A DNA stretch of 64,000 nt from an uncultured Pelagibacteraceae bacterium. GTDB taxonomy: Bacteria; Pseudomonadota; Alphaproteobacteria; Pelagibacterales; Pelagibacteraceae. A model generated the notes under the pieces. That model searched no databases, was not told the DNA's origin, and saw nothing but the letters and a program-made list of their open reading frames with translations. Shown here one piece after another: positions 1 to 64,000 of this stretch. The translations under genes were made by a program, and so were the position numbers. Positions within the stretch are counted from its first letter, which is position 1; each line of letters starts with the position of its first letter. The stretch spans positions 1-64,000 of the forward strand of contig CACIFV010000004.1 in NCBI GenBank assembly GCA_902586025.1. The letters are read 5' to 3'.

Positions 1-740
1 GATATTATCATAGAATTCAAAGTTCAGATATTCAAAGCTATAAATTTTTAATTCAACCCATTATACTTTTAATTATTCCATGTTATCTTGTTATTCAACA
101 ACCTGATTTAGGAACTTCTATTTTAATCGCAGGTAGTGGTATCGCTATAATTTGGTTGGCAGGTCTTAATATTAAATATTTTGTTTACTCAGGTTTGTTA
201 TTGTTAGTCTCACTGCCTTTTGCTATATCCATTTTAAAACCTTATCAAAAGTCAAGAATTCTAACTTTCTTCAATCCAGATAGAGACCCTTTGGGGGCCG
301 GATATCAAATAATTCAATCAAAAATAGCTATTGGATCTGGGGGTTTTTTTGGAAAAGGATATTTAAAAGGGACACAAAGCTATCTAGAGTTTTTACCTGA
401 AAAACATACAGACTTTATATTCACACTTTTTTCTGAAGAATTTGGATTTCTTGGGTCAATTATACTTTTATTTTTATACATATTATTAATCTATAGAATT
501 ATCAATGTTGGATTGATATCAAGAAGTTTCTTTGCAAAATTATACTGTTTTGGTTTTGCTACAGCAATTTTTTTATATGTATTTGTTAACATAGCAATGG
601 TTTTAGGAATGCTCCCAATTGTTGGTGCACCATTACCTATAATGTCTTATGGTGGATCATCTTTATTATCTATAATGTTGGGCTTAAGTATTGTTATGAG
701 TTGTAAAATATACAATCAGGAACAAATATCAGTATATTAG
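1..740 (+). CDS. rodA: Rod shape-determining protein RodA (FtsW/RodA/SpoVE SEDS family), 5' truncated by window edge
   Basis: Frame is open from base 3 (YYHRIQSSDIQSYKFLIQPI...QQPDLGTSIL), so the listed 156 start is internal; SEDS motifs QPDLGTS, GAGYQIIQSKIAIGSGGFFGKG, LPEKHTDFIFTLFSEEFGF, GAPLPIMSYGGSS. Confidence 0.93.
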   Translation, partial: YYHRIQSSDIQSYKFLIQPIILLIIPCYLVIQQPDLGTSILIAGSGIAIIWLAGLNIKYFVYSGLLLLVSLPFAISILKPYQKSRILTFFNPDRDPLGAGYQIIQSKIAIGSGGFFGKGYLKGTQSYLEFLPEKHTDFIFTLFSEEFGFLGSIILLFLYILLIYRIINVGLISRSFFAKLYCFGFATAIFLYVFVNIAMVLGMLPIVGAPLPIMSYGGSSLLSIMLGLSIVMSCKIYNQEQISVY

Positions 741-2030
741 CTATTTTCCATCTATAGCAACAATTGTTAAATCATCTTTTTGTATGTGTCCTGCACTAAG
801 AATATCATCAATCATTGTTTTAAGTCTATCGTTGATCGCAGTCGATTGATATTTTTTAATATAATTTTCAAAACCTTCTGATCCTAACATTTCTCCATTT
901 GGATTTTTTATTTCGGTAATTCCGTCTGTAAAAATATACATTGAGCTATTTTCGAAAGGTATGGTGTGCTCAGGATATTTCGTTTTAGGCATTATACCCA
1001 AAGGAGGACCAGCTTCAGAAAAATTACTAAATGTTCCATCAGCTGATAAAATTAATGGGGGTTCGTGGCCCGCGCTTGAAAGCAGCAACTCTTTTTTATT
1101 TGAGTCGTATATTCCTATTAACATAGTAACAAACATACCTCTTGATATAGTTTCGCAAATCTCATTATTTAATTGAAATAATAAATCAGATGCAGAAAAA
1201 TTGGTTTTACTTAAGCACCTGTACAAACTAGATGCTTTAGACATTAAGAGTGATGACTTAATCCCTTTTCCAGATACATCTGCAACCCCAAATCCATATT
1301 TTCCATCTCCTAAATCAGAAAAATTATAAAAGTCACCTGAAACAACCTTGGCAGGGATATTTATTCCAGAAATAGGAAAGTCTTCCTCTTTATTTTTAGA
1401 TAATAAAGATCTTTGAATTTCTCCAACAATTTCTACTTCTTTTTGTATTTTATTTTTTTCAACCATCTCTTTTGCCATTTTTGCATTCCTAATTGCTAAT
1501 GCAGCAGGAGCCGAAAGTGTTTCTAAAAGTTTTCTGTCATCTTCTATAAATAGTTTATCTTGAGTTTTCTTATTTAAACAATGAATAACCCCAATACATT
1601 CATTTGCTGCAATCAAAGGTGAGCATAAAACTGAATATGTTGTAAAATTTGTTTTATTATCTAAATCAAAATAAAATTCAGCTATCTCTCGAACATCCTT
1701 TCTTACATTACCTACACGAATACATTTTCTTTGCTGCACAGCTTTACCCATAACACCATCTTTTAAGTCTAATTCATACTCATCTAAATAATCTTGATGA
1801 AGTGAAGCAATACATTCAAATTTTTTCTTTTGCTCATTAATTAGAAAAATATTTGCAGCTTCAGCATTTAGTCTTGCAATGATAACTCGCAATGCATTCA
1901 TGAGAGTGTCATTTAAATCAAGAGATAATGCAAAGTCTTGGTTCATTTTTGTGACAAGCTCTAAATCGACGTTAACTTGTTCAGCTTCTTTTTTTGGTTC
2001 GATCGGTTTTTTTGATTTAAATAGAAACAT
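741..2030 (-). CDS. GAF domain + SpoIIE/PP2C-type serine phosphatase (RsbU-like)
   Basis: GAF-like N-terminal half (AEAANIFLINEQKKKFECIAS... SPLIAANECIGVIHCLNK); SpoIIE motifs VVSGDFY, ADVSGKG, SAGHEPP, FTDGITE, KDDLTIV. Confidence 0.9.
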   Translation of the reverse strand: MFLFKSKKPIEPKKEAEQVNVDLELVTKMNQDFALSLDLNDTLMNALRVIIARLNAEAANIFLINEQKKKFECIASLHQDYLDEYELDLKDGVMGKAVQQRKCIRVGNVRKDVREIAEFYFDLDNKTNFTTYSVLCSPLIAANECIGVIHCLNKKTQDKLFIEDDRKLLETLSAPAALAIRNAKMAKEMVEKNKIQKEVEIVGEIQRSLLSKNKEEDFPISGINIPAKVVSGDFYNFSDLGDGKYGFGVADVSGKGIKSSLLMSKASSLYRCLSKTNFSASDLLFQLNNEICETISRGMFVTMLIGIYDSNKKELLLSSAGHEPPLILSADGTFSNFSEAGPPLGIMPKTKYPEHTIPFENSSMYIFTDGITEIKNPNGEMLGSEGFENYIKKYQSTAINDRLKTMIDDILSAGHIQKDDLTIVAIDGK

Positions 2031-2199
2031 TTATTTAACTAGTATTTTAAGCAATTTTTGGTAAATTTTTCAACAATGGAGATTATAATTAATACACCCA
2101 ATTTATACATTCACCTACAAGATGCAGTTCTAATGGTTCAGTATGTAATAGATGGATTAATTCACATTACATCGAACATTAAATTATAATCATATTTTT

Positions 2200-2961
2200 G
2201 TGGATCTAATATTTGTAATAATTCTAGGAGGCTTGTGGGGTAGCTTTGCAAATGTTTGTATTTATAGACTTCCTCTAAGTAAGGGAGTTGTATCAGGAAG
2301 ATCATTTTGTCCAAATTGTAAAAAATTAATTACTTGGAAAGATAATATTCCTGTAATTTCATTTTTATTATTAAATGGCAAATGTAGAAATTGTAAAAAA
2401 AAAATTTCGTCTCAGTATTTATTAATCGAGTTAATTACTATTACTTACTTCTTAGTGATTTATTACTTATTTGGAATCACAATAACTACCATATTGTTTT
2501 TAATTTTAGGATTATCTTTTATTATAATTTTCTTTATAGATTTAAAGCATTATATCATTCCAAATGTATTAACTTTTTCTTTGATGATTATTGGTTTCAT
2601 TAAGTCTTTTGATCCAAATTTGAATCCAATTTTTCCAAATTTTATTAACTCTTTAATCGGAGGAATTTTTGGTTATTTAATTATTTGGTCTATAATCTAT
2701 TTTTACAAACAAATAAGAAAAAAAGAGGGAATGGGTTTAGGAGATGCAAAACTTTTATCAGCAATTGGTTTTTGGTTTGGATGGATTTCGATACCCTTTG
2801 TAATATTTTTATCATCTATAATTGCTTTATTAAGTGTTATTCCAAGTTTGTTGAAAAATTCAAAATCATTGTCTTCACAAATTCCATTTGGACCATACAT
2901 AATCATTGGAACATTAGTTTATCTTTTTTTTGAAAATAGCTTTAAATCACTTTTATTTTAA
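2200..2961 (+). CDS. pilD: Type IV prepilin peptidase / N-methyltransferase (A24 family), GTG start
   Basis: GSFANVCIYRLP, paired CxxC motifs (CPNCKK...CRNCKK), catalytic FIDLKHYIIPN and GLGDAKLL. Confidence 0.93.
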   Translation: MDLIFVIILGGLWGSFANVCIYRLPLSKGVVSGRSFCPNCKKLITWKDNIPVISFLLLNGKCRNCKKKISSQYLLIELITITYFLVIYYLFGITITTILFLILGLSFIIIFFIDLKHYIIPNVLTFSLMIIGFIKSFDPNLNPIFPNFINSLIGGIFGYLIIWSIIYFYKQIRKKEGMGLGDAKLLSAIGFWFGWISIPFVIFLSSIIALLSVIPSLLKNSKSLSSQIPFGPYIIIGTLVYLFFENSFKSLLF

Positions 2962-3003
2962 AGATTTTAATGACAAACAGTCTCTAGAACTAATCCATTT
3001 AAA

Positions 3004-5583
3004 ATGTTTAAGTATACAAATATGAAATATTTTTTTATATTTTTGACTTTAATTATTAATAATCAAATATTTTTAAATATTGCAAAAGCTGAAGATATAA
3101 CAATTTCATCTAATCACTCTAGTCAAATTGTTATGTCAAACAACGATACACTTACTGTTGAAAGTGGTGTCACTGTTGATACAAGTGCCGCAGAACCTGT
3201 AGAATTAGAAGGTCATACTTTTTCAACAAGCTCTACAACTATAACTAATAACGGTATAATTATTGGAACGACCAAAGGAATAGAAGCTGATCAATCTACA
3301 GATTTTAGTATAGATAATTCTGGAACAGTATCAGTGACTGATAATACTAATAGACCTGGTTCAGCACTTTCACTGCAACAGTCTAGTGGTACCGTATCAA
3401 TTGTAAATAGTGGTACTTTAGAATCTGAACGAGCAGATACTATTAAGTTACATCCTTCTACTGGAACGGTAACAATTAATAATTCTGGAAGTATTACATC
3501 TTCAAAAGATAGAACAATTAATTTTGGTCAGCATGCTAATTCAGGAACAATAATAAATTCTGGCACCATTTCGGGCAGAGCTAATACTCTCTACATTTAT
3601 TCATCAGGAACTGACAATTCAGCTGGCACTATTACAAATTCTGGGACAATCAGTGCAACAGGTGGGAACGGCTTTGAAATTAATAATGTGAACGACGTCA
3701 CTGTTACTAACACTGGTACTATCTCTGCTACAGGGGATGCAATTTTTGGTATTGGCGACAATAGTTCTAATGGAAACATAATTATTAATAAAGGAACAAT
3801 ATCAAGTGGTTCTAGCAATCATGATTTAGTAGTGACAACAAATGTAGGTCTTGAATCTCTAACAAATGATCAAGGAGGAAATGATGCTTTAAAATTGGAA
3901 GGTTATCTTCCTGTAAATTATGTTTTCTTAGCAAACAGCACAACTGACTATGGAAAGCTTGCTGTTGATCTTCAAAATGGTGCAACTACTTTTAGTATTA
4001 GCACAGACTCTGCGTTATCTGCTGGAACATATACTTCTGTAATAACAGGAGTCTCTTCGAGTAGATTTACCGCCGGATCCACTGGTACAGTAACTGTAAC
4101 AAATGGAAAGTTCAATTGGGCACTTACAGAAACATCTTCTGGAAGCACAAATTGGAATTTAGTTATTACAAATTTTGACAATGACGCTCCAACTTTATCA
4201 TCTTCAAGTCCATCTGATAATGCAACAGAAGTCGCGACAAATGCTAATATAGTTTTAACTTTTAGTGAAGCGGTTGATGTTGAAAGTGGAAATATTACTA
4301 TCAAAAAGTCTTATGATGATAGCACTATTGAAACAATTGATGTGACTGGAGCTAAAGTCTCTGGTAGTGGTTCAACAGAAATTACCATTAATCCAAGTAC
4401 AGATTTAACAGCAGATATTGATTATTATATTTTAATAGATGATACTGCCTTTGATGATACTGCTGGAAATTCATATTCAGGTATATCAAGTTCAACTGCT
4501 TTGAATTTTTCTACAAAACCAGGAGAAGTATTTAATGATACTGTAAAAACTCTTACAAAAAATCAAACTGTAGCTGCTATAAATTCTTTAAATCAGTCGT
4601 TAAATAGAATTTCAGGAAGAATGAATTATATTAGATCTACAACTAACAATTCCTCAAATCAAAACATAAGATTAGCAATGAACTTCGACAATCAACTATT
4701 AGCTCAACAAATAAATTCGCTTTCTGCAAAACTACTTAAAAAAGAAAAAGAAACAGAGAAATGGGGAGTTTGGAGCGAAGGTAATATATCATTTGGTAGA
4801 GTAGGTCAGCAAGATGGGAATTTAGGCCAAGATATTCATAGTGATGGAATTACCTTTGGAATTGATAAGAAAATAAATGAAGATAAGACAATTGGATTCG
4901 CAATCAATAAATCATGGCAAGAAACTGAAGTAGGTAGCAATGAAGCAAATATGGATGCTTCCACAATAAGTATTATGAATTACACAAGTTTTAAAATTGA
5001 AGATAAAAGATTTTTTGAAATGGTTGCTGGTATTGGAGAAATGGATATAGATTTAAGCAGAGATGTTACAGGTGGAAAAAATAAAGGAGATAGAAAAGGA
5101 AATCAACTTTTTGGAAGCTTTACTTACTTGTTAGAACCTGATGTTGAAGTTGTAGGTAGAAATTTAAATTATTATTCTAGACTTGATTTAGGATTTACCC
5201 AACTAAAGGCATATACAGAAACAGGTGATGGAACAGCTGTAAGTTATAATAAACAAAACGTTAAAAGTGCATCACTATCTGCAGGTTTAAATTTAAGTAA
5301 AGTTATTGAGAATGAAAAAGGTATATTTGAACCATCTTTTAAATTTGAATTAGGAAAAGATAAAACAATTAATTCTGTATCAGAAGCATATTATATTAAT
5401 AATTCTTCTGAAATTTATAGTAATGCTTTAGGAGATCAAAATTCTGGACATTTATTATTAAATTTAGGAATTGGGGCAAAACTCAACAATAATTTAACTA
5501 TAAATGTTTCATATGAACACTATAGAAGTACAGATGATGCTTTTAATAATAATTTTTCAATTTATGTAAGAAAACCAATATAA
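3004..5583 (+). CDS. Autotransporter-like adhesin: degenerate beta-helical repeats, Ig-like (Big_5-type) domain, C-terminal beta-barrel
   Basis: N-terminal signal, repeated ITNSGTIS-type units, DNDAPTLSSSSPSDNATEVATNANIVLTFSEAV Ig-like domain, C-terminal amphipathic strands beginning WGVWSEGNISFGR. Confidence 0.8.
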   Translation: MFKYTNMKYFFIFLTLIINNQIFLNIAKAEDITISSNHSSQIVMSNNDTLTVESGVTVDTSAAEPVELEGHTFSTSSTTITNNGIIIGTTKGIEADQSTDFSIDNSGTVSVTDNTNRPGSALSLQQSSGTVSIVNSGTLESERADTIKLHPSTGTVTINNSGSITSSKDRTINFGQHANSGTIINSGTISGRANTLYIYSSGTDNSAGTITNSGTISATGGNGFEINNVNDVTVTNTGTISATGDAIFGIGDNSSNGNIIINKGTISSGSSNHDLVVTTNVGLESLTNDQGGNDALKLEGYLPVNYVFLANSTTDYGKLAVDLQNGATTFSISTDSALSAGTYTSVITGVSSSRFTAGSTGTVTVTNGKFNWALTETSSGSTNWNLVITNFDNDAPTLSSSSPSDNATEVATNANIVLTFSEAVDVESGNITIKKSYDDSTIETIDVTGAKVSGSGSTEITINPSTDLTADIDYYILIDDTAFDDTAGNSYSGISSSTALNFSTKPGEVFNDTVKTLTKNQTVAAINSLNQSLNRISGRMNYIRSTTNNSSNQNIRLAMNFDNQLLAQQINSLSAKLLKKEKETEKWGVWSEGNISFGRVGQQDGNLGQDIHSDGITFGIDKKINEDKTIGFAINKSWQETEVGSNEANMDASTISIMNYTSFKIEDKRFFEMVAGIGEMDIDLSRDVTGGKNKGDRKGNQLFGSFTYLLEPDVEVVGRNLNYYSRLDLGFTQLKAYTETGDGTAVSYNKQNVKSASLSAGLNLSKVIENEKGIFEPSFKFELGKDKTINSVSEAYYINNSSEIYSNALGDQNSGHLLLNLGIGAKLNNNLTINVSYEHYRSTDDAFNNNFSIYVRKPI
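3230..3810 (+). repeat. Degenerate beta-helix-type protein repeats (xNSGTIs) in the 3004-5583 ORF
   Basis: ITNNGIIIG, IDNSGTVS, IVNSGTLE, INNSGSIT, IINSGTIS, ITNSGTIS, VTNTGTIS, IINKGTIS. Confidence 0.75.
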
Positions 5584-5591
5584 TTAAAAAT

Positions 5592-6470
5592 ATGTTTAAT
5601 AAAATAATAGAAGATACATCCAAAGTAATTGTAGGCAATGTAGATAAAATTAAATTAACTCTAGCTGCAATCATCTCTGAGGGAAGTATTTTAATTGAAG
5701 ACTATCCAGGTTCAGGAAAGACTACATTTGCTAAAGCAATAACATCAAGCTTAGGACTTAACTTTAAAAGAATCCAATTTACATCTGATTTATTACCAAG
5801 CGATGTTCTTGGATTTAACATTTTATCAGATGATAAGTTAAAATTTCAGAAAGGTCCTATTTTTACAAATATTATTTTGGCAGATGAACTAAATAGGGGA
5901 AGCCCAAAAGCTCAAAGTGCATTCCTAGAAGCAATGGAAGAAAAAAATGTTACAATAGATGGCGAGAGTTATAATTTACCAGAACCATTTTTTGTTATTG
6001 CAACTCAAAATCCTATGGATACTTCTGGAACTAGTTCTTTACCAGATTCACAGTTAGATCGTTTCATGATCTCTTATTCACTATCAGACTTAGATCAAAA
6101 AGAAAAAATTTTAATGTTAAAAAAAAATATCTCTTTTTCAAATTCTGCAACTGAAACAATTAATTGGTCTCAGATTAATGATAAAAAAAGTGAAATAACT
6201 ATAAAAGATGAAATATATGCATATGTTGTTGAAATAGAACAAACAATAAAAGCTTTAGGTCAAAATATATATATTTCAGCAAGGTGTATGAAGCAAATAA
6301 TCGACTTAGCTAAAGGTTGGGCAATTGTTAATGGAAATGAGTATGTTTCTCATCAAGACATAAAAGATACAATACCTTATATTTTAAGGCATAGAATAAA
6401 GTTTTTAAATCAACAGGATAAACTTAGCTATGTTAATAAAGAAATCCTTGAAAAAATTAATATTGGATAA
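5592..6470 (+). CDS. MoxR-family AAA+ ATPase
   Basis: Walker A EDYPGSGKTTFAKAI, ILADELNRGSPKAQSAFLEAMEE, FVIATQNPMDTSGTSSLPDSQLDRF. Confidence 0.93.
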   Translation: MFNKIIEDTSKVIVGNVDKIKLTLAAIISEGSILIEDYPGSGKTTFAKAITSSLGLNFKRIQFTSDLLPSDVLGFNILSDDKLKFQKGPIFTNIILADELNRGSPKAQSAFLEAMEEKNVTIDGESYNLPEPFFVIATQNPMDTSGTSSLPDSQLDRFMISYSLSDLDQKEKILMLKKNISFSNSATETINWSQINDKKSEITIKDEIYAYVVEIEQTIKALGQNIYISARCMKQIIDLAKGWAIVNGNEYVSHQDIKDTIPYILRHRIKFLNQQDKLSYVNKEILEKINIG

Positions 6471-7384
6471 TGGAAGTCCAATCAAGACTTTTTAGCTTTA
6501 ATTTCAAAAGTTTCCTTAATCTTAAAAAAGATGCGAAAATTTATATTTATCCCAACCTTAATGGATTAGGATTAGGCTTATTTATTTTTTTTTGTTTTTT
6601 AATCTCAGTTTTTTATGAAAATAATTCAGGACTGTTAGTTTCAATAGTAATTTTCTTTGTTTTTTTTATATCAATATTCATTTCACACCAAAATGTTAGT
6701 AAGCTCGATTTTATATGCAAAGATGAGTATTTAGTTGAAGCAGAAACTGTAAATTCAATTGGCTTTCAAATCTTAAATTCATCAAAAGAAAAAAAAATAA
6801 ATATTGATATAGAATACAATAAAAAAAAAGTCGGCAATTACAATTTTAATGACAGAATTAATTTTTTTAAAATAGAGTATATAAGTAAATTTAGAGGTAA
6901 ATCTTATTTTAATCCAATAACACTTAAATCGATTTACCCCTTTGGAGTGATGAGAGCTAAAGTTATTTTTAGCCCAAAAAGTGAAATAATTATTTATCCA
7001 AAAAAAATTCTTCCAAGCAACGAATTATTAAAAGAATTTAAAATAATTAATATCATTAATGCAGATGAATTTGATGGTATTGATGAATTTAAAAATGGAG
7101 ATAGTTTTTCTAAAATTGCATGGAAAAAATCGATAATTAGCGACAAAAGATATGTAAAAACTTTTAGTGATACTGAAAAATTGTCTAATCTAATTTTAGA
7201 TTTAGATAAATATCCAAATATTGAATTTGAAAAATTACTAAATTACGCATCTTATATAGTTAATCATTGTTATGAAAAAAAATTGAACTTGAAGATAAAA
7301 CACAAAAAACACGAGTTATACCTAAATGACAACGATCAATCTTTAAATCGAATATTAAAATATTTTGCCAATGTTAAAAATTAA
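6470..7384 (+). CDS. DUF58 domain membrane protein
   Basis: Two N-terminal TM segments; DUF58-type motif EFDGIDEFKNGDSFSKIAWKKS; overlaps moxR and transglutaminase genes. Confidence 0.85.
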   Translation: MEVQSRLFSFNFKSFLNLKKDAKIYIYPNLNGLGLGLFIFFCFLISVFYENNSGLLVSIVIFFVFFISIFISHQNVSKLDFICKDEYLVEAETVNSIGFQILNSSKEKKINIDIEYNKKKVGNYNFNDRINFFKIEYISKFRGKSYFNPITLKSIYPFGVMRAKVIFSPKSEIIIYPKKILPSNELLKEFKIINIINADEFDGIDEFKNGDSFSKIAWKKSIISDKRYVKTFSDTEKLSNLILDLDKYPNIEFEKLLNYASYIVNHCYEKKLNLKIKHKKHELYLNDNDQSLNRILKYFANVKN

Positions 7385-9266
7385 GAATTACAATTTATCA
7401 GTATTTACTTTTTTGCTTTTAATTTTGTGTACTTTTTCACTATCAGCAGATTTAACATTAAATAATAAATTGTTTTGGTTTGTTGTATTTATTTTTAATA
7501 TTCTATTTTTTCAAATTAATATCAAATTAAAAAGTTTAATCTTAGGTATTATTGCAATTGGTGCGATTTATATTCAGCTTATTTTTAATCAGTATGTGTT
7601 CTCAGAGGAATTTTTCCTAAACTGTTTAGCAATATTACTGATCATGAAGTTTTCAGAATTAAAAAATAAAGATAACAAACTCTCATTCAGCTTGATTTGT
7701 TTAATAATATCTGTTGCAAGCCTTATTAAAGGCCAAGATATACTAAGCACTTTGTTAAGTTTTACTATCGTAATACTGGTCATAATAAATATGTATCTAA
7801 TTCAGCAAAAGGAATTGTTGGACTTCAATATAAAAAACGTTTTTAAATATTTAGGCTTTGGATTAAGTATTTTCCCGTTTATTATTATATTTTACTTAGT
7901 TTTCCCACGTGCAGAAATAAATTTTAGACTATTCAATCCAGCATCAAGCTCTTTAGGTATTCCAGATAGTATTAATCTTGGATCTTTCAGTGAGTTTTCA
8001 AATTCTGATGAGGATGTTTTTACCCTTATAAATAACAATTTTAAAAAGGAAGAACTATATTTTAGGGTTAAAATTTTTGATTACATTGAAGAAGACAAAT
8101 CTTGGAGACCGTCTTCAAGTTACTATTTATTTGATAAATATAAATCATCTTTTAAAGTCAAAGACGGCAGGGAGCTAAATCAAACCTACCAGATAGTTTT
8201 AGAACCTTTTAAAAAGAAATGGATTCCAAGTTTAAAAAACTCAAAATTAATCTCTAATAATATTGAAATATCAGAAGATTATTTTAATCAAATTTATGTT
8301 AGCAGAGATTTAATTGATCGAAAAAAACAAATAAGTTTTAAAAGATATAAAACTAATTACTATTTAGGGGAGGATCTAAAAGACTATTATACAAAAACTC
8401 CATCCAATATATCAAATAGACTTCAAAAATGGGTTTTAAACAAAAATACTTCAACACCGACAGAATTTTTAAATAAGTTATATAATAAATTTTCTGATGG
8501 ATCTTACTATTATAATTTAAGTCCTCAAAATTTTTCTGGAAATAATTATGAAAACTTTTTCTTTGATCTTAAAGAAGGGTATTGTGAATATTATGCTGGA
8601 ACATTTGTTCTTCTTGCAAGACTTGCAAATATACCAAGTAGAATTGTAACAGGTTATTATGGAGGTGAATTAAATGATGTAGGAGATTTTTATAAATTCA
8701 AACAAAAAGATACACATGCATGGGCAGAAGTTTGGCTAGATGATAAAGGCTGGGTAAGAATAGATCCGACAAGTGCAATTCCTGAAAGCAATGTCAGAAA
8801 CACACTTAATAATATTTTCTCAAATAAACAATTTGCATCTAATAGTTTGTTTTCATCTAACTTTTTTAAAAAAATGAGTTATTACTTTAATTATGCTGAT
8901 TTTGTATGGACTCAACATTTGTTATCATATGATGATAATGAACGAAAAAACTTTATTAAAGAATTATTAAATCTTAACTTTTCTAAAATATACATTTGGA
9001 TATTTATACCTTTATTTTTGTTTTTAATATTTAAATTATTATTAAATTTAAATAGTAAAAATATTATGAAATTTTATTTATATTTAATTTTATTTGGAAA
9101 AAGAAAAAAATTTAAGATATTGAAATCTGATACAATTCAACAGATCTATTTAAAGCTACCAGATCTTCAAAGAAATAAACATAATAAATTTTTTAAAGCA
9201 TTTGAGATCAATAAATATTCAAACACAAATTTTAGTATTTTTAAGACTTTAAAATCAATTTTTTAG
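7365..9266 (+). CDS. TgpA-like membrane protein with periplasmic transglutaminase domain
   Basis: Multiple N-terminal TMs; transglutaminase Cys-His-Asp motifs EGYCEYYAGTFVLLARLANIPSRIVTGYYG, THAWAEVWLDDKGWVRIDPT; alternative start at 7371. Confidence 0.88.
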   Translation: MPMLKIKNYNLSVFTFLLLILCTFSLSADLTLNNKLFWFVVFIFNILFFQINIKLKSLILGIIAIGAIYIQLIFNQYVFSEEFFLNCLAILLIMKFSELKNKDNKLSFSLICLIISVASLIKGQDILSTLLSFTIVILVIINMYLIQQKELLDFNIKNVFKYLGFGLSIFPFIIIFYLVFPRAEINFRLFNPASSSLGIPDSINLGSFSEFSNSDEDVFTLINNNFKKEELYFRVKIFDYIEEDKSWRPSSSYYLFDKYKSSFKVKDGRELNQTYQIVLEPFKKKWIPSLKNSKLISNNIEISEDYFNQIYVSRDLIDRKKQISFKRYKTNYYLGEDLKDYYTKTPSNISNRLQKWVLNKNTSTPTEFLNKLYNKFSDGSYYYNLSPQNFSGNNYENFFFDLKEGYCEYYAGTFVLLARLANIPSRIVTGYYGGELNDVGDFYKFKQKDTHAWAEVWLDDKGWVRIDPTSAIPESNVRNTLNNIFSNKQFASNSLFSSNFFKKMSYYFNYADFVWTQHLLSYDDNERKNFIKELLNLNFSKIYIWIFIPLFLFLIFKLLLNLNSKNIMKFYLYLILFGKRKKFKILKSDTIQQIYLKLPDLQRNKHNKFFKAFEINKYSNTNFSIFKTLKSIF

Positions 9267-11852
9267 TAAAAGATTTCTCTCAGTTTTGAGTTTATTGTTT
9301 TCTTTGATTAATTGAATAATCATTTCTTTCATTATTCTATTCTCTTCAACTGCTCTACCAGTTATCTCAGCCAATCTTTCATTTTCTTTAGCTAATTGTA
9401 ATTGATCAAATAATTTTTCTAGTTCTGGATCAATAGGTAGACCCTCTATTTTTTTGCTAATATTATTTTGAATTACTTTTGTTAATGAAATACTTACTTG
9501 GCTGTCTTTAAGTCCATTTTGTTCATTAAACTCTAGATTAAAGTTTAGGCCAAAATTATTAGTATTTTTGCTGATATTTAAACCAGCTTTTACTGCTAAA
9601 TCATCATTCATATAATGGGCCATGTCTTTTCTTTCACCGTCTGCAAAAATGTCAATTTTTTCACTCAAAGTTTGATTTAAAGATAGGCCTGTATATGGCT
9701 TAAGAACGAAGCCATTTTCAAAAGATTTTGAATACTCAACATTAAATCCACCTGATAATACTTGATCTACCGCATCATCAACAGAAAGATCTCCATCTGT
9801 AAAAGATGTTAAGTAAGTTGGAAGTCTTCTTAGACCATATTTACCATCCACTTCAATATTTAAACTTTGACTATCATCAATTTCTATTTCTTTAGATGCT
9901 TTGTAATTTACAGCAGCGAACTGACCTAGATTTTCTTTTGAAATAGTTTGTTTTGTTTCAGTTTCAAGGTCTAAATATTTATTTTGAGTTAACCCAAAAA
10001 TTGAAACTACAGAAAATTTAAATTTCTCGTAATCGATTTCCTTTTTTAGACCAATAGCTAAATTTTCACTATCTAAAGCTTCGCCATTATTAAATTTTGC
10101 TTGTTGACTAGAATAACTTAAAAACGGTTTAAAATTGTCATTTTCAATTTTAAAATCTCCAGTAACTCCTGTTGTTTCATTTTTATAAATATTGTCTCTT
10201 TTTTTTACAGAATAATATCCGCTAGATTTTTTTTCTTCTGAAACTGAATTAAAAATATCATTTAAATTAGATAAAAATATTTCCGATCTATATTTTTTAT
10301 TATGGCTATCAATATCTAAATCTTCACCATAAACATATAAAAAACCATTAGTTTCTGAATTATCTGCGTCTGGATCACTATTACTATCTAATATTTCATA
10401 GTTATCGTTTCCACAAAGATTATTTGTGATAACCATATTTGTTTTGTTATGAATCTCTATTTTTTGATCTTTTGAAATACTGCAATCTAATGTCATTGTT
10501 GTCGATGAATCATTTAGATTAATCTCACCAATATATGTGCCTTCATCTTTGGTAACTATATTTATACCCGTGTTTGAAGAATTAAGCATTTTTATAGAGT
10601 CATCAGATCCAGAAATTGTACCATAATTATTTATCGTAATATTAAACATTGGGTTGGCATTTTTTCCGATACCAATTCCATCTGCTAAAGAACCTGATGT
10701 TGCACTAATCGTGCCATAATTGTTTAAAGTATTATTTACTCTGTTGGTTCCATCATTTTCATACACTAGTCCATATCCTGAATTAGAGCTTGCAGAAATG
10801 GTTCCATGATTTGTTATCGTAGAATTATCTACATTTGAAGATTGCATTCCATGATCAACCCCAGATATAGTGCCTGTATTAGTAACAACGGTCCCGTCGG
10901 TTGAACTTATATTTAAACCTGAATTATCAGTAGTGGCAGTTATTGTTCCAGAATTTGTTACACTAATATTATCACCATTTGAAATTACTACAGCGTTATT
11001 TCCAGATGTCATTGTTCCGGTATTATTAAAAGTAACATCCGAGCAAGTTTTACAGTAAAATGCACTCTTACTTGTTGCAGTCATTGTTCCATTATTAGTA
11101 AAATTGATATCTTCAGATTGTTCAGTATTAACTACGTGTCTGTCAGCACTTTCAATTGTTGCTCCTTTATAATTAATGATTTCAAAATCTACTAAATGAA
11201 AACCTTTAATTGGACTATCACCTTCATCTGTTGTTTTAATAATTCCACCGTCATAGTTATAAATTTTAATACCTTTGCTCCTGTGAACACCTGAACTTCC
11301 TGAACCTAACCAAATTGTTTCATGAGTAGAGGTAATGGTTCCATGATTATGTAGTGTTAGACCAACACCATTAGATTGACCAGATAAATCTGAATGGCAA
11401 TTAGTACCATTAAAATGGCAGTTACCAACGTTTTTTCCATAAATTGCGGTATTTCCGTCAGCACTTATTGTTGCCCCTGCATTATTAGTAATTACAACAT
11501 TTTCTGCATAATTTAATATTACACCATATTTATTATCTGAGTTGATTGTTCCGTTATTTGTAATTGTTGTATTTAAAGATGACTCAGCATTTATTGCAAT
11601 TTGTTTACTAGTTCCATCTTCTGTTTCAATTGTTCCATCATTAGTAATTTGAACTCCACTTATATCTTCGAGATCGACTGCCTTATTATCATTGTAAGTA
11701 ATTGAACCAGCAGAAGTAACATTTAAAATATCATCATCTGCACATGCTAATTGATTAGTTGATGCACTAGCAATCGTTGTTAAACAAGGACCGGCATAAC
11801 TCAAAGAACTAAATAAAAAGAATAAGATTATACTTAGTAAAATCTTTTTCAT
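9255..11852 (-). CDS. Autotransporter-like repeat adhesin with C-terminal beta-strand region and coiled-coil tail
   Basis: Signal peptide MKKILLSIILFFLFSSLSYAGP; many TNNGTI/NHGTI/NYGTI repeats; barrel-like strands; Lys/Glu-rich heptad-like C-terminus. Confidence 0.75.
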   Translation of the reverse strand: MKKILLSIILFFLFSSLSYAGPCLTTIASASTNQLACADDDILNVTSAGSITYNDNKAVDLEDISGVQITNDGTIETEDGTSKQIAINAESSLNTTITNNGTINSDNKYGVILNYAENVVITNNAGATISADGNTAIYGKNVGNCHFNGTNCHSDLSGQSNGVGLTLHNHGTITSTHETIWLGSGSSGVHRSKGIKIYNYDGGIIKTTDEGDSPIKGFHLVDFEIINYKGATIESADRHVVNTEQSEDINFTNNGTMTATSKSAFYCKTCSDVTFNNTGTMTSGNNAVVISNGDNISVTNSGTITATTDNSGLNISSTDGTVVTNTGTISGVDHGMQSSNVDNSTITNHGTISASSNSGYGLVYENDGTNRVNNTLNNYGTISATSGSLADGIGIGKNANPMFNITINNYGTISGSDDSIKMLNSSNTGINIVTKDEGTYIGEINLNDSSTTMTLDCSISKDQKIEIHNKTNMVITNNLCGNDNYEILDSNSDPDADNSETNGFLYVYGEDLDIDSHNKKYRSEIFLSNLNDIFNSVSEEKKSSGYYSVKKRDNIYKNETTGVTGDFKIENDNFKPFLSYSSQQAKFNNGEALDSENLAIGLKKEIDYEKFKFSVVSIFGLTQNKYLDLETETKQTISKENLGQFAAVNYKASKEIEIDDSQSLNIEVDGKYGLRRLPTYLTSFTDGDLSVDDAVDQVLSGGFNVEYSKSFENGFVLKPYTGLSLNQTLSEKIDIFADGERKDMAHYMNDDLAVKAGLNISKNTNNFGLNFNLEFNEQNGLKDSQVSISLTKVIQNNISKKIEGLPIDPELEKLFDQLQLAKENERLAEITGRAVEENRIMKEMIIQLIKENNKLKTERNLLLKN
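10560..11690 (-). repeat. Degenerate beta-helix-type protein repeats (xNxGTIsa) in the 9255-11852 ORF
   Basis: Recurring ITNNGTIN, LHNHGTIT, FTNNGTMT, VTNSGTIT, VTNTGTIS, ITNHGTIS, LNNYGTIS, INNYGTIS. Confidence 0.75.
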
Positions 11853-11865
11853 AAATTTTTATTGA

Positions 11866-14800
11866 TTAATAGTTATGTCTCCAAGAACTTCTATATATTC
11901 CAGTTTGACCTTGTCCTGCTTGAAGAGTTACTAAATCTTTTTTGTTACCTGTAGATTGTCCAGCAATGTTTGCAAATAATTTATCGGCAAATACTACAAT
12001 TTTAGATAAAACACCTTGTCCAACATAAGCACATTTATTTGATTTACCCATAGTTTGATTTAATTGAGAAGAAGTATTAGTTCCACACTCATCATCAACG
12101 CCACAAATATATGCATTACCCAAGCTACATTTGTTAACTGATTTTGTTGGCTCATAAACTGGGAAGTAAGCGGTTCCTTTATATACAGTTGGCTCTGCTG
12201 TTATTTTTGCATAATCTTTAAGAACAATGTACCAACCTTTATCTGCATTTTGAGGACATTTAAATCCAGTAGTATCATTTGTTGTATCTTTACACTTAGT
12301 GATATCATCAGCTTTTGTTGGTTTAGCGATATCTCTATAGAAAGGATAGTCTTTATCTTTAATTCCCAAAAGATAATTTGATACTCCAGATGTTGTATCA
12401 TTAATCCTTTCATAGTCTCCTGTTCCTGCAAACAACCATAATTCATTTGTTGTACCACCTATTGTAGCATCCATGGAATGGTACATGTATCTTCCATTAG
12501 TTTTAGTTGAACCAGCGGTAAATAAAGTCGTACTATCAAAAATTTTAACTGCATTCCCATTACCATCATCTGATAAGTTTGATAAATTAAATTTAGTCAT
12601 TTTACCTTCAAGGTCACTTAAATATAATAAACCTCCAGTAAATGTAATTCCAGTTGCAGTATCTGGTGTAATTAAAACAGGAGATCCTGGTGTTGAATTA
12701 ACGATATCACTTGATGCTAAATCTTCTATTTCAATTACTTTGTAAAGACTTCCGGGATTAGTATCATCTTCTAAATTGATTATTGTTAAGTTTGAACCAA
12801 CACCTTCAAATTGTGTTCCATATCCTCCACCCATTGCCGCAACATAAACATCATCTTCTATGTTTGTATCACCAGCACCGTTATTTGGAATTCTAAATAT
12901 TCTTGGGTCAGACCATGTTTCTCCTAACAAACTGTAGTCGTACATATCATGTGGAGCTTGAACGCCAGTTGCTTTAGCTCCTGATTTAATAGTAAATCCT
13001 ACTTCTGATGAGTCTATATCCGGATGAGCTGAATATTTTATAGCTTGTGCAAAGTTTATAATAGTATCACCAGCAGAATCAGTGCTTACTGTAAAATTAG
13101 TATAATTCTTACCATTTTTAATAATGGTTATATCGTTCTTAGATATTCCTTGGACTGGAAAAGTCCAAGATTTTCCTTCATAACAATAATTATCCTCATT
13201 ATTTGCACATTTTTTCTTGCTAGCATCAACTCCAGAACCATTAAAGTCATCATTATAATTATCCGCAACTTTTATTGATTGTCCCATTGCAGCTAGAGAA
13301 TAAGATCTAGAAATATAATCAAATGTTGAGACAACTTGATTATGATCCATTCTGTAAATTCTATTATTAATAATATCATTATATATAGAGTACAGGTGCA
13401 GAGGCTTTAGAGGTTTGGTTACATCAAGTACACTAAATCCAGCACCACCCCTTCCATAAGGAACAAATAAAATAGTGTGCCATTTCTTTGCAGTATCGAG
13501 TGGGCTCTTAAAATACATGTCATGCACTACAATTGATCCATCGACACCAAATATTGCATTAGTTCCACCTGCTCCTGCAATATTTAAACTTTTATTCATA
13601 ACATTTGGTAAGTTAGGAGCTAATAATGGTGGCACAAATCCCCATTCTTCTTTACCAGTTTTAGCATCAAATGCATGGAGTACTCCACTGTTCGATCCAG
13701 CATATATAATTTCTTTTCTATTAAATTGTGAAGCTGCCCAAGCATCATAACCTTTTAATTTTCTGAAGTATGCTTCTTGGTTTGTTGAAACAAATGCAGT
13801 TTCTGCAGATGGTGCTCCAACTACAACCAATTGAGAGTGATATATGTCTCCCAAAGGATTTTTTCTTGTTTCCGTTAAATTACAATCTCCATCGTAATCA
13901 AAGTAATCTTTTCCTCTTATGAAATTTACTAAACCTTTTAGATCATCAGTGGTTCCATCAATTACTCCAGGTGAATTAGCACATCTTCTGTTGTTAGTAG
14001 ATCCATCAGCGTTGTTACTATCTCTATGATAATCTAAAATATCATTTGCATAAATTGCAATTAAATTTCCAATTGCAGTTGCGTTAGAGTCTCTAAAATT
14101 ATTGTAATCTGCTTTGTAATCTGTAGTTGGAATTACACTCCATATTTTTCGTTTATCTGGCGCTGGCATTTGATCAACTGCCGACCAATTCCCTTTATCT
14201 TTTGTATCAAGTGAACCATCTGGGTTTATTTTTGTTCTAGTAATAGTTCCAGCCCATTCTTTGTTTTGTCTATAATCAAATTGTGCTTGGTACATAGATC
14301 CACCTTGCTCAATTGTGGCTGTAATTGCAGGTGCTGTAAATGAAAGTTTTGATGCAATGATTTGTGAAATAGCAGCTTTTAATTGGACTTTTAAAGACTC
14401 TGCAGTTGTAGCAACAATAGCTTTATTTGTGCCACCAGCATTTGCCAATTGATTAAAATTTCTAAGTCCACTGTTACTTATTCCTGTTCCAAAAGCTACA
14501 GTGAAAGTTTTAATTTTATGCTGTTGATATAAATTTCTGGCTTTAGACATTGCTCTACTATGATTGTACCAATCTCCATCTCCGATCACTAATACATAGC
14601 TATTCTGACAAGGGGAATTTTTATCAACAGGAGTGTAAGTATTATGTAAATAATATTGTTGTGCGATCTTCATAAATGCATCAGCATCAGTCCCACCTCC
14701 AGGATTTACAGAATTAATCATTTTAGCAATTGCAGCTGCTCCGCCTTTATATATTGGAACTTTCAAGCAATTATAATTGTTACATGGAGAAGCATTTCCA

Positions 14801-15993
14801 GTTCCTGTCTTTATATTTCCTCCACTCCACCGAGAAAAACCAGCAGTTCCATGTGCCCAATAAGCAAATCCATAGTCTACTCCAGATGTTAAAGAAGCAT
14901 CAGTTACCAACGATTTTATAGCAGCATGTGCTGCCTGCATCCTAGTTGTTGGAGCCCCTCCAAAATTTTGTATCCATGTTCCATTTGAATCGAAAACTTG
15001 AACTGAACCTTTGTTTAAGTCTGCCGCTAGCAATCTATTATTTCCATCATCCCATCCCAATCCCCAAGGATAGTAAAAATAAGTTGCAGATGCAGAGCTG
15101 TTTGCTCTACTTCTACTGCCAAATCTAGTTGTTGAACTTATAGACGTAAGATTACTATTCATCGTCAATTTTTCCATTCGGCTGTTGTTCCAAGAAAGTG
15201 TCCATAATTCTTGGTTATTATTAGGATTGAACTGAAGACCAGTGTAATATCCAGAATTATAACGCATACTTGATATTCCACTTGTATTTGGACATCTATG
15301 ATTGTTTGAACTTAATTGAAACGTATATAAATAATTGTTTCTCGAGTAGACTATTTTATTGCCAGAAATTGCAGCACCAAATGAATAAGCCATATTGATG
15401 TTTGTACTACAATTATAAATCGTTCCAGTCGAAAGATTGATTGTCTTATATCCCCAAGAACCACCTACATATAAGTAACCTGTACTTTTATCTATTGTCA
15501 TGTTGTATGGATAAATACCAAGGGAGTATTTCTTCAAACATCTACCATCACTTGCTCTTATTGCTACGATTGCTCTTTCATAATATGCAGTTGTGTAATA
15601 GACGTCGTTATAAGTTTCTCCACTATATGAGTAAGATGTTCTGCAATTTGAATTTCCTTCATATCTTCTATTCCCTTTTCCAGAAACACCTTTGTTTCCA
15701 AATCCTGTATCAAGTGTTTTAGAACCATAAAGAAATTTTTTTACACCATCTCTGTTATATTGTGATACCAGAACATCACCATTACTGTCAGCATCAGTAT
15801 CGTATGGATAACGCATACTTGCAGTACCACCACTCATTCTCCATCCCATACTTCCAGATTTATCCAACATAATTAAAACGTTGGCAGGCACATCACCAAT
15901 ACCAGATCCTGGTGGAAGTGCTTTTGTAAAAGCTTGATTAGATAACGCAAATAAAAATAAAATAATTGAATAAATTAAATTTTTAATTTTCAT
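11866..15993 (-). CDS. pilY1: PilY1-like type IV pilus tip/assembly protein with VWA domain
   Basis: VWA MIDAS LDKSGSM near N-terminus, later GGGTDADAF and VIGDGDWYN; PilY1 C-terminal propeller region (IIYAGSNSGVLHAFDAKTGKEEWGFVPP...); lies downstream of minor pilins. Confidence 0.9.
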   Translation of the reverse strand: MKIKNLIYSIILFLFALSNQAFTKALPPGSGIGDVPANVLIMLDKSGSMGWRMSGGTASMRYPYDTDADSNGDVLVSQYNRDGVKKFLYGSKTLDTGFGNKGVSGKGNRRYEGNSNCRTSYSYSGETYNDVYYTTAYYERAIVAIRASDGRCLKKYSLGIYPYNMTIDKSTGYLYVGGSWGYKTINLSTGTIYNCSTNINMAYSFGAAISGNKIVYSRNNYLYTFQLSSNNHRCPNTSGISSMRYNSGYYTGLQFNPNNNQELWTLSWNNSRMEKLTMNSNLTSISSTTRFGSRSRANSSASATYFYYPWGLGWDDGNNRLLAADLNKGSVQVFDSNGTWIQNFGGAPTTRMQAAHAAIKSLVTDASLTSGVDYGFAYWAHGTAGFSRWSGGNIKTGTGNASPCNNYNCLKVPIYKGGAAAIAKMINSVNPGGGTDADAFMKIAQQYYLHNTYTPVDKNSPCQNSYVLVIGDGDWYNHSRAMSKARNLYQQHKIKTFTVAFGTGISNSGLRNFNQLANAGGTNKAIVATTAESLKVQLKAAISQIIASKLSFTAPAITATIEQGGSMYQAQFDYRQNKEWAGTITRTKINPDGSLDTKDKGNWSAVDQMPAPDKRKIWSVIPTTDYKADYNNFRDSNATAIGNLIAIYANDILDYHRDSNNADGSTNNRRCANSPGVIDGTTDDLKGLVNFIRGKDYFDYDGDCNLTETRKNPLGDIYHSQLVVVGAPSAETAFVSTNQEAYFRKLKGYDAWAASQFNRKEIIYAGSNSGVLHAFDAKTGKEEWGFVPPLLAPNLPNVMNKSLNIAGAGGTNAIFGVDGSIVVHDMYFKSPLDTAKKWHTILFVPYGRGGAGFSVLDVTKPLKPLHLYSIYNDIINNRIYRMDHNQVVSTFDYISRSYSLAAMGQSIKVADNYNDDFNGSGVDASKKKCANNEDNYCYEGKSWTFPVQGISKNDITIIKNGKNYTNFTVSTDSAGDTIINFAQAIKYSAHPDIDSSEVGFTIKSGAKATGVQAPHDMYDYSLLGETWSDPRIFRIPNNGAGDTNIEDDVYVAAMGGGYGTQFEGVGSNLTIINLEDDTNPGSLYKVIEIEDLASSDIVNSTPGSPVLITPDTATGITFTGGLLYLSDLEGKMTKFNLSNLSDDGNGNAVKIFDSTTLFTAGSTKTNGRYMYHSMDATIGGTTNELWLFAGTGDYERINDTTSGVSNYLLGIKDKDYPFYRDIAKPTKADDITKCKDTTNDTTGFKCPQNADKGWYIVLKDYAKITAEPTVYKGTAYFPVYEPTKSVNKCSLGNAYICGVDDECGTNTSSQLNQTMGKSNKCAYVGQGVLSKIVVFADKLFANIAGQSTGNKKDLVTLQAGQGQTGIYRSSWRHNY

Positions 15994-16529
15994 TGACTAT
16001 CCTTCATTATTTGCATTTCCATGTCCTGCATATATTTCATCAATTTTTCATCTAATTTAGGAGTTGAGATATATATTTGTTCATCAATAACTCCTTGGTC
16101 ATTAGGAATACGTTGATAAACTATAAATTTATTTGATTTGTCTACTATCTCATAACCAGTAAATGATTTGGGATTTTGTGTCGTATCAAATTGACCATAA
16201 TTTTTCTTCATATAATTCATCAAAGTGAGTTTTTCAGAAACAGAGTTTGTATCATCATTTAGAGCAATTAAATTAATTGCGATTAATTCGTCGTTTAAAA
16301 ATTTGTATTCGACAGCTATATCTTTTAAATTTTGTTCTGGACAAATGTCTTCAGCTAATATTCCATAAAAATCTAAATTTCCATATTCTCCAGGCAATGG
16401 TGCACCAACAATTTCCTTTGATTCAAACTCTGCTCTTTTAATTCCAAGCTCAGCTTTAAAGTTACACGCAGAATAAGAATAAGTAATAGATAAAGTTAAA
16501 ATTAATATTATTTTAGTTATTAATTTCAT
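15990..16529 (-). CDS. Small secreted protein of unknown function encoded between pilX and pilY1
   Basis: Signal peptide MKLITKIILILTLSITYSYSACNF; 4-bp overlap with pilY1 start. Confidence 0.7.
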   Translation of the reverse strand: MKLITKIILILTLSITYSYSACNFKAELGIKRAEFESKEIVGAPLPGEYGNLDFYGILAEDICPEQNLKDIAVEYKFLNDELIAINLIALNDDTNSVSEKLTLMNYMKKNYGQFDTTQNPKSFTGYEIVDKSNKFIVYQRIPNDQGVIDEQIYISTPKLDEKLMKYMQDMEMQIMKDSQ

Positions 16530-16588
16530 AAATTAATTATACCTTATTTTTAAAAATAGTTTCTCTTCAAGAACCAATTTAGACATAT

Positions 16589-17272
16589 TTATTTTGGAAG
16601 CACAACAACACTTTCAAGCGCAACTACCATTGGATCTTTCTCTTTTTTAATGCCACACCCATAAACTCTATAAGCCATACCGTCATTTCCTGTGTTATTT
16701 GCTCCTTTTTTAACACTAGAACCCGAACCTCTATAAGGAGCTGATCCAATTCTAGTTACAAAAAATTGATAATAATATTTTAATAATTTTTGGGCCTCTT
16801 CTTTTTCAACTGTGCCTCCTTTTGATGAAAAACTATCTCTTATTATTACCCCAAAGTTCCAGCTTTCTGCTGTCACAACTTTAAGATTATCTTTATCTAT
16901 CTCAGAAAATGAATTGTAACAGATAGTACTTGGACTTAAATAATCATCTCTTCCAATCGACCTTGAGTTATAATTTTTTTGAGTCATATTTCCAGTGTAC
17001 TTAGATGTTTGATTTGCTGGCAAATTTCTTTTTGCTGTATCTCTTTTATGACTAGAAGTATTCCAAGGTCCAAGGAACTGATTAAGTATATAACGCTCAC
17101 CTTCTATTAAAGCAGTTTCAGCAACATAAAAAGTTTGTTGGTAATCTTCACTTCTATTATTACTTTGATGATCACCTGCTGAGATAACTATTAATGCACC
17201 ACCCATCAAAGACATAACCAGCATTAATACTAACGATAAAACTAATGCAAAACCTTTTTCATTTTTTCTCAT
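16589..17272 (-). CDS. pilX: PilX-like minor pilin assembly protein
   Basis: MRKNEKGFALVLSLVLMLVMSLMGGALIVISAGDHQSNNRSEDYQQTFYVAETALIEGE is the PilX N-terminal pattern. Confidence 0.85.
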   Translation of the reverse strand: MRKNEKGFALVLSLVLMLVMSLMGGALIVISAGDHQSNNRSEDYQQTFYVAETALIEGERYILNQFLGPWNTSSHKRDTAKRNLPANQTSKYTGNMTQKNYNSRSIGRDDYLSPSTICYNSFSEIDKDNLKVVTAESWNFGVIIRDSFSSKGGTVEKEEAQKLLKYYYQFFVTRIGSAPYRGSGSSVKKGANNTGNDGMAYRVYGCGIKKEKDPMVVALESVVVLPK

Positions 17273-18111
17273 TATTGTATACCTAAATTTCTAGCATGAG
17301 CTGTTACAACAATACTTTCTCTCAAGTATCTATCTGTCTTAACTTTTTTTCTAGTTGGATCATTTAATGTTTCTTGAAATCTTGCTTTAATATTTCTAAA
17401 AAAGTTTTTTGTTGATCTAACAGTTAAGGCGATATCAATTGTTTTAATTTTATATAATTTACTTTTTGTTGCATTCGTTGGTGTTGGAGGAGGATTTATT
17501 ATTTTTCCTTCCTCATCGATAGGTATGAATACTAAGTCTTCAATATAATCTGCGATGAGTTGTTTCTTATATGTTGCATCAACTCCGTCTGTTTCAGGAT
17601 TTTTCCAGTTATTAGCAGTCTTGTCCCAAATAACTTTAGTTTTATAAATTGCAAAAGCATCTATTGGAGGTTTTTTACCACCAGGTAAAGGTTTGGCATT
17701 TTTATTAGGCAATTTTGATTTTTCGCAATGATATGTAATTTTATATCTTTGATAAACATATTTTGGAGTTTTGTTTTTATTATAATCAACATCGCCATAC
17801 ACAATATCAATTTTATCACAGTCATTATTAAAATTTGATGACTTTGTTATTATTATGGGAGCATGTTGATTATTTGTTTTAACATTATCACCATAATATT
17901 TGTAACCTGCATTTCTAATATCCCTCATCATCATTCCAATAACATCTCTTCCTTGACTTGATATTTTTGCTCTATCTGTTACTTGAGAGTAAGAATTATT
18001 TACAACGTTGTACGAAGTAAACATTGCTGCCATCATTACTACAGAAATTACAATACCAATTAAAATTTCAATTAAGGTAACACCAGAAATTTTACTTAAT
18101 TTTTTTCTCAT
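17272..18111 (-). CDS. pilW: PilW-like minor pilin
   Basis: ISGVTLIEILIGIVISVVMMAAMFTSYNVVNNSYSQVTDRA; position between pilV and pilX. Confidence 0.82.
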   Translation of the reverse strand: MRKKLSKISGVTLIEILIGIVISVVMMAAMFTSYNVVNNSYSQVTDRAKISSQGRDVIGMMMRDIRNAGYKYYGDNVKTNNQHAPIIITKSSNFNNDCDKIDIVYGDVDYNKNKTPKYVYQRYKITYHCEKSKLPNKNAKPLPGGKKPPIDAFAIYKTKVIWDKTANNWKNPETDGVDATYKKQLIADYIEDLVFIPIDEEGKIINPPPTPTNATKSKLYKIKTIDIALTVRSTKNFFRNIKARFQETLNDPTRKKVKTDRYLRESIVVTAHARNLGIQ

Positions 18112-18728
18112 TATTTAATTTGGAAATATAAATATTTTTTCTTTGGCTTTGCATTTCCAGATGCATCAATACGCCCAGTACTTACATTAACTTCCATTCT
18201 ACCAAGTACCCACTGATCATATATACCTGTACCGTTATAGTTTTTATTATTATTATAAGTGCAACTGTTGCCTGCCGCCGCATTGTTGCAGATATCATAA
18301 ACTTTCAGTGCTTTTCTATTCTGAGTCCCTTTACATTTTAGTCTTCTCTTTGAAAATCTATTATCCCATTTGTATTTTTTAGCATCTAAAGTATTTGTGA
18401 AGGTTTTAGAGGATGATGATCCAGTATTACAACTTGCAGAATTCCAGGATGCTTTACCTTTTTTTTCTTCAGACACTAAATAATCAACAAAAGATACTTT
18501 GCTTGTAGGAGAAGTTGAGTTTTTTTCTGAAATAAGGTCTTCAGCAACCATTGATATAAGCAAATTTGACTTTGTTCTTTCTCCTGATACGTCAATAGAT
18601 CGTACAGAATATTGAACCATCTGAAAAATAGCAACAAAACCAATACCGATTATAACTGTTGATACTAGAGCTTCTATAAGAGTTATTCCTTTCTGATTTT
18701 TAAAAAATTTACATCCTAGTCCAACCAT
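18111..18728 (-). CDS. pilV: PilV-like minor pilin
   Basis: QKGITLIEALVSTVIIGIGFVAIFQMVQYSVRS prepilin N-terminus; gene order. Confidence 0.82.
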   Translation of the reverse strand: MVGLGCKFFKNQKGITLIEALVSTVIIGIGFVAIFQMVQYSVRSIDVSGERTKSNLLISMVAEDLISEKNSTSPTSKVSFVDYLVSEEKKGKASWNSASCNTGSSSSKTFTNTLDAKKYKWDNRFSKRRLKCKGTQNRKALKVYDICNNAAAGNSCTYNNNKNYNGTGIYDQWVLGRMEVNVSTGRIDASGNAKPKKKYLYFQIK

Positions 18729-19362
18729 TACGACTCCATTTAAATTTATTTACATTACCAAATCTTGTCCATTCAACTAAGTAGGCAGGTTTTTCTAATC
18801 CTTTAGCATTACTAATAGGGCACTTTCCACCATTTTTTTTAGCGTTATCAAATGTACACAATATAATATATTGATCAGTAGCATTTGAAGGTTCGTCTAA
18901 AGTAACTCTTAATTGGTTTTTGATTTTACCTAAGGTTTTGTAATGTGTTCCATTTTGAGAAAAACATATTGAGCTTTCCCTATCTAAGTGTGTAGCTACA
19001 TCATAAGTCTTGTTATCCACTTCAGAAGTCCAAAATGAACTTGATGTGTAACAATCCATTGGGTTGCCACTATTTAATCTATTAGTGTAAGCACTTCTAG
19101 ACAATCCTCTTGTTATAATTTGTGTTGAGTTACTACCATTAGGTTTGATGTAAACTTGCACAAAAGGAAGAGAGCCTCTTTGTGATTGAGTGTTAATTGA
19201 ATTAATCATATTAACAACTTTTTCAGTGGAAGCTCTTAACACTCTATCTTTGTTATAGTCCATAAAATTTGGAATACCAACAGCCGATACTATTGCTACA
19301 ATTGAGATAACAACTAGCAATTCGAGTAATGTAAAACCTTTAATGTTCTGATCTTGTAGCAC
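18709..19362 (-). CDS. fimT: FimT/GspH-like minor pilin
   Basis: NIKGFTLLELLVVISIVAIVSAVGIPNFMDYNKDRVLRASTEKVVNMINS prepilin N-terminus. Confidence 0.8.
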   Translation of the reverse strand: MLQDQNIKGFTLLELLVVISIVAIVSAVGIPNFMDYNKDRVLRASTEKVVNMINSINTQSQRGSLPFVQVYIKPNGSNSTQIITRGLSRSAYTNRLNSGNPMDCYTSSSFWTSEVDNKTYDVATHLDRESSICFSQNGTHYKTLGKIKNQLRVTLDEPSNATDQYIILCTFDNAKKNGGKCPISNAKGLEKPAYLVEWTRFGNVNKFKWSRNGWTRM

Positions 19363-20356
19363 CTGGATCTATTTTCCCTGCTTTAGCCAATTCTTCTAAA
19401 GATTTTTCCATTGTTATCATACCATCTCTTACTGCAGTTTGCATGATGCTTGGAATTTGATGAATTTTAGCTTCTCTAATTAAGTTTTGAATTGGTGCTG
19501 TACATTTCATAATTTCAAATGCTCCAACTCTACCCGCACCATCTCTTGTTTTTAACAATCTTTGTGTAACAACCATTTTTAAAGATGTTGAAATTTGAGC
19601 TCTTATTTGCTCTTGTTGTTCAGGTGGAAACACATCAATAATTCTGTTTATTGTACTTGGTGCGCCACTTGTGTGAAGTGTTCCAAATACTAAGTGACCT
19701 GTTTCTGCAGCGGTTAATGCAAGACTAATAGTTTCTAAATCTCTCATTTCGCCAACTAAAATTACATCTGGATCTTCTCTAAGAGCTGCCTTTAAAGCTG
19801 CAGCAAATGTTTCTGTTTGTTTGCCTACTTCTCTATGAGAAACTATACTTTTGTTATCTTGATGAATAAATTCAACTGGATCTTCAACAGTAATAATATT
19901 TGCAGTTCTTGTTTTATTTATTTCATTAACAATGGCTGCAAGTGTAGTTGATTTACCTGAGCCTGTTGGACCAGTAACTAAAACTAAGCCTTTATGAAAG
20001 TCGACAATATCATAAAGAGATTGTGGTAAATTAAATTGATCCATTTCAGGAATTTTACTTTCTACTCTTCTACAAACACACGCTGGTCCTTTTATTGTTT
20101 TATAAAAGTTTGCTCTAAATCTTAATCCACTTAATGTTACCGAAGTATCTAGCTCGTGAGTTTTATCAAATTTATTCAATTCATGTTCGTTACAGTTCAT
20201 TGATAATAAATCTTTTATATCTTGTGCCGTAACCATTACTTCTTGAACTTTAATTATTTCTCCGGTCTGTCTATAAGCAAGAGGGGCACCAGCTCTAATG
20301 TGGAAATCAGAAATCTTCTTATTATTTTTTGCCAATTCTTCTAATTTTTCAAACAT
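19340..20356 (-). CDS. pilT: PilT-family twitching/retraction ATPase
   Basis: Walker A VTGPTGSGKSTTLAAIV, EDPVEFIHQ, VILVGEMRDLETISLALTAAETGHLVFGTLHT, RIIDVFPPEQQEQIR. Confidence 0.93.
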   Translation of the reverse strand: MFEKLEELAKNNKKISDFHIRAGAPLAYRQTGEIIKVQEVMVTAQDIKDLLSMNCNEHELNKFDKTHELDTSVTLSGLRFRANFYKTIKGPACVCRRVESKIPEMDQFNLPQSLYDIVDFHKGLVLVTGPTGSGKSTTLAAIVNEINKTRTANIITVEDPVEFIHQDNKSIVSHREVGKQTETFAAALKAALREDPDVILVGEMRDLETISLALTAAETGHLVFGTLHTSGAPSTINRIIDVFPPEQQEQIRAQISTSLKMVVTQRLLKTRDGAGRVGAFEIMKCTAPIQNLIREAKIHQIPSIMQTAVRDGMITMEKSLEELAKAGKIDPGATRSEH

Positions 20357-20482
20357 TCAATATTGATACTATAAATATAAGTAATTTTTAGTAATTTATT
20401 TCAAAAAAACTTATTATGTACTACTCGGGCTTTTTATTCTAGTAAAAGTTGAGTATATAGATAAAATTCAAAATATAAAAAT

Positions 20483-22198
20483 ATGAAAAATCCTTTCGCA
20501 AATCTTTTTAAAAAAAAGAGTAAAGATGGTCCACCGGATAAACCCGTACCAAAGCCAGATGCGGGTAAAAAGAAAGAGAGTTTTTTTAGCAAACTATTAA
20601 AGAATAGATTAGGAAAATCTTCAATAAAAGGTGAAGAAATTTTAGGTGTTGAATTGACACCAAACGAAATTAGACTCGCTCAAGTATCAAGCAATAAAGC
20701 AAACCAATGGGTTTTAGATAAATTTTATGTTCATAAATTTGATGGAGTTCCTGAGGGTGGAACTGTTTTAGAAAATCAGGATAAAATTGCAGAAGAATTA
20801 AAGTTAGCTTTATTAAAATCAAAAGTTTCAACAACAAACGCTGCAATAGCAATTCCAGTCACAAGTGCGATCATTAGAGTGGTGACTGCACCTTTGATGA
20901 CAGAAGAAGAGTTAAAAAAAGCGATTGATACAGATTCACTTTGGGAAAATTTAGTTCAACTAACAGATAACTTGGCAGAATATTCAATATTCCATCAAGT
21001 TATTAATAAAGATGAAAAAGCTAATACGATGGATATTTTGTTTGTTGCTTCAAAACTTTCAGACATTAACAGTTATACAGCAATCATTAAAAAAGGTGGA
21101 CTAAATGCTGTAATCATCGATGTTAAATGCTTCGCTTTAAAATCTGCAGTAGACCAAATCAATCAAATAGCCGGATCAATTGAAGACTCAAATTTAACAG
21201 CAGTTCTAGAATTCGGTCTTGATGAAAATTATGTAATGATACTTTATGAAAATAATCCAATCATCACTGATATTTTTATAAGAGCTCAAGACAGAAAAAC
21301 TTTATCTGAAAGTAATAATCAAGAAGAAATGGATGCTTTGGTTAGAAGATATATGACTCAGGTTAAACAAGCTGTTCAAGATTTTGAAACAAAATATGAA
21401 AAAAGAATTAGAAATTTAAAAGTCACATCTAATTTGCCAAATGTAGAAGACTATTTGGCAAGCTTTAGAAAAAATATGGTTAATACTGGTTACAATCTTT
21501 TTAATCCATTTGACGGAATTAAGATACCTGCTCAAATAGAAAATGAAACTAAATTAAGTAACCCTTCTTATTTTTCAACAGTTATGGGTTTAGCATTTAG
21601 AAAGCTAGATGTTTTTGGATATTATAAATTTGTGACAGCGGTAAAAAATATTAACTTACTTCCTAATCGAGAAAATATGATAGCGCAGAAAAAAGCTAAA
21701 GCATTTTCTAATTTTGCATTTAAAGGAATAGCTGGAATCGTTGCCGTTATATATATTGTGCTATTTGGTTTTGCTTTTTGGCAAATTACAGACTTAAATA
21801 AAAAAGTCGAAGGATATGAACAAGTCGTTCAAACTCATCAAGATAGATCAAATAAATTTGATGACATAATGAAAGAAAAAAAATTAATGGATAAATCTTT
21901 AGAATTAAGCAATTCAATTAAATCAAATAAAACAATAAGTTTTAGAGTATTAGCTCAAATTGCTTCAGCAGTGCCTAAAAGAGTAAAATTTGATTCAATT
22001 GAATATAATGGTTCAGATTTAGTTATAATTCAAGGATCAGCATTTAGTGATCAAGATATATTAAAATTAATCAGCAATTTAAATAATAAAAAATTAATTT
22101 CTCAAGCATCCCTTGCTAGCATGACTTTGCCAAATGAACAACAAGGTTCACAAACTATGAAGGGCTTTAAAATTGCTTGTATATTGGAGAACGTATAA
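20483..22198 (+). CDS. PilM-PilN fusion protein
   Basis: PilM actin-like domain (GVELTPNEIRLAQVS...) followed at about residue 390 by canonical PilN N-terminus KNINLLPNRE, then TM (GIAGIVAVIYIVLFGFAFW) and PilN-like periplasmic region. Confidence 0.9.
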   Translation: MKNPFANLFKKKSKDGPPDKPVPKPDAGKKKESFFSKLLKNRLGKSSIKGEEILGVELTPNEIRLAQVSSNKANQWVLDKFYVHKFDGVPEGGTVLENQDKIAEELKLALLKSKVSTTNAAIAIPVTSAIIRVVTAPLMTEEELKKAIDTDSLWENLVQLTDNLAEYSIFHQVINKDEKANTMDILFVASKLSDINSYTAIIKKGGLNAVIIDVKCFALKSAVDQINQIAGSIEDSNLTAVLEFGLDENYVMILYENNPIITDIFIRAQDRKTLSESNNQEEMDALVRRYMTQVKQAVQDFETKYEKRIRNLKVTSNLPNVEDYLASFRKNMVNTGYNLFNPFDGIKIPAQIENETKLSNPSYFSTVMGLAFRKLDVFGYYKFVTAVKNINLLPNRENMIAQKKAKAFSNFAFKGIAGIVAVIYIVLFGFAFWQITDLNKKVEGYEQVVQTHQDRSNKFDDIMKEKKLMDKSLELSNSIKSNKTISFRVLAQIASAVPKRVKFDSIEYNGSDLVIIQGSAFSDQDILKLISNLNNKKLISQASLASMTLPNEQQGSQTMKGFKIACILENV

Positions 22199-22836
22199 TG
22201 GATTTAAAGAACATGACAATGGACGATCTAAAACAGAAATTTTCTGCTATAGATAAAAAAACACTTATAAAATTTGGAATAGGATTTGGAGCAATTATTC
22301 TTTTCTTAATTATTTACTATGCAATCCTAAATCCGATGGTTAAGGAGAGAAAAGCAAAATATCAAGACAAAATTCAAAAAGAGCAAGAGATAGTTGATTT
22401 TGAAAATAATATTATTTCTTTAAAAAAAACTATAAAAAAAATGAAACCGAAGTTTGAAGAAACATCAACTTTGTTTCATTCAAAAGCTGAGGTTGAAGAT
22501 CTTTACCAAAGTCTCAGTAAGCATGCAGCAGTTAATGGTTTGGTTATTTCAAAAATAGAGAAAAAAGAACCAAAGCCAGTTTTAAAGGTTGGAGTGACAG
22601 ATCAATCAGAGAATAACCTTCAAAAAGAAATGGTCTCATATTACAAAATTCCAGTAGACTATGAAATTAAAGGAAATTTCTTAGGTTATATAAAGTTCAA
22701 AAGAGCAGTATCTAAGCAAAAGAAAATGTTAAATTTTGACAAGGAGACAATAAGTGTAGTACAAAATGATTCAACTGGAGCGATAGTAGCAACAGGAGAA
22801 TTAACAATAGTGGGAATGCCAGATGAATTTTTTTAA
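22198..22836 (+). CDS. pilO: PilO-like inner-membrane alignment protein
   Basis: Single TM then coiled-coil and PilO-like domain; TAATG overlap with the upstream gene supports ATG at 22198 rather than ORF start 22177. Confidence 0.88.
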   Translation: MDLKNMTMDDLKQKFSAIDKKTLIKFGIGFGAIILFLIIYYAILNPMVKERKAKYQDKIQKEQEIVDFENNIISLKKTIKKMKPKFEETSTLFHSKAEVEDLYQSLSKHAAVNGLVISKIEKKEPKPVLKVGVTDQSENNLQKEMVSYYKIPVDYEIKGNFLGYIKFKRAVSKQKKMLNFDKETISVVQNDSTGAIVATGELTIVGMPDEFF

Positions 22837-23272
22837 GATATTATTTATTATAATTTTGCTATTGCTGCCTAAGACATTACTTTCTGATAATCACGATCAA
22901 AAAAAAGAAGTTTTAGATCAGGTAAAAGAAATAGCTAAAGAAATGGAAGAAGATGAAGAGGTGCCACTAAATGATCCTTTTGCAGGAAATGAAGGCACAA
23001 GCTCAATGTCAGGTAATATACCTGCCGAAGAACAAGAAAATGACTTAAGTTTATATAATTTTAAATTAGCAGGATTAATATCAGGAAAAGATTATAGTTA
23101 CATATCAATTGTTAATTCAGGGGGAGAAGTTTTAACTCTATCGCTTGGACAATATTTAGGAAAAATACAATTAGTAGATTTAAGATTAAATGAAGCAATC
23201 TTTAAAAAAGAAGATGGAAAGTTCATGATCATAGATTTTAACAGTCAAGTTAGAGAGGCAGATGATTATTAA
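22823..23272 (+). CDS. pilP: PilP-like periplasmic protein
   Basis: Signal/TM N-terminus and C-terminal domain FKLAGLISGKDYSYISIVNSGGEVLTLSLGQYLGKIQLVDLRLNEAIF; position between pilO and pilQ. Confidence 0.8.
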   Translation: MNFFKILFIIILLLLPKTLLSDNHDQKKEVLDQVKEIAKEMEEDEEVPLNDPFAGNEGTSSMSGNIPAEEQENDLSLYNFKLAGLISGKDYSYISIVNSGGEVLTLSLGQYLGKIQLVDLRLNEAIFKKEDGKFMIIDFNSQVREADDY

Positions 23273-24824
23273 AAAATATTATAATACTCTATTTGTTATA
23301 TTATTTGCATTTTTATTAAGTGCTTGCGGCCCAAACTCACAATTTGCAAAAAAGTATAATAAACCTTTCAAGCACAACACTCCATTAATTAAAGATCAAA
23401 ACATCGTGGATTCAGGAAAATCTGAAGTTGCCAAAACCTTAGAAATGGGTCCTAAGCCATTAGAAGGAGACTCTAGAAAATTAGGAAAAAGAAAGAAAAT
23501 TTCATCTGAAGCCCAGAGAAATTATTTAATTATCTCTGACGAATATCCATTATTAAAGCAAAGAGTTACACTTAAATTTAAAAACTTAGATTATAAAGAA
23601 ACCATGAAGTTGATGGGTAAAATCGGTGAAATTAATATTCTAGTAGGTGATGAAGTTGCTGGAGCAATTTCAGCAGAGTTAATTGATGTTCCTTGGGATA
23701 AAGCTTTTCAGGCTTTACTAGATATGAAAAATTTTGCATCTGATGTCGATGTAGCAAGTAACTTAATTAGAATCCATTCACCAGAAACATTAACAGCTCA
23801 AGAAACATACAAGTCTGAAAGAGCGCAAGCAGTTAAAAAGAAGGTTGAATTAGAGGATAGTGTTGAACCAATTTATTCTGAAATATTTAGGCTTTATTAC
23901 ATAACACCTGCTCAAGCTAAACAAACGATTGAAGAATTATTTACACAATCTTCAGGTGATAGTTCTTACACACCAATACAAATAACAGAGGAAGTTACAA
24001 CTCGATCAATAATTGTAAGAGGTAAAGAAAAAGATTTAGATGTAGTTGATAAAGTTGTTAAAGAAATAGATATTAGAACAAAACAAGTTCTAATTGAGGC
24101 TTTCATTGTTGAAGCCAATTCAGATTTTGAAAGAGCGCTTGGATCTAGGCTTGGAGGTTATTACAATAGAACTGGAAAAATTGCTGGAGGTACAGCAAGT
24201 ACTAGTAGTGGAAGTGCATTTGGTACTGATTTAGATACTGCCGCTGGCTTAGGAGCTGCAACAGATAGTTTGGCTAATTTCCCAGTAACTGGTGCGACAA
24301 GCGGAATAGGGATATTAAGACGAACAGGCTCAGGTGTTCTTAAAGCAGAAATCACTGCCCTTGAGAGTATGGGTATGGGAAAAACTATCTCGAACCCTAA
24401 AGTATTTACTTTAGATAATCAGTTAGCAACTGTTACACAAGGTGAGGAAATTCCATATCAAACAACATCTGACGGAACAACCTCTACTTCATTTAAAGAA
24501 GCTGCATTAAAATTAGAAGTTACACCAAGTATCATTGGAGATGGAAATGTTCTTTTAACTATAAAAGTAAATAATGATACACCAAATAGATCAGCTGGAG
24601 GAGATGAACCTCCAATTAATAAAATGGAAATTGTAACTAAATTATTAGTTGCAGATGGAGATATTGTTGTAATCGGTGGAATTAAGAAAAATGTAGTATC
24701 TCAAAGCAAAAATCAAACTCCAGGTATTGGAAATATGCCAGTAATTGGCAATCTCTTTAAAGGTAAGGCAAATTCTGATAACCTAGATGAATTATTGGTG
24801 TTTATAGCACCAAGAATTTTATAA
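23262..24824 (+). CDS. pilQ: Type IV pilus secretin PilQ (short form, predicted lipoprotein)
   Basis: Secretin motifs VLIEAFIVEANSDFERALG, EITALESMGMGKTISNPKVFTLDNQLATVTQGEEIPYQT, NMPVIGNLFKG...ELLVFIAPRIL; lipobox LLSAC. Confidence 0.92.
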   Translation: MIIKKYYNTLFVILFAFLLSACGPNSQFAKKYNKPFKHNTPLIKDQNIVDSGKSEVAKTLEMGPKPLEGDSRKLGKRKKISSEAQRNYLIISDEYPLLKQRVTLKFKNLDYKETMKLMGKIGEINILVGDEVAGAISAELIDVPWDKAFQALLDMKNFASDVDVASNLIRIHSPETLTAQETYKSERAQAVKKKVELEDSVEPIYSEIFRLYYITPAQAKQTIEELFTQSSGDSSYTPIQITEEVTTRSIIVRGKEKDLDVVDKVVKEIDIRTKQVLIEAFIVEANSDFERALGSRLGGYYNRTGKIAGGTASTSSGSAFGTDLDTAAGLGAATDSLANFPVTGATSGIGILRRTGSGVLKAEITALESMGMGKTISNPKVFTLDNQLATVTQGEEIPYQTTSDGTTSTSFKEAALKLEVTPSIIGDGNVLLTIKVNNDTPNRSAGGDEPPINKMEIVTKLLVADGDIVVIGGIKKNVVSQSKNQTPGIGNMPVIGNLFKGKANSDNLDELLVFIAPRIL

Positions 24825-26572
24825 TGATTAACATAAGTAGAGAGTCAGAAATTAATTTAATTAATATCTTGATAGACCAAGATATTATTTCTGGAAAAGA
24901 TTTAGCTGAAATAAAAAAAGTTTCTAGCGATGGGAATAAATCACAATTAGATGCAGTATTTGAATTAAACTTAACAGATGAACAAAAAATATTGGATTTA
25001 TTAGTTCATGATCAATCATTAGATGTTGTTGATTTATCAGCCATACAAGTGACCGAAGAACTAAAGGCTGTCCTTCCTTCTAACTATATAAATATGAATT
25101 TTATAGCGCCATTTAAAATTGAAGGAAAAGTTTTACATATTGCGATTTCTGATATCTCAAAGTTAAGTTTAATGAGAAACTTAAGAACTATTACTAAAAT
25201 GGATATCGAACTTCATGCAGCAAAAGTTTCAGATATTTCAAATTTTGTAGATAAACTTTTAGCAGATGGTGAAAAAACCATCTCAGACATTAGACAAACT
25301 CAAGCCGAAAAAACTAAAACTTTTGATTATGACGTAGATGAACAAGCTGAAGTTTTAGAAAGCCAACCCGAAGAAGATATAGAAGCAATCGAAAATGAGT
25401 CGGAAGTTATCAAGTTTAGTACAGCAGTTGTAGCTGACGCGATTAAATCAGGTGTATCTGATATTCACATTGAACCATATAGATTTACATCAAGAGTAAG
25501 ATATAGATTAGATGGTATTCTTACTGAGCAAGAACATTTCAAAAAATTTTTACATTCAAATTATGGTGCGGTTGTTACAAGATTTAAAATTATGGGAAAA
25601 TTAGACATTGCAGAAAGAAGACTTCCACAAGATGGAGCTATACCATTTAAAATTGATGGTAAAGTAGTTGATTTACGTCTTTCAATTCTTCCAACAGCAA
25701 CTAATGAAAGAATTGTAATGAGGGTTCTTAATAAAGATGCGGGAGATATAAGTTTAGAGCAATTAAATTTTGAAGAAACGGATTTAAAAAATTTAAGAAA
25801 AGCAATCCATGGTACACAGGGACTAGTACTTGTTACAGGTCCAACAGGTTCAGGAAAAACAACAACTTTGTACAGTATTCTTAAAGAAGTTTCTAAACCT
25901 CATCTAAATATTTTAACGGCTGAAGATCCAGTTGAGTATGAACTCGATGGTGTTGGGCAGGTTCAAATTAAAGATGATATTGGTTTTAACTTTGCAACAG
26001 CTTTGAGATCATTTTTAAGACAAGACCCAGAGATTATTTTAGTCGGAGAGATGCGGGATAAAGAAACAGTTGATATAGGATTAAAAGCAGCACTTACAGG
26101 ACACTTAGTTTTCAGTACACTACACACAAATGATGCCCCAAGCACAATTACTAGGTTACAAAACATGGGTACTCCAGATTATTTAATAAGCGCAGCTGTA
26201 AGTTTGGTTCTAGCACAAAGATTAGCAAGAAAAACTTGTACAGAATGTAGAGAGCCGGACAATGACATTACTCCAAAAGCATTAGCTGACCTAGGCTTTA
26301 CTGTTGAACAAGCATCAAGAGCAAAAGTACAAAAGGGAAAAGGTTGTCCAAAATGTAAAGATAGTGGATACAAAGGTAGAATGGGAATATATGAAATATT
26401 GAATGTTACAAAACCAATAAAAGAGGCAATATTGCGAAAAGCTACAACACCAGAATTAAAAGAAATTGCATCTAATGAAGGTTTCAGAACAATGCAAGAT
26501 ATGGGAAGAGAACTTATATTAACTGGAGATTTAAATTTCAGAGAATTTGATAGAGTTCTTTCTATGGATTAA
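24824..26572 (+). CDS. pilB: PilB-family pilus extension ATPase
   Basis: GspE/PilB N-domain, LVTGPTGSGKTTTLYSIL, LTAEDPVEYELDGVGQVQI, CxxC pairs CTECREPD...CPKCKDSGYKGRMGIYE. Confidence 0.95.
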   Translation: MINISRESEINLINILIDQDIISGKDLAEIKKVSSDGNKSQLDAVFELNLTDEQKILDLLVHDQSLDVVDLSAIQVTEELKAVLPSNYINMNFIAPFKIEGKVLHIAISDISKLSLMRNLRTITKMDIELHAAKVSDISNFVDKLLADGEKTISDIRQTQAEKTKTFDYDVDEQAEVLESQPEEDIEAIENESEVIKFSTAVVADAIKSGVSDIHIEPYRFTSRVRYRLDGILTEQEHFKKFLHSNYGAVVTRFKIMGKLDIAERRLPQDGAIPFKIDGKVVDLRLSILPTATNERIVMRVLNKDAGDISLEQLNFEETDLKNLRKAIHGTQGLVLVTGPTGSGKTTTLYSILKEVSKPHLNILTAEDPVEYELDGVGQVQIKDDIGFNFATALRSFLRQDPEIILVGEMRDKETVDIGLKAALTGHLVFSTLHTNDAPSTITRLQNMGTPDYLISAAVSLVLAQRLARKTCTECREPDNDITPKALADLGFTVEQASRAKVQKGKGCPKCKDSGYKGRMGIYEILNVTKPIKEAILRKATTPELKEIASNEGFRTMQDMGRELILTGDLNFREFDRVLSMD

Positions 26573-26575
26573 TAA

Positions 26576-27817
26576 ATGTCTTCAGAAACATTTACATATA
26601 AAGGCATTTCAGCAGGAAAATATATTGAGGGAGAAATAGAGGCCCTTAATCAGGAAGAAGCGTCATATAAGCTAAAAGAACAAAAGATAATAATCACCAA
26701 TTTAGTTAAAACTAAAAAGAAAAAAGCTGCTAAAGAAAAAGGTAAAAAAAGCGGTTTTTCCTTTGGAAAGAAAAAAGTTACGCCTCAAGATGTAATGATT
26801 TTCTCAAAACAGTTTGCAACCATGGTTAAGGCAGGTCTTCCAATTTTAAATGTACTTTCAATGTTACGTGATCAAATTGAGCATCCAACAATGAAAGAAA
26901 TTATTGAGGATATTAGAAAAAGTCTAGAAGGAGGTATCACACTTTCAAAATGCTTTGAAAAATACCCTAAGGTTTTTGATAATATTTATATAAACTTAAT
27001 AAAGGCAGGAGAGGCCAGTGGTAAATTAGATGTCTTCTTGCTGAAATTAGTGGACTCACTAGAAAAAAGAGAAAAAGTTAAAAAGAAAATTAAAAGTGCA
27101 TTAACTTATCCTGTTGTCATGTTTACAGTAGCAATAACTGTAATGGTATTCATGTTAATTAAAGTTGTTCCAATATTTGCTGAAATGTATGAAGGAATGG
27201 GAGTACCTTTACCAACGCCTACAGCAGTTATTATGAATGCCAGTAATTTTATGAGAGGAGCGGGTGGTTTAACTTTATTTATAGTTTTAGCAATAGGATT
27301 TGTAATATTTAAATACACGACAACTAAAATACCAGCAGTAAGATATAAATGGCACAATAGAGTTTTAAAAATGCCTGTATTTGGAGATATGATTTTAAAA
27401 TCTTTAATTGCGAGAATATCTCTTATTATGGGTAACCTTAGCTCTGCAGGCGTAAATTTGCTAGAGAGTATAGAAATTGCAAAACAAGTAAGCAATAATG
27501 ATGTTGTTACTCAAGCTTTAGAAAATGTTAAAAAAGGTGTTTTCTCAGGAGATACTTTAACAAAACTATTTTTAAAAGAGCCAGTATTCCCGCCAACTTT
27601 TAGTCAGTTAATATCTGTAGGTGAACAAACTGGTAATTTGGATGAAATGTTTACATCAGTATCAGCTTATTATGAAGAAGAGTTTGATACAGCAGTGGAT
27701 AATATGTCGAGTTTAATTGAACCGATTATGATTGTATTTATGGGTACAATGATCGGTGGTTTAATGATAGCTATGTATTCACCAATCTTTAATGTCGGTG
27801 CAATTATTGGAAGTTAA
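26576..27817 (+). CDS. pilC: PilC-family inner membrane platform protein
   Basis: Two T2SF domains, FSKQFATMVKAGLPILNVLSML, LIKAGEASGKLD, LISVGEQTGNLDEMF. Confidence 0.95.
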   Translation: MSSETFTYKGISAGKYIEGEIEALNQEEASYKLKEQKIIITNLVKTKKKKAAKEKGKKSGFSFGKKKVTPQDVMIFSKQFATMVKAGLPILNVLSMLRDQIEHPTMKEIIEDIRKSLEGGITLSKCFEKYPKVFDNIYINLIKAGEASGKLDVFLLKLVDSLEKREKVKKKIKSALTYPVVMFTVAITVMVFMLIKVVPIFAEMYEGMGVPLPTPTAVIMNASNFMRGAGGLTLFIVLAIGFVIFKYTTTKIPAVRYKWHNRVLKMPVFGDMILKSLIARISLIMGNLSSAGVNLLESIEIAKQVSNNDVVTQALENVKKGVFSGDTLTKLFLKEPVFPPTFSQLISVGEQTGNLDEMFTSVSAYYEEEFDTAVDNMSSLIEPIMIVFMGTMIGGLMIAMYSPIFNVGAIIGS

Positions 27818-28242
27818 TAATTTATTTTTTTAGACAAAATTAAATGGTTAATCCAAGGCTTTTCGCCTTCTTTAAATACTACTGCATCCATTATTTGTTG
27901 AATAAAAAAAGTTCCAAGTCCTCCAGGTTTAATATCATCAATTTTTCTATGTCGAATTTTATCTTTTTCAACTGGTCTTCCTTTATCAAAAAATCCAATT
28001 TCTAAATTTCCATTTGATAAAGAAATTTTAATCTCCATTTTATCTTCAGTATCTTCACCTTGGTAAGCATGTTTTACAATATTTTGGGCTGCTTCTGCTA
28101 TTGCTAGTACAAGTTCATCTTTTAAATCTTGATCAATATTTACTTTTTCAAAAACTTCTCTTGAAAAACTTCTTACATCTTTAAGACTAGATGAACTTAC
28201 AACAAAATCTCTTTGTTCTGATATTTGAGCAAGGTTATTCAT
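27814..28242 (-). CDS. RsbW/SpoIIAB-like anti-sigma factor serine kinase (HATPase_c)
   Basis: N box ELVLAIAEAAQNIVKHAY, G1-like FFDKGRPV, G2-like GGLGTFFIQQIMD. Confidence 0.9.
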   Translation of the reverse strand: MNNLAQISEQRDFVVSSSSLKDVRSFSREVFEKVNIDQDLKDELVLAIAEAAQNIVKHAYQGEDTEDKMEIKISLSNGNLEIGFFDKGRPVEKDKIRHRKIDDIKPGGLGTFFIQQIMDAVVFKEGEKPWINHLILSKKINY

Positions 28243-28245
28243 TAT

Positions 28246-28545
28246 TTATCCTAAGTTTAAAATTTGCTCCAGTTTTGCCATCATAATTACTTTTAAAACT
28301 GACTTACTAATATCTTTTAAAATGACTTTTGTTCCAAGTTCAGTTGCTTTTTGATGACTTTCAATTAGTACAGATATTCCAGATGAGTCCATATACTGGA
28401 CTTCTTTTAGATTTAGATGAACTTCTTTTTTTGCCTCAATAAGAGGCATTATTACTTCTTTTGCTTTTTCTGTTACATCCATATCAATTTCACCATCTAG
28501 GTGAACAATTGATATTCCGCCTTCCTCAATAACTTTGTATGACAT
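28246..28545 (-). CDS. STAS-domain anti-anti-sigma factor (RsbV/SpoIIAA-like)
   Basis: ISIVHLDGEIDMD and phospho-acceptor motif VQYMDSSGISVLIES. Confidence 0.92.
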   Translation of the reverse strand: MSYKVIEEGGISIVHLDGEIDMDVTEKAKEVIMPLIEAKKEVHLNLKEVQYMDSSGISVLIESHQKATELGTKVILKDISKSVLKVIMMAKLEQILNLG

Positions 28546-28621
28546 AAATATTAATATTTATTAAATTTCCCTGTGAAATCAACAAAAATGACCCATTTTG
28601 AATATATTATGTATGTAGATA

Positions 28622-28651
28622 TTGACTTTCAAAAGATATAATTATTATGTA
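28622..28651 (+). promoter_or_regulatory. Candidate sigma70-type promoter for the pilin operon
   Basis: TTGACT at 28622-28627; candidate -10 TATTAT (28643-28648, 15-bp spacer) or TATGTA (28646-28651, 18-bp spacer) in the intergenic region between divergent genes. Confidence 0.35.
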
Positions 28652-28687
28652 TATACATATTTTTTATTTAAAATAGGATCATAAATT

Positions 28688-29155
28688 ATGAAAAAAAATA
28701 ATAAAGGTTTTACACTTATAGAATTATTAGTTGTTGTAGCCATCATCGGTATTTTAGCTGCCGTTGGAGTAGTTGCTTATTCTGGTTACACAAAAGGAGC
28801 AAAAAAATCAGCAGTTAAATCAAACCAAGCTGCAGTGCTTAAGTATGTGGCTGCTGAACTTAAAAAATGCGAAATTGGAGAGTCTGAAGTGATGGTTAAA
28901 GACTCAAATAAATTGACTTGTTCAAGTAGAAAAACATCAGGAGAAGTTGCGAAGGCTACAAATAATGCTTTAGGATCAGAATTTAAAAATCCTTATTCGA
29001 CATCTAATTCTGCAATCAAAACAACCAAATTAACTTCTTGTGGTACAGGTGACGAAGGTTATACAAGTGTCACAGATAATGGTACCAAAGTAGAAATTAT
29101 ATCTTGTGAAGTCAGTGGAGCCACTTTGCTGTCAGGCTCTGTTACCATAGAATAA
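28688..29155 (+). CDS. pilA: Type IV prepilin, probable major pilin
   Basis: NNKGFTLIELLVVVAIIGILAAVGVVAYSGYTKGAKKSA class III signal peptide and pilin N-terminal helix. Confidence 0.88.
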   Translation: MKKNNKGFTLIELLVVVAIIGILAAVGVVAYSGYTKGAKKSAVKSNQAAVLKYVAAELKKCEIGESEVMVKDSNKLTCSSRKTSGEVAKATNNALGSEFKNPYSTSNSAIKTTKLTSCGTGDEGYTSVTDNGTKVEIISCEVSGATLLSGSVTIE

Positions 29156-29170
29156 AGTAAAAAAATTTTT

Positions 29171-29578
29171 ATGACAACCAGGAGCTCAGGTTTTACCTTA
29201 ATTGAGCTTTTGGTTGTTGTTGCAATTCTTGGAATAATTTCAGCAATAGGAATAGTAAGCTATAACGGCTACGTTTCGTCAGCAAAAAGGAAATCTGCAG
29301 AAAATATAATTTTACAAATTTCGCTTGCACAAAGTGAATTCTACTCCGATGAGGATGAATATTTTACTCCTGGATGCGGACCTAATAATTCAACATCGAC
29401 TACTTTAGAAACAAAACTACTTGGTGGGTCCGACGTTATTACCCCTGAGATTGGTTATGAATTTTGTTCTCAAGGATCTGCGGAAACTTATACAATTATT
29501 GCTCAAGAAACTGGAGCTAAATCACCATGCAAAATTGAATATACAGATAAGTCTGTTTGGACACGAACAAATTGTTAA
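29171..29578 (+). CDS. Type IV prepilin, second tandem pilin (PilE/ComP-like)
   Basis: RSSGFTLIELLVVVAILGIISAIGIVSYNGYVSSAKRKSAE; Cys-containing C-terminal half. Confidence 0.85.
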   Translation: MTTRSSGFTLIELLVVVAILGIISAIGIVSYNGYVSSAKRKSAENIILQISLAQSEFYSDEDEYFTPGCGPNNSTSTTLETKLLGGSDVITPEIGYEFCSQGSAETYTIIAQETGAKSPCKIEYTDKSVWTRTNC

Positions 29579-29580
29579 TA

Positions 29581-29832
29581 ATGAACATTGAGATTAGTAA
29601 ATATTTAGAAAAAGTTAAATTTATTTTTTCTGGAGATCTCTCAAAAAATTTTAAGATCTATACAACTCTTAGTTTAGCATGGATAATTTTTATTGGGTAC
29701 TTGACTTGGTGGAACGGTTTAAGAAGTCCAATGTTAGACAAAAGCTTTAGATGGGATGAGTGGTTTTGGTTTGGGATTGTTCCAGCTCTTTCTCCGTATC
29801 TATTTTATTTTATCTGGAAAAAAAAAGAGTAA
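29581..29832 (+). CDS. Small membrane protein of unknown function
   Basis: ATG at 29581 just after pilin stop; two hydrophobic segments (YTTLSLAWIIFIGYLTWW; WFWFGIVPALSPYLFYFIW). Confidence 0.65.
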   Translation: MNIEISKYLEKVKFIFSGDLSKNFKIYTTLSLAWIIFIGYLTWWNGLRSPMLDKSFRWDEWFWFGIVPALSPYLFYFIWKKKE

Positions 29833-29899
29833 CCAACCTATTTTGACCATCTATTTTCTATGATGAACTTTAAAATAAATATAACCTTAAGAGGATGAA

Positions 29900-32050
29900 G
29901 TGGAGAATATAGATCTGGAATCGGTTAAGTCATTTGTAGATACTCTTTGGGTTATAGATTGCGCTATACTTGTTTTTATAATGCAAGCAGGTTTCATGTG
30001 CATGGAAACAGGTTTATCAAGACATAAAAATAGCATTAACGTTGCTCTTAAAAATGCTGCTGACTTTGGTCTAGCGGTTGTAATTTTTTGGCTATTTGGT
30101 TTTGGTTTAATGTTTGGAAAAAGTTTTAATGGCTATTTTGGAACTGATTTATTCTTTTTTAAAACTGATCAAGCTGAATACATGACATATTTTGTATTCC
30201 AAGCAATGTTCGTTGCAACTGCAGCTACAATTGTTTCAGGAGCTGTTGCTGAAAGAATGAAGTTCAATGGTTATTTAATAATCACTATTATAGCTACTGG
30301 AATAATATATCCAATAGTTGGCCATTGGGCATGGTCATCAAGTTATTTAAATAATATTGATGCTACAAGACAATTACTTGCAGTAACTGGGCAAGTTAAA
30401 ACCACTGGATGGCTGACAGATATTGGATTTGTTGACTTTGCAGGAAGCACCATTGTTCACTCAGTTGGAGGTTGGATTGCATTATCGGCAGTTTTAATTT
30501 TAGGTCCTAGAATAGGAAAATATTCAGATGCAAACAAAGGAAAATTCACAGGATCAAGTTTCCCTTTAGCAGTATTGGGAACTTTAATTTTATGGTTTGG
30601 ATGGTTTGGTTTTAATGGTGGAAGTAATGGAGCTATGGATGAAGCGGTTCCACTAATCTTAATAAATACATTTCTAGCTGCCTCTTTTGGATTATTAACA
30701 GGTCTTGGAATTTCTTTTGCTCTATTTAAAAAACCAGATCCTTACTATGTAATTATTGGACCACTTGCAGGACTAGTTGCAATTACAGCAGGATGTAATT
30801 CGATGACATCAGTGACTTCAATATTTGTCGGAATTATAGGAGCGGTGGTTGCTATTTTTGTAAATGAATTTTTAAATAAACTTGAAATAGATGATGTTGT
30901 TGGTGCCGTGCCTGTTCACTTAGCAGCAGGAGTTTGGGGAACTATTGCAGTTGGATTATTTAGTGACATTGAAATACTTGGTACTGGATTAACGAGACTA
31001 GAACAAATCAAAGTACAGTTTATTGGAATTGTTTCAATCGGTGTATTCTCATTTTTTGGATCATATATTTTATTGAAAATTTTAAATTATATTTATCCGT
31101 TAAGAGTAAGTCCTTTACATGAAGAGCTAGGTCTGAATATTGCAGAACACAATGCCACTTCTGTTGAACATGATTTAATAACAATTTTAGAAAAACAATC
31201 TGAGTCTGGAGATTTAACAATAAGAGGACCTCAAGATCCATTTACTGCTGGAGGAGTAATCGGTCTTTATTACAATAGATTGATGAGTAAACTAGAAACT
31301 AGTGAAGCTGAAAAGAAAGTATGGAGAGACAGAATTTCAAATGAAGTAAAACTTGCGGTTAAAGTCCAAGAAAACTTTTTACCAAAAAGAAATTTGGAAA
31401 ATTACCCTGTGCATGGAATTAATATTGCAGCCAGAGAAGTTTCAGGAGATTTCTTTAGTTTTTATCCTCATAATGACAGTGTTTATTTTATAATCGCAGA
31501 TGTCGCTGGCAAAGGAATTCATGCTGGAATGGTCATGGCTAAAGCATCAACTTTATTTGAAATCATGTCTAGAGATCAAGTGGATCCAGATGAAATGATG
31601 TTTCATATGAATAATGATCTGTTTTTAACTAAAACGGGTGGCATGTTTGTTACCAGTATATTAGGAGAATATAATATGAGGACTGATGAATTAAGATGGG
31701 TAAACGGAGGTCATCAACCAGCTATAATTAGATCATCATCAGGAAACTATGAACAATTTGAAAGTAATTCACCACCTATGGGAGTAATACTTCAAAAAGA
31801 CAAATCAGTTTATAAAACTCATAAAGTTAAGTTGGAAAATAATAGGTTTTATGCTTTCACTGATGGTTTATCAGAAAGCTTAAACAGGGAAGGTGATGAA
31901 ATAGGAGTAGATGGCTCATTAAAAATTATAGAACAAAATTATAACTCTGATTCTAGTAAGCAATTATCAGATATATCTAATGCAGTAATCAATACTGCTG
32001 GAGACAACAAGTTAAGTGATGACTTAACCTTAATATCTATAGGCAAATAA
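29900..32050 (+). CDS. Ammonium transporter (Amt/Rh family) fused to C-terminal SpoIIE/PP2C serine phosphatase
   Basis: Amt motifs IMQAGFMCMETGLSRHKNS, FQAMFVATAATIVSGAVAERM, twin-His positions TIVHSVGG and VPVHLAAGVWG; C-terminal AREVSGDFF, IADVAGKG, NGGHQPA, FTDGLSE, SDDLTLI; GTG start after GAGGATGAA. Confidence 0.93.
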   Translation: MENIDLESVKSFVDTLWVIDCAILVFIMQAGFMCMETGLSRHKNSINVALKNAADFGLAVVIFWLFGFGLMFGKSFNGYFGTDLFFFKTDQAEYMTYFVFQAMFVATAATIVSGAVAERMKFNGYLIITIIATGIIYPIVGHWAWSSSYLNNIDATRQLLAVTGQVKTTGWLTDIGFVDFAGSTIVHSVGGWIALSAVLILGPRIGKYSDANKGKFTGSSFPLAVLGTLILWFGWFGFNGGSNGAMDEAVPLILINTFLAASFGLLTGLGISFALFKKPDPYYVIIGPLAGLVAITAGCNSMTSVTSIFVGIIGAVVAIFVNEFLNKLEIDDVVGAVPVHLAAGVWGTIAVGLFSDIEILGTGLTRLEQIKVQFIGIVSIGVFSFFGSYILLKILNYIYPLRVSPLHEELGLNIAEHNATSVEHDLITILEKQSESGDLTIRGPQDPFTAGGVIGLYYNRLMSKLETSEAEKKVWRDRISNEVKLAVKVQENFLPKRNLENYPVHGINIAAREVSGDFFSFYPHNDSVYFIIADVAGKGIHAGMVMAKASTLFEIMSRDQVDPDEMMFHMNNDLFLTKTGGMFVTSILGEYNMRTDELRWVNGGHQPAIIRSSSGNYEQFESNSPPMGVILQKDKSVYKTHKVKLENNRFYAFTDGLSESLNREGDEIGVDGSLKIIEQNYNSDSSKQLSDISNAVINTAGDNKLSDDLTLISIGK

Positions 32051-32122
32051 CAATCTAAGTAAAATAAACCCGCGATCAAATATCATATATATAAAGCGTT
32101 TCTTAGAAAATATATTTTAATT

Positions 32123-33364
32123 GTGTTTGAAAAAAATCTGAAAATTGGAATTATTGGTGCTGGCATACAAGGTGTTTGTAATGCTCTGTTTCTTCAAAAG
32201 AAAGGTTTTCAAGTAACACTTTTTGATAGAGAGGAGCCAGGAAGTGCAGCGTCATATGGAAATGCTGGTCACTTTTCTCCTTATGCGTCCGTTCCTTTAA
32301 ACAGACCAGATGTCATAGCTGATGTTCCTTCGATGTTAATTAGTTCAAGAGGACCATTAGCTCTAAAGTGGAACTATGTACCAAAGATGATTCCTTGGTT
32401 TGTAAGATTTATCTTAAATTGTAGGGAAGAAAAAATGATGCATACGGCTAAAAATATGCACCAAATTTTAGATCAATCATTACCAGCTTTTGACGAATTA
32501 TTTGATGAAATTAATCTTGATGGGTTAGTTGAAAATAATGGAATTCTTTATGTTTGGACTGATCAAAATATGAAGAGTAGAGAACTAGAAATTAGAATTA
32601 GAGATCAATTGGGAGTAAAACAACAATTAGTTAATAAAAAAGAAATTCATGATCTAGAGCCAAACCTAAAACCATTTTATCATGGTGGTGTTTTTTATGA
32701 TTACGCAAGACACGCAAGAAATCCAAGAAAAATATTAGTAAAATTATTTGAAAATTTTGTAAATAAAGGTGGAAAGTTTTTAAAATTGAATATTCAAGAT
32801 ATAGATTTTGATGAGGAAAAACCTGTATTGAGAACAGAAACGCAAAGATTTATTTTTGATAGACTTGTAATTGCGTGTGGGGCATTTTCAAAAAGACTAA
32901 CAGACAAGTTACATGAAAATATACCTCTAGATACTGAAAGAGGATATCATGTTCATTTTACAAATTATGATCATTTAATTTCAAGACCAATTGTTTATGC
33001 AAATAGAGGTTTTGGAATGACACCGATGGAACAGGGGTTGCGAGTTGTTGGAACAGTAGAATTTGGAGGTCTAGAAAACTCTCCATCTAAATCGAGAATA
33101 AAAAACTTGATATTAAATGCAAAAGATATGTTAGATGGGTTGCCTGAACATAAAGATGAGTGGCTTGGTTTTAGACCCACATTACCAGATTTTCTACCAG
33201 TCCTAGGGCCTTCAAAAAATTATAAAAATGTTTTTTATTCATTTGGTCATCATCACTTAGGTTGGACACTTGGTGCAATATCAGGAAAAATTATATCTAA
33301 AATGATCTCAGGTGAGAATACTAACTTAGATTTGCAACCATACAGCTCAATAAGGTTTAGTTAA
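32123..33364 (+). CDS. FAD-dependent oxidoreductase, DadA-like D-amino acid dehydrogenase family
   Basis: GIIGAGIQGVCNALFLQKKGFQVTLFDREEPGSAASYGNAG; C-terminal GFRPTLPDFLPVLGPS, GHHHLGWTLG. Confidence 0.85.
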   Translation: MFEKNLKIGIIGAGIQGVCNALFLQKKGFQVTLFDREEPGSAASYGNAGHFSPYASVPLNRPDVIADVPSMLISSRGPLALKWNYVPKMIPWFVRFILNCREEKMMHTAKNMHQILDQSLPAFDELFDEINLDGLVENNGILYVWTDQNMKSRELEIRIRDQLGVKQQLVNKKEIHDLEPNLKPFYHGGVFYDYARHARNPRKILVKLFENFVNKGGKFLKLNIQDIDFDEEKPVLRTETQRFIFDRLVIACGAFSKRLTDKLHENIPLDTERGYHVHFTNYDHLISRPIVYANRGFGMTPMEQGLRVVGTVEFGGLENSPSKSRIKNLILNAKDMLDGLPEHKDEWLGFRPTLPDFLPVLGPSKNYKNVFYSFGHHHLGWTLGAISGKIISKMISGENTNLDLQPYSSIRFS

Positions 33365-33391
33365 AATTAATCTTTTATAGTACTCTATTTA

Positions 33392-34297
33392 ATGCTTGAA
33401 AATAAAAGTAATATCATAATTGCATCTATTTTGCTTTTTTTAGCAGCTCTGTTTTGGTCAGGAAATTTTATTGTTGGAAAGATAGCAGGTTTAAATGAAA
33501 TACCTCCAATATCATTAAATATATTAAGGTGGTCATTAGCGTTTCTAATTCTATTACCTTTTACTTATAAAGAGATGATTGAAAAAAAGGAATTAATTCT
33601 TAAAAATATTTATCTCTTATGTTTTTTAGGAATAACAGCAGTCAGTATTTTTAATTCAGCACTTTTTTATTCTTTGAAAACTACCCAGGTAATTACAGGT
33701 GTACTTATGATCTCAACTGTTCCAGTTATGATAATTTTATTTTCTATAATTTTAAAAATAGAAAAAACAAATACATTTCAAGTTTTAGGAGTTATATTTT
33801 CTTTATTAGGTGTATTATTTATAATTTCAAAAGCAGACTTTGAAGTCTTTAAAAATTTAGCTTTTGAAAAAGGAGATTTATTTGCATTATTTGCAATGAT
33901 ATCCTGGTCACTTTATTCAGCACTTTTAAAGAAAAAAAATTATGGATTATCACCAATAACGTTACTTCAAGTTGTAATTGGTCTTGGAGTAATATTTCTT
34001 ATTCCAATGTATGCAATAGATTATATTTACATTGGTAATAGAATTATAATTAATACAAATTTCATTCTTGTTTTATCATATGTTGTTTTGTTGCCCGGCA
34101 TAATTTCTTTTTTTTTCTGGATAAAAGGTGTTGCATTAATAGGTGCTAATAGAGCTGGAATTTATTTACATTTAATGCCAATTCTAGCTGCAATTCTTGC
34201 AATGATAATATTTGATGAAGTATTGTTATTTTATCATTATATCGGTGGAATATTTATTATTTCAGGGATATTACTTTCAAACAAAAAAAATGCTTAA
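33392..34297 (+). CDS. EamA/DMT-family permease
   Basis: About ten TM segments, FWSGNFIVGKIA and SWSLYSALLKK, two EamA halves. Confidence 0.88.
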   Translation: MLENKSNIIIASILLFLAALFWSGNFIVGKIAGLNEIPPISLNILRWSLAFLILLPFTYKEMIEKKELILKNIYLLCFLGITAVSIFNSALFYSLKTTQVITGVLMISTVPVMIILFSIILKIEKTNTFQVLGVIFSLLGVLFIISKADFEVFKNLAFEKGDLFALFAMISWSLYSALLKKKNYGLSPITLLQVVIGLGVIFLIPMYAIDYIYIGNRIIINTNFILVLSYVVLLPGIISFFFWIKGVALIGANRAGIYLHLMPILAAILAMIIFDEVLLFYHYIGGIFIISGILLSNKKNA

Positions 34298-35240
34298 AGT
34301 AGCTATACTCGACGATTATCAAAACATTGCAAAAGGTTTTATCGATCTTAAAAAATTATCTTCAAAATATGAATTTCAGGTATTTAACGAGCCATTTGAA
34401 AATGAAAATGATGCAATCGAAAATTTAAAAGAATTTGAAGTTCTATTTATAATGAGAGAGAGAACAAAAATAACAAAAGAACTTATAGAAAGTTTAAAAA
34501 AATTAAAATTAGTTGTTACCAGTGGTATGAGAAATAAATCAATTAATTTAGATGCAGCTAAAAAAAATAAAATTGTTGTTTGTGGCACTGAAATAAATAG
34601 TAATCCAACACCAGAGTTAACATGGGCATTAATTTTAGGACTTGCTAGAAATTTTAAAACAGAAATAGATAATATGTATCAAGGTTACTGGCAGTCGACA
34701 ATTGGAGTTGAGCTTAAAGGTAAGATATTAGGTTTACTTGGATTAGGGAGAGTTGGATCTCAAGTTGCAAAAATTGGCAAAGCTTTTGGTATGCAAATTA
34801 TGGCTTGGAGTGAAAATTTAAATCTAGATAAATGCAAAGAGCTTGACGTTTTACCGTGTAGCAAAGATGATTTAATTCAAAATTCAGACTTTCTGTCAAT
34901 TCACGTTCAAGGAGGAGATAGATATAGAGATTGTATTACTATTAAAGAATTCGAGAAAATGAAAAAAACTTCATATTTAGTAAATACTTCAAGAGGTGAA
35001 ATAGTTAATGAAGATGATTTAATTATAGCATTATCAACAAATATAATTGCTGGAGCAGGAATAGATGTTTATGAAAAAGAACCCTTGCCTGAAAGTCATA
35101 AGCTTAGATTCGTACAGAATGCTCTTTTGCTTCCTCACATTGGTTACGTAACTGCTGAAAACTATGTAACTTTCTATAATCAAATGATTGAAAATCTTGA
35201 GAGTTTTGCATCAGGCAAACCGAAAAGGGTCATTGAATAA
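34290..35240 (+). CDS. D-2-hydroxyacid dehydrogenase family protein
   Basis: ATG at 34290 overlaps previous stop; GKILGLLGLGRVGSQVAKIGKAFGM, LVNTSRGEIVNEDDL, AGAGIDVYEKEPLP, LLLPHIGYVT. Confidence 0.88.
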   Translation: MLKVAILDDYQNIAKGFIDLKKLSSKYEFQVFNEPFENENDAIENLKEFEVLFIMRERTKITKELIESLKKLKLVVTSGMRNKSINLDAAKKNKIVVCGTEINSNPTPELTWALILGLARNFKTEIDNMYQGYWQSTIGVELKGKILGLLGLGRVGSQVAKIGKAFGMQIMAWSENLNLDKCKELDVLPCSKDDLIQNSDFLSIHVQGGDRYRDCITIKEFEKMKKTSYLVNTSRGEIVNEDDLIIALSTNIIAGAGIDVYEKEPLPESHKLRFVQNALLLPHIGYVTAENYVTFYNQMIENLESFASGKPKRVIE

Positions 35241-35299
35241 ATTAAATTAAGACAATTTTTACAGATATAAATTTTAGTTTTTTGTGTATAATTATTTTG

Positions 35300-37954
35300 A
35301 TGAGCAAAGAATTTAAAGCTACTCAGAATCAAAAACTAGATAATCAAGAATTAAACGATTGGTTAGACTCTCTTGATGCAGTTGTTGAAAATCATGGTAG
35401 AGAGGGCGCCAAATTAATTTTAGAAAAACTAGAGAAAAGAGCAAAAGATTTAAGAGTATTATATTCACCAGTTCCATATTCACCATACAGAAATACGATA
35501 TCTCAATATGATCAAGGAATTTATCCTGGAGATTTAGCAATTGAAGAAAAAATAACAGCAATTTTAAGATGGAATGCTTTAACTATGGTTATGAAAGCAA
35601 ATAAAAATTATGGTGGGCTTGGAGGACATATTGCAAGTTATGCATCTTTTGCTGAAGTATTTGAAACGGGATTTAATCATTTTTTTAAAGGTGGTGATGA
35701 TGCAGATTTAATTTTTTATCAATCACAGTGTACAACAGGAATATATGCAAGATCCTTTTTAGAGGGAAGATTAACAAAAAATCATTTGGAACATTATAGA
35801 CAGGAATTAAATGAACAAGGACTGTCTTCATACTGCCATCCATACTTAATGAGAGATTACTGGACGTTTACTACATCATCTATGGGCATAGGTTTAGTTA
35901 ATGCAATTTACCAAGCTCGATTCATGAAATATTTAGAAAATAGAAACTTATTAAAAACAGATAAAAGAGTATGGGGTTTATTTGGAGATGGTGAAATGGA
36001 TGAACCTGAAAGTTTGGCTGGATTATCTATCGCTTCAAGAGAAAAATTAGATAATTTAACTTTTATTATAAACTGTAATCTCCAAAGATTAGATGGACCT
36101 GTAAGAGGCAATGGACAAATAATTCAAGAACTTGAGACAATTTTTAAAGCTAATGGATGGAATGTTATAAAAGTCCTTTGGGGGTCTGAATGGGATAAGA
36201 TTTTTCAACAAGATAAAGATCACTTATTATTAAAACGTTTTGCTAAAACTGTAGATGGAAAATATCAAACTTTAGGGGCAAGAGATGGTGAGTATAACCT
36301 TAAAAACTTTTTTGCAGAAGATCCAGAAGTTTTAAAATTGGTTTCTTCACTTAGTAAAGATGAAATTGATAAGTTAAAAAGAGGTGGTCATGATTTTAAA
36401 AAACTTTATGCTGCCTTTAATGCTGCTGTTAAAACAAAGGGTAAACCTACTGTTATCTTAGCTAAAACAAAAAAAGGTTATGGAATGGGAAAAGCAGGAG
36501 AGTCAAAAATGACTAACCATCAGCAAAAAGAATTAAATCTTGATGCATTAAAAGAGTTTAGAGATCGTTTTCAATTAGATATTCCAGATAATAAATTAGA
36601 AAATATGGAGTTTTATAAACCAGATGAAAATTCTGAAGAGATAAAATATTTAAAAAAAAGAAGAGAAGCTTTAGGAGGATCTTTACCAAAAAGAAGCTTT
36701 AAAGAAGTTGAATTAATTACTCCAAAAATTGAAAAACATTCAAACTTTTTATTCGAAGAAAGTGATAGAGAATATTCAACAACAACAGGACTTGTTAGAT
36801 CTTTAGGAAATATAATGAGAGATAAAGAGTTTGGAAAAAGAGTCGTTCCTATTGTAGCTGATGAAGCAAGGACCTTTGGGATGGCTAATTTATTTTCGCA
36901 GATTGGAATTTATTCGCCAGATGGTCAGTTATACGAACCTGAGGATGCGACCTCAATTTTAAAGTATCAAGAGTCTAAATCAGGACAATTATTAGAAGAA
37001 GGAATAAATGAAGCTGGAGCAATATCCTCATGGCTAGCAGCGGCCACTTCTTACAGTAATCATAATTTTCCAATGATGCCTTTTTATATTTTTTATTCTA
37101 TGTTTGGCTTTCAAAGAATTGGAGATTTGATCTGGGCTGCAGCTGATCAAATGCCAAGAGGTTTTTTAATTGGTGCTACAGCTGGGCGAACTACTTTGGC
37201 TGGAGAGGGATTGCAGCATCAAGATGGACAAAGTCATATAATTGCATCGACGTTTCCTAACTTAAAATCTTACGATCCTTGTTTTGCAAGCGAGCTAGCA
37301 ATTATTTTTGATGAAGGAATGAAAAGAATGATGACTGAATGTAAAGATGAATTTTATTATATTACAGTTAATAATGAAAAGTATTCTCATCCAATAATTG
37401 ATATAAAGAATAAAAATGGAATAATTAAAGGTGGTTACCTATTTAAAGATAATTCAAATGATAAAATAAATATAAATTTATTAGGATCTGGGCCAATCTT
37501 TAGAGAATGTATCGAAGCTTCTAAAATACTTAAAGATGAATATGGAATTGGTTCAAGATTATATAGCATAACAAGTTATTCTGAGTTAGAAAAAGATGCC
37601 AAATCTACTCTAAGACAAAACACATTGTCTCCTGCAAATAAAAAACAAAATTATCTTCAAAATCTTATTTCTAATGAAGATCCTATAATTGCTACCTCAG
37701 ATTATGTAAGAGCATATTCACAATTAATCTCTAGTTACATAAATAATAAGTTTTTAGCAATGGGCACTGATGGGTTTGGAAGAAGTGATACGAGAAAAAA
37801 TTTGAGAGACTTTTTTGAGGTAGATAGCAAACATATAGTCGTTAGTTCTCTGTATACACTTTACGAAGATAAGAAAATTCCATTACAAACACTAGAAAAA
37901 GCAATTAGTAAATATAATCTCAACAATAATAAAAATAATCCTTGGGATATATAA
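35300..37954 (+). CDS. aceE: Pyruvate dehydrogenase E1 component, homodimeric AceE type
   Basis: Full-length AceE-like protein; GLFGDGEMDEPESLAGLSIASREKLDNLTFIINCNLQRLDGPVRGNG (ThDP motif); PMMPFYIFYSMFGFQRIGDLIWAAADQ; TDGFGRSDTR. ATG at 35300 follows ORF start 35282. Confidence 0.93.
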   Translation: MSKEFKATQNQKLDNQELNDWLDSLDAVVENHGREGAKLILEKLEKRAKDLRVLYSPVPYSPYRNTISQYDQGIYPGDLAIEEKITAILRWNALTMVMKANKNYGGLGGHIASYASFAEVFETGFNHFFKGGDDADLIFYQSQCTTGIYARSFLEGRLTKNHLEHYRQELNEQGLSSYCHPYLMRDYWTFTTSSMGIGLVNAIYQARFMKYLENRNLLKTDKRVWGLFGDGEMDEPESLAGLSIASREKLDNLTFIINCNLQRLDGPVRGNGQIIQELETIFKANGWNVIKVLWGSEWDKIFQQDKDHLLLKRFAKTVDGKYQTLGARDGEYNLKNFFAEDPEVLKLVSSLSKDEIDKLKRGGHDFKKLYAAFNAAVKTKGKPTVILAKTKKGYGMGKAGESKMTNHQQKELNLDALKEFRDRFQLDIPDNKLENMEFYKPDENSEEIKYLKKRREALGGSLPKRSFKEVELITPKIEKHSNFLFEESDREYSTTTGLVRSLGNIMRDKEFGKRVVPIVADEARTFGMANLFSQIGIYSPDGQLYEPEDATSILKYQESKSGQLLEEGINEAGAISSWLAAATSYSNHNFPMMPFYIFYSMFGFQRIGDLIWAAADQMPRGFLIGATAGRTTLAGEGLQHQDGQSHIIASTFPNLKSYDPCFASELAIIFDEGMKRMMTECKDEFYYITVNNEKYSHPIIDIKNKNGIIKGGYLFKDNSNDKININLLGSGPIFRECIEASKILKDEYGIGSRLYSITSYSELEKDAKSTLRQNTLSPANKKQNYLQNLISNEDPIIATSDYVRAYSQLISSYINNKFLAMGTDGFGRSDTRKNLRDFFEVDSKHIVVSSLYTLYEDKKIPLQTLEKAISKYNLNNNKNNPWDI

Positions 37955-37969
37955 CACTTAATAGCATTT

Positions 37970-38863
37970 ATGGAACTACCAGTTGTCAATCATAAAGATT
38001 ATGAAGCAAAATTAAATGATGACAATAAATTTCCTATAAAAAAATTTGGGGAATTGGCTAGAGCACTAATTAAAAATAAAATTGTTAAAAATTTCTATAT
38101 TCCCGAGCCATGCTCAGTAGAAACTTTAAAAGAGGCACATACAGAAGACTATATAAATAAAATAAAAAATAAAGCTTTAGATAAAAACGAGATTAGAAAA
38201 ATTGGTTTTCCTTTAGTTGACAGCGTAGTTAGAAGGTCTTTTATTGCAACTGGAGGCACAGTGCTTGCTACAAAACTAGCTTTAAACTACGGCATAGCGT
38301 GTAATACTGCAGGAGGTAGTCATCATGCAACATCTAATGAAGGAGCTGGATTTTGTGTTTTTAATGATGTTGCAGTAGCAGCCAAATATTTAACCTCAAG
38401 AGGATTGGCAAATAAAATTTTAATTATTGATTTAGATGTTCACCAGGGTAATGGCAATTCTGAAATATTTAAAAATGATAATCAAGTTTTTACATTCAGC
38501 ATGCATTCGAAAGTTAATTATCCAGCAAAAAAATCACTTAGTGATCTTGATATTGAATTAGAGGAAAATTTAGAAGATAGAGAATATATGAATATTTTGA
38601 AAAAAAACTTAAAATATTTGAATGAAGTAGAGTTTGATTTTGTTTTCTATATCGCTGGAGTTGATATTCATTATAATGACAGGTTGGGTAAACTAAATAT
38701 TTCTGATAATGGTATATTTGAAAGAGATGAATTAGTTATTGATAATTTCTTCTCAAATAAAATCCCTATATGTGGAGTATTAGGAGGAGGATACAATGAA
38801 GATTTTAACAAACTAGTAGAATTACATTCTAGTTTACATAAAACATGTGCTAAATTTTTATAA
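37970..38863 (+). CDS. Histone deacetylase-family (AcuC-like) hydrolase
   Basis: AGGSHHATSNEGAGFCVFNDVAVAA, IIDLDVHQGNGNSEIF, YIAGVDIHYNDRLGKL. Confidence 0.9.
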   Translation: MELPVVNHKDYEAKLNDDNKFPIKKFGELARALIKNKIVKNFYIPEPCSVETLKEAHTEDYINKIKNKALDKNEIRKIGFPLVDSVVRRSFIATGGTVLATKLALNYGIACNTAGGSHHATSNEGAGFCVFNDVAVAAKYLTSRGLANKILIIDLDVHQGNGNSEIFKNDNQVFTFSMHSKVNYPAKKSLSDLDIELEENLEDREYMNILKKNLKYLNEVEFDFVFYIAGVDIHYNDRLGKLNISDNGIFERDELVIDNFFSNKIPICGVLGGGYNEDFNKLVELHSSLHKTCAKFL

Positions 38864-39231
38864 TGAAAAAAAATTCAAATCTAACTCCAGAACAAGAAAA
38901 TATTTTATTCAATGAAGCAACTGAACCACCTGGTTCAAGCGAATTAAACAATGAAAAAAGAGTGGGGTCATATCACTGCGCTAACTGTGATACTGAATTA
39001 TTTACATCATCAACAAAATATGAAAGTAGATCTGGGTGGCCATCTTTTTACAAATCTCTTCCAGATGTATTTGGAACCAAAACAGACCACCATATTGGAT
39101 ACGCTAGGACAGAGTATCATTGCAAAAATTGTGGAGGACATCATGGACATATATTTGATGATGGCCCAGAACCTACTGGAAAAAGATTTTGTAACAATGG
39201 AATTTGCCTAGTTTTTAAGCCCAAAAAGTAA
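38863..39231 (+). CDS. msrB: Peptide-methionine (R)-S-oxide reductase MsrB
   Basis: YHCANCDTELF, SGWPSFY, CKNCGGHHGHIFDDGPEPTGKRFCNNGICLVF. Confidence 0.93.
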   Translation: MKKNSNLTPEQENILFNEATEPPGSSELNNEKRVGSYHCANCDTELFTSSTKYESRSGWPSFYKSLPDVFGTKTDHHIGYARTEYHCKNCGGHHGHIFDDGPEPTGKRFCNNGICLVFKPKK

Positions 39232-39281
39232 ATAAAAAAACTTTATATAAATCTAGATCATATATAATATATAAAAAAATT

Positions 39282-40109
39282 ATGAGATATTTAATATTTT
39301 TAGCTCTAAGTTATACAATCCTAACTGCTTATGCTTTTTCAAACTCAGTATCAGAGTATATTTCAAACTTAATTCCAGGAGAAGGAGATACGGAAGTAAG
39401 TATTGATTTTAGAGAAAATTATTCTCCAGATTACAGTATCTTATTAGTTAGAGAATTAGATAGAAATGAAAATGGTAATTATTTCACTCAAATGTCATTA
39501 TTTAATACTGAGAAAAATAATGATGAAAGAATTACTGCAAATTTTGGTTTAGGAAAAAGATTTCTCAGTGATGACAAATTTACACTTACAGGATTAAATG
39601 TATTTTTAGATTATGATAATGAAGGAAATGTTAGATCAAGCTTTGGTTTGGAAATGAGAAATGCCGTATTAGAATTTGCATTTAATAATTATTTTGGATT
39701 AGATGACGCTGACGGAGAGAAAGTTTTAGACGGATATGATTTGAGATTAGCATCACAAATACCTTATTTACACTGGGCTGATATATTTTTAAACTCATAC
39801 ACATGGGATGGAGTAGAAAGAAATGATATTGAAGGACTAATAATTGGTTCTGAAATATCTTTATCATCAACATTGCAGTTAGAACTGGCTTATGATGATA
39901 AGGATAGAAAAGGGCTAGATGACGAGTACTATGTAAAATTAATGTTTGTTTATCCTCCAAAAGAAGGTCCAACATTAGGAGATGGAATAAGTTCATATAT
40001 GTGGAGGGAGAATAAAGATATGACTGGAGAACTACTGACAAAGGTAAAAAGAAATAATAAAATTATGGTTGAGTTTAAAGGTAATGCAACAATATCAAGG
40101 ACTGACTAA
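39282..40109 (+). CDS. Inverse autotransporter (intimin/invasin-type) beta-barrel domain protein
   Basis: Signal peptide; ITANFGLGKRFL, GLNVFLDYDNEGNVRSSFGLEMRNAVLEFAFNNYFGL, DGYDLRLASQIPYLHWADIFLNSYTWDG resemble the IAT beta domain of intimin/invasin. Confidence 0.75.
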   Translation: MRYLIFLALSYTILTAYAFSNSVSEYISNLIPGEGDTEVSIDFRENYSPDYSILLVRELDRNENGNYFTQMSLFNTEKNNDERITANFGLGKRFLSDDKFTLTGLNVFLDYDNEGNVRSSFGLEMRNAVLEFAFNNYFGLDDADGEKVLDGYDLRLASQIPYLHWADIFLNSYTWDGVERNDIEGLIIGSEISLSSTLQLELAYDDKDRKGLDDEYYVKLMFVYPPKEGPTLGDGISSYMWRENKDMTGELLTKVKRNNKIMVEFKGNATISRTD

Positions 40110-40975
40110 TGTTAAAACTTTTTAAAACGACTTTATTTATATTTATGTTTGTTTTATGCAATAAAATTGCAATTGCTGCAACTGGAACAGGAAACACAGA
40201 TGTATATAAAGTAATAATGAGAAAGGTAGAATTATGTACTGGTTACACTGTTGTTGATTTTGATGATGTTAATACTGCAGCCGCATGTCATAACGCAGTT
40301 GTTATAGGTAGTGGAGATTTAGAAGTTGATATAGCTTCTGTCGGTGCTGGCTCTGCTGCAGCAACTTACGGAAATCCAGCTTTATTACCACTAGGTGAAA
40401 CATATACACATATGAGAGTTACAATTGATAGAAAATTTAAAATTAAATCTGAAAGTGCACTAGATACAGGAGGATCAGATGATACTGATAATTGTATTAC
40501 CACTGCAACAGCTGACTCTCAATATCCAACTAATGAAGCAACTGATAAGTATACACATAAAGTTGCAGTAGCTGAAGGCGGAACAAATGCAGAAATGAAC
40601 TTATATTTGACTAATGGAAGACAGTCAGACGAAAGTACTGCGAATTATACACAATGTTTTAATGCGAATTGTTCACAAAAAAATACAAGTTGGAATTGGA
40701 ATTATGCTAAAGATGCGTCTGAACTAACATCTGCAATAGCTATGCGAACTATGAGATCTTCACTTTCTACTGATGATGTACAATTTATTTACAAATTAGC
40801 CAGTCCATACACAGTGGCATTAATTGCACCAACTATTGATATTTCATTTGGAACAAGAAATGCTCTAGGAGTACAAGAAGTAAGTAATAGCGAAGGAGAT
40901 GGTACACCATCTGCTAATGATGGGATGTGTTCTTTCTATCCAGAGGAACCAATCGTAACTATTACGATAAAATAA
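40109..40975 (+). CDS. Secreted protein of unknown function, coupled to the barrel gene
   Basis: Signal peptide MLKLFKTTLFIFMFVLCNKIAIAA; start overlaps previous stop; Cys- and Thr-rich. Confidence 0.7.
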   Translation: MLKLFKTTLFIFMFVLCNKIAIAATGTGNTDVYKVIMRKVELCTGYTVVDFDDVNTAAACHNAVVIGSGDLEVDIASVGAGSAAATYGNPALLPLGETYTHMRVTIDRKFKIKSESALDTGGSDDTDNCITTATADSQYPTNEATDKYTHKVAVAEGGTNAEMNLYLTNGRQSDESTANYTQCFNANCSQKNTSWNWNYAKDASELTSAIAMRTMRSSLSTDDVQFIYKLASPYTVALIAPTIDISFGTRNALGVQEVSNSEGDGTPSANDGMCSFYPEEPIVTITIK

Positions 40976-40978
40976 AAT

Positions 40979-41233
40979 TTATTTTAAGCTAGAAATTAAA
41001 TTACCTGCTTTTTCAAGTTCTCTTAACTCTTGATATCCTCCTACATGATAGTCATCAAAAAATATTTGAGGTATGGTTCTTTTGCCATTTGCTTTTTTTA
41101 TCATTTCTTCCCTTAAACCTTCTTTCAATGATACATCTATTTCGGTATAGTTTAAATTATTTCTTGTTAACAAACGTTTTGCAGCATCACAAAAACCACA
41201 CATTGGTCCAGAATAAACGACAATATTTTTCAT
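40979..41233 (-). CDS. grxC: Glutaredoxin 3
   Basis: YSGPMCGFCDAAKRLL active site, KANGKRTIPQIFFDDYHVGGYQEL. Confidence 0.92.
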   Translation of the reverse strand: MKNIVVYSGPMCGFCDAAKRLLTRNNLNYTEIDVSLKEGLREEMIKKANGKRTIPQIFFDDYHVGGYQELRELEKAGNLISSLK

Positions 41234-41264
41234 TACTTATATATAATCTTTGTTTCCTAAAATA

Positions 41265-41564
41265 CTAGAGTAAGTAATCGTTTTTATTTATCTTTGATTT
41301 GATTAATTTTCTAGAATATTCAAATTTTTTTCTATGCTTTATACTTTGTGAACTTGCTCTTTTTCTCCACAATCTAAAAGAAGAAGGTTTTAAAGATCTT
41401 CTCATAATCTTAATAACTTCACTTTCAGTCTTACCGGTTTTTTTTTCGATTTCTTCAAAAGTAATTCGATCTGCCCAAGCAGCCCATATAACCCAATCTG
41501 GACTCTCCAAAGGAGGTTCTGGATTCTTAACTCTAGTTGTGGGTCTGTGACTTTTTTTCATCAA
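41265..41564 (-). CDS. TIGR03643-like small conserved protein
   Basis: PLESPDWVIWAAWADRITFEEIEKKTGKTESEVIKIMRRSLKPSSFRLWRKR. Confidence 0.7.
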   Translation of the reverse strand: MMKKSHRPTTRVKNPEPPLESPDWVIWAAWADRITFEEIEKKTGKTESEVIKIMRRSLKPSSFRLWRKRASSQSIKHRKKFEYSRKLIKSKINKNDYLL

Positions 41565-41606
41565 AATTCAACAAATTGCTAAAATTATTTTAATGCAAAT
41601 ACTTAA

Positions 41607-41615
41607 TGCTATGAT
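41607..41615 (+). promoter_or_regulatory. Candidate extended -10 promoter (TGCTATGAT) upstream of the LysE-family gene
   Basis: TGn-TATGAT match; would start transcription just before the hairpin at 41629. Confidence 0.4.
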
Positions 41616-41628
41616 ATTATCATTTTTA

Positions 41629-41675
41629 GATAGTCCTATCTAGCCATCTTTAGCTCCCGGTTTTTTAGGACTATC
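41629..41675 (+). promoter_or_regulatory. Leader hairpin sequestering the Shine-Dalgarno of the LysE-family gene
   Basis: Perfect 10-bp inverted repeat GATAGTCCTA (41629-41638) / TAGGACTATC (41666-41675), 27-nt loop; the AGGA in the 3' arm is the only obvious SD for ATG 41682. Confidence 0.6.
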
Positions 41676-41681
41676 CTTAAA

Positions 41682-42296
41682 ATGCTTCCCTTAGATTTTA
41701 TCCTTTTTTTACAAATCATAATTTTTATGTTCATAACTCCTGGAACACCTAGAATTGTAATTATTTCTTATTCTATGAACTATGGTGTTCAAAAATGTGT
41801 TTGGACTGCATTAGGAGATGTTACTGCAAATATAATTCAGGCAACCTTAGTAATTTTTGTTATCGGATCTTTTTTGTCTGAGAATCCAACATTATTAAAT
41901 ACTTTAAAGTGGTTAGGTATCACTTATTTAACATATCTTGCATATGATATTTATAAATCGAGACCAAAGGATATAAATACAAAAGATATTTCAGATAAAA
42001 ATTTTTTTTCATTTTATAAAGATGGATTTTTAGTAGCAGGGACAAGTCCTAAAGCTTGGATGTTCTTTCCATTTATATTTCCACAATTTATTGATTTTAA
42101 TTCTAATTACATTTTTCAGTTTATTATTTTAATTACAACTTATGTTGTATTGGATTTTTTATCTCTAGTTGGTTATGCAATCTTAGCTAATAAATTAATT
42201 GTTTGGATCAAAGCTAACCCTAAAATTATAAATACAATTTCTGCTTGTGTAATTATTTTGATTGCAATAATTATTGCATTTACTCAACAATACTAG
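41682..42296 (+). CDS. LysE/RhtB-family amino acid exporter
   Basis: FMFITPGTPRIVIISYSMNYGVQKCVWTALGDVTANIIQ; AGTSPKAWMFF; about six TMs. Confidence 0.85.
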   Translation: MLPLDFILFLQIIIFMFITPGTPRIVIISYSMNYGVQKCVWTALGDVTANIIQATLVIFVIGSFLSENPTLLNTLKWLGITYLTYLAYDIYKSRPKDINTKDISDKNFFSFYKDGFLVAGTSPKAWMFFPFIFPQFIDFNSNYIFQFIILITTYVVLDFLSLVGYAILANKLIVWIKANPKIINTISACVIILIAIIIAFTQQY

Positions 42297-42379
42297 GTTA
42301 TATTGCGCTACTACTCACACTTGCAATTAAATAATTTTTGTTATTAATTTATACTTTATTAACTAATAAAGGGGAATAA

Positions 42380-43618
42380 ATGAAAATAAAAAACATTTTA
42401 ATTACATTTGTTTCTGCAATAGCATTATTATTTTCAACTTCAGTTGTATCATTTGCAAAAGTAGTTGGAGATAAAATTATTTTAGGTGCTGCAATTTCTT
42501 TAACTGGAAAATATTCATCTAATGGTGTTCATACTCAAAACGGCTATAACATGGCTGTTGATAGAATTAACAGCATGGGTGGAGTAAAAGTTGGAGGAAA
42601 AACTTATAAGTTTGACATTATTTATTACGATGATGAGTCAAACCCAAAAAGAGCGGCTCAGCTTGCAGAAAGATTAATTTCACAAGATAAAGTAGAGTTC
42701 ATGCTTGGACCGTATAGTTCAGGTTTGACAAAAGCGATTGCACCAGTAACAGAAAAATACGGTGTTCCAATGGTTGAGGCTAACGGTGCTTCTAGATCTT
42801 TGTTTACAAAAGGTTACAAATATCTATTTGCGGTATTAGCACCAGCAAACTTATATCTTGATGTAGCTATAAGAACAGCTGTTGAATTAAATGGTGGTAA
42901 AGGTGTAAGAATTGCACAAGCTTTTGAGCAAGATGCATTCTCGCAAGACGTAAGATTGGGTATTTTAGATGCTGCTAAAGAAACTGGATCTGAAATTATA
43001 ATCGACGATAAACTTCCAAAAGAGCTCAATGATATGGCTGCTACATTAGTTAAAGTAAAACAAATGAAGCCAGATGTATTGGTTGTTTCAGGTCACACTA
43101 AAGGAGCGTTAACAGCAATAAGACAAATTTCAGAGATGAAAGTTGATGTTCCAATGTTGGCAATGACACACTGTGATGCTGCAAAATTATCGAAGCAACA
43201 TGGTAAAAACTCACAATATGCATTATGCGCTTCACAATGGCATAAAACGTTAACTTACAAAGATGATTTCTTTAAAGATGGTATGACATATGCAGCAGAT
43301 TTTGAAAAAGAATTTGGCTATGACCCACCTTACCAATCTGCAGAGTCTTCAGCTGCATTGTTAGTATTTAAAGATGCCTTTGAAAGAGCAAATACTTTTG
43401 ATCAGAAAAAAGTAAGAGATGCTCTTGCTGCAACTAACATGCAAACATTCTATGGAAATATTAAATTTGCACCTGGTGGTCAAAATGTTGACAAACCAAT
43501 GGTACTTTTCCAAGTAATGTGTGATGATGCTGGTAAGTGTGAAAATAAAGTTGTTGCTCCATTAAAATGGGCTTCAGCTGAGTTAATACACCCAGTACCA
43601 AAGTGGTCTGAAAGATAA
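42380..43618 (+). CDS. Branched-chain amino-acid-type ABC transporter substrate-binding protein
   Basis: Signal peptide; GAAISLTGKYSSNGVHTQNGYNMAVDRINSMGG, YYDDESNPKRAAQLAERLI. Confidence 0.9.
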   Translation: MKIKNILITFVSAIALLFSTSVVSFAKVVGDKIILGAAISLTGKYSSNGVHTQNGYNMAVDRINSMGGVKVGGKTYKFDIIYYDDESNPKRAAQLAERLISQDKVEFMLGPYSSGLTKAIAPVTEKYGVPMVEANGASRSLFTKGYKYLFAVLAPANLYLDVAIRTAVELNGGKGVRIAQAFEQDAFSQDVRLGILDAAKETGSEIIIDDKLPKELNDMAATLVKVKQMKPDVLVVSGHTKGALTAIRQISEMKVDVPMLAMTHCDAAKLSKQHGKNSQYALCASQWHKTLTYKDDFFKDGMTYAADFEKEFGYDPPYQSAESSAALLVFKDAFERANTFDQKKVRDALAATNMQTFYGNIKFAPGGQNVDKPMVLFQVMCDDAGKCENKVVAPLKWASAELIHPVPKWSER

Positions 43619-43630
43619 AAAAAAATAATT

Positions 43631-43660
43631 AAGCCCCCTAGAAATAGGGGGCTTTTTTTT
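43631..43660 (+). terminator. Rho-independent terminator/attenuator between SBP and permease genes
   Basis: AAGCCCCCTA-GAAA-TAGGGGGCTT followed by T run (10-bp perfect stem, GAAA loop). Confidence 0.93.
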
Positions 43661-43680
43661 ATAGAAATCAAAATTAAATT

Positions 43681-44574
43681 ATGGATTTTTTAGTCTTCCA
43701 ATATCCAATGATAACCATTCAAGCATGTCTTGATGGACTTTTACTTGGAATATTGTTTGCGTTAATTGCTTATGGAATGGCACTACAATGGGGTGTTATG
43801 AATATAATTAACATTGCACAGGGGGACCTTGTCATCTTAGGAGGATACATTGCATACTTTATGTATCTATACGGCATTCATCCAGCTTGGGGAGTAATTG
43901 TCTCTCCTATTATTATGTATTTTGTCGGAATTGCAATTTACAAATTAGTTATAAATAAAGTTGTCGATAGAGATCTGTTCATCTCAATATTAGCAACATT
44001 TGGAATTAGTATTCTGTTTATGCAGTTAATGAACTTTGCTTTTGGAGCAGATGTTGTTTTAGCTAATTCTGGATACGGGACCACAATGTTGTTTGATAAT
44101 AACGTTGTTTTGCCAAACTCTAAAATATTTTCTGCCTTTATAAGTGTTGTCTTTGCGATTTGTTTAGTAGTTTATATGAAAAGATCTAAGCTTGGACGTG
44201 CAATTAGAGCAACAGCCCAAAACGCAAGAGCCGCAAAGATTTTAGGCGTTGATACAGAAAAAGTTTATGCAGCAACATTTGGAATAAACGCTGCATTATG
44301 TGGTGTAGCTGGAGCTTTAATTTCAATAACATTTACCATACATCCATACATGGGATTACCTTACACCATAAGATCATTTATGATTGTGATTGTTGCGGGA
44401 TTAGGAAATTTACCTGGAGTAGCAATGTCAGGTATGGGACTAGGAATATTCGAGGAATTTGCAGATTATATTCTTGGTACGGAATTTAGAATTGGATCAG
44501 TATTTTTATTATTAGTTTTAATTTTAGTTTATAGAAGATTTAAACTTTCAAGAAAGAGAGAGTATTTAAAGTGA
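43681..44574 (+). CDS. livH: Branched-chain amino acid ABC permease LivH-like
   Basis: QACLDGLLLGILFALIAYGMALQWGVMNIINIAQGDLVILGGYIAY; RAIRATAQNARAAKILGVDTEKVY. Confidence 0.92.
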   Translation: MDFLVFQYPMITIQACLDGLLLGILFALIAYGMALQWGVMNIINIAQGDLVILGGYIAYFMYLYGIHPAWGVIVSPIIMYFVGIAIYKLVINKVVDRDLFISILATFGISILFMQLMNFAFGADVVLANSGYGTTMLFDNNVVLPNSKIFSAFISVVFAICLVVYMKRSKLGRAIRATAQNARAAKILGVDTEKVYAATFGINAALCGVAGALISITFTIHPYMGLPYTIRSFMIVIVAGLGNLPGVAMSGMGLGIFEEFADYILGTEFRIGSVFLLLVLILVYRRFKLSRKREYLK

Positions 44575-44753
44575 GAAAAGCTAAAATTAAGGATGATAAT
44601 GGCAAATTGATAGAAGTGGATATTGTCAAATTTAAAAAACATTTAGATCAATATCATTCAACAGGATCTAGTCTTCATGAGGAAAATGGACATTATTTTA
44701 CAGTTGATAAAGATTTTAGAGATAAAATAGAGAGTTTGTATGAACAAAAATAG
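44571..44753 (+). CDS. Small 60-aa protein translationally coupled within the liv operon
   Basis: GTG start overlaps livH stop (GTGA), end overlaps livM start; charged soluble protein. Confidence 0.6.
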   Translation: MRKAKIKDDNGKLIEVDIVKFKKHLDQYHSTGSSLHEENGHYFTVDKDFRDKIESLYEQK

Positions 44754-45792
44754 TTGGATCTTGTACATTGGAATTTTAGTATTCGGTTTAGTTGCACCAT
44801 TTATTTTTCCAGCTTTTAAAGTTCAATTATCAATTCTATGTGTATTAATTGTTTTAGCAACTACTTGGAATATCCAAGGTGGTGAAATGGGCTACAACAC
44901 ATTTGGAAATATTCTTTTTTATGGTTTGGGAATGTATCTTTGTGCATCCGTTCAAGTTGGTATGTTTTTCCCATTAGCAGAATGGACAGAAAGCGGTGGT
45001 GAAAAAACTTTCGTTCACACACCTTCACAATTCTTTCAAGGCATGGCAGCTGGTCTGGTAGTTGCAGCTGTTGTTCCTACAATAGTTGCGGGATTAATTG
45101 GTTATGCAATTTTAGGATTAAGAGGTCATTATTTTGCAATTTGTACTTTGGGTTTAGGAGTTGCAGCAGGAGAAATTTCTGGTGGTATTGAAATTATTGG
45201 AGCTGGACAGGGTTTTACCACTCCCCCTTTTCCAAATATAGGAGGTCTTGAGGCAAGAGGTGAATTTTTTTATTTTTTAAGTTTTGGAGCACTTGTATTA
45301 ACTTTTATAGCTGTAAGAGCAATTTACACTACAAGGTTTAGATTAATTCTAAATGCAATCAGAGATAATGAAGACAAAGCTGAAGCGATGGGGATTGAGA
45401 CTATGAAATACAAAATAACTGGATGGATGATTTCAGCTTTCTTTTGTGGTCTTGCTGGTGGAATAATGGGAGGTCTGGTTGGTTATATCGACTCAACAGA
45501 TGTTGCATTTGATGGAAGAGAAATGGGAGTGTTCATGGTTTTAATGGCAATTCTTGGAGGCAAAGGAACTTTGTGGGGGCCAATAATTGGCGCAACTTTA
45601 TTTCACTTTTTTAAAGAAGGCTTTTGGACATTCTTCCTAGGTTGGCAATATGTTGCGTTAGGAGTTTTAATCGTAGTAATAGTAATTTATTTCCCTGAAG
45701 GATTAATGGGATGGTTAAGAGAAAAATATCCGGAAAGATTTGGTGAAGTTATCGATGAAGCTGATCGAAAAGCACAGGTAGAATTAAAATGA
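44740..45792 (+). CDS. livM: Branched-chain amino acid ABC permease LivM-like
   Basis: TTWNIQGGEMGYNTFGNILFYGLGMYL, LRGHYFAICTLGLGVAAGEI, AIRDNEDKAEAMGIETMKYKI. Confidence 0.92.
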   Translation: MNKNSWILYIGILVFGLVAPFIFPAFKVQLSILCVLIVLATTWNIQGGEMGYNTFGNILFYGLGMYLCASVQVGMFFPLAEWTESGGEKTFVHTPSQFFQGMAAGLVVAAVVPTIVAGLIGYAILGLRGHYFAICTLGLGVAAGEISGGIEIIGAGQGFTTPPFPNIGGLEARGEFFYFLSFGALVLTFIAVRAIYTTRFRLILNAIRDNEDKAEAMGIETMKYKITGWMISAFFCGLAGGIMGGLVGYIDSTDVAFDGREMGVFMVLMAILGGKGTLWGPIIGATLFHFFKEGFWTFFLGWQYVALGVLIVVIVIYFPEGLMGWLREKYPERFGEVIDEADRKAQVELK

Positions 45793-46529
45793 GTATTTTA
45801 GAAGTCAATAATGTTAGTAAATCATTTGGTGGTGTTAAAGCTAATGTAGATATTTCAATGTCTGTTGAAAAAGGAAAGATAGTTGGTCTTATAGGACCTA
45901 ATGGATCTGGTAAAACCACTTTATTTAATTCAATAGTTGGAACTTATCCAATAGATAATGGTTCAATTAAGTTTAATGGAAAAGAAGTATCAGAATTACC
46001 AGTACCAGTAATTGCAAAACTGGGATTATTGAGAACATTTCAACAAACTAGAATTTATGGAAAATTAAATTGTGTGGATAACATGCTTATCAGTCACAAA
46101 GGCAGTGATGAAAGTTTGTTTAAAATTTTCTCTAATATTCCAAAGGAGCTCACAGAAAAAGCAGAAAACTTACTTAATTTCGTTGGATTGTATCAAAAAA
46201 GAAAACTCAGGGCAGGCGACCTATCTTTTGGACAACAAAAGTTATTAGAACTTGCAATGGCACTAATGAATGAGCCAGAAATGCTATTATTAGATGAGCC
46301 AACAGCAGGTATAAATCCTACTTTAATTAATGGAATTATTGATAGATTAATCAAAGTTAATCAAGATTTTGGAATAACATTACTTGTTATTGAGCACAAT
46401 ATGAGAGTAATTATGCAATTAGCTGAAGACATATTTTGTCTTGCTCACGGTAAAATGCTTGCAAATGGCACTCCAGAAGAGATTAAAAATGACAAAAGAG
46501 TAGTTGATGCATATTTGGGGGCTCAATAA
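45789..46529 (+). CDS. livG: ABC transporter ATPase LivG-like
   Basis: GPNGSGKTTLFN, LSFGQQKLLELAMALMNEPEMLLLDEPTAGINP. Confidence 0.93.
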   Translation: MSILEVNNVSKSFGGVKANVDISMSVEKGKIVGLIGPNGSGKTTLFNSIVGTYPIDNGSIKFNGKEVSELPVPVIAKLGLLRTFQQTRIYGKLNCVDNMLISHKGSDESLFKIFSNIPKELTEKAENLLNFVGLYQKRKLRAGDLSFGQQKLLELAMALMNEPEMLLLDEPTAGINPTLINGIIDRLIKVNQDFGITLLVIEHNMRVIMQLAEDIFCLAHGKMLANGTPEEIKNDKRVVDAYLGAQ

Positions 46530-47314
46530 TGTCTAATCAATATGAAGTTTTAGGAAAAGCACCTGGTGCAGAAGATTTAAAAAACTTATCTTCTGAAGAT
46601 ATTCATTTAACAATAAAAAATTTGAATGCTGGATATGGTAAAATGGAGATTTTACATAATTTTGATTTATTTGTAAGCAAAGCACAATCATTATGTTTAA
46701 TTGGTCCTAATGGAGCAGGTAAATCAACAATACTTCACTCAATATATGGATTTACAAATATTTTTTCTGGTAAAATAGAAATTGATGGAAAAGAAATAAC
46801 AAATTTAACTCCAGCTGAAAAATTAAAGTCAGTTGGTATAGCTTATATTCTGCAAGATAATTCAGTTTTTCCAGATATGACTGTTGAGGAAAATTTGTTA
46901 ATGGGAGGTTTTATCAAAGATAAAACCGAAGAGTCATATCAAGAAGCAGAAAAGATTTTAGATAAATACGAAAGATTAAGGAATAGAAGAAATCAACCGG
47001 CAAAAGTATTATCAGGTGGAGAAAGAAGATTATTAGAAATATCTAGAGCTTTAGTAATGAAACCTTCTGTTCTACTAGTTGATGAGCCTTCTATTGGATT
47101 GGAGCCAAGATATATTGATATGGTATTTGAAATTTTGGGAGACTTACAAAAAAATGAAAAGAAAACAATTATTCTAGTTGAGCAAAATGCCAAAAAAGGT
47201 TTAGAGTTTTCTGATATTGGATATGTATTAGTATCTGGCCAAACGGCAATTGCCGGAAGAGGTGATGATTTACTTAAAAATGATGATGTTGGACGTCTAT
47301 TCCTAGGCGGATGA
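46529..47314 (+). CDS. livF: ABC transporter ATPase LivF-like
   Basis: GPNGAGKSTILHSIYG, LSGGERRLLEISRALVMKPSVLLVDEPSIGLEP. Confidence 0.93.
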   Translation: MSNQYEVLGKAPGAEDLKNLSSEDIHLTIKNLNAGYGKMEILHNFDLFVSKAQSLCLIGPNGAGKSTILHSIYGFTNIFSGKIEIDGKEITNLTPAEKLKSVGIAYILQDNSVFPDMTVEENLLMGGFIKDKTEESYQEAEKILDKYERLRNRRNQPAKVLSGGERRLLEISRALVMKPSVLLVDEPSIGLEPRYIDMVFEILGDLQKNEKKTIILVEQNAKKGLEFSDIGYVLVSGQTAIAGRGDDLLKNDDVGRLFLGG

Positions 47315-48015
47315 TTAATTCAAAATATTTTTTTAAAGGAATTCTTTGTGCAAAAGAATTCGATAGCCCTGCAATTGCTCTTGGTTTAAGCTTTTTAGCA
47401 ATTGGTGCTTTATTAAAAAATTTAGGTTTTACAATTCAAGAAAGTATTTTTTCTACTTTTTTAACTTATGCATTACCTGGCTCGCTTGTGATGGCAGAAT
47501 CGATTTTGATTGGCGTTTCGTTACTAAATTTATTTTTTGCAGTTTGGTTAGTTAATGCAAGATTGTATCCGATGACTGTATCTTTAATGCCATTGTTAAA
47601 GCACCAAAGTCAACCAAGATGGAAGTATTATCTTTCATGTCATTTTGTTGCAGTATCTTCGTGGTTAATCCTTAAAAATAATTATAAAGAAATTGAAAAA
47701 AAATATAGAGTCGATTTTTGGATAGGAATTGGAACTGCAACTTGGTTGATAGCAATTTTTTCAACTATCTTAGGTTATTACTCTGCTGATTTCTTAAATA
47801 GAGAAATGATGATTGGACTAGCTATTATTAATCCAATTTATTTTACTTGCACAATGATAGGAGTGATGAGATCTATACAATTAAATGTTTCAATAATTTT
47901 AGGAGCTTTTTTAGGACCTTTATTTTATTTTATTAGCCCTGATTGGTGTGTTTTGATTGGCGGGTTTGTAGCTGGAACTGTTGCTTTTGTAATTGGAGAG
48001 AAAAATGTCAGCTAA
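47311..48015 (+). CDS. azlC: AzlC-family branched-chain amino acid exporter subunit
   Basis: ALGLSFLAIGALLKNLGFTIQESIFSTFLTYALPGSLVMAESILIG; paired with AzlD-like gene. Confidence 0.85.
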   Translation: MINSKYFFKGILCAKEFDSPAIALGLSFLAIGALLKNLGFTIQESIFSTFLTYALPGSLVMAESILIGVSLLNLFFAVWLVNARLYPMTVSLMPLLKHQSQPRWKYYLSCHFVAVSSWLILKNNYKEIEKKYRVDFWIGIGTATWLIAIFSTILGYYSADFLNREMMIGLAIINPIYFTCTMIGVMRSIQLNVSIILGAFLGPLFYFISPDWCVLIGGFVAGTVAFVIGEKNVS

Positions 48016-48331
48016 TATTGTTTTAATAATAGTTATTACATCTTTAGCTACATATATCTCTAGGTTTTTAGGAGCTTTTACATCTGAAATAATAGATGAA
48101 AATACTAAAATATATAGGTGGTTTAATTATTTAGCTTATTCGACATTGGCTGCTTTAATTTCTAGAATGATAATATTTCCAGCTGGTGCACTTTCTGACA
48201 GTAATTATTTGTCTAGATTTATTGTTGTACTTTTTGCAATAATAATTTTTAAATTAACTAGAAATAATTTAGTTTACCCAACTTTATTCTCTGCTATCAT
48301 TATGTTTTTATTAAGTAACTTTATGATATAA
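48005..48331 (+). CDS. azlD: AzlD-family protein
   Basis: Small four-TM protein; ATG 48005 overlaps azlC stop; TYISRFLGAF, FNYLAYSTLAALISRM. Confidence 0.8.
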   Translation: MSANIVLIIVITSLATYISRFLGAFTSEIIDENTKIYRWFNYLAYSTLAALISRMIIFPAGALSDSNYLSRFIVVLFAIIIFKLTRNNLVYPTLFSAIIMFLLSNFMI

Positions 48332-48838
48332 ATGAAAAAAATTATTTTACTATTGTTCTTAATTTTAATACCAGGTATTTCACAAGCAGCATGTGATGAT
48401 CCTTTAACTGATGGTGTTGATTATACCAATTGTAGATTTTCAGATGGACAAGATTTACAAGGTAGCTATTTGCCTAACTCAAATTTATCATTTGCAAGTT
48501 TTATACAAGTTAATTTTGATAAAAGTATTATGATGAATTCAAATTTGTCATTTGGAACTTTTCCAGAGTCAACATTTGTTAGAGCTAACTTATATGAGTC
48601 AACTCTAGTTGGTGGAAATTTTGAAAAAGCTAATTTTACAGGAGCCAATATGACAAGAGTTGATTTTATGGGCTCAACGTTAATTGAAGCAAATTTTCAA
48701 AATTCAAATCTAATGGAAGCTAATTTTACCTCATCAAATATGACCAATGCTAATTTTGATGGAGCAAATTTAATTGGAGCAACATGGACTAATGGTGAAA
48801 CATGTGGACCAAATTCAATTGGAGTTTGTAACAAATAA
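48332..48838 (+). CDS. Secreted pentapeptide-repeat protein
   Basis: Signal peptide; repeats ANFTGANMTRVDFMGSTLIEANFQNSNLMEANFTSSNMTNANFDGANL. Confidence 0.88.
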   Translation: MKKIILLLFLILIPGISQAACDDPLTDGVDYTNCRFSDGQDLQGSYLPNSNLSFASFIQVNFDKSIMMNSNLSFGTFPESTFVRANLYESTLVGGNFEKANFTGANMTRVDFMGSTLIEANFQNSNLMEANFTSSNMTNANFDGANLIGATWTNGETCGPNSIGVCNK

Positions 48839-48843
48839 TTATA

Positions 48844-49764
48844 ATGGATAGCTTAGACAATATTCAAGGGTTTGATATTTCATTTAGTGATTATTCCAAA
48901 AGAATAATAAATATTAAAATTGAAGATGAAATTATAGATAAATTAATATTTCCTTTTAAAAAATTTGATATTACAGCTCTTGAATATAAACCTTTTACTA
49001 GATTTACACTTGCAAAATCTTTAGACGACTCAACAGGTGGAAAGCTAGGAAAATTTATAAACTCAGTTTTAAGAGATAGAGATACTGGTTGTTTTATTAT
49101 AGGGCCTAAAAATAAATCCAAAAAAATTGATAATAATTTTCTTATTAAATTATCAACAGCTGTAACACACTTACTCGGTAATCCAAATTTTGATTCGATG
49201 GCTGGAAAATATTATGCGAGATTTCATGTTAAACATGAGGACAATAGCGACTCATATCTTAGAAAAGCATATACTAATATGGATCTTCATACTGATGGAA
49301 CTTACGTCAAAGAAAAAACTGATTGGTTGTTAATGTTAAAAATGGAGGAAGAAAATGTTCAAGGAGGTGAAACTGCAATGTTACACCTTGATGATTGGGA
49401 ACATTTAGATAGCTTAACCAATGATAAAGTTGGAAAACAAAACTTTATATGGGGTTCTCCAAAAAGTAAAAATGTTGATTACAAGGTGGAACATCCTGTT
49501 TTTTCAGAAGACGAAAATGGAAAACCACAAATTTCTTACATAGACCAATTTCCTGAGCCCAAAAATATGGAACAAGGACTATTTCTACAAAAATTATCAG
49601 ACTCTTTAGAGGGAAGTCAAAAAAAGATTGTAATGCCTTTACCAGTTGGCTTTTCAGTAGTTGCAAATAACTATTTCTGGCTTCATGGTAGAAAACCATT
49701 TGTAGAAAATAAAAAATTATCAAGAGAATTACTAAGAATAAGAGGTTCTTTTTTTACTAATTAA
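48844..49764 (+). CDS. glaH: CsiD/GlaH-like Fe(II)/2-oxoglutarate glutarate 2-hydroxylase
   Basis: Extensive recalled similarity to E. coli CsiD: FDSMAGKYYARFHVKHEDNSDSYLR, MDLHTDGTYV (HxD), QGGETAMLHLDDWEHLD, YIDQFPEPK, NNYFWLHGRKPF, SRELLRIRGSF. Confidence 0.87.
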   Translation: MDSLDNIQGFDISFSDYSKRIINIKIEDEIIDKLIFPFKKFDITALEYKPFTRFTLAKSLDDSTGGKLGKFINSVLRDRDTGCFIIGPKNKSKKIDNNFLIKLSTAVTHLLGNPNFDSMAGKYYARFHVKHEDNSDSYLRKAYTNMDLHTDGTYVKEKTDWLLMLKMEEENVQGGETAMLHLDDWEHLDSLTNDKVGKQNFIWGSPKSKNVDYKVEHPVFSEDENGKPQISYIDQFPEPKNMEQGLFLQKLSDSLEGSQKKIVMPLPVGFSVVANNYFWLHGRKPFVENKKLSRELLRIRGSFFTN

Positions 49765-49797
49765 TTAATTTTAGTGATAATAATCACTTAGTTTATC

Positions 49798-50571
49798 ATG
49801 AAAATCGGATTTATTGGTACAGGACATATCTCAAAATCAGTAATCAACGGAATACTGGGATCAAAATTAAAAATTAATAAAATAATTGTTTCAAAGAGAA
49901 ATTCAAAAATTTCAAGTGAACTTAAAAGAAAAAGCAAAAAGATAAAAATATCTACTGATAATCAGGAAATTATAAATCAATCAAATTGGGTTTTTTTAGC
50001 AGTAACACCTACGATTGGAAAAAGTATTCTTCCAAAACTAAAATTTAAAAAAGGTCAAACGATAATAAGTTTTATATCAACTATAAAAATGACTGAATTA
50101 AAAAAATATATTAAAGTTAAAACTAAGATTATTAGAGCAATTCCTTTGCCTCCAATTTCTCTTAGAAAAGGACCAGTACCAATTTTTCCACCAGATAAAC
50201 AAGTTAGAAATTTTTTTAATAAGCTCGGCACATCTGTTGAAATTAAAAATGAAAACCTATCACTAAATTTTTGGTCAACTTCATCAATGATGGCACCATT
50301 TTATGAATTACTACAAACCCTGAGTGAATGGTTAGTAAAAAAGGGAATTAATAGAAGTAACGCTCAAAAGTATATTACATCGTTATTTATTGCTTTATCT
50401 GAAGATGCAAAAATTAATTCAAATAAAGATTTAAAAGTCCTTGTCAAAAATTCACAAACCCCAAAAGGTTTAAATGAACAAGCTGTTAAAGAATTAAGAA
50501 AACTTGGATTTTATAAATCTCTGAATAAAACAGCAAATAGCGTCTTGAATAGATTAAAAAAAAGTAAGTAA
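49798..50571 (+). CDS. Pyrroline-5-carboxylate reductase-like (ProC family) oxidoreductase
   Basis: MKIGFIGTGHISKSVINGIL Rossmann motif; IIRAIPLPPISLRKGP; ProC-like C-terminal helical domain, divergent. Confidence 0.7.
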   Translation: MKIGFIGTGHISKSVINGILGSKLKINKIIVSKRNSKISSELKRKSKKIKISTDNQEIINQSNWVFLAVTPTIGKSILPKLKFKKGQTIISFISTIKMTELKKYIKVKTKIIRAIPLPPISLRKGPVPIFPPDKQVRNFFNKLGTSVEIKNENLSLNFWSTSSMMAPFYELLQTLSEWLVKKGINRSNAQKYITSLFIALSEDAKINSNKDLKVLVKNSQTPKGLNEQAVKELRKLGFYKSLNKTANSVLNRLKKSK

Positions 50572-50572
50572 A

Positions 50573-51361
50573 ATGTCTGACAATATCTTACAGGTAAATA
50601 ATCTTACAAAATTATTTGGAGGACTAGCAGCAGTATCAAATTGCTCATTAAATATAAGATCGGGTTCAATCACTGGAATAATTGGCCCAAACGGTTCAGG
50701 AAAAACAACATTATTTAATTTAATAGCTGGAAATTTAAAATCTAATGATGGAGAGGTAATATTTAATCATGAAAATATTACTGATGTACCATCACATGAG
50801 TTGTTTGGCAGAGGATTATTAAGAACCTTTCAAATTGCACATGAATTTTCAAACTTAACAGTTCTAGAAAACTTAATGATGGTGCCATCCAATCAAAGCG
50901 GAGAAAATTTATTAAACGCACTTATTAAACCAGGACTAGTTAAAAAAGAGGAAAAAGTTATTAGAGAAAAAGCCTATGAAGTTGTAGATTTTCTTAATTT
51001 AACACATTTAGCAAATGAAAGGGCAGGAAATCTTTCAGGAGGTCAAAAAAAATTATTAGAATTAGGAAGAACTATGATGGTTGATGCAAAATTGGTTTTA
51101 CTTGATGAAGTGGGAGCGGGAGTTAATCGAACACTTTTAAAAGATCTAGGAACAGCAATATTAAAATTGAATAAAGAAAAAAATTACACTTTTTGTATGA
51201 TAGAGCATGATATGGATTTTATAAGCAGAATGTGTGATCCAGTAATAGTAATGGCTGATGGTTCAGTTTTATTTGAAGGAACATCTGAAGAAGTCAAAAA
51301 AAATGAAAAAGTAATTGAAAGCTATCTTGGAAAGTCAAACTTAACAAAAAAAGAGATTTAA
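50573..51361 (+). CDS. livG: ABC transporter ATPase LivG-like (second system)
   Basis: GPNGSGKTTLFNLIAG, LSGGQKKLLELGRTMMVDAKLVLLDEVGAGVN. Confidence 0.92.
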   Translation: MSDNILQVNNLTKLFGGLAAVSNCSLNIRSGSITGIIGPNGSGKTTLFNLIAGNLKSNDGEVIFNHENITDVPSHELFGRGLLRTFQIAHEFSNLTVLENLMMVPSNQSGENLLNALIKPGLVKKEEKVIREKAYEVVDFLNLTHLANERAGNLSGGQKKLLELGRTMMVDAKLVLLDEVGAGVNRTLLKDLGTAILKLNKEKNYTFCMIEHDMDFISRMCDPVIVMADGSVLFEGTSEEVKKNEKVIESYLGKSNLTKKEI

Positions 51362-52068
51362 TGGCATACTTTGAAGGAGTAAAAATGACTGCAGGTTATG
51401 GGGATGGCCCTGATATTATTAGCTCATGTTCCATAACTGCCAATAGGGGAGAGATAGTTGCTATTCTAGGTCCAAATGGAGCTGGTAAATCAACAGCCAT
51501 GAAAGCGATGCTTGGATTATTAAAATTAAAATCAGGCTCTGTAACTTTGAATAGTGAAGATATTTCAAATATTAATCCTCAAGATAGAGTAAAAAAGGGA
51601 ATTTCATTTGTTCCACAAACAAGAAATGTATTTGCAGAATTAACTGTTAGAGAAAATTTGGAAATCGGTGGCTTTTTGACAGAAGGAAGTTTAGAAAATA
51701 AAATTGAGAGTATTTATAGTTTATTTCCAATTTTAAGTGAAAAAAAATCCCAAGTCGTCGGACAATTATCTGGCGGACAACGTCAGCAAGTCGCGCTTGG
51801 AAGAGCTTTAATGAGTGATCCATCAGTTCTTATGTTAGATGAGCCCACAGCTGGAGTTTCTCCAATTGTAATGGATGAATTATTTGAACATATAATCAAA
51901 GTTAAAAAAACAAATGTTGCCATCATTATGGTTGAGCAAAATGCAAAGCAAGCATTAAGTATTTCAGATCGAGGCTATGTATTGGTAACAGGTCAAAATA
52001 AATTTGAGGGATCTGGTAATGATTTGCTAGAGGATCCCGAGGTTCGTAGATCATTTTTAGGAGCATAA
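51361..52068 (+). CDS. livF: ABC transporter ATPase LivF-like (second system)
   Basis: GPNGAGKSTAMKAMLG, LSGGQRQQVALGRALMSDPSVLMLDEPTAGVSP. Confidence 0.93.
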   Translation: MAYFEGVKMTAGYGDGPDIISSCSITANRGEIVAILGPNGAGKSTAMKAMLGLLKLKSGSVTLNSEDISNINPQDRVKKGISFVPQTRNVFAELTVRENLEIGGFLTEGSLENKIESIYSLFPILSEKKSQVVGQLSGGQRQQVALGRALMSDPSVLMLDEPTAGVSPIVMDELFEHIIKVKKTNVAIIMVEQNAKQALSISDRGYVLVTGQNKFEGSGNDLLEDPEVRRSFLGA

Positions 52069-53078
52069 TGGATTTCTTAAACGCAATAATTGTACTTTTT
52101 AATTATACATTAATACCAGCACTAGCTTATGGTTCACAATTAGCATTAGGTGCAATTTTTGTTACTTTAATTTATGCAGTCTTAAGATTTGCTAATTTTG
52201 CAACTGGGGACATGATGTCTTTTGGAACAATGTTCGCTGTTATTCTAACATATTATTTTCAATCCTTAGGTATAGGATTAGGTTTTTTACCAACAGCACT
52301 TTTAACAATTCCTTTTGCAATCTTAATGATGATTTTATACATGTTAATTATAGATAAATTTGTCTTCAGTTATTATAGGGTAAAAAAAAGTCCTCCAGTT
52401 CAGTTTGCAATGGTTAGTGTTGGTGTAATGTTTGTTACTCAAGCTATAATAAGAATAATCATTGGACCATCTGATAGAAGATTTTTAGATGGTGAAAAGT
52501 TTATAATTAAAGCAACAGAATTTAAAGAAATGACTGGTCTAGCAGAAGGCATCACTTTAAAGTCAACACAAGCAATAACAATCATAGTAACTTTAATAAT
52601 AGTTTCAATAATGTTTTGGTTTTTAAATAGAACAAAAACAGGAACAAGTATGAGAGCTTATTCAGATAATGAAGATTTAGCATTATTGTCTGGTATAGAT
52701 CCTAAGAGAGTTGTTTTGATAACATGGGTCATTGCAGGTATTTTAGCAACTATAGGTGGAGTATTATATGGTTTAGATAAGAGTTATAGACCTTTTGTTT
52801 ATTTTAATAATATGCTTCCAATATTTGCTGCAGCAATTGTTGGAGGTATCGGTAATCCATACGGGGCCTTTTTTGGGGGATATGTAATCGCATTTGCAGA
52901 AATTTTACTTACATACTCTTATAAAAAATTCATTGCATATTTGTTACCTTCAAGCTTGGAACCAAACTCTCTTATGCAACTTCTTTCTACAGATTATAAA
53001 TTTGTAGTTTCGTTTTCAATATTGGTAATTGTTTTATTAATAAGACCGTCTGGTATCTTCAAAGGGAAAACTATATGA
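52068..53078 (+). CDS. livH: ABC permease LivH-like (second system)
   Basis: ALAYGSQLALGAIFVTLIYAVLRFANFATGDMMSFGTMFA; GTSMRAYSDNEDLALLSGIDPKRV. Confidence 0.9.
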   Translation: MDFLNAIIVLFNYTLIPALAYGSQLALGAIFVTLIYAVLRFANFATGDMMSFGTMFAVILTYYFQSLGIGLGFLPTALLTIPFAILMMILYMLIIDKFVFSYYRVKKSPPVQFAMVSVGVMFVTQAIIRIIIGPSDRRFLDGEKFIIKATEFKEMTGLAEGITLKSTQAITIIVTLIIVSIMFWFLNRTKTGTSMRAYSDNEDLALLSGIDPKRVVLITWVIAGILATIGGVLYGLDKSYRPFVYFNNMLPIFAAAIVGGIGNPYGAFFGGYVIAFAEILLTYSYKKFIAYLLPSSLEPNSLMQLLSTDYKFVVSFSILVIVLLIRPSGIFKGKTI

Positions 53079-54445
53079 GAAATTATGAAAACGTAATTTA
53101 TGCATATATAATAATGTTATTATTAATCATTTGTGTTGGTCTCTTCCAATCTTGGTCAATTGCCCTTACAATCTTAAATTATTGTTTGATCTCAGCAGTA
53201 ATGACAATAGGAGCAAATATTCAATGGGGATATGCTGGTTTAATTAACTTTGGTATAATGGGTTATACCGCCTTAGGTGGTTTAGCAGTTGTACTTGTAT
53301 CCGTTGATCCTGTTAAAAAAGCATGGCAGGTTGGTGGATTAAATATTTTAGGTAGTATTTGGATAATTGTTGCGATTGTATTTATAACGAGATTTATTTT
53401 AAAAAGGTTTGAGAAATCATTAATAAGAAATTATTTCATAGCTTTTCTAATTATAGCTGGAGTTATTTTAATTAGAGTTACTGCAACGCCAGGAATAGAG
53501 GCTATCGAGTCTGTAGATCCAGCTGTTTCGGGATTTTTAGGAGGAATGGGTTTACCTGTTTTAATTTCATGGATTATAGGAGCTTTTCTTGCAGGTGCTC
53601 TTGCGTTTATTGTTGGAAAAATTGCTTTGGGATTAAGAGCGGATTATCTTGCTATTGCAACACTTCTTATTGCAGAGATAATTGTGTCAATTATTAAACA
53701 TGAAGAATGGTTGGCTAGAGGAGTAAAAAATGTTATCGGTCTAAAAAGACCAGCTCCATACGAAGTTGAATTACAAAAAACTCAATGGTTTAGGGATTTT
53801 ATTGAAAAAATCTACTCAAATAAACTAGAATTAGTAAATACTATTGCTCAGAAAAAAATTATTCTAAATCAACTAATTATTGACGCATCATCAATTTTTG
53901 TAAAAATATGTTTCACTGGTTTGTTTTTATCAGTAGTTATTATCTTACTAATTGTTACTCAAAAAGCCTTATACTCTCCATGGGGGAGAAAAATGAGAGC
54001 TATTAGAGATAACGAAGAGGCAGCAAGCGCAATGGGAAAGAATGTAGTTAAAGAGCACTTGCTTATATTTATTTTAGGTTCAGCAATAGTAGGTTTGGCA
54101 GGTGCAATGATGGTCACAAATGATGGTCTTTTTACTCCAGGAAGCTACAGACCAATGCGTTATACTTTTGTAATATGGGTAATGGTTATTGTTGGTGGAA
54201 CAGGTAATAACTTTGGTGCTATTCTTGGTGGTTTTGTCGTCTGGTTTTTGTGGGTTGAAGCAGCACCAATATCTTTATTTTTAATTGATTTGTTTACCGC
54301 TCATCTTCCAGAAACCAACGCGATAAGATTACATCTAGTTGAAAGTGCTCCATATTTTAGATTTTTATTAATAGGAATAGGATTACTTCTGATCATGAGA
54401 TATAGGCCTCAAGGGATAATACCAGAAAAAATAATCAAACAGTAA
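53075..54445 (+). CDS. livM: ABC permease LivM-like (second system)
   Basis: IQWGYAGLINFGIMGYTALGGLA, LGLRADYLAIATLLIAEII, MRAIRDNEEAASAMGKNV. Confidence 0.9.
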   Translation: MRNYENVIYAYIIMLLLIICVGLFQSWSIALTILNYCLISAVMTIGANIQWGYAGLINFGIMGYTALGGLAVVLVSVDPVKKAWQVGGLNILGSIWIIVAIVFITRFILKRFEKSLIRNYFIAFLIIAGVILIRVTATPGIEAIESVDPAVSGFLGGMGLPVLISWIIGAFLAGALAFIVGKIALGLRADYLAIATLLIAEIIVSIIKHEEWLARGVKNVIGLKRPAPYEVELQKTQWFRDFIEKIYSNKLELVNTIAQKKIILNQLIIDASSIFVKICFTGLFLSVVIILLIVTQKALYSPWGRKMRAIRDNEEAASAMGKNVVKEHLLIFILGSAIVGLAGAMMVTNDGLFTPGSYRPMRYTFVIWVMVIVGGTGNNFGAILGGFVVWFLWVEAAPISLFLIDLFTAHLPETNAIRLHLVESAPYFRFLLIGIGLLLIMRYRPQGIIPEKIIKQ

Positions 54446-54513
54446 AATGTATTATATTCTTTTAGGTATAGTAATAGGATTAATTTTTTATTTATCCGAC
54501 AAATATCTTTTTT

Positions 54514-54546
54514 AAAACCCCAGTAAGTTAATCGAACTGGGGTTTT
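54514..54546. terminator. Bidirectional terminator between convergent livM and SBP genes
   Basis: AAAACCCCAGT (54514-54524) / ACTGGGGTTTT (54536-54546), perfect 11-bp stem, 11-nt loop. Confidence 0.85.
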
Positions 54547-54556
54547 AAGATTTTAG

Positions 54557-55786
54557 TTATCTTTGAGCTTTATTTTGAAATTTTCCACCTTTTATTTCTT
54601 TCTCTAAAAAAGATCCAAAAGCTTCACCAACATCAGTTAGCTCAACTGCGGTAGCACCTTCATAATTTATTTCTTTACCCTCAGCAAGCAAATCTAAAGC
54701 CTTTTTTAATTCTCCTGGAAAAATTTTAACTCCAGGTGAATTTGCTACACTCATTATATTGCTTTGGATTACAGATCTATCAGCAGAACCTCCTGCTTGC
54801 ATTGCTAATGTCATAAGCGCTGCAGCATCATAAGATTCACCTGTATATGGTCCTGAAGAGTCAATTCCTGCTGCTTTAGCAACTTCTGCAAACAATCCAG
54901 CTCCCTTACCCATTGATCCAGGTAATGAACCAAATGATTTGTTTAGACTATCTCCGAATCTATCAGTTAGTGAATCACCTATCATTCCATCTGATAAAAC
55001 AAATGTATCAAAAGCACCGGAGTCTAATGATCCTTGTATTATCATTCCACCACCTTGATCAAGGTAACCTAATACCGCCACTGCATCACCACCAGCAGCT
55101 GCTAGTGTTGCTACCTCTGCACCATAATCTGCTTTACCTTCTTCATGTGAAGTAACCACAGTTACATTAATTCCATGTGCTTTAACGGCACCTTCATATA
55201 CATCAGCTAAACCTTTTCCATAATCATTATTCGTATAAGTTATTGCAATGCTTTTAACTCCTCTATCTTTAGTAATGTCGGCCAGTACTTGTCCTCCTCT
55301 AGCATCAGATGGTGCAGTTCTAAAAAAGAAACCATTATCTGCAAGATCTGTTAATCCTGGCGATGTTGCTGAAGGCGATATCATTACTACTCCATTTGGA
55401 ACTGCAACATTTTTAGCTATTGCTCCAGTCACACCTGAACAGTCTGCGCCCATAATTGCATTTACTCCACCTGAAACAAGCCCTTCAGCTGCTGTAACTG
55501 CAGCGGCTGAGTCTACGCATGTCGAGTCAGCTCTTTGTGTTGTGATAGTTGATCCACTTAACAGTGATCCAGAGTCAGAAGCCTCTTTAAAAGCAAGTTC
55601 TGCCGAAGCAGCCATTGCAGGTGTTAAAGATTCAATTGGTCCAGTAAAGCCTAAGATTATTCCAATCTTAATATCTTGTTTTTCTCCAACTTTAGTTTGC
55701 TGTTGTGCAAAATAAAAAATTGCAGCAATCACAATGATTGCCCCAATAATTATAATTCCTAAGTTATTTTTTTTTGTTTCTGCCAT
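54557..55786 (-). CDS. Branched-chain amino-acid-type ABC substrate-binding protein (second system)
   Basis: IKIGIILGFTGPIESLTPAMAASAELAFKEA; VNAIMGADCSGVTGAIA; N-terminal TM/signal; convergent with the second liv operon. Confidence 0.88.
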   Translation of the reverse strand: MAETKKNNLGIIIIGAIIVIAAIFYFAQQQTKVGEKQDIKIGIILGFTGPIESLTPAMAASAELAFKEASDSGSLLSGSTITTQRADSTCVDSAAAVTAAEGLVSGGVNAIMGADCSGVTGAIAKNVAVPNGVVMISPSATSPGLTDLADNGFFFRTAPSDARGGQVLADITKDRGVKSIAITYTNNDYGKGLADVYEGAVKAHGINVTVVTSHEEGKADYGAEVATLAAAGGDAVAVLGYLDQGGGMIIQGSLDSGAFDTFVLSDGMIGDSLTDRFGDSLNKSFGSLPGSMGKGAGLFAEVAKAAGIDSSGPYTGESYDAAALMTLAMQAGGSADRSVIQSNIMSVANSPGVKIFPGELKKALDLLAEGKEINYEGATAVELTDVGEAFGSFLEKEIKGGKFQNKAQR

Positions 55787-55796
55787 ATTATCCTCT

Positions 55797-55810
55797 AATT
55801 GTTAACAATT
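55797..55810. promoter_or_regulatory. 14-bp perfect palindrome AATTGTTAACAATT upstream of SBP gene
   Basis: Perfect dyad immediately upstream of the AGAGGATAAT SD region of the minus-strand gene starting at 55786. Confidence 0.4.
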
Positions 55811-55912
55811 TATATAATCAAAATTAAAACGTATTAGATAATTTTTTCAATGAGAAAATTGGGAATTATTAATTAAAAATGACTATTGACAACAATGTTT
55901 TGTCTTTAAATG

Positions 55913-58900
55913 TTAAAAACTAAGAGAAAAAGTTGCTAAAAAATTGGTTCTTAAATTACTATCTTTAATGTGACCTAGATCATCTGTCACAATAGATTTA
56001 ATACTAAATTTAAAATCATCGGTAAAATTTTTATAATAACTTAATATTATATCTTTTTGTCTGCCATTTGGATGGAGGCTGATGGTATGATCTTGATAAG
56101 GTATTATGCCGTTTTTATTTGATAGACCTATCAATCTAAATCTCATATCCCCTTTTTCAACTCTATTTGGTTGAGACAAAGTAAAATTCAACTTATCGTT
56201 ACCAAAAATATTATTTAACTCATAATCGATTTCAAAACTTGCACTTAATATATTTGATGATCCAATAATAAAATTATTATAATTATTTTTTAGATTAGAA
56301 AAACCAAAAGTATTATTGAATGATAGAATACCATTCTTAGAAAAATTTTTTCTTAAATTTAATGCATAAAAATTAGTTATATTTTCATTTTCAAATTTAA
56401 ATGCTCCACTAGATTTTGAGAGAAGAAAACTATCACTTTCCTTCATTAAACCAGTTGTTAAAGATAATTTCTCAAATAATTTATTGTTTAGATCAAGAGA
56501 TAGAGCAAAAGTTTCCAAAGGTAATACAATATCATGGTTTATATTTGTTAGAGGATTAATTTTAGAGTTGTTATAACTTATAAATAGATCATTTCCCTTC
56601 AAATACATTTTTTGATTAATACCTAAGCCATTATTTTCTGATAAAAAAGGATTCATATAATAATTGTTTTTTGGTAAACTATTTTGTATTGCTATACTAG
56701 GGTTATCTAAAGTAATACTTGATCCATAATCAAATTGATTTTTAAAATTAAAAAATTCGCCCTTAAAATTTTTAAAACTATTTTTGTTATCAGTAGTAAA
56801 ATTATTTAATTTCTCAATTTCTTTTTCTAAAGTAATATTAATTTTTTGATTGTCGATGTTTTGATCATCTATAAAATCTTTCAAATATAATTTAAATCCA
56901 CCATTAAGTGCATCATAAGCATAAGTAAATTTATTTTCTAAACCATTAGATATTGAATTACCCAATGAAGAGGATAATGATAAAGATGTTTGTTGAACAG
57001 GAAATTTATTCAATTGAGAAAAAGGTATCTGTCCTCCAGATGATCCACCTCCGCCACCACCTCCACTTCCACCGCCACCAAATGATAATGGGTTTTTACT
57101 AGTTGTAATTGGAGACATAGCAGCATAAAAATCAGGTACTCCGTGGCCCCAAGTTGAGTGATATCCATGTTTGATTGATGCGCCATGTGTTGTAAATGTA
57201 GTTTCACCTGTTGGTGTAAACCATACATTATTTGCAGATGCTAAAATTCTGTCTACTAGTTGTTCAGGAGTATGGTTTGGAAAAGCTTGCGCCATTAAAG
57301 CAACTCCTCCCGAAACCATTGGAGCGGACCAAGATGATCCATAAGAAATTCTAGACGTATTATACATACTTGTACCACTGTTAACGTAAGTTGCAGCAAA
57401 AACATCCCAACCATCTACTGATAAACAATAAGCAGCTGTAGATCCGCATGGATTTCCTCTAAGAGTAAATTCTGAACTAGTTGCATCAGATAAATCATCA
57501 TCACCAGTATATTGAACAACATTTGCAACGAGCCATGCTTCACCAAGATCGGAAAATATTTCAGGTAAACCACCCAATGCGTTTGCATCAGATTCTGTGG
57601 TTGTATTTGCTGCAGCCCAAACTACAACACCACTATCTTCAAAATTATTTAAAGCGGTTACGTAAGTATTCGCATCAGTTAAACCTTGACCAGATGTACT
57701 TCCATGCATGAGATTTGCTAAACCTTCTGCTGCTGTCCAACCATTATTACTTATAGCGGTTTTTAACTCCGAAATATTATAGCTACCTCCTGAATCAGAA
57801 TAACCCCAGCTTTGATTAGAAGCTATTGCTCCAGCAGCTCTTGCAGCATCTAAATCAGCAGCATAGTCATCACCTTCATTACTTCCTTGTATATCTGGAA
57901 TACTAGATAAAACTAAATCAGCATCTGGTGCTACACCGGTTCTTGCGTTACTATCTCCTGCCGCAAACATTGCAACACCTTGGCAGTGATTATCACTAGC
58001 TGTTGCAGCCCCAAAAGTGCTTTCTCCGGGATCTCCATCGTCAAGATTAGTTATAGTCTTATTATTATAAATATCATGACTGTCATCACAATTAAAATCT
58101 GCAACATGTATAGTTTGTCCAACGCCTGTCAAACTTGTGGCTCCAGATGTAAAAGAATGAACTTTGTGTATACCCATTTGCTCATAAGCGTGTGTCGCGC
58201 CACCAGCTTCAATTGCTGTCCATGTAGATGCATTTTTAATTGTATTTTGGCTGCTTGCGCTACCTTCAGTGTATGCTGTTGAATTACATTTGAGAACGTA
58301 GTCATATATAGTAATAGTTGTTGATGTATTTCCAGTAGTTGAAATTCCAGAGGTGCTTGCAGATATTATTACTGTTTCTGAAGTTTCATTGGTAGTATCA
58401 TTTACCGGTGTTAACGTTATAGATCCAGAAGTGGCTCCAGCAACGATAGTTGATGTCGTTGAAGATAGATTATAATCTGTGCCGCTAGTAGCAGTTCCAG
58501 ATGTGCTGTATGTAATTGTAATATTTGAAGAGTGAGCTTTTGTTAAAGACCCTGTTATAGTTATACCTGATGAGTCGCATTCTCCCAAACTACTTGCAGA
58601 AACTGAATATGATAAAGTAGCTGGAGAAGAGCTTCCACTTCCTCCTCCACCACCTCCAGCAGCAGCTGCAATTCCACCTACTACTGCTAAAACTCCCAAC
58701 TGAGAACTTCCCGAAATACCATTAAAAACATTTGTCGTTGCTAAACTGCCTAACAAAAGTGGATCAAAAGAATTGTAGATATTTAAAAGTAATTCTTGTC
58801 TTTTAAATTTGGATAAATAACCTTTTTCAATCGATAAAAAATTAATATCTTCTGTTAGTGCGTAAATATCTTGTGGATTATTTTTAATGTATCTGTTTAA

Positions 58901-59344
58901 TTTACTAAAATCTTTTCCGTCTATTTTAAAATTTTGAGCTTTGTTATAATTTTCTGAAAATACAGATGGTTTATTAAATATATTCTCTTCTTGAGCTATT
59001 TTATCTAAATCAGGATTTAAAGTCTCATTTAAGTTTTTTTCAAAACTTTTTAATTTTTCTAAAAAACTTTTCTTCTCAACCACAACCTCATCGTTGGGTA
59101 GTTCTAGCTCAATTATATCATCTATAATACCTGATTTTTTTTCGATTAGCTTAAAAGAGTCTCTATCTACTTCTACCCCTTGATTTTTAAAACATTCATT
59201 GAGTTTATTTTTGTAACCTGTAAAACTATTATATTCATCAACACAAGCACTTAATTCAAAATAATTCTTGAAATTTGCTGAAAAAGCATTACTCAAATTT
59301 AATAAGTAAAATACTATAGATATAAAAATTATCTTATTTGCCAT
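55913..59344 (-). CDS. Subtilisin-family (S8) serine protease with Calx-beta-like domain and C-terminal autotransporter-like barrel
   Basis: GQTIHVADFNCDDSHD (Asp), DNHCQGVAMFAAGD...GVAPDADL (His), SYGSSWSAPMVSGGVALM (Ser); Calx-beta-like TATSGTDYNLSSTTSTIVAGATSGSITLTPVNDTTNETSETVII; C-terminal NFLATFSLSF. Confidence 0.85.
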   Translation of the reverse strand: MANKIIFISIVFYLLNLSNAFSANFKNYFELSACVDEYNSFTGYKNKLNECFKNQGVEVDRDSFKLIEKKSGIIDDIIELELPNDEVVVEKKSFLEKLKSFEKNLNETLNPDLDKIAQEENIFNKPSVFSENYNKAQNFKIDGKDFSKLNRYIKNNPQDIYALTEDINFLSIEKGYLSKFKRQELLLNIYNSFDPLLLGSLATTNVFNGISGSSQLGVLAVVGGIAAAAGGGGGGSGSSSPATLSYSVSASSLGECDSSGITITGSLTKAHSSNITITYSTSGTATSGTDYNLSSTTSTIVAGATSGSITLTPVNDTTNETSETVIISASTSGISTTGNTSTTITIYDYVLKCNSTAYTEGSASSQNTIKNASTWTAIEAGGATHAYEQMGIHKVHSFTSGATSLTGVGQTIHVADFNCDDSHDIYNNKTITNLDDGDPGESTFGAATASDNHCQGVAMFAAGDSNARTGVAPDADLVLSSIPDIQGSNEGDDYAADLDAARAAGAIASNQSWGYSDSGGSYNISELKTAISNNGWTAAEGLANLMHGSTSGQGLTDANTYVTALNNFEDSGVVVWAAANTTTESDANALGGLPEIFSDLGEAWLVANVVQYTGDDDLSDATSSEFTLRGNPCGSTAAYCLSVDGWDVFAATYVNSGTSMYNTSRISYGSSWSAPMVSGGVALMAQAFPNHTPEQLVDRILASANNVWFTPTGETTFTTHGASIKHGYHSTWGHGVPDFYAAMSPITTSKNPLSFGGGGSGGGGGGGSSGGQIPFSQLNKFPVQQTSLSLSSSLGNSISNGLENKFTYAYDALNGGFKLYLKDFIDDQNIDNQKINITLEKEIEKLNNFTTDNKNSFKNFKGEFFNFKNQFDYGSSITLDNPSIAIQNSLPKNNYYMNPFLSENNGLGINQKMYLKGNDLFISYNNSKINPLTNINHDIVLPLETFALSLDLNNKLFEKLSLTTGLMKESDSFLLSKSSGAFKFENENITNFYALNLRKNFSKNGILSFNNTFGFSNLKNNYNNFIIGSSNILSASFEIDYELNNIFGNDKLNFTLSQPNRVEKGDMRFRLIGLSNKNGIIPYQDHTISLHPNGRQKDIILSYYKNFTDDFKFSIKSIVTDDLGHIKDSNLRTNFLATFSLSF

Positions 59345-59351
59345 AAAGTTA

Positions 59352-60299
59352 TCATCTATTTGGAGTGTCAGTTGCTATCATCTGGTTTTTAACCTTTTCT
59401 CTAAAATATATATAAACCCCAGCAGAGATAATAATTATAGCCCCAATTAAGGTACGAGGAGTTGGTATAGTCTCAAAAAGTATGTATCCGGCTATCATAG
59501 CAAAAATTATATAGGAATATTCAAATAATGAAATTATTGATGGTGACGCAATACTATATGCAGAAAAAACACAAAAAAAAGATATAGAAGCAACAACCCC
59601 CATTACAAAGACATATGGCCATGAAGCTGAAGGGTTAGTAAACCATTCTCTAACAATAAATTGTAAAGTAGGATCAGAAAAATTATTAAATTTACCATCT
59701 CCACTAACTAGATAAATAATTAAACTTACAATAACCGCAAAAATATAAAGCAAAGTCATTTGAGTATAAATATTATCTTTATCAGAAGTATATTTTGTAA
59801 TTGTCATCGAGCAAGCATAACAAAGTGCACATCCAACAGGTGCTAATTTGAAAAAATTAAATTCCTCAATTGTTGGATTAAGTACAATTAATACTCCTAT
59901 AAAACCTACAACAATTGCACTCCATCTTCGAATTCCAATTTGTTCTTTTAAGAAAAATTTAGCAAACATAGACATAAAGAAAGGACATGAGAAAAACAGA
60001 GCACTAACCATCGCTAAAGACATAAAGGTTAAAGAAATATAAAAAAAAGCAAATCCAAAAAAGAAACAAACAACCCTAACTAAAGTTAAAAAAGGATAAT
60101 GCGTTTTAAGAGTAATTTTTTTTTTTGTTATTAAAAAAAAAGATATAAGAATAGTCGATTGTATTAAAGTTCTTCCCAAATATAACTCAAATAATGCAAT
60201 ATCTTCAAAAATAAATTTTATTAATGAATCTTGAATGGAAAAAAAGGCCATTCCAGTCATAATAAAAAAAATACCCTTTGTATTATTGTTTGTTTGCAT
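59352..60299 (-). CDS. EamA/DMT-family permease
   Basis: Ten TM pattern; MTGMAFFSIQDSLIKFI, GRTLIQSTILISF, RRWSAIVVGFIGVLIVLNP. Confidence 0.9.
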   Translation of the reverse strand: MQTNNNTKGIFFIMTGMAFFSIQDSLIKFIFEDIALFELYLGRTLIQSTILISFFLITKKKITLKTHYPFLTLVRVVCFFFGFAFFYISLTFMSLAMVSALFFSCPFFMSMFAKFFLKEQIGIRRWSAIVVGFIGVLIVLNPTIEEFNFFKLAPVGCALCYACSMTITKYTSDKDNIYTQMTLLYIFAVIVSLIIYLVSGDGKFNNFSDPTLQFIVREWFTNPSASWPYVFVMGVVASISFFCVFSAYSIASPSIISLFEYSYIIFAMIAGYILFETIPTPRTLIGAIIIISAGVYIYFREKVKNQMIATDTPNR

Positions 60300-60361
60300 A
60301 TCGCACCTATATCAAAAAAACTTTAACCTTCATAATTAATAAGATACTCTAAATAATATTT

Positions 60362-60838
60362 ATGGAAGATTTTGAACCAATTTATGGTGGATGTATTTGT
60401 GGAAATATAAAATATTCAATTAATAGTAAGCCTCTTTTTACTCAAGTCTGCCATTGTTTAGATTGCAAAAAATTAACTGGGTCATCTTATGTAATGAATA
60501 CTAGCATTTTTGATAATTCTTTAGAAATAAGTGGTGAACTATTAAAAGCCGAATTGATAGCAGGGAGCGGGAAAAAATGTACTCATTATTTTTGTAAAAC
60601 ATGTGGAGTTTATATTTATGCTGATTATGAATTTGTAATTAGAAGATTAACAGTTAGAACAAAGACTCTTTTGAAACCGAAAGATTTTCCACCTCAAGCA
60701 CATATATTTGTAAAAGATAAGGATCCATGGATAATTATTGCAGATAATAATATTTGCTATGATGAAATGTATGATCCAAAAATAGCTTGGCCTAAAGAAA
60801 GTTTAGATAGATATAAAAAATATCTTGAGACTAATTAA
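60362..60838 (+). CDS. GFA (glutathione-dependent formaldehyde-activating-like) family protein
   Basis: GGCICGNIKYSI, VCHCLDCKKLTGSSY, HYFCKTCGVYIY zinc-ligand pattern. Confidence 0.88.
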   Translation: MEDFEPIYGGCICGNIKYSINSKPLFTQVCHCLDCKKLTGSSYVMNTSIFDNSLEISGELLKAELIAGSGKKCTHYFCKTCGVYIYADYEFVIRRLTVRTKTLLKPKDFPPQAHIFVKDKDPWIIIADNNICYDEMYDPKIAWPKESLDRYKKYLETN

Positions 60839-62411
60839 GTATAAAATCAGCCGCTCTTTCGCCTATCATTAAAGTTGGTGCATTTAAATTACCACTTGTA
60901 ATCTCTGGCATAACCGAGGCATCTGCAACTCTTAAATTTTCTAAACCATGAACTTTCAATTTTTCGTCAACTACCGCCATTTTGTCCACACCCATTTTTA
61001 ATGTGCAGGATGGATGATAAGCTGTTTCGGCTTTAGATCTAATATACTCTGTAATTTGCTCATCATCAGTTGCACTTTCACCTGGACCAATCTCTTTTCC
61101 AGCATAAGGCTTCATTGAGTCTTGACCTAAAATCTTTCTAGCTACACGAACACATTTAATTGTTTCTTTTAAATCATATTCATCTTCTAAATAATTAAAT
61201 TGAATTTTTGGGTAATCGTATGGATTTGAGCTATTTAATTTAATATGTCCTCTACTTTTAGGTTGATTCAAACTTGCATGTAATTGATAACCATGTCTGT
61301 CAGGGTCAACTAATCCATGATCTATTACAAATGCTGGAAAAAAATGAAATTGAATATTTGGATAGCTTTTGTCTTCTGAAGATTTGCAGAAACCACCCGC
61401 TTCTAGAAATGAAGTAGAACACGGGCCACTTTTTGAAAGAAACCACTGAATACCAATTTTAAGCATATTTATTTTGTTAACGTAAGAATAAAGTGTATCT
61501 TTAGTTTTACATTCTTGCTGAATGTAAGTTTCTAAGTGATCTTGTAAATTTTGACCCACTCCTTCTAAAGAGTGGATAACATTAATTCCTTTATCTTTTA
61601 AATCTTTTTCACGTCCAACACCTGATAACATCAATAGTTGTGGTGAATTGATGGAACCTCCACTCAACACAACTTCTTTATTTGCATAAACTTTTGTGAC
61701 TTTATTTTTTATATTTACTTCTATTCCGACTGCTTTCTTTCCTTCAAAAATAATTCTTTCAGCAAACGAATTTGTAAAGACTTTTAAATTTCTTCTTTTT
61801 TTTGCTGGTTTTAGATAATATTTAGAAGCGCTAGCTCTTTGTCCTTTATGAATTGTAATATCATACATTCCAAATCCCTCTTGATCTTCTCCGTTCATGT
61901 CATCATTTTGTTTATACCCCGCTTCAACAGAAGCATTAATAAAAGCACTAAACAACGGATTTTTGTTTTTGGATTGATTTACTGGTAAAATTCCTTTTCC
62001 ACCTCTGAATTCATTCTCTCCTTCAGACCATGTCTCAATCTTTTTAAAAAATGGTAAAACATTTTCATAAGACCATGATTTTAGACCAAATGAAGCCCAT
62101 CTTTCATAATCATTTTTGTTTCCTCGAACATAAACCATTCCATTATGTGCAGAACAACCACCTATCATTTTTCCTCTTGGGCAAAATAATCTCCTATTAT
62201 TTAAATTAGGTTCTGGTTCCGAATAATATTTATAATTATACTTTGGATCATGCATTGCATACAAAATTGCCAAAGGCATATTAACCTTCCAAATATCACT
62301 AGATCCACCCGCTTCAAATAAAGCAACTTTAAATTTACCATTTTCGCTTAGTCTATTTGCAAGAACACAACCTGCTGTACCAGCACCGATTATTATATAA
62401 TCAAAATTCAT
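60831..62411 (-). CDS. GMC-family FAD oxidoreductase (choline dehydrogenase-like)
   Basis: DYIIIGAGTAGCVLANRLSENGKFKVALFEAG, CPRGKMIGGCSAHNGMVYVRGNKNDYE, GSINSPQLLMLSGVG, YHPSCTLKMG, VADASVMPEITSGNLNAPTLMIGERAAD. Confidence 0.92.
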   Translation of the reverse strand: MNFDYIIIGAGTAGCVLANRLSENGKFKVALFEAGGSSDIWKVNMPLAILYAMHDPKYNYKYYSEPEPNLNNRRLFCPRGKMIGGCSAHNGMVYVRGNKNDYERWASFGLKSWSYENVLPFFKKIETWSEGENEFRGGKGILPVNQSKNKNPLFSAFINASVEAGYKQNDDMNGEDQEGFGMYDITIHKGQRASASKYYLKPAKKRRNLKVFTNSFAERIIFEGKKAVGIEVNIKNKVTKVYANKEVVLSGGSINSPQLLMLSGVGREKDLKDKGINVIHSLEGVGQNLQDHLETYIQQECKTKDTLYSYVNKINMLKIGIQWFLSKSGPCSTSFLEAGGFCKSSEDKSYPNIQFHFFPAFVIDHGLVDPDRHGYQLHASLNQPKSRGHIKLNSSNPYDYPKIQFNYLEDEYDLKETIKCVRVARKILGQDSMKPYAGKEIGPGESATDDEQITEYIRSKAETAYHPSCTLKMGVDKMAVVDEKLKVHGLENLRVADASVMPEITSGNLNAPTLMIGERAADFILN

Positions 62412-62944
62412 TTTAATTTTAATTTTATTAAATCTTTATATTGATTGATATTTTTCATTTTAATACCAACTTTTTTTGATGCTTCATCAAATTTTCTGAG
62501 AAGTATGGAACTTTTGAAATAATCTTTGTTTTCAAAATCTTCACACTCTTTATCATTTAAAACTCCTCCTTGAAGTTTTAGACTAATCTTCGATGCTTTA
62601 GACAATTTGTTATAATACCTTTTGTCTCTTGCTAAATATCGCTTGGCTAAAACATGATATTTAATTGGGTTTACAACTTTATTGCTAAAATATTTTTTTA
62701 GAAATTTGTATCCAATTATCTCATGTTCACCATCTTTATTATTTTCTACTAATTTATCTGGATCATCGATAACAAAATGTCCATAATCATGAAGTAAGCA
62801 AGAACATATTAGATCATCGTCACATTTAGCCTTTTCTGCAAGCATTGCAGATTGAATCATGTGATCTGCTATCGTTATATTTTCACCTATATATAAAGAT
62901 TTATTATTTTCAAAATTATAAATAATTTCTTCTACAATTTGCAT
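62408..62944 (-). CDS. HD-domain protein of the PhnZ/TmpB-like putative diiron oxygenase group
   Basis: YIGENITIADHMIQSA, LLHDYGHFV, EHEIIGYKFL, KYHVLAKRYLARDKRYYNKLSKASKISLKLQGG. Confidence 0.75.
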   Translation of the reverse strand: MQIVEEIIYNFENNKSLYIGENITIADHMIQSAMLAEKAKCDDDLICSCLLHDYGHFVIDDPDKLVENNKDGEHEIIGYKFLKKYFSNKVVNPIKYHVLAKRYLARDKRYYNKLSKASKISLKLQGGVLNDKECEDFENKDYFKSSILLRKFDEASKKVGIKMKNINQYKDLIKLKLK

Positions 62945-63412
62945 TTATTTTTTTAATTTACCTGTAAGTACAAGATTATCAGTTTTAAAATTATTTTTAT
63001 TCTCATTAATAAAATCATCCATAATTTTTATTTTATCTTCTTCAAATTCTGTAACTTTTCGTTTATCTAGATCAATATAAAGAGAGAGACTTTCAGTTGT
63101 TGCAGCAAGTTTTTTTGTTTTTTTTTCAATCATTTCACATTTTAAATGTAATCTTTTTTTATCATGATCAAAAAAAGTGCAATAAACATCTACTTCTTCA
63201 TTTTCTTTAACTTCGTTGTTATAAGTTGTTCTTGTTTCAACTACCATTGTGCTTCTTTTATTAATTTGTGCTTTAGCTCCACCCATTTCAAATTTATTAA
63301 GCATCGTCTCCCAAGCTTCATCAAAAATTAAAACATAATAAGCCATGTTCATATGCTCATTATAATCTGTCCAATCTTTAATTATTTTTCTCGAAGCCAA
63401 ATGAAATGACAT
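62945..63412 (-). CDS. Acyl-CoA thioesterase (hotdog fold, 4HBT-like)
   Basis: VIKDWTDYNEHMNMAYYVLIFDEAWETML-type motif, TMVVETRTTYNNEVKENEEVDVYC. Confidence 0.82.
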   Translation of the reverse strand: MSFHLASRKIIKDWTDYNEHMNMAYYVLIFDEAWETMLNKFEMGGAKAQINKRSTMVVETRTTYNNEVKENEEVDVYCTFFDHDKKRLHLKCEMIEKKTKKLAATTESLSLYIDLDKRKVTEFEEDKIKIMDDFINENKNNFKTDNLVLTGKLKK

Positions 63413-63416
63413 TTTA

Positions 63417-64000
63417 TCAGCTTTTATTTATTTTATTTGCTACTAACAATTTTCTTTGCATTTCTCGTAAAACTGGTCTTTCTATTAATTTACCATCAAT
63501 TACAACCAAACCTGTATTAGCTTTTTTAAATTGATCCATAATTCTTTTAGCTTTACTTATTTCTTCTTCTGATGGAGTAAAAATTTCATTTAAAATACTT
63601 ATTTGTTTTGGATGAATAGATCCTTTTCCTGTGAAACCTAAGTTTTTAACAAACTGGGCTTCTTTTTTCATCCCTTCCATATTCTCTAGATTTAAATACG
63701 GAACATCAATAACATCAACTCCTTTACTTGCACCAGCATGAACTAATCTTGATCTTGCATAAACTAAATTCTCTAATTTGTTTTCCACTCTCAATTCTGC
63801 TGCCATATCCTCTCCTCCGAAATATAGAGCAACTATTCTATCGCTAGAATGTGCAATATCATAAATACATTCGAGAGCTTGATTAGTTTCCATTATAACA
63901 TGAAGATCAGTATCTAAACCACAATCGGTAAGCATGTCATCAATAAATGTAATTTCGTCAGGCGTTTTAACTTTAGGTAACATGATAGCTTTAACTTTTA
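63417..64000 (-). CDS. HpcH/HpaI-family CitE-like CoA lyase, 5' truncated by window edge
   Basis: Frame is open to the window end (KVKAIMLPKVKTPDEI); YARSRLVHAGASKGVDVIDVPYLNLENMEGMKKEAQFVKNLGFTGKGSIHPKQI. Confidence 0.9.
   Translation of the reverse strand, partial: KVKAIMLPKVKTPDEITFIDDMLTDCGLDTDLHVIMETNQALECIYDIAHSSDRIVALYFGGEDMAAELRVENKLENLVYARSRLVHAGASKGVDVIDVPYLNLENMEGMKKEAQFVKNLGFTGKGSIHPKQISILNEIFTPSEEEISKAKRIMDQFKKANTGLVVIDGKLIERPVLREMQRKLLVANKINKS

Follow-up and report, generated by a model that had tools for sequence, protein, structure and literature searches.

The window, the whole stretch of 64,000 nucleotides that was analyzed, comes from a draft genome of an uncultured Pelagibacteraceae bacterium (G000; 1.1 Mb, 83% complete). 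It carries one long open reading frame in which an Amt domain, a HAMP-like segment, a helical stalk and a phosphatase domain follow one another:

29900..32050 (+): Amt-HAMP-SpoIIE receptor phosphatase (predicted), 716 aa, single open frame
29948..31159 (+): Amt domain, ammonium receptor-type, aa 17-420 (Pfam PF00909 Ammonium_transp, E 2e-111)
31163..31309 (+): HAMP-like transducer, ~aa 422-470 (linker profile, hhalign, AlphaFold2)
31310..31399 (+): helical stalk/linker into the phosphatase, aa 471-500 (AlphaFold2 continuous helix 453-493)
31475..32041 (+): SpoIIE/PPM (PP2C) phosphatase domain, aa 526-714 (PF07228, E 8e-35)

The frame starts with GTG, and a ribosome-binding-like AGAGG lies 5 nt upstream. 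The original prediction of one uninterrupted 716-aa Amt plus SpoIIE frame was borne out by an ORF check and by the Pfam domains. That prediction was to fall if related genomes showed the two halves split by a frameshift or wrongly joined in assembly, and neither was seen: 18 congeneric genomes (sister species; 73-97% identity) have the fused ORF at full length, with no stop codon inside it. Named contigs from single cells (L035-L045) and from metagenomes also have the fused ORF or its paralogue, and the relatives are labelled uncultured Pelagibacteraceae; a HIMB59/AEGEAN-169 clade label was set aside. Frameshift or assembly chimera was ruled out by these many independent intact copies. Leaving aside a single noisy comparison of 30 codons, pairwise dN/dS (omega) never exceeded 0.23 and was mostly below 0.15 across Amt, HAMP, stalk and SpoIIE; for the stalk it was near 0-0.08 in most ortholog pairs. 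All segments of the receptor phosphatase are under purifying selection, and the low values in all four alike indicate that the joint is kept by selection.

A scan of 27700-32300 gave a promoter count no higher than chance and a few terminator-like stems, within genes only. A 91-aa protein matching no Pfam family is encoded at 29557-29832 (+), between the second pilin gene and the receptor gene, and is conserved in several relatives.

The Amt half and its linker

All canonical features of an Amt pore were present, including the Phe gate (F104), the tryptophans and both twin histidines, H187 (TIVHSVGG) and H340 (VPVHLAAG), the latter pair as originally described. Sequence and fold searches returned Sd-Amt1 (Shewanella denitrificans; PDB 8QJ3, 8QJ4, 8QPF) as the nearest solved structure and Ks-Amt5 (PDB 6EU6) as the second, before AmtB and Amt-1. 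Sd-Amt1 is a receptor-type Amt with 45% identity in the structural match, and its homology extends past the Amt domain into the HAMP region (aa 10-481). Its structures bear the titles 'Receptor Sd-Amt1 (ON-state)' and '(OFF-state)'.

In Ks-Amt5, Q24, E31, N47, D50, T51, T109 and T112 together bind a pair of ammonium ions (PMC5764959). Aligned to Ks-Amt5 (6eu6), the window protein has Q29, E36, N52, D55, T110 and S113, conserving Q24, E31, N47, D50 and T109 and replacing T112 by S; T51 is replaced by F56, and the same F and S occur in aligned Sd-Amt1. Two of the pore-blocking residues of Ks-Amt5, Y30 and F34, correspond to M35 and L39. The residues of the two-ammonium site are present, and are shared with some non-receptor Amts. 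Their QEND core was found in 63/63 fused SAR11-type Amts with data, in 20/21 other Amt-HAMP proteins with data, in 0/16 plain Amts from this order and in 36/71 other related plain (non-fused) Amts. Because of this last count, QEND is compatible with sensing and is neither diagnostic nor proof of it.

In a maximum-likelihood Amt tree, all fused SAR11 rows formed one clade (100/100), which nested among the sensor Amts (clade support 99/93) and well away from the plain Amts of SAR11. The tree thus ruled out that a transporter gene of SAR11 had been joined locally to a phosphatase. Given that placement, the phosphatase fusion looks like an exchange of effector on a pre-existing receptor, made once.

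The linker was compared with known transducers by profile methods. Searched against 399 Pseudomonadota genomes, the linker profile recovered Amt-linker proteins in 19 other genomes at about E 1e-9 or better. A weaker tier of matches covered the second half of the profile only, and 10/10 of those checked coincided with Pfam HAMP domains; the HAMPs recovered belong to chemoreceptors, kinases and cyclases. Of five linker fragments, two, both from other lineages, matched PF00672 HAMP directly, below the curated cut-off, and so did two full Amt-linker proteins; the window protein's own linker, as a single sequence, gave no Pfam HAMP match. Profile-profile comparison of linker and HAMP by hhalign gave 98.8%, with HAMPs that had been preselected by the linker profile. 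The segment shows an AS1 helix, a connector and an AS2 helix with the HAMP sequence pattern; AlphaFold2 placed a helix at 422-436, a loop and a single helix at 453-493 running into the phosphatase, with low pLDDT in the linker. An unstructured spacer was rejected in favor of HAMP from the profile and hhalign results. On this evidence a cryptic HAMP domain makes up the linker and runs into a helical stalk.

The linker signature was found in 82/397 sampled genomes of the order, all but one of them in the window's genus. The remaining genome (G513), of another genus of the family, encodes a 719-aa protein that is also Amt plus SpoIIE. Several genomes carry a paralogue of 744-765 aa, in tandem or separate, with ~52-55% identity over the whole protein. 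The paralogue (e.g. L045:9876-12125) has an N-terminal extension, and has A at the position of S242 (FNGGS) of the window protein.

The phosphatase, the partner-switch pair and the pilus genes

All five PPM motifs were found in the SpoIIE half, (S)GDFF, DVAGKG, GHQPA, FTDG and DDLTL, which upholds the earlier description of a complete catalytic set. The catalytic aspartates D517, D534, D655, D707 and D708 were invariant in 20 aligned homologues. This half matched PDB 3eq2 (RssB-type; E 8e-8) and, by Foldseek, RsbX 3w40 (E 3e-9); model matches to SiaA (E 4e-5) and the RssB type (E 9e-8) were weak. Upstream of the receptor gene, and elsewhere in the window, lie the following:

741..2030 (-): GAF-SpoIIE phosphatase (PF07228 E 8e-42, GAF)
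19340..20356 (-): PilT retraction ATPase (TIGR01420, 413 bits, cut-off 319)
20483..22198 (+): PilM-PilN fused protein (PF11104 and PF05137)
22177..22836 (+): PilO-like (PF04350, E 2e-6)
23262..24824 (+): PilQ-like secretin (PF00263, E 2e-41)
24824..26572 (+): PilB-like assembly ATPase (PF00437; TIGR02538 E 2e-167, below its cut-off)
26576..27817 (+): PilC/GspF-like inner membrane protein (PF00482, E 1e-61)
27814..28242 (-): RsbW-like serine kinase (HATPase_c_2), 142 aa (PF13581, E 9e-20)
28246..28545 (-): STAS anti-anti-sigma-type protein, 99 aa (PF01740 E 3e-17; TIGR00377 above cut-off)
28688..29155 (+): type IV pilin-like protein (PF07963, E 1e-10)
29171..29578 (+): second type IV pilin-like protein (PF07963 and ComP_DUS)

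The STAS gene lies where it had been placed before but is on the minus strand, and the D53-S54-S55-G56 stretch of its product is invariant in the alignment. The kinase matched the RsbW model at E 3e-14, below the equivalog cut-off, with its ATP-site motifs conserved. A STAS protein with a phosphorylatable serine is encoded beside an RsbW-like kinase, in a genome that encodes SpoIIE phosphatase, as in a partner switch; STAS and HATPase_c_2 kinase were each detected as a single copy in the 83%-complete draft. The kinase and the switch protein are probably the partners of the neighboring receptor phosphatase.

The pair is flanked by pilC on one side and by two pilin (pilA) genes on the other, inside a pilMN-O-Q-B-C cluster that has genes for PilT and prepilin peptidase nearby. 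The order pilMOPQBC-[RsbW-STAS]-pilA is kept across the genus, and Amt-SpoIIE follows it in many genomes. Some genus members have two STAS genes plus a CHASE2-SpoIIE gene. In G513, RsbW, STAS, Amt-SpoIIE and pil genes lie within 20 kb and their products are 22-50% identical to those of the window.

Co-occurrence was scored in 39 genomes at least 95% complete, picked by presence or absence of Amt-SpoIIE; STAS domains of ~540-aa transporter-like proteins were left out of the count. Small STAS proteins were found in 26/26 genomes with PilC and in 0/13 without it, and SpoIIE in 26/26 and 1/13, respectively. Amt-SpoIIE was present in 19 of the 26 PilC and STAS genomes. Every near-complete carrier (19/19) held pilus, STAS and SpoIIE genes, and the co-occurrence of the fused architecture with STAS, proposed earlier as a check, was thereby found. 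Fisher p was 1e-10 for PilC with STAS and 1e-5 for Amt-SpoIIE with STAS, values that ignore ancestry and linkage. Part of this co-occurrence reflects shared inheritance, as the pilus genes are in physical linkage with those for STAS and the kinase. Amt-SpoIIE without detected STAS was seen in several incomplete genomes (G017, G020, G021, G035).

Two proteins of the draft match the SpoIIE half. The GAF-SpoIIE protein is likely a second input to the same STAS/RsbW switch. Its gene adjoins a prepilin peptidase gene. A third sensor-phosphatase kind, CHASE2-SpoIIE, is encoded in the same region of sister species, beside a FecR-domain protein in L138:

L138:14057-16114, L138:12637-13998 and L124:9105-11105 (+): CHASE2-SpoIIE region, sister species

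A predicted ammonium-responsive pilus switch

With moderate confidence, we read the locus as a chain from an ammonium receptor through HAMP to a SpoIIE phosphatase, which would dephosphorylate STAS within a partner switch tied to pili. Ammonium would enter the Amt selectivity filter and occupy an intramembrane two-ion site as in Ks-Amt5. The change in Amt would be relayed via HAMP and the helical stalk, and the stalk would pair the SpoIIE/PPM domains and set their activity. The active phosphatase would strip phosphate from the 28246-28545 STAS protein, to which the 27814-28242 kinase would add it. The STAS/kinase pair would be a switch dedicated to the surrounding type IV pilus cluster. Other signals would reach this switch via GAF-SpoIIE, with CHASE2-SpoIIE as a further route in sister species, and its output would be a change in how pili are produced or how active they are. 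We infer the ammonium response, its sign, the STAS substrate and the pilus output of the Amt-SpoIIE protein.

The phosphatase RsbU becomes active when its linker forms a coiled coil and so dimerizes it; the same mode of action is predicted for phosphatases joined to HAMP, and control of PPM dimers in this way is an established proposal (PMC12143880). Against the proposed scheme stand QEND in related non-fused Amts, the sub-threshold HAMP match of the window protein, the low AlphaFold2 confidence in its linker, the share of co-occurrence owed to common inheritance, the incomplete genomes with Amt-SpoIIE but no detected STAS, the competing SpoIIE phosphatases, and the unlike symmetry of Amt trimers and PPM dimers. 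The sign of the ammonium effect is a guess: ammonium would drive HAMP pairing and activate the phosphatase, on the model of Sd-Amt1, which is reportedly ON when ammonium is bound.

An ammonium-sensing phosphatase acting on STAS, as first proposed, is partly supported and is still the best reading of these gene and domain comparisons. In its favor are the nearest structures, which are receptors, the two-ion residues, the HAMP linker and the single-copy STAS and kinase; the STAS substrate is weakened by the GAF-type SpoIIE protein in the window, which could use the same STAS. The first proposal had passed over four things: an RsbW-like kinase, the HAMP character of the linker, the surrounding pilus genes and the second SpoIIE gene at 741-2030 (-). 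Its argument for sensing from the lack of an adjacent glnK gene is weak, because no PII gene was matched anywhere in the draft, though non-fused Amt genes are present; the linked PII gene of an assimilatory AmtB-GlnK pair was accordingly not found in the draft.

The receptor phosphatase could be as described while the switch sequesters a housekeeping sigma factor (RpoD or RpoH), the pilus link then being neighborhood or one regulon of several. Sequestration of a housekeeping sigma factor by a partner switch has been reported for Chlamydia, and the RsbW-like kinase has the classical anti-sigma fold. Two sigma factors were detected in the draft (618 and 299 aa; RpoD-like and RpoH-like by size), so any sigma target would be RpoD or RpoH. 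A dedicated alternative sigma factor was dropped as a target, none being detected in the 83%-complete draft. The gain and loss of STAS and SpoIIE along with pilus genes over the 39 genomes, and a single-contig genome (G499) that lacks STAS, SpoIIE and pilus genes alike, argue against sigma sequestration, which we regard as unlikely. A plain importer or transceptor, in which Amt transports while the phosphatase, independently of ammonium, answers to a different signal or dephosphorylates locally, would account for the canonical pore with its twin His and Phe gate, and for QEND in non-fused Amts. It fits poorly with nearest structures that are receptors with a HAMP-like tail, with the strong selection on the HAMP linker, with the joining of the same module to GGDEF, kinase and MCP outputs elsewhere and with the other, non-fused Amts that the draft genome also encodes; we judge it very unlikely.

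That the Amt phosphatase has a different phosphoprotein as its target, STAS being served by GAF-SpoIIE or CHASE2-SpoIIE, would agree with seven genomes that have pilus, STAS and another SpoIIE without Amt-SpoIIE, and with genomes in which Amt-SpoIIE lies 20-30 kb or more from STAS. The single STAS and HATPase_c_2 proteins of the draft, the STAS held by all 19 near-complete carriers and the adjacency of the genes in many genomes and in another genus make such a target highly improbable. The chain from ammonium receptor to STAS is retained as the preferred reading, and suggests that ammonium tunes surface fibers in these cells. A broader version is held tentatively and with more doubt than belief: a multi-input bank of SpoIIE phosphatases would feed a pilus-dedicated switch, unphosphorylated STAS would act on the pilus machine or pilin supply without a sigma factor, and ammonium patches would control the fibers.

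Relation to known receptors and switches

The Amt is fused at its C terminus to a signalling effector in one ORF, the arrangement of receptor Amts. Sd-Amt1 is said to be an Amt-HAMP-GGDEF protein with a two-ammonium site; the output of the window protein differs in being SpoIIE/PPM rather than a diguanylate cyclase, and lies within a partner-switch and pilus cluster. Ks-Amt5 is likewise an Amt receptor fused to a signalling enzyme; it lacks HAMP according to its authors and carries a histidine kinase (PMC5764959), whereas the window protein has HAMP and a phosphatase. Like RsbU/RsbP/SiaA-type PPM phosphatases, the window protein has a SpoIIE domain on a helical stalk, by which the domain could dimerize; its input is a polytopic ammonium receptor, in place of PAS, RsbT-binding or other sensors. 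The combination of phosphatase, RsbW-type kinase, STAS output and motility or biofilm resembles Nostoc Hmp (HmpU-V-W) and Vibrio SypE-SypA. In those switches unphosphorylated STAS is the output, with no known sigma factor, and acts on pilus-driven motility or biofilm. No ammonium receptor has been reported for Hmp or Syp, whereas the window's set lies inside a pilus structural cluster.

A full-text literature search, which did not cover the 2024 Sd-Amt1 paper (Pfluger et al., Sci Adv), returned no published Amt-SpoIIE protein. Receptors and partner switches of these kinds are known; their combination and the pilus setting were not found in the literature searched. To transporter-derived ammonium receptors with kinase or diguanylate cyclase outputs is added a serine phosphatase output tied to a partner switch and type IV pili, in a small-genome ocean lineage with few regulators. 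This raises the question of nanomolar to micromolar ammonium as a pilus switch in these cells.

The Amt of the window protein and the 60 residues after it recur in proteins from a gammaproteobacterium, a planctomycete and Vibrio sinus, followed there by GGDEF, histidine kinase plus receiver, and chemoreceptor outputs as read by eye. Among the 19 other Amt-HAMP genomes (399 Pseudomonadota; effectors read to 1.5 kb downstream), none beyond this order had Amt-SpoIIE; in the same sample, a SpoIIE output on Amt-HAMP was found only in the window's family. Effectors elsewhere were HisKA-HATPase, PAS-GGDEF, PAS-GGDEF-EAL and MCPsignal. One Amt-HAMP module thus occurs with outputs of four kinds (GGDEF, histidine kinase, chemoreceptor, PPM), which makes it a natural case of the interchangeable HAMP/coiled-coil toolkit that has been proposed (PMC12143880). 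Amt-HAMP proteins with PAS-GGDEF(-EAL) or chemoreceptor output were seen in contigs of other bacteria (L156, L157, L162, L163, L165, L172, L048). Of the Pseudomonadota genomes sampled, ~5% encode an Amt-HAMP protein, and this receptor family seems to be underdescribed.
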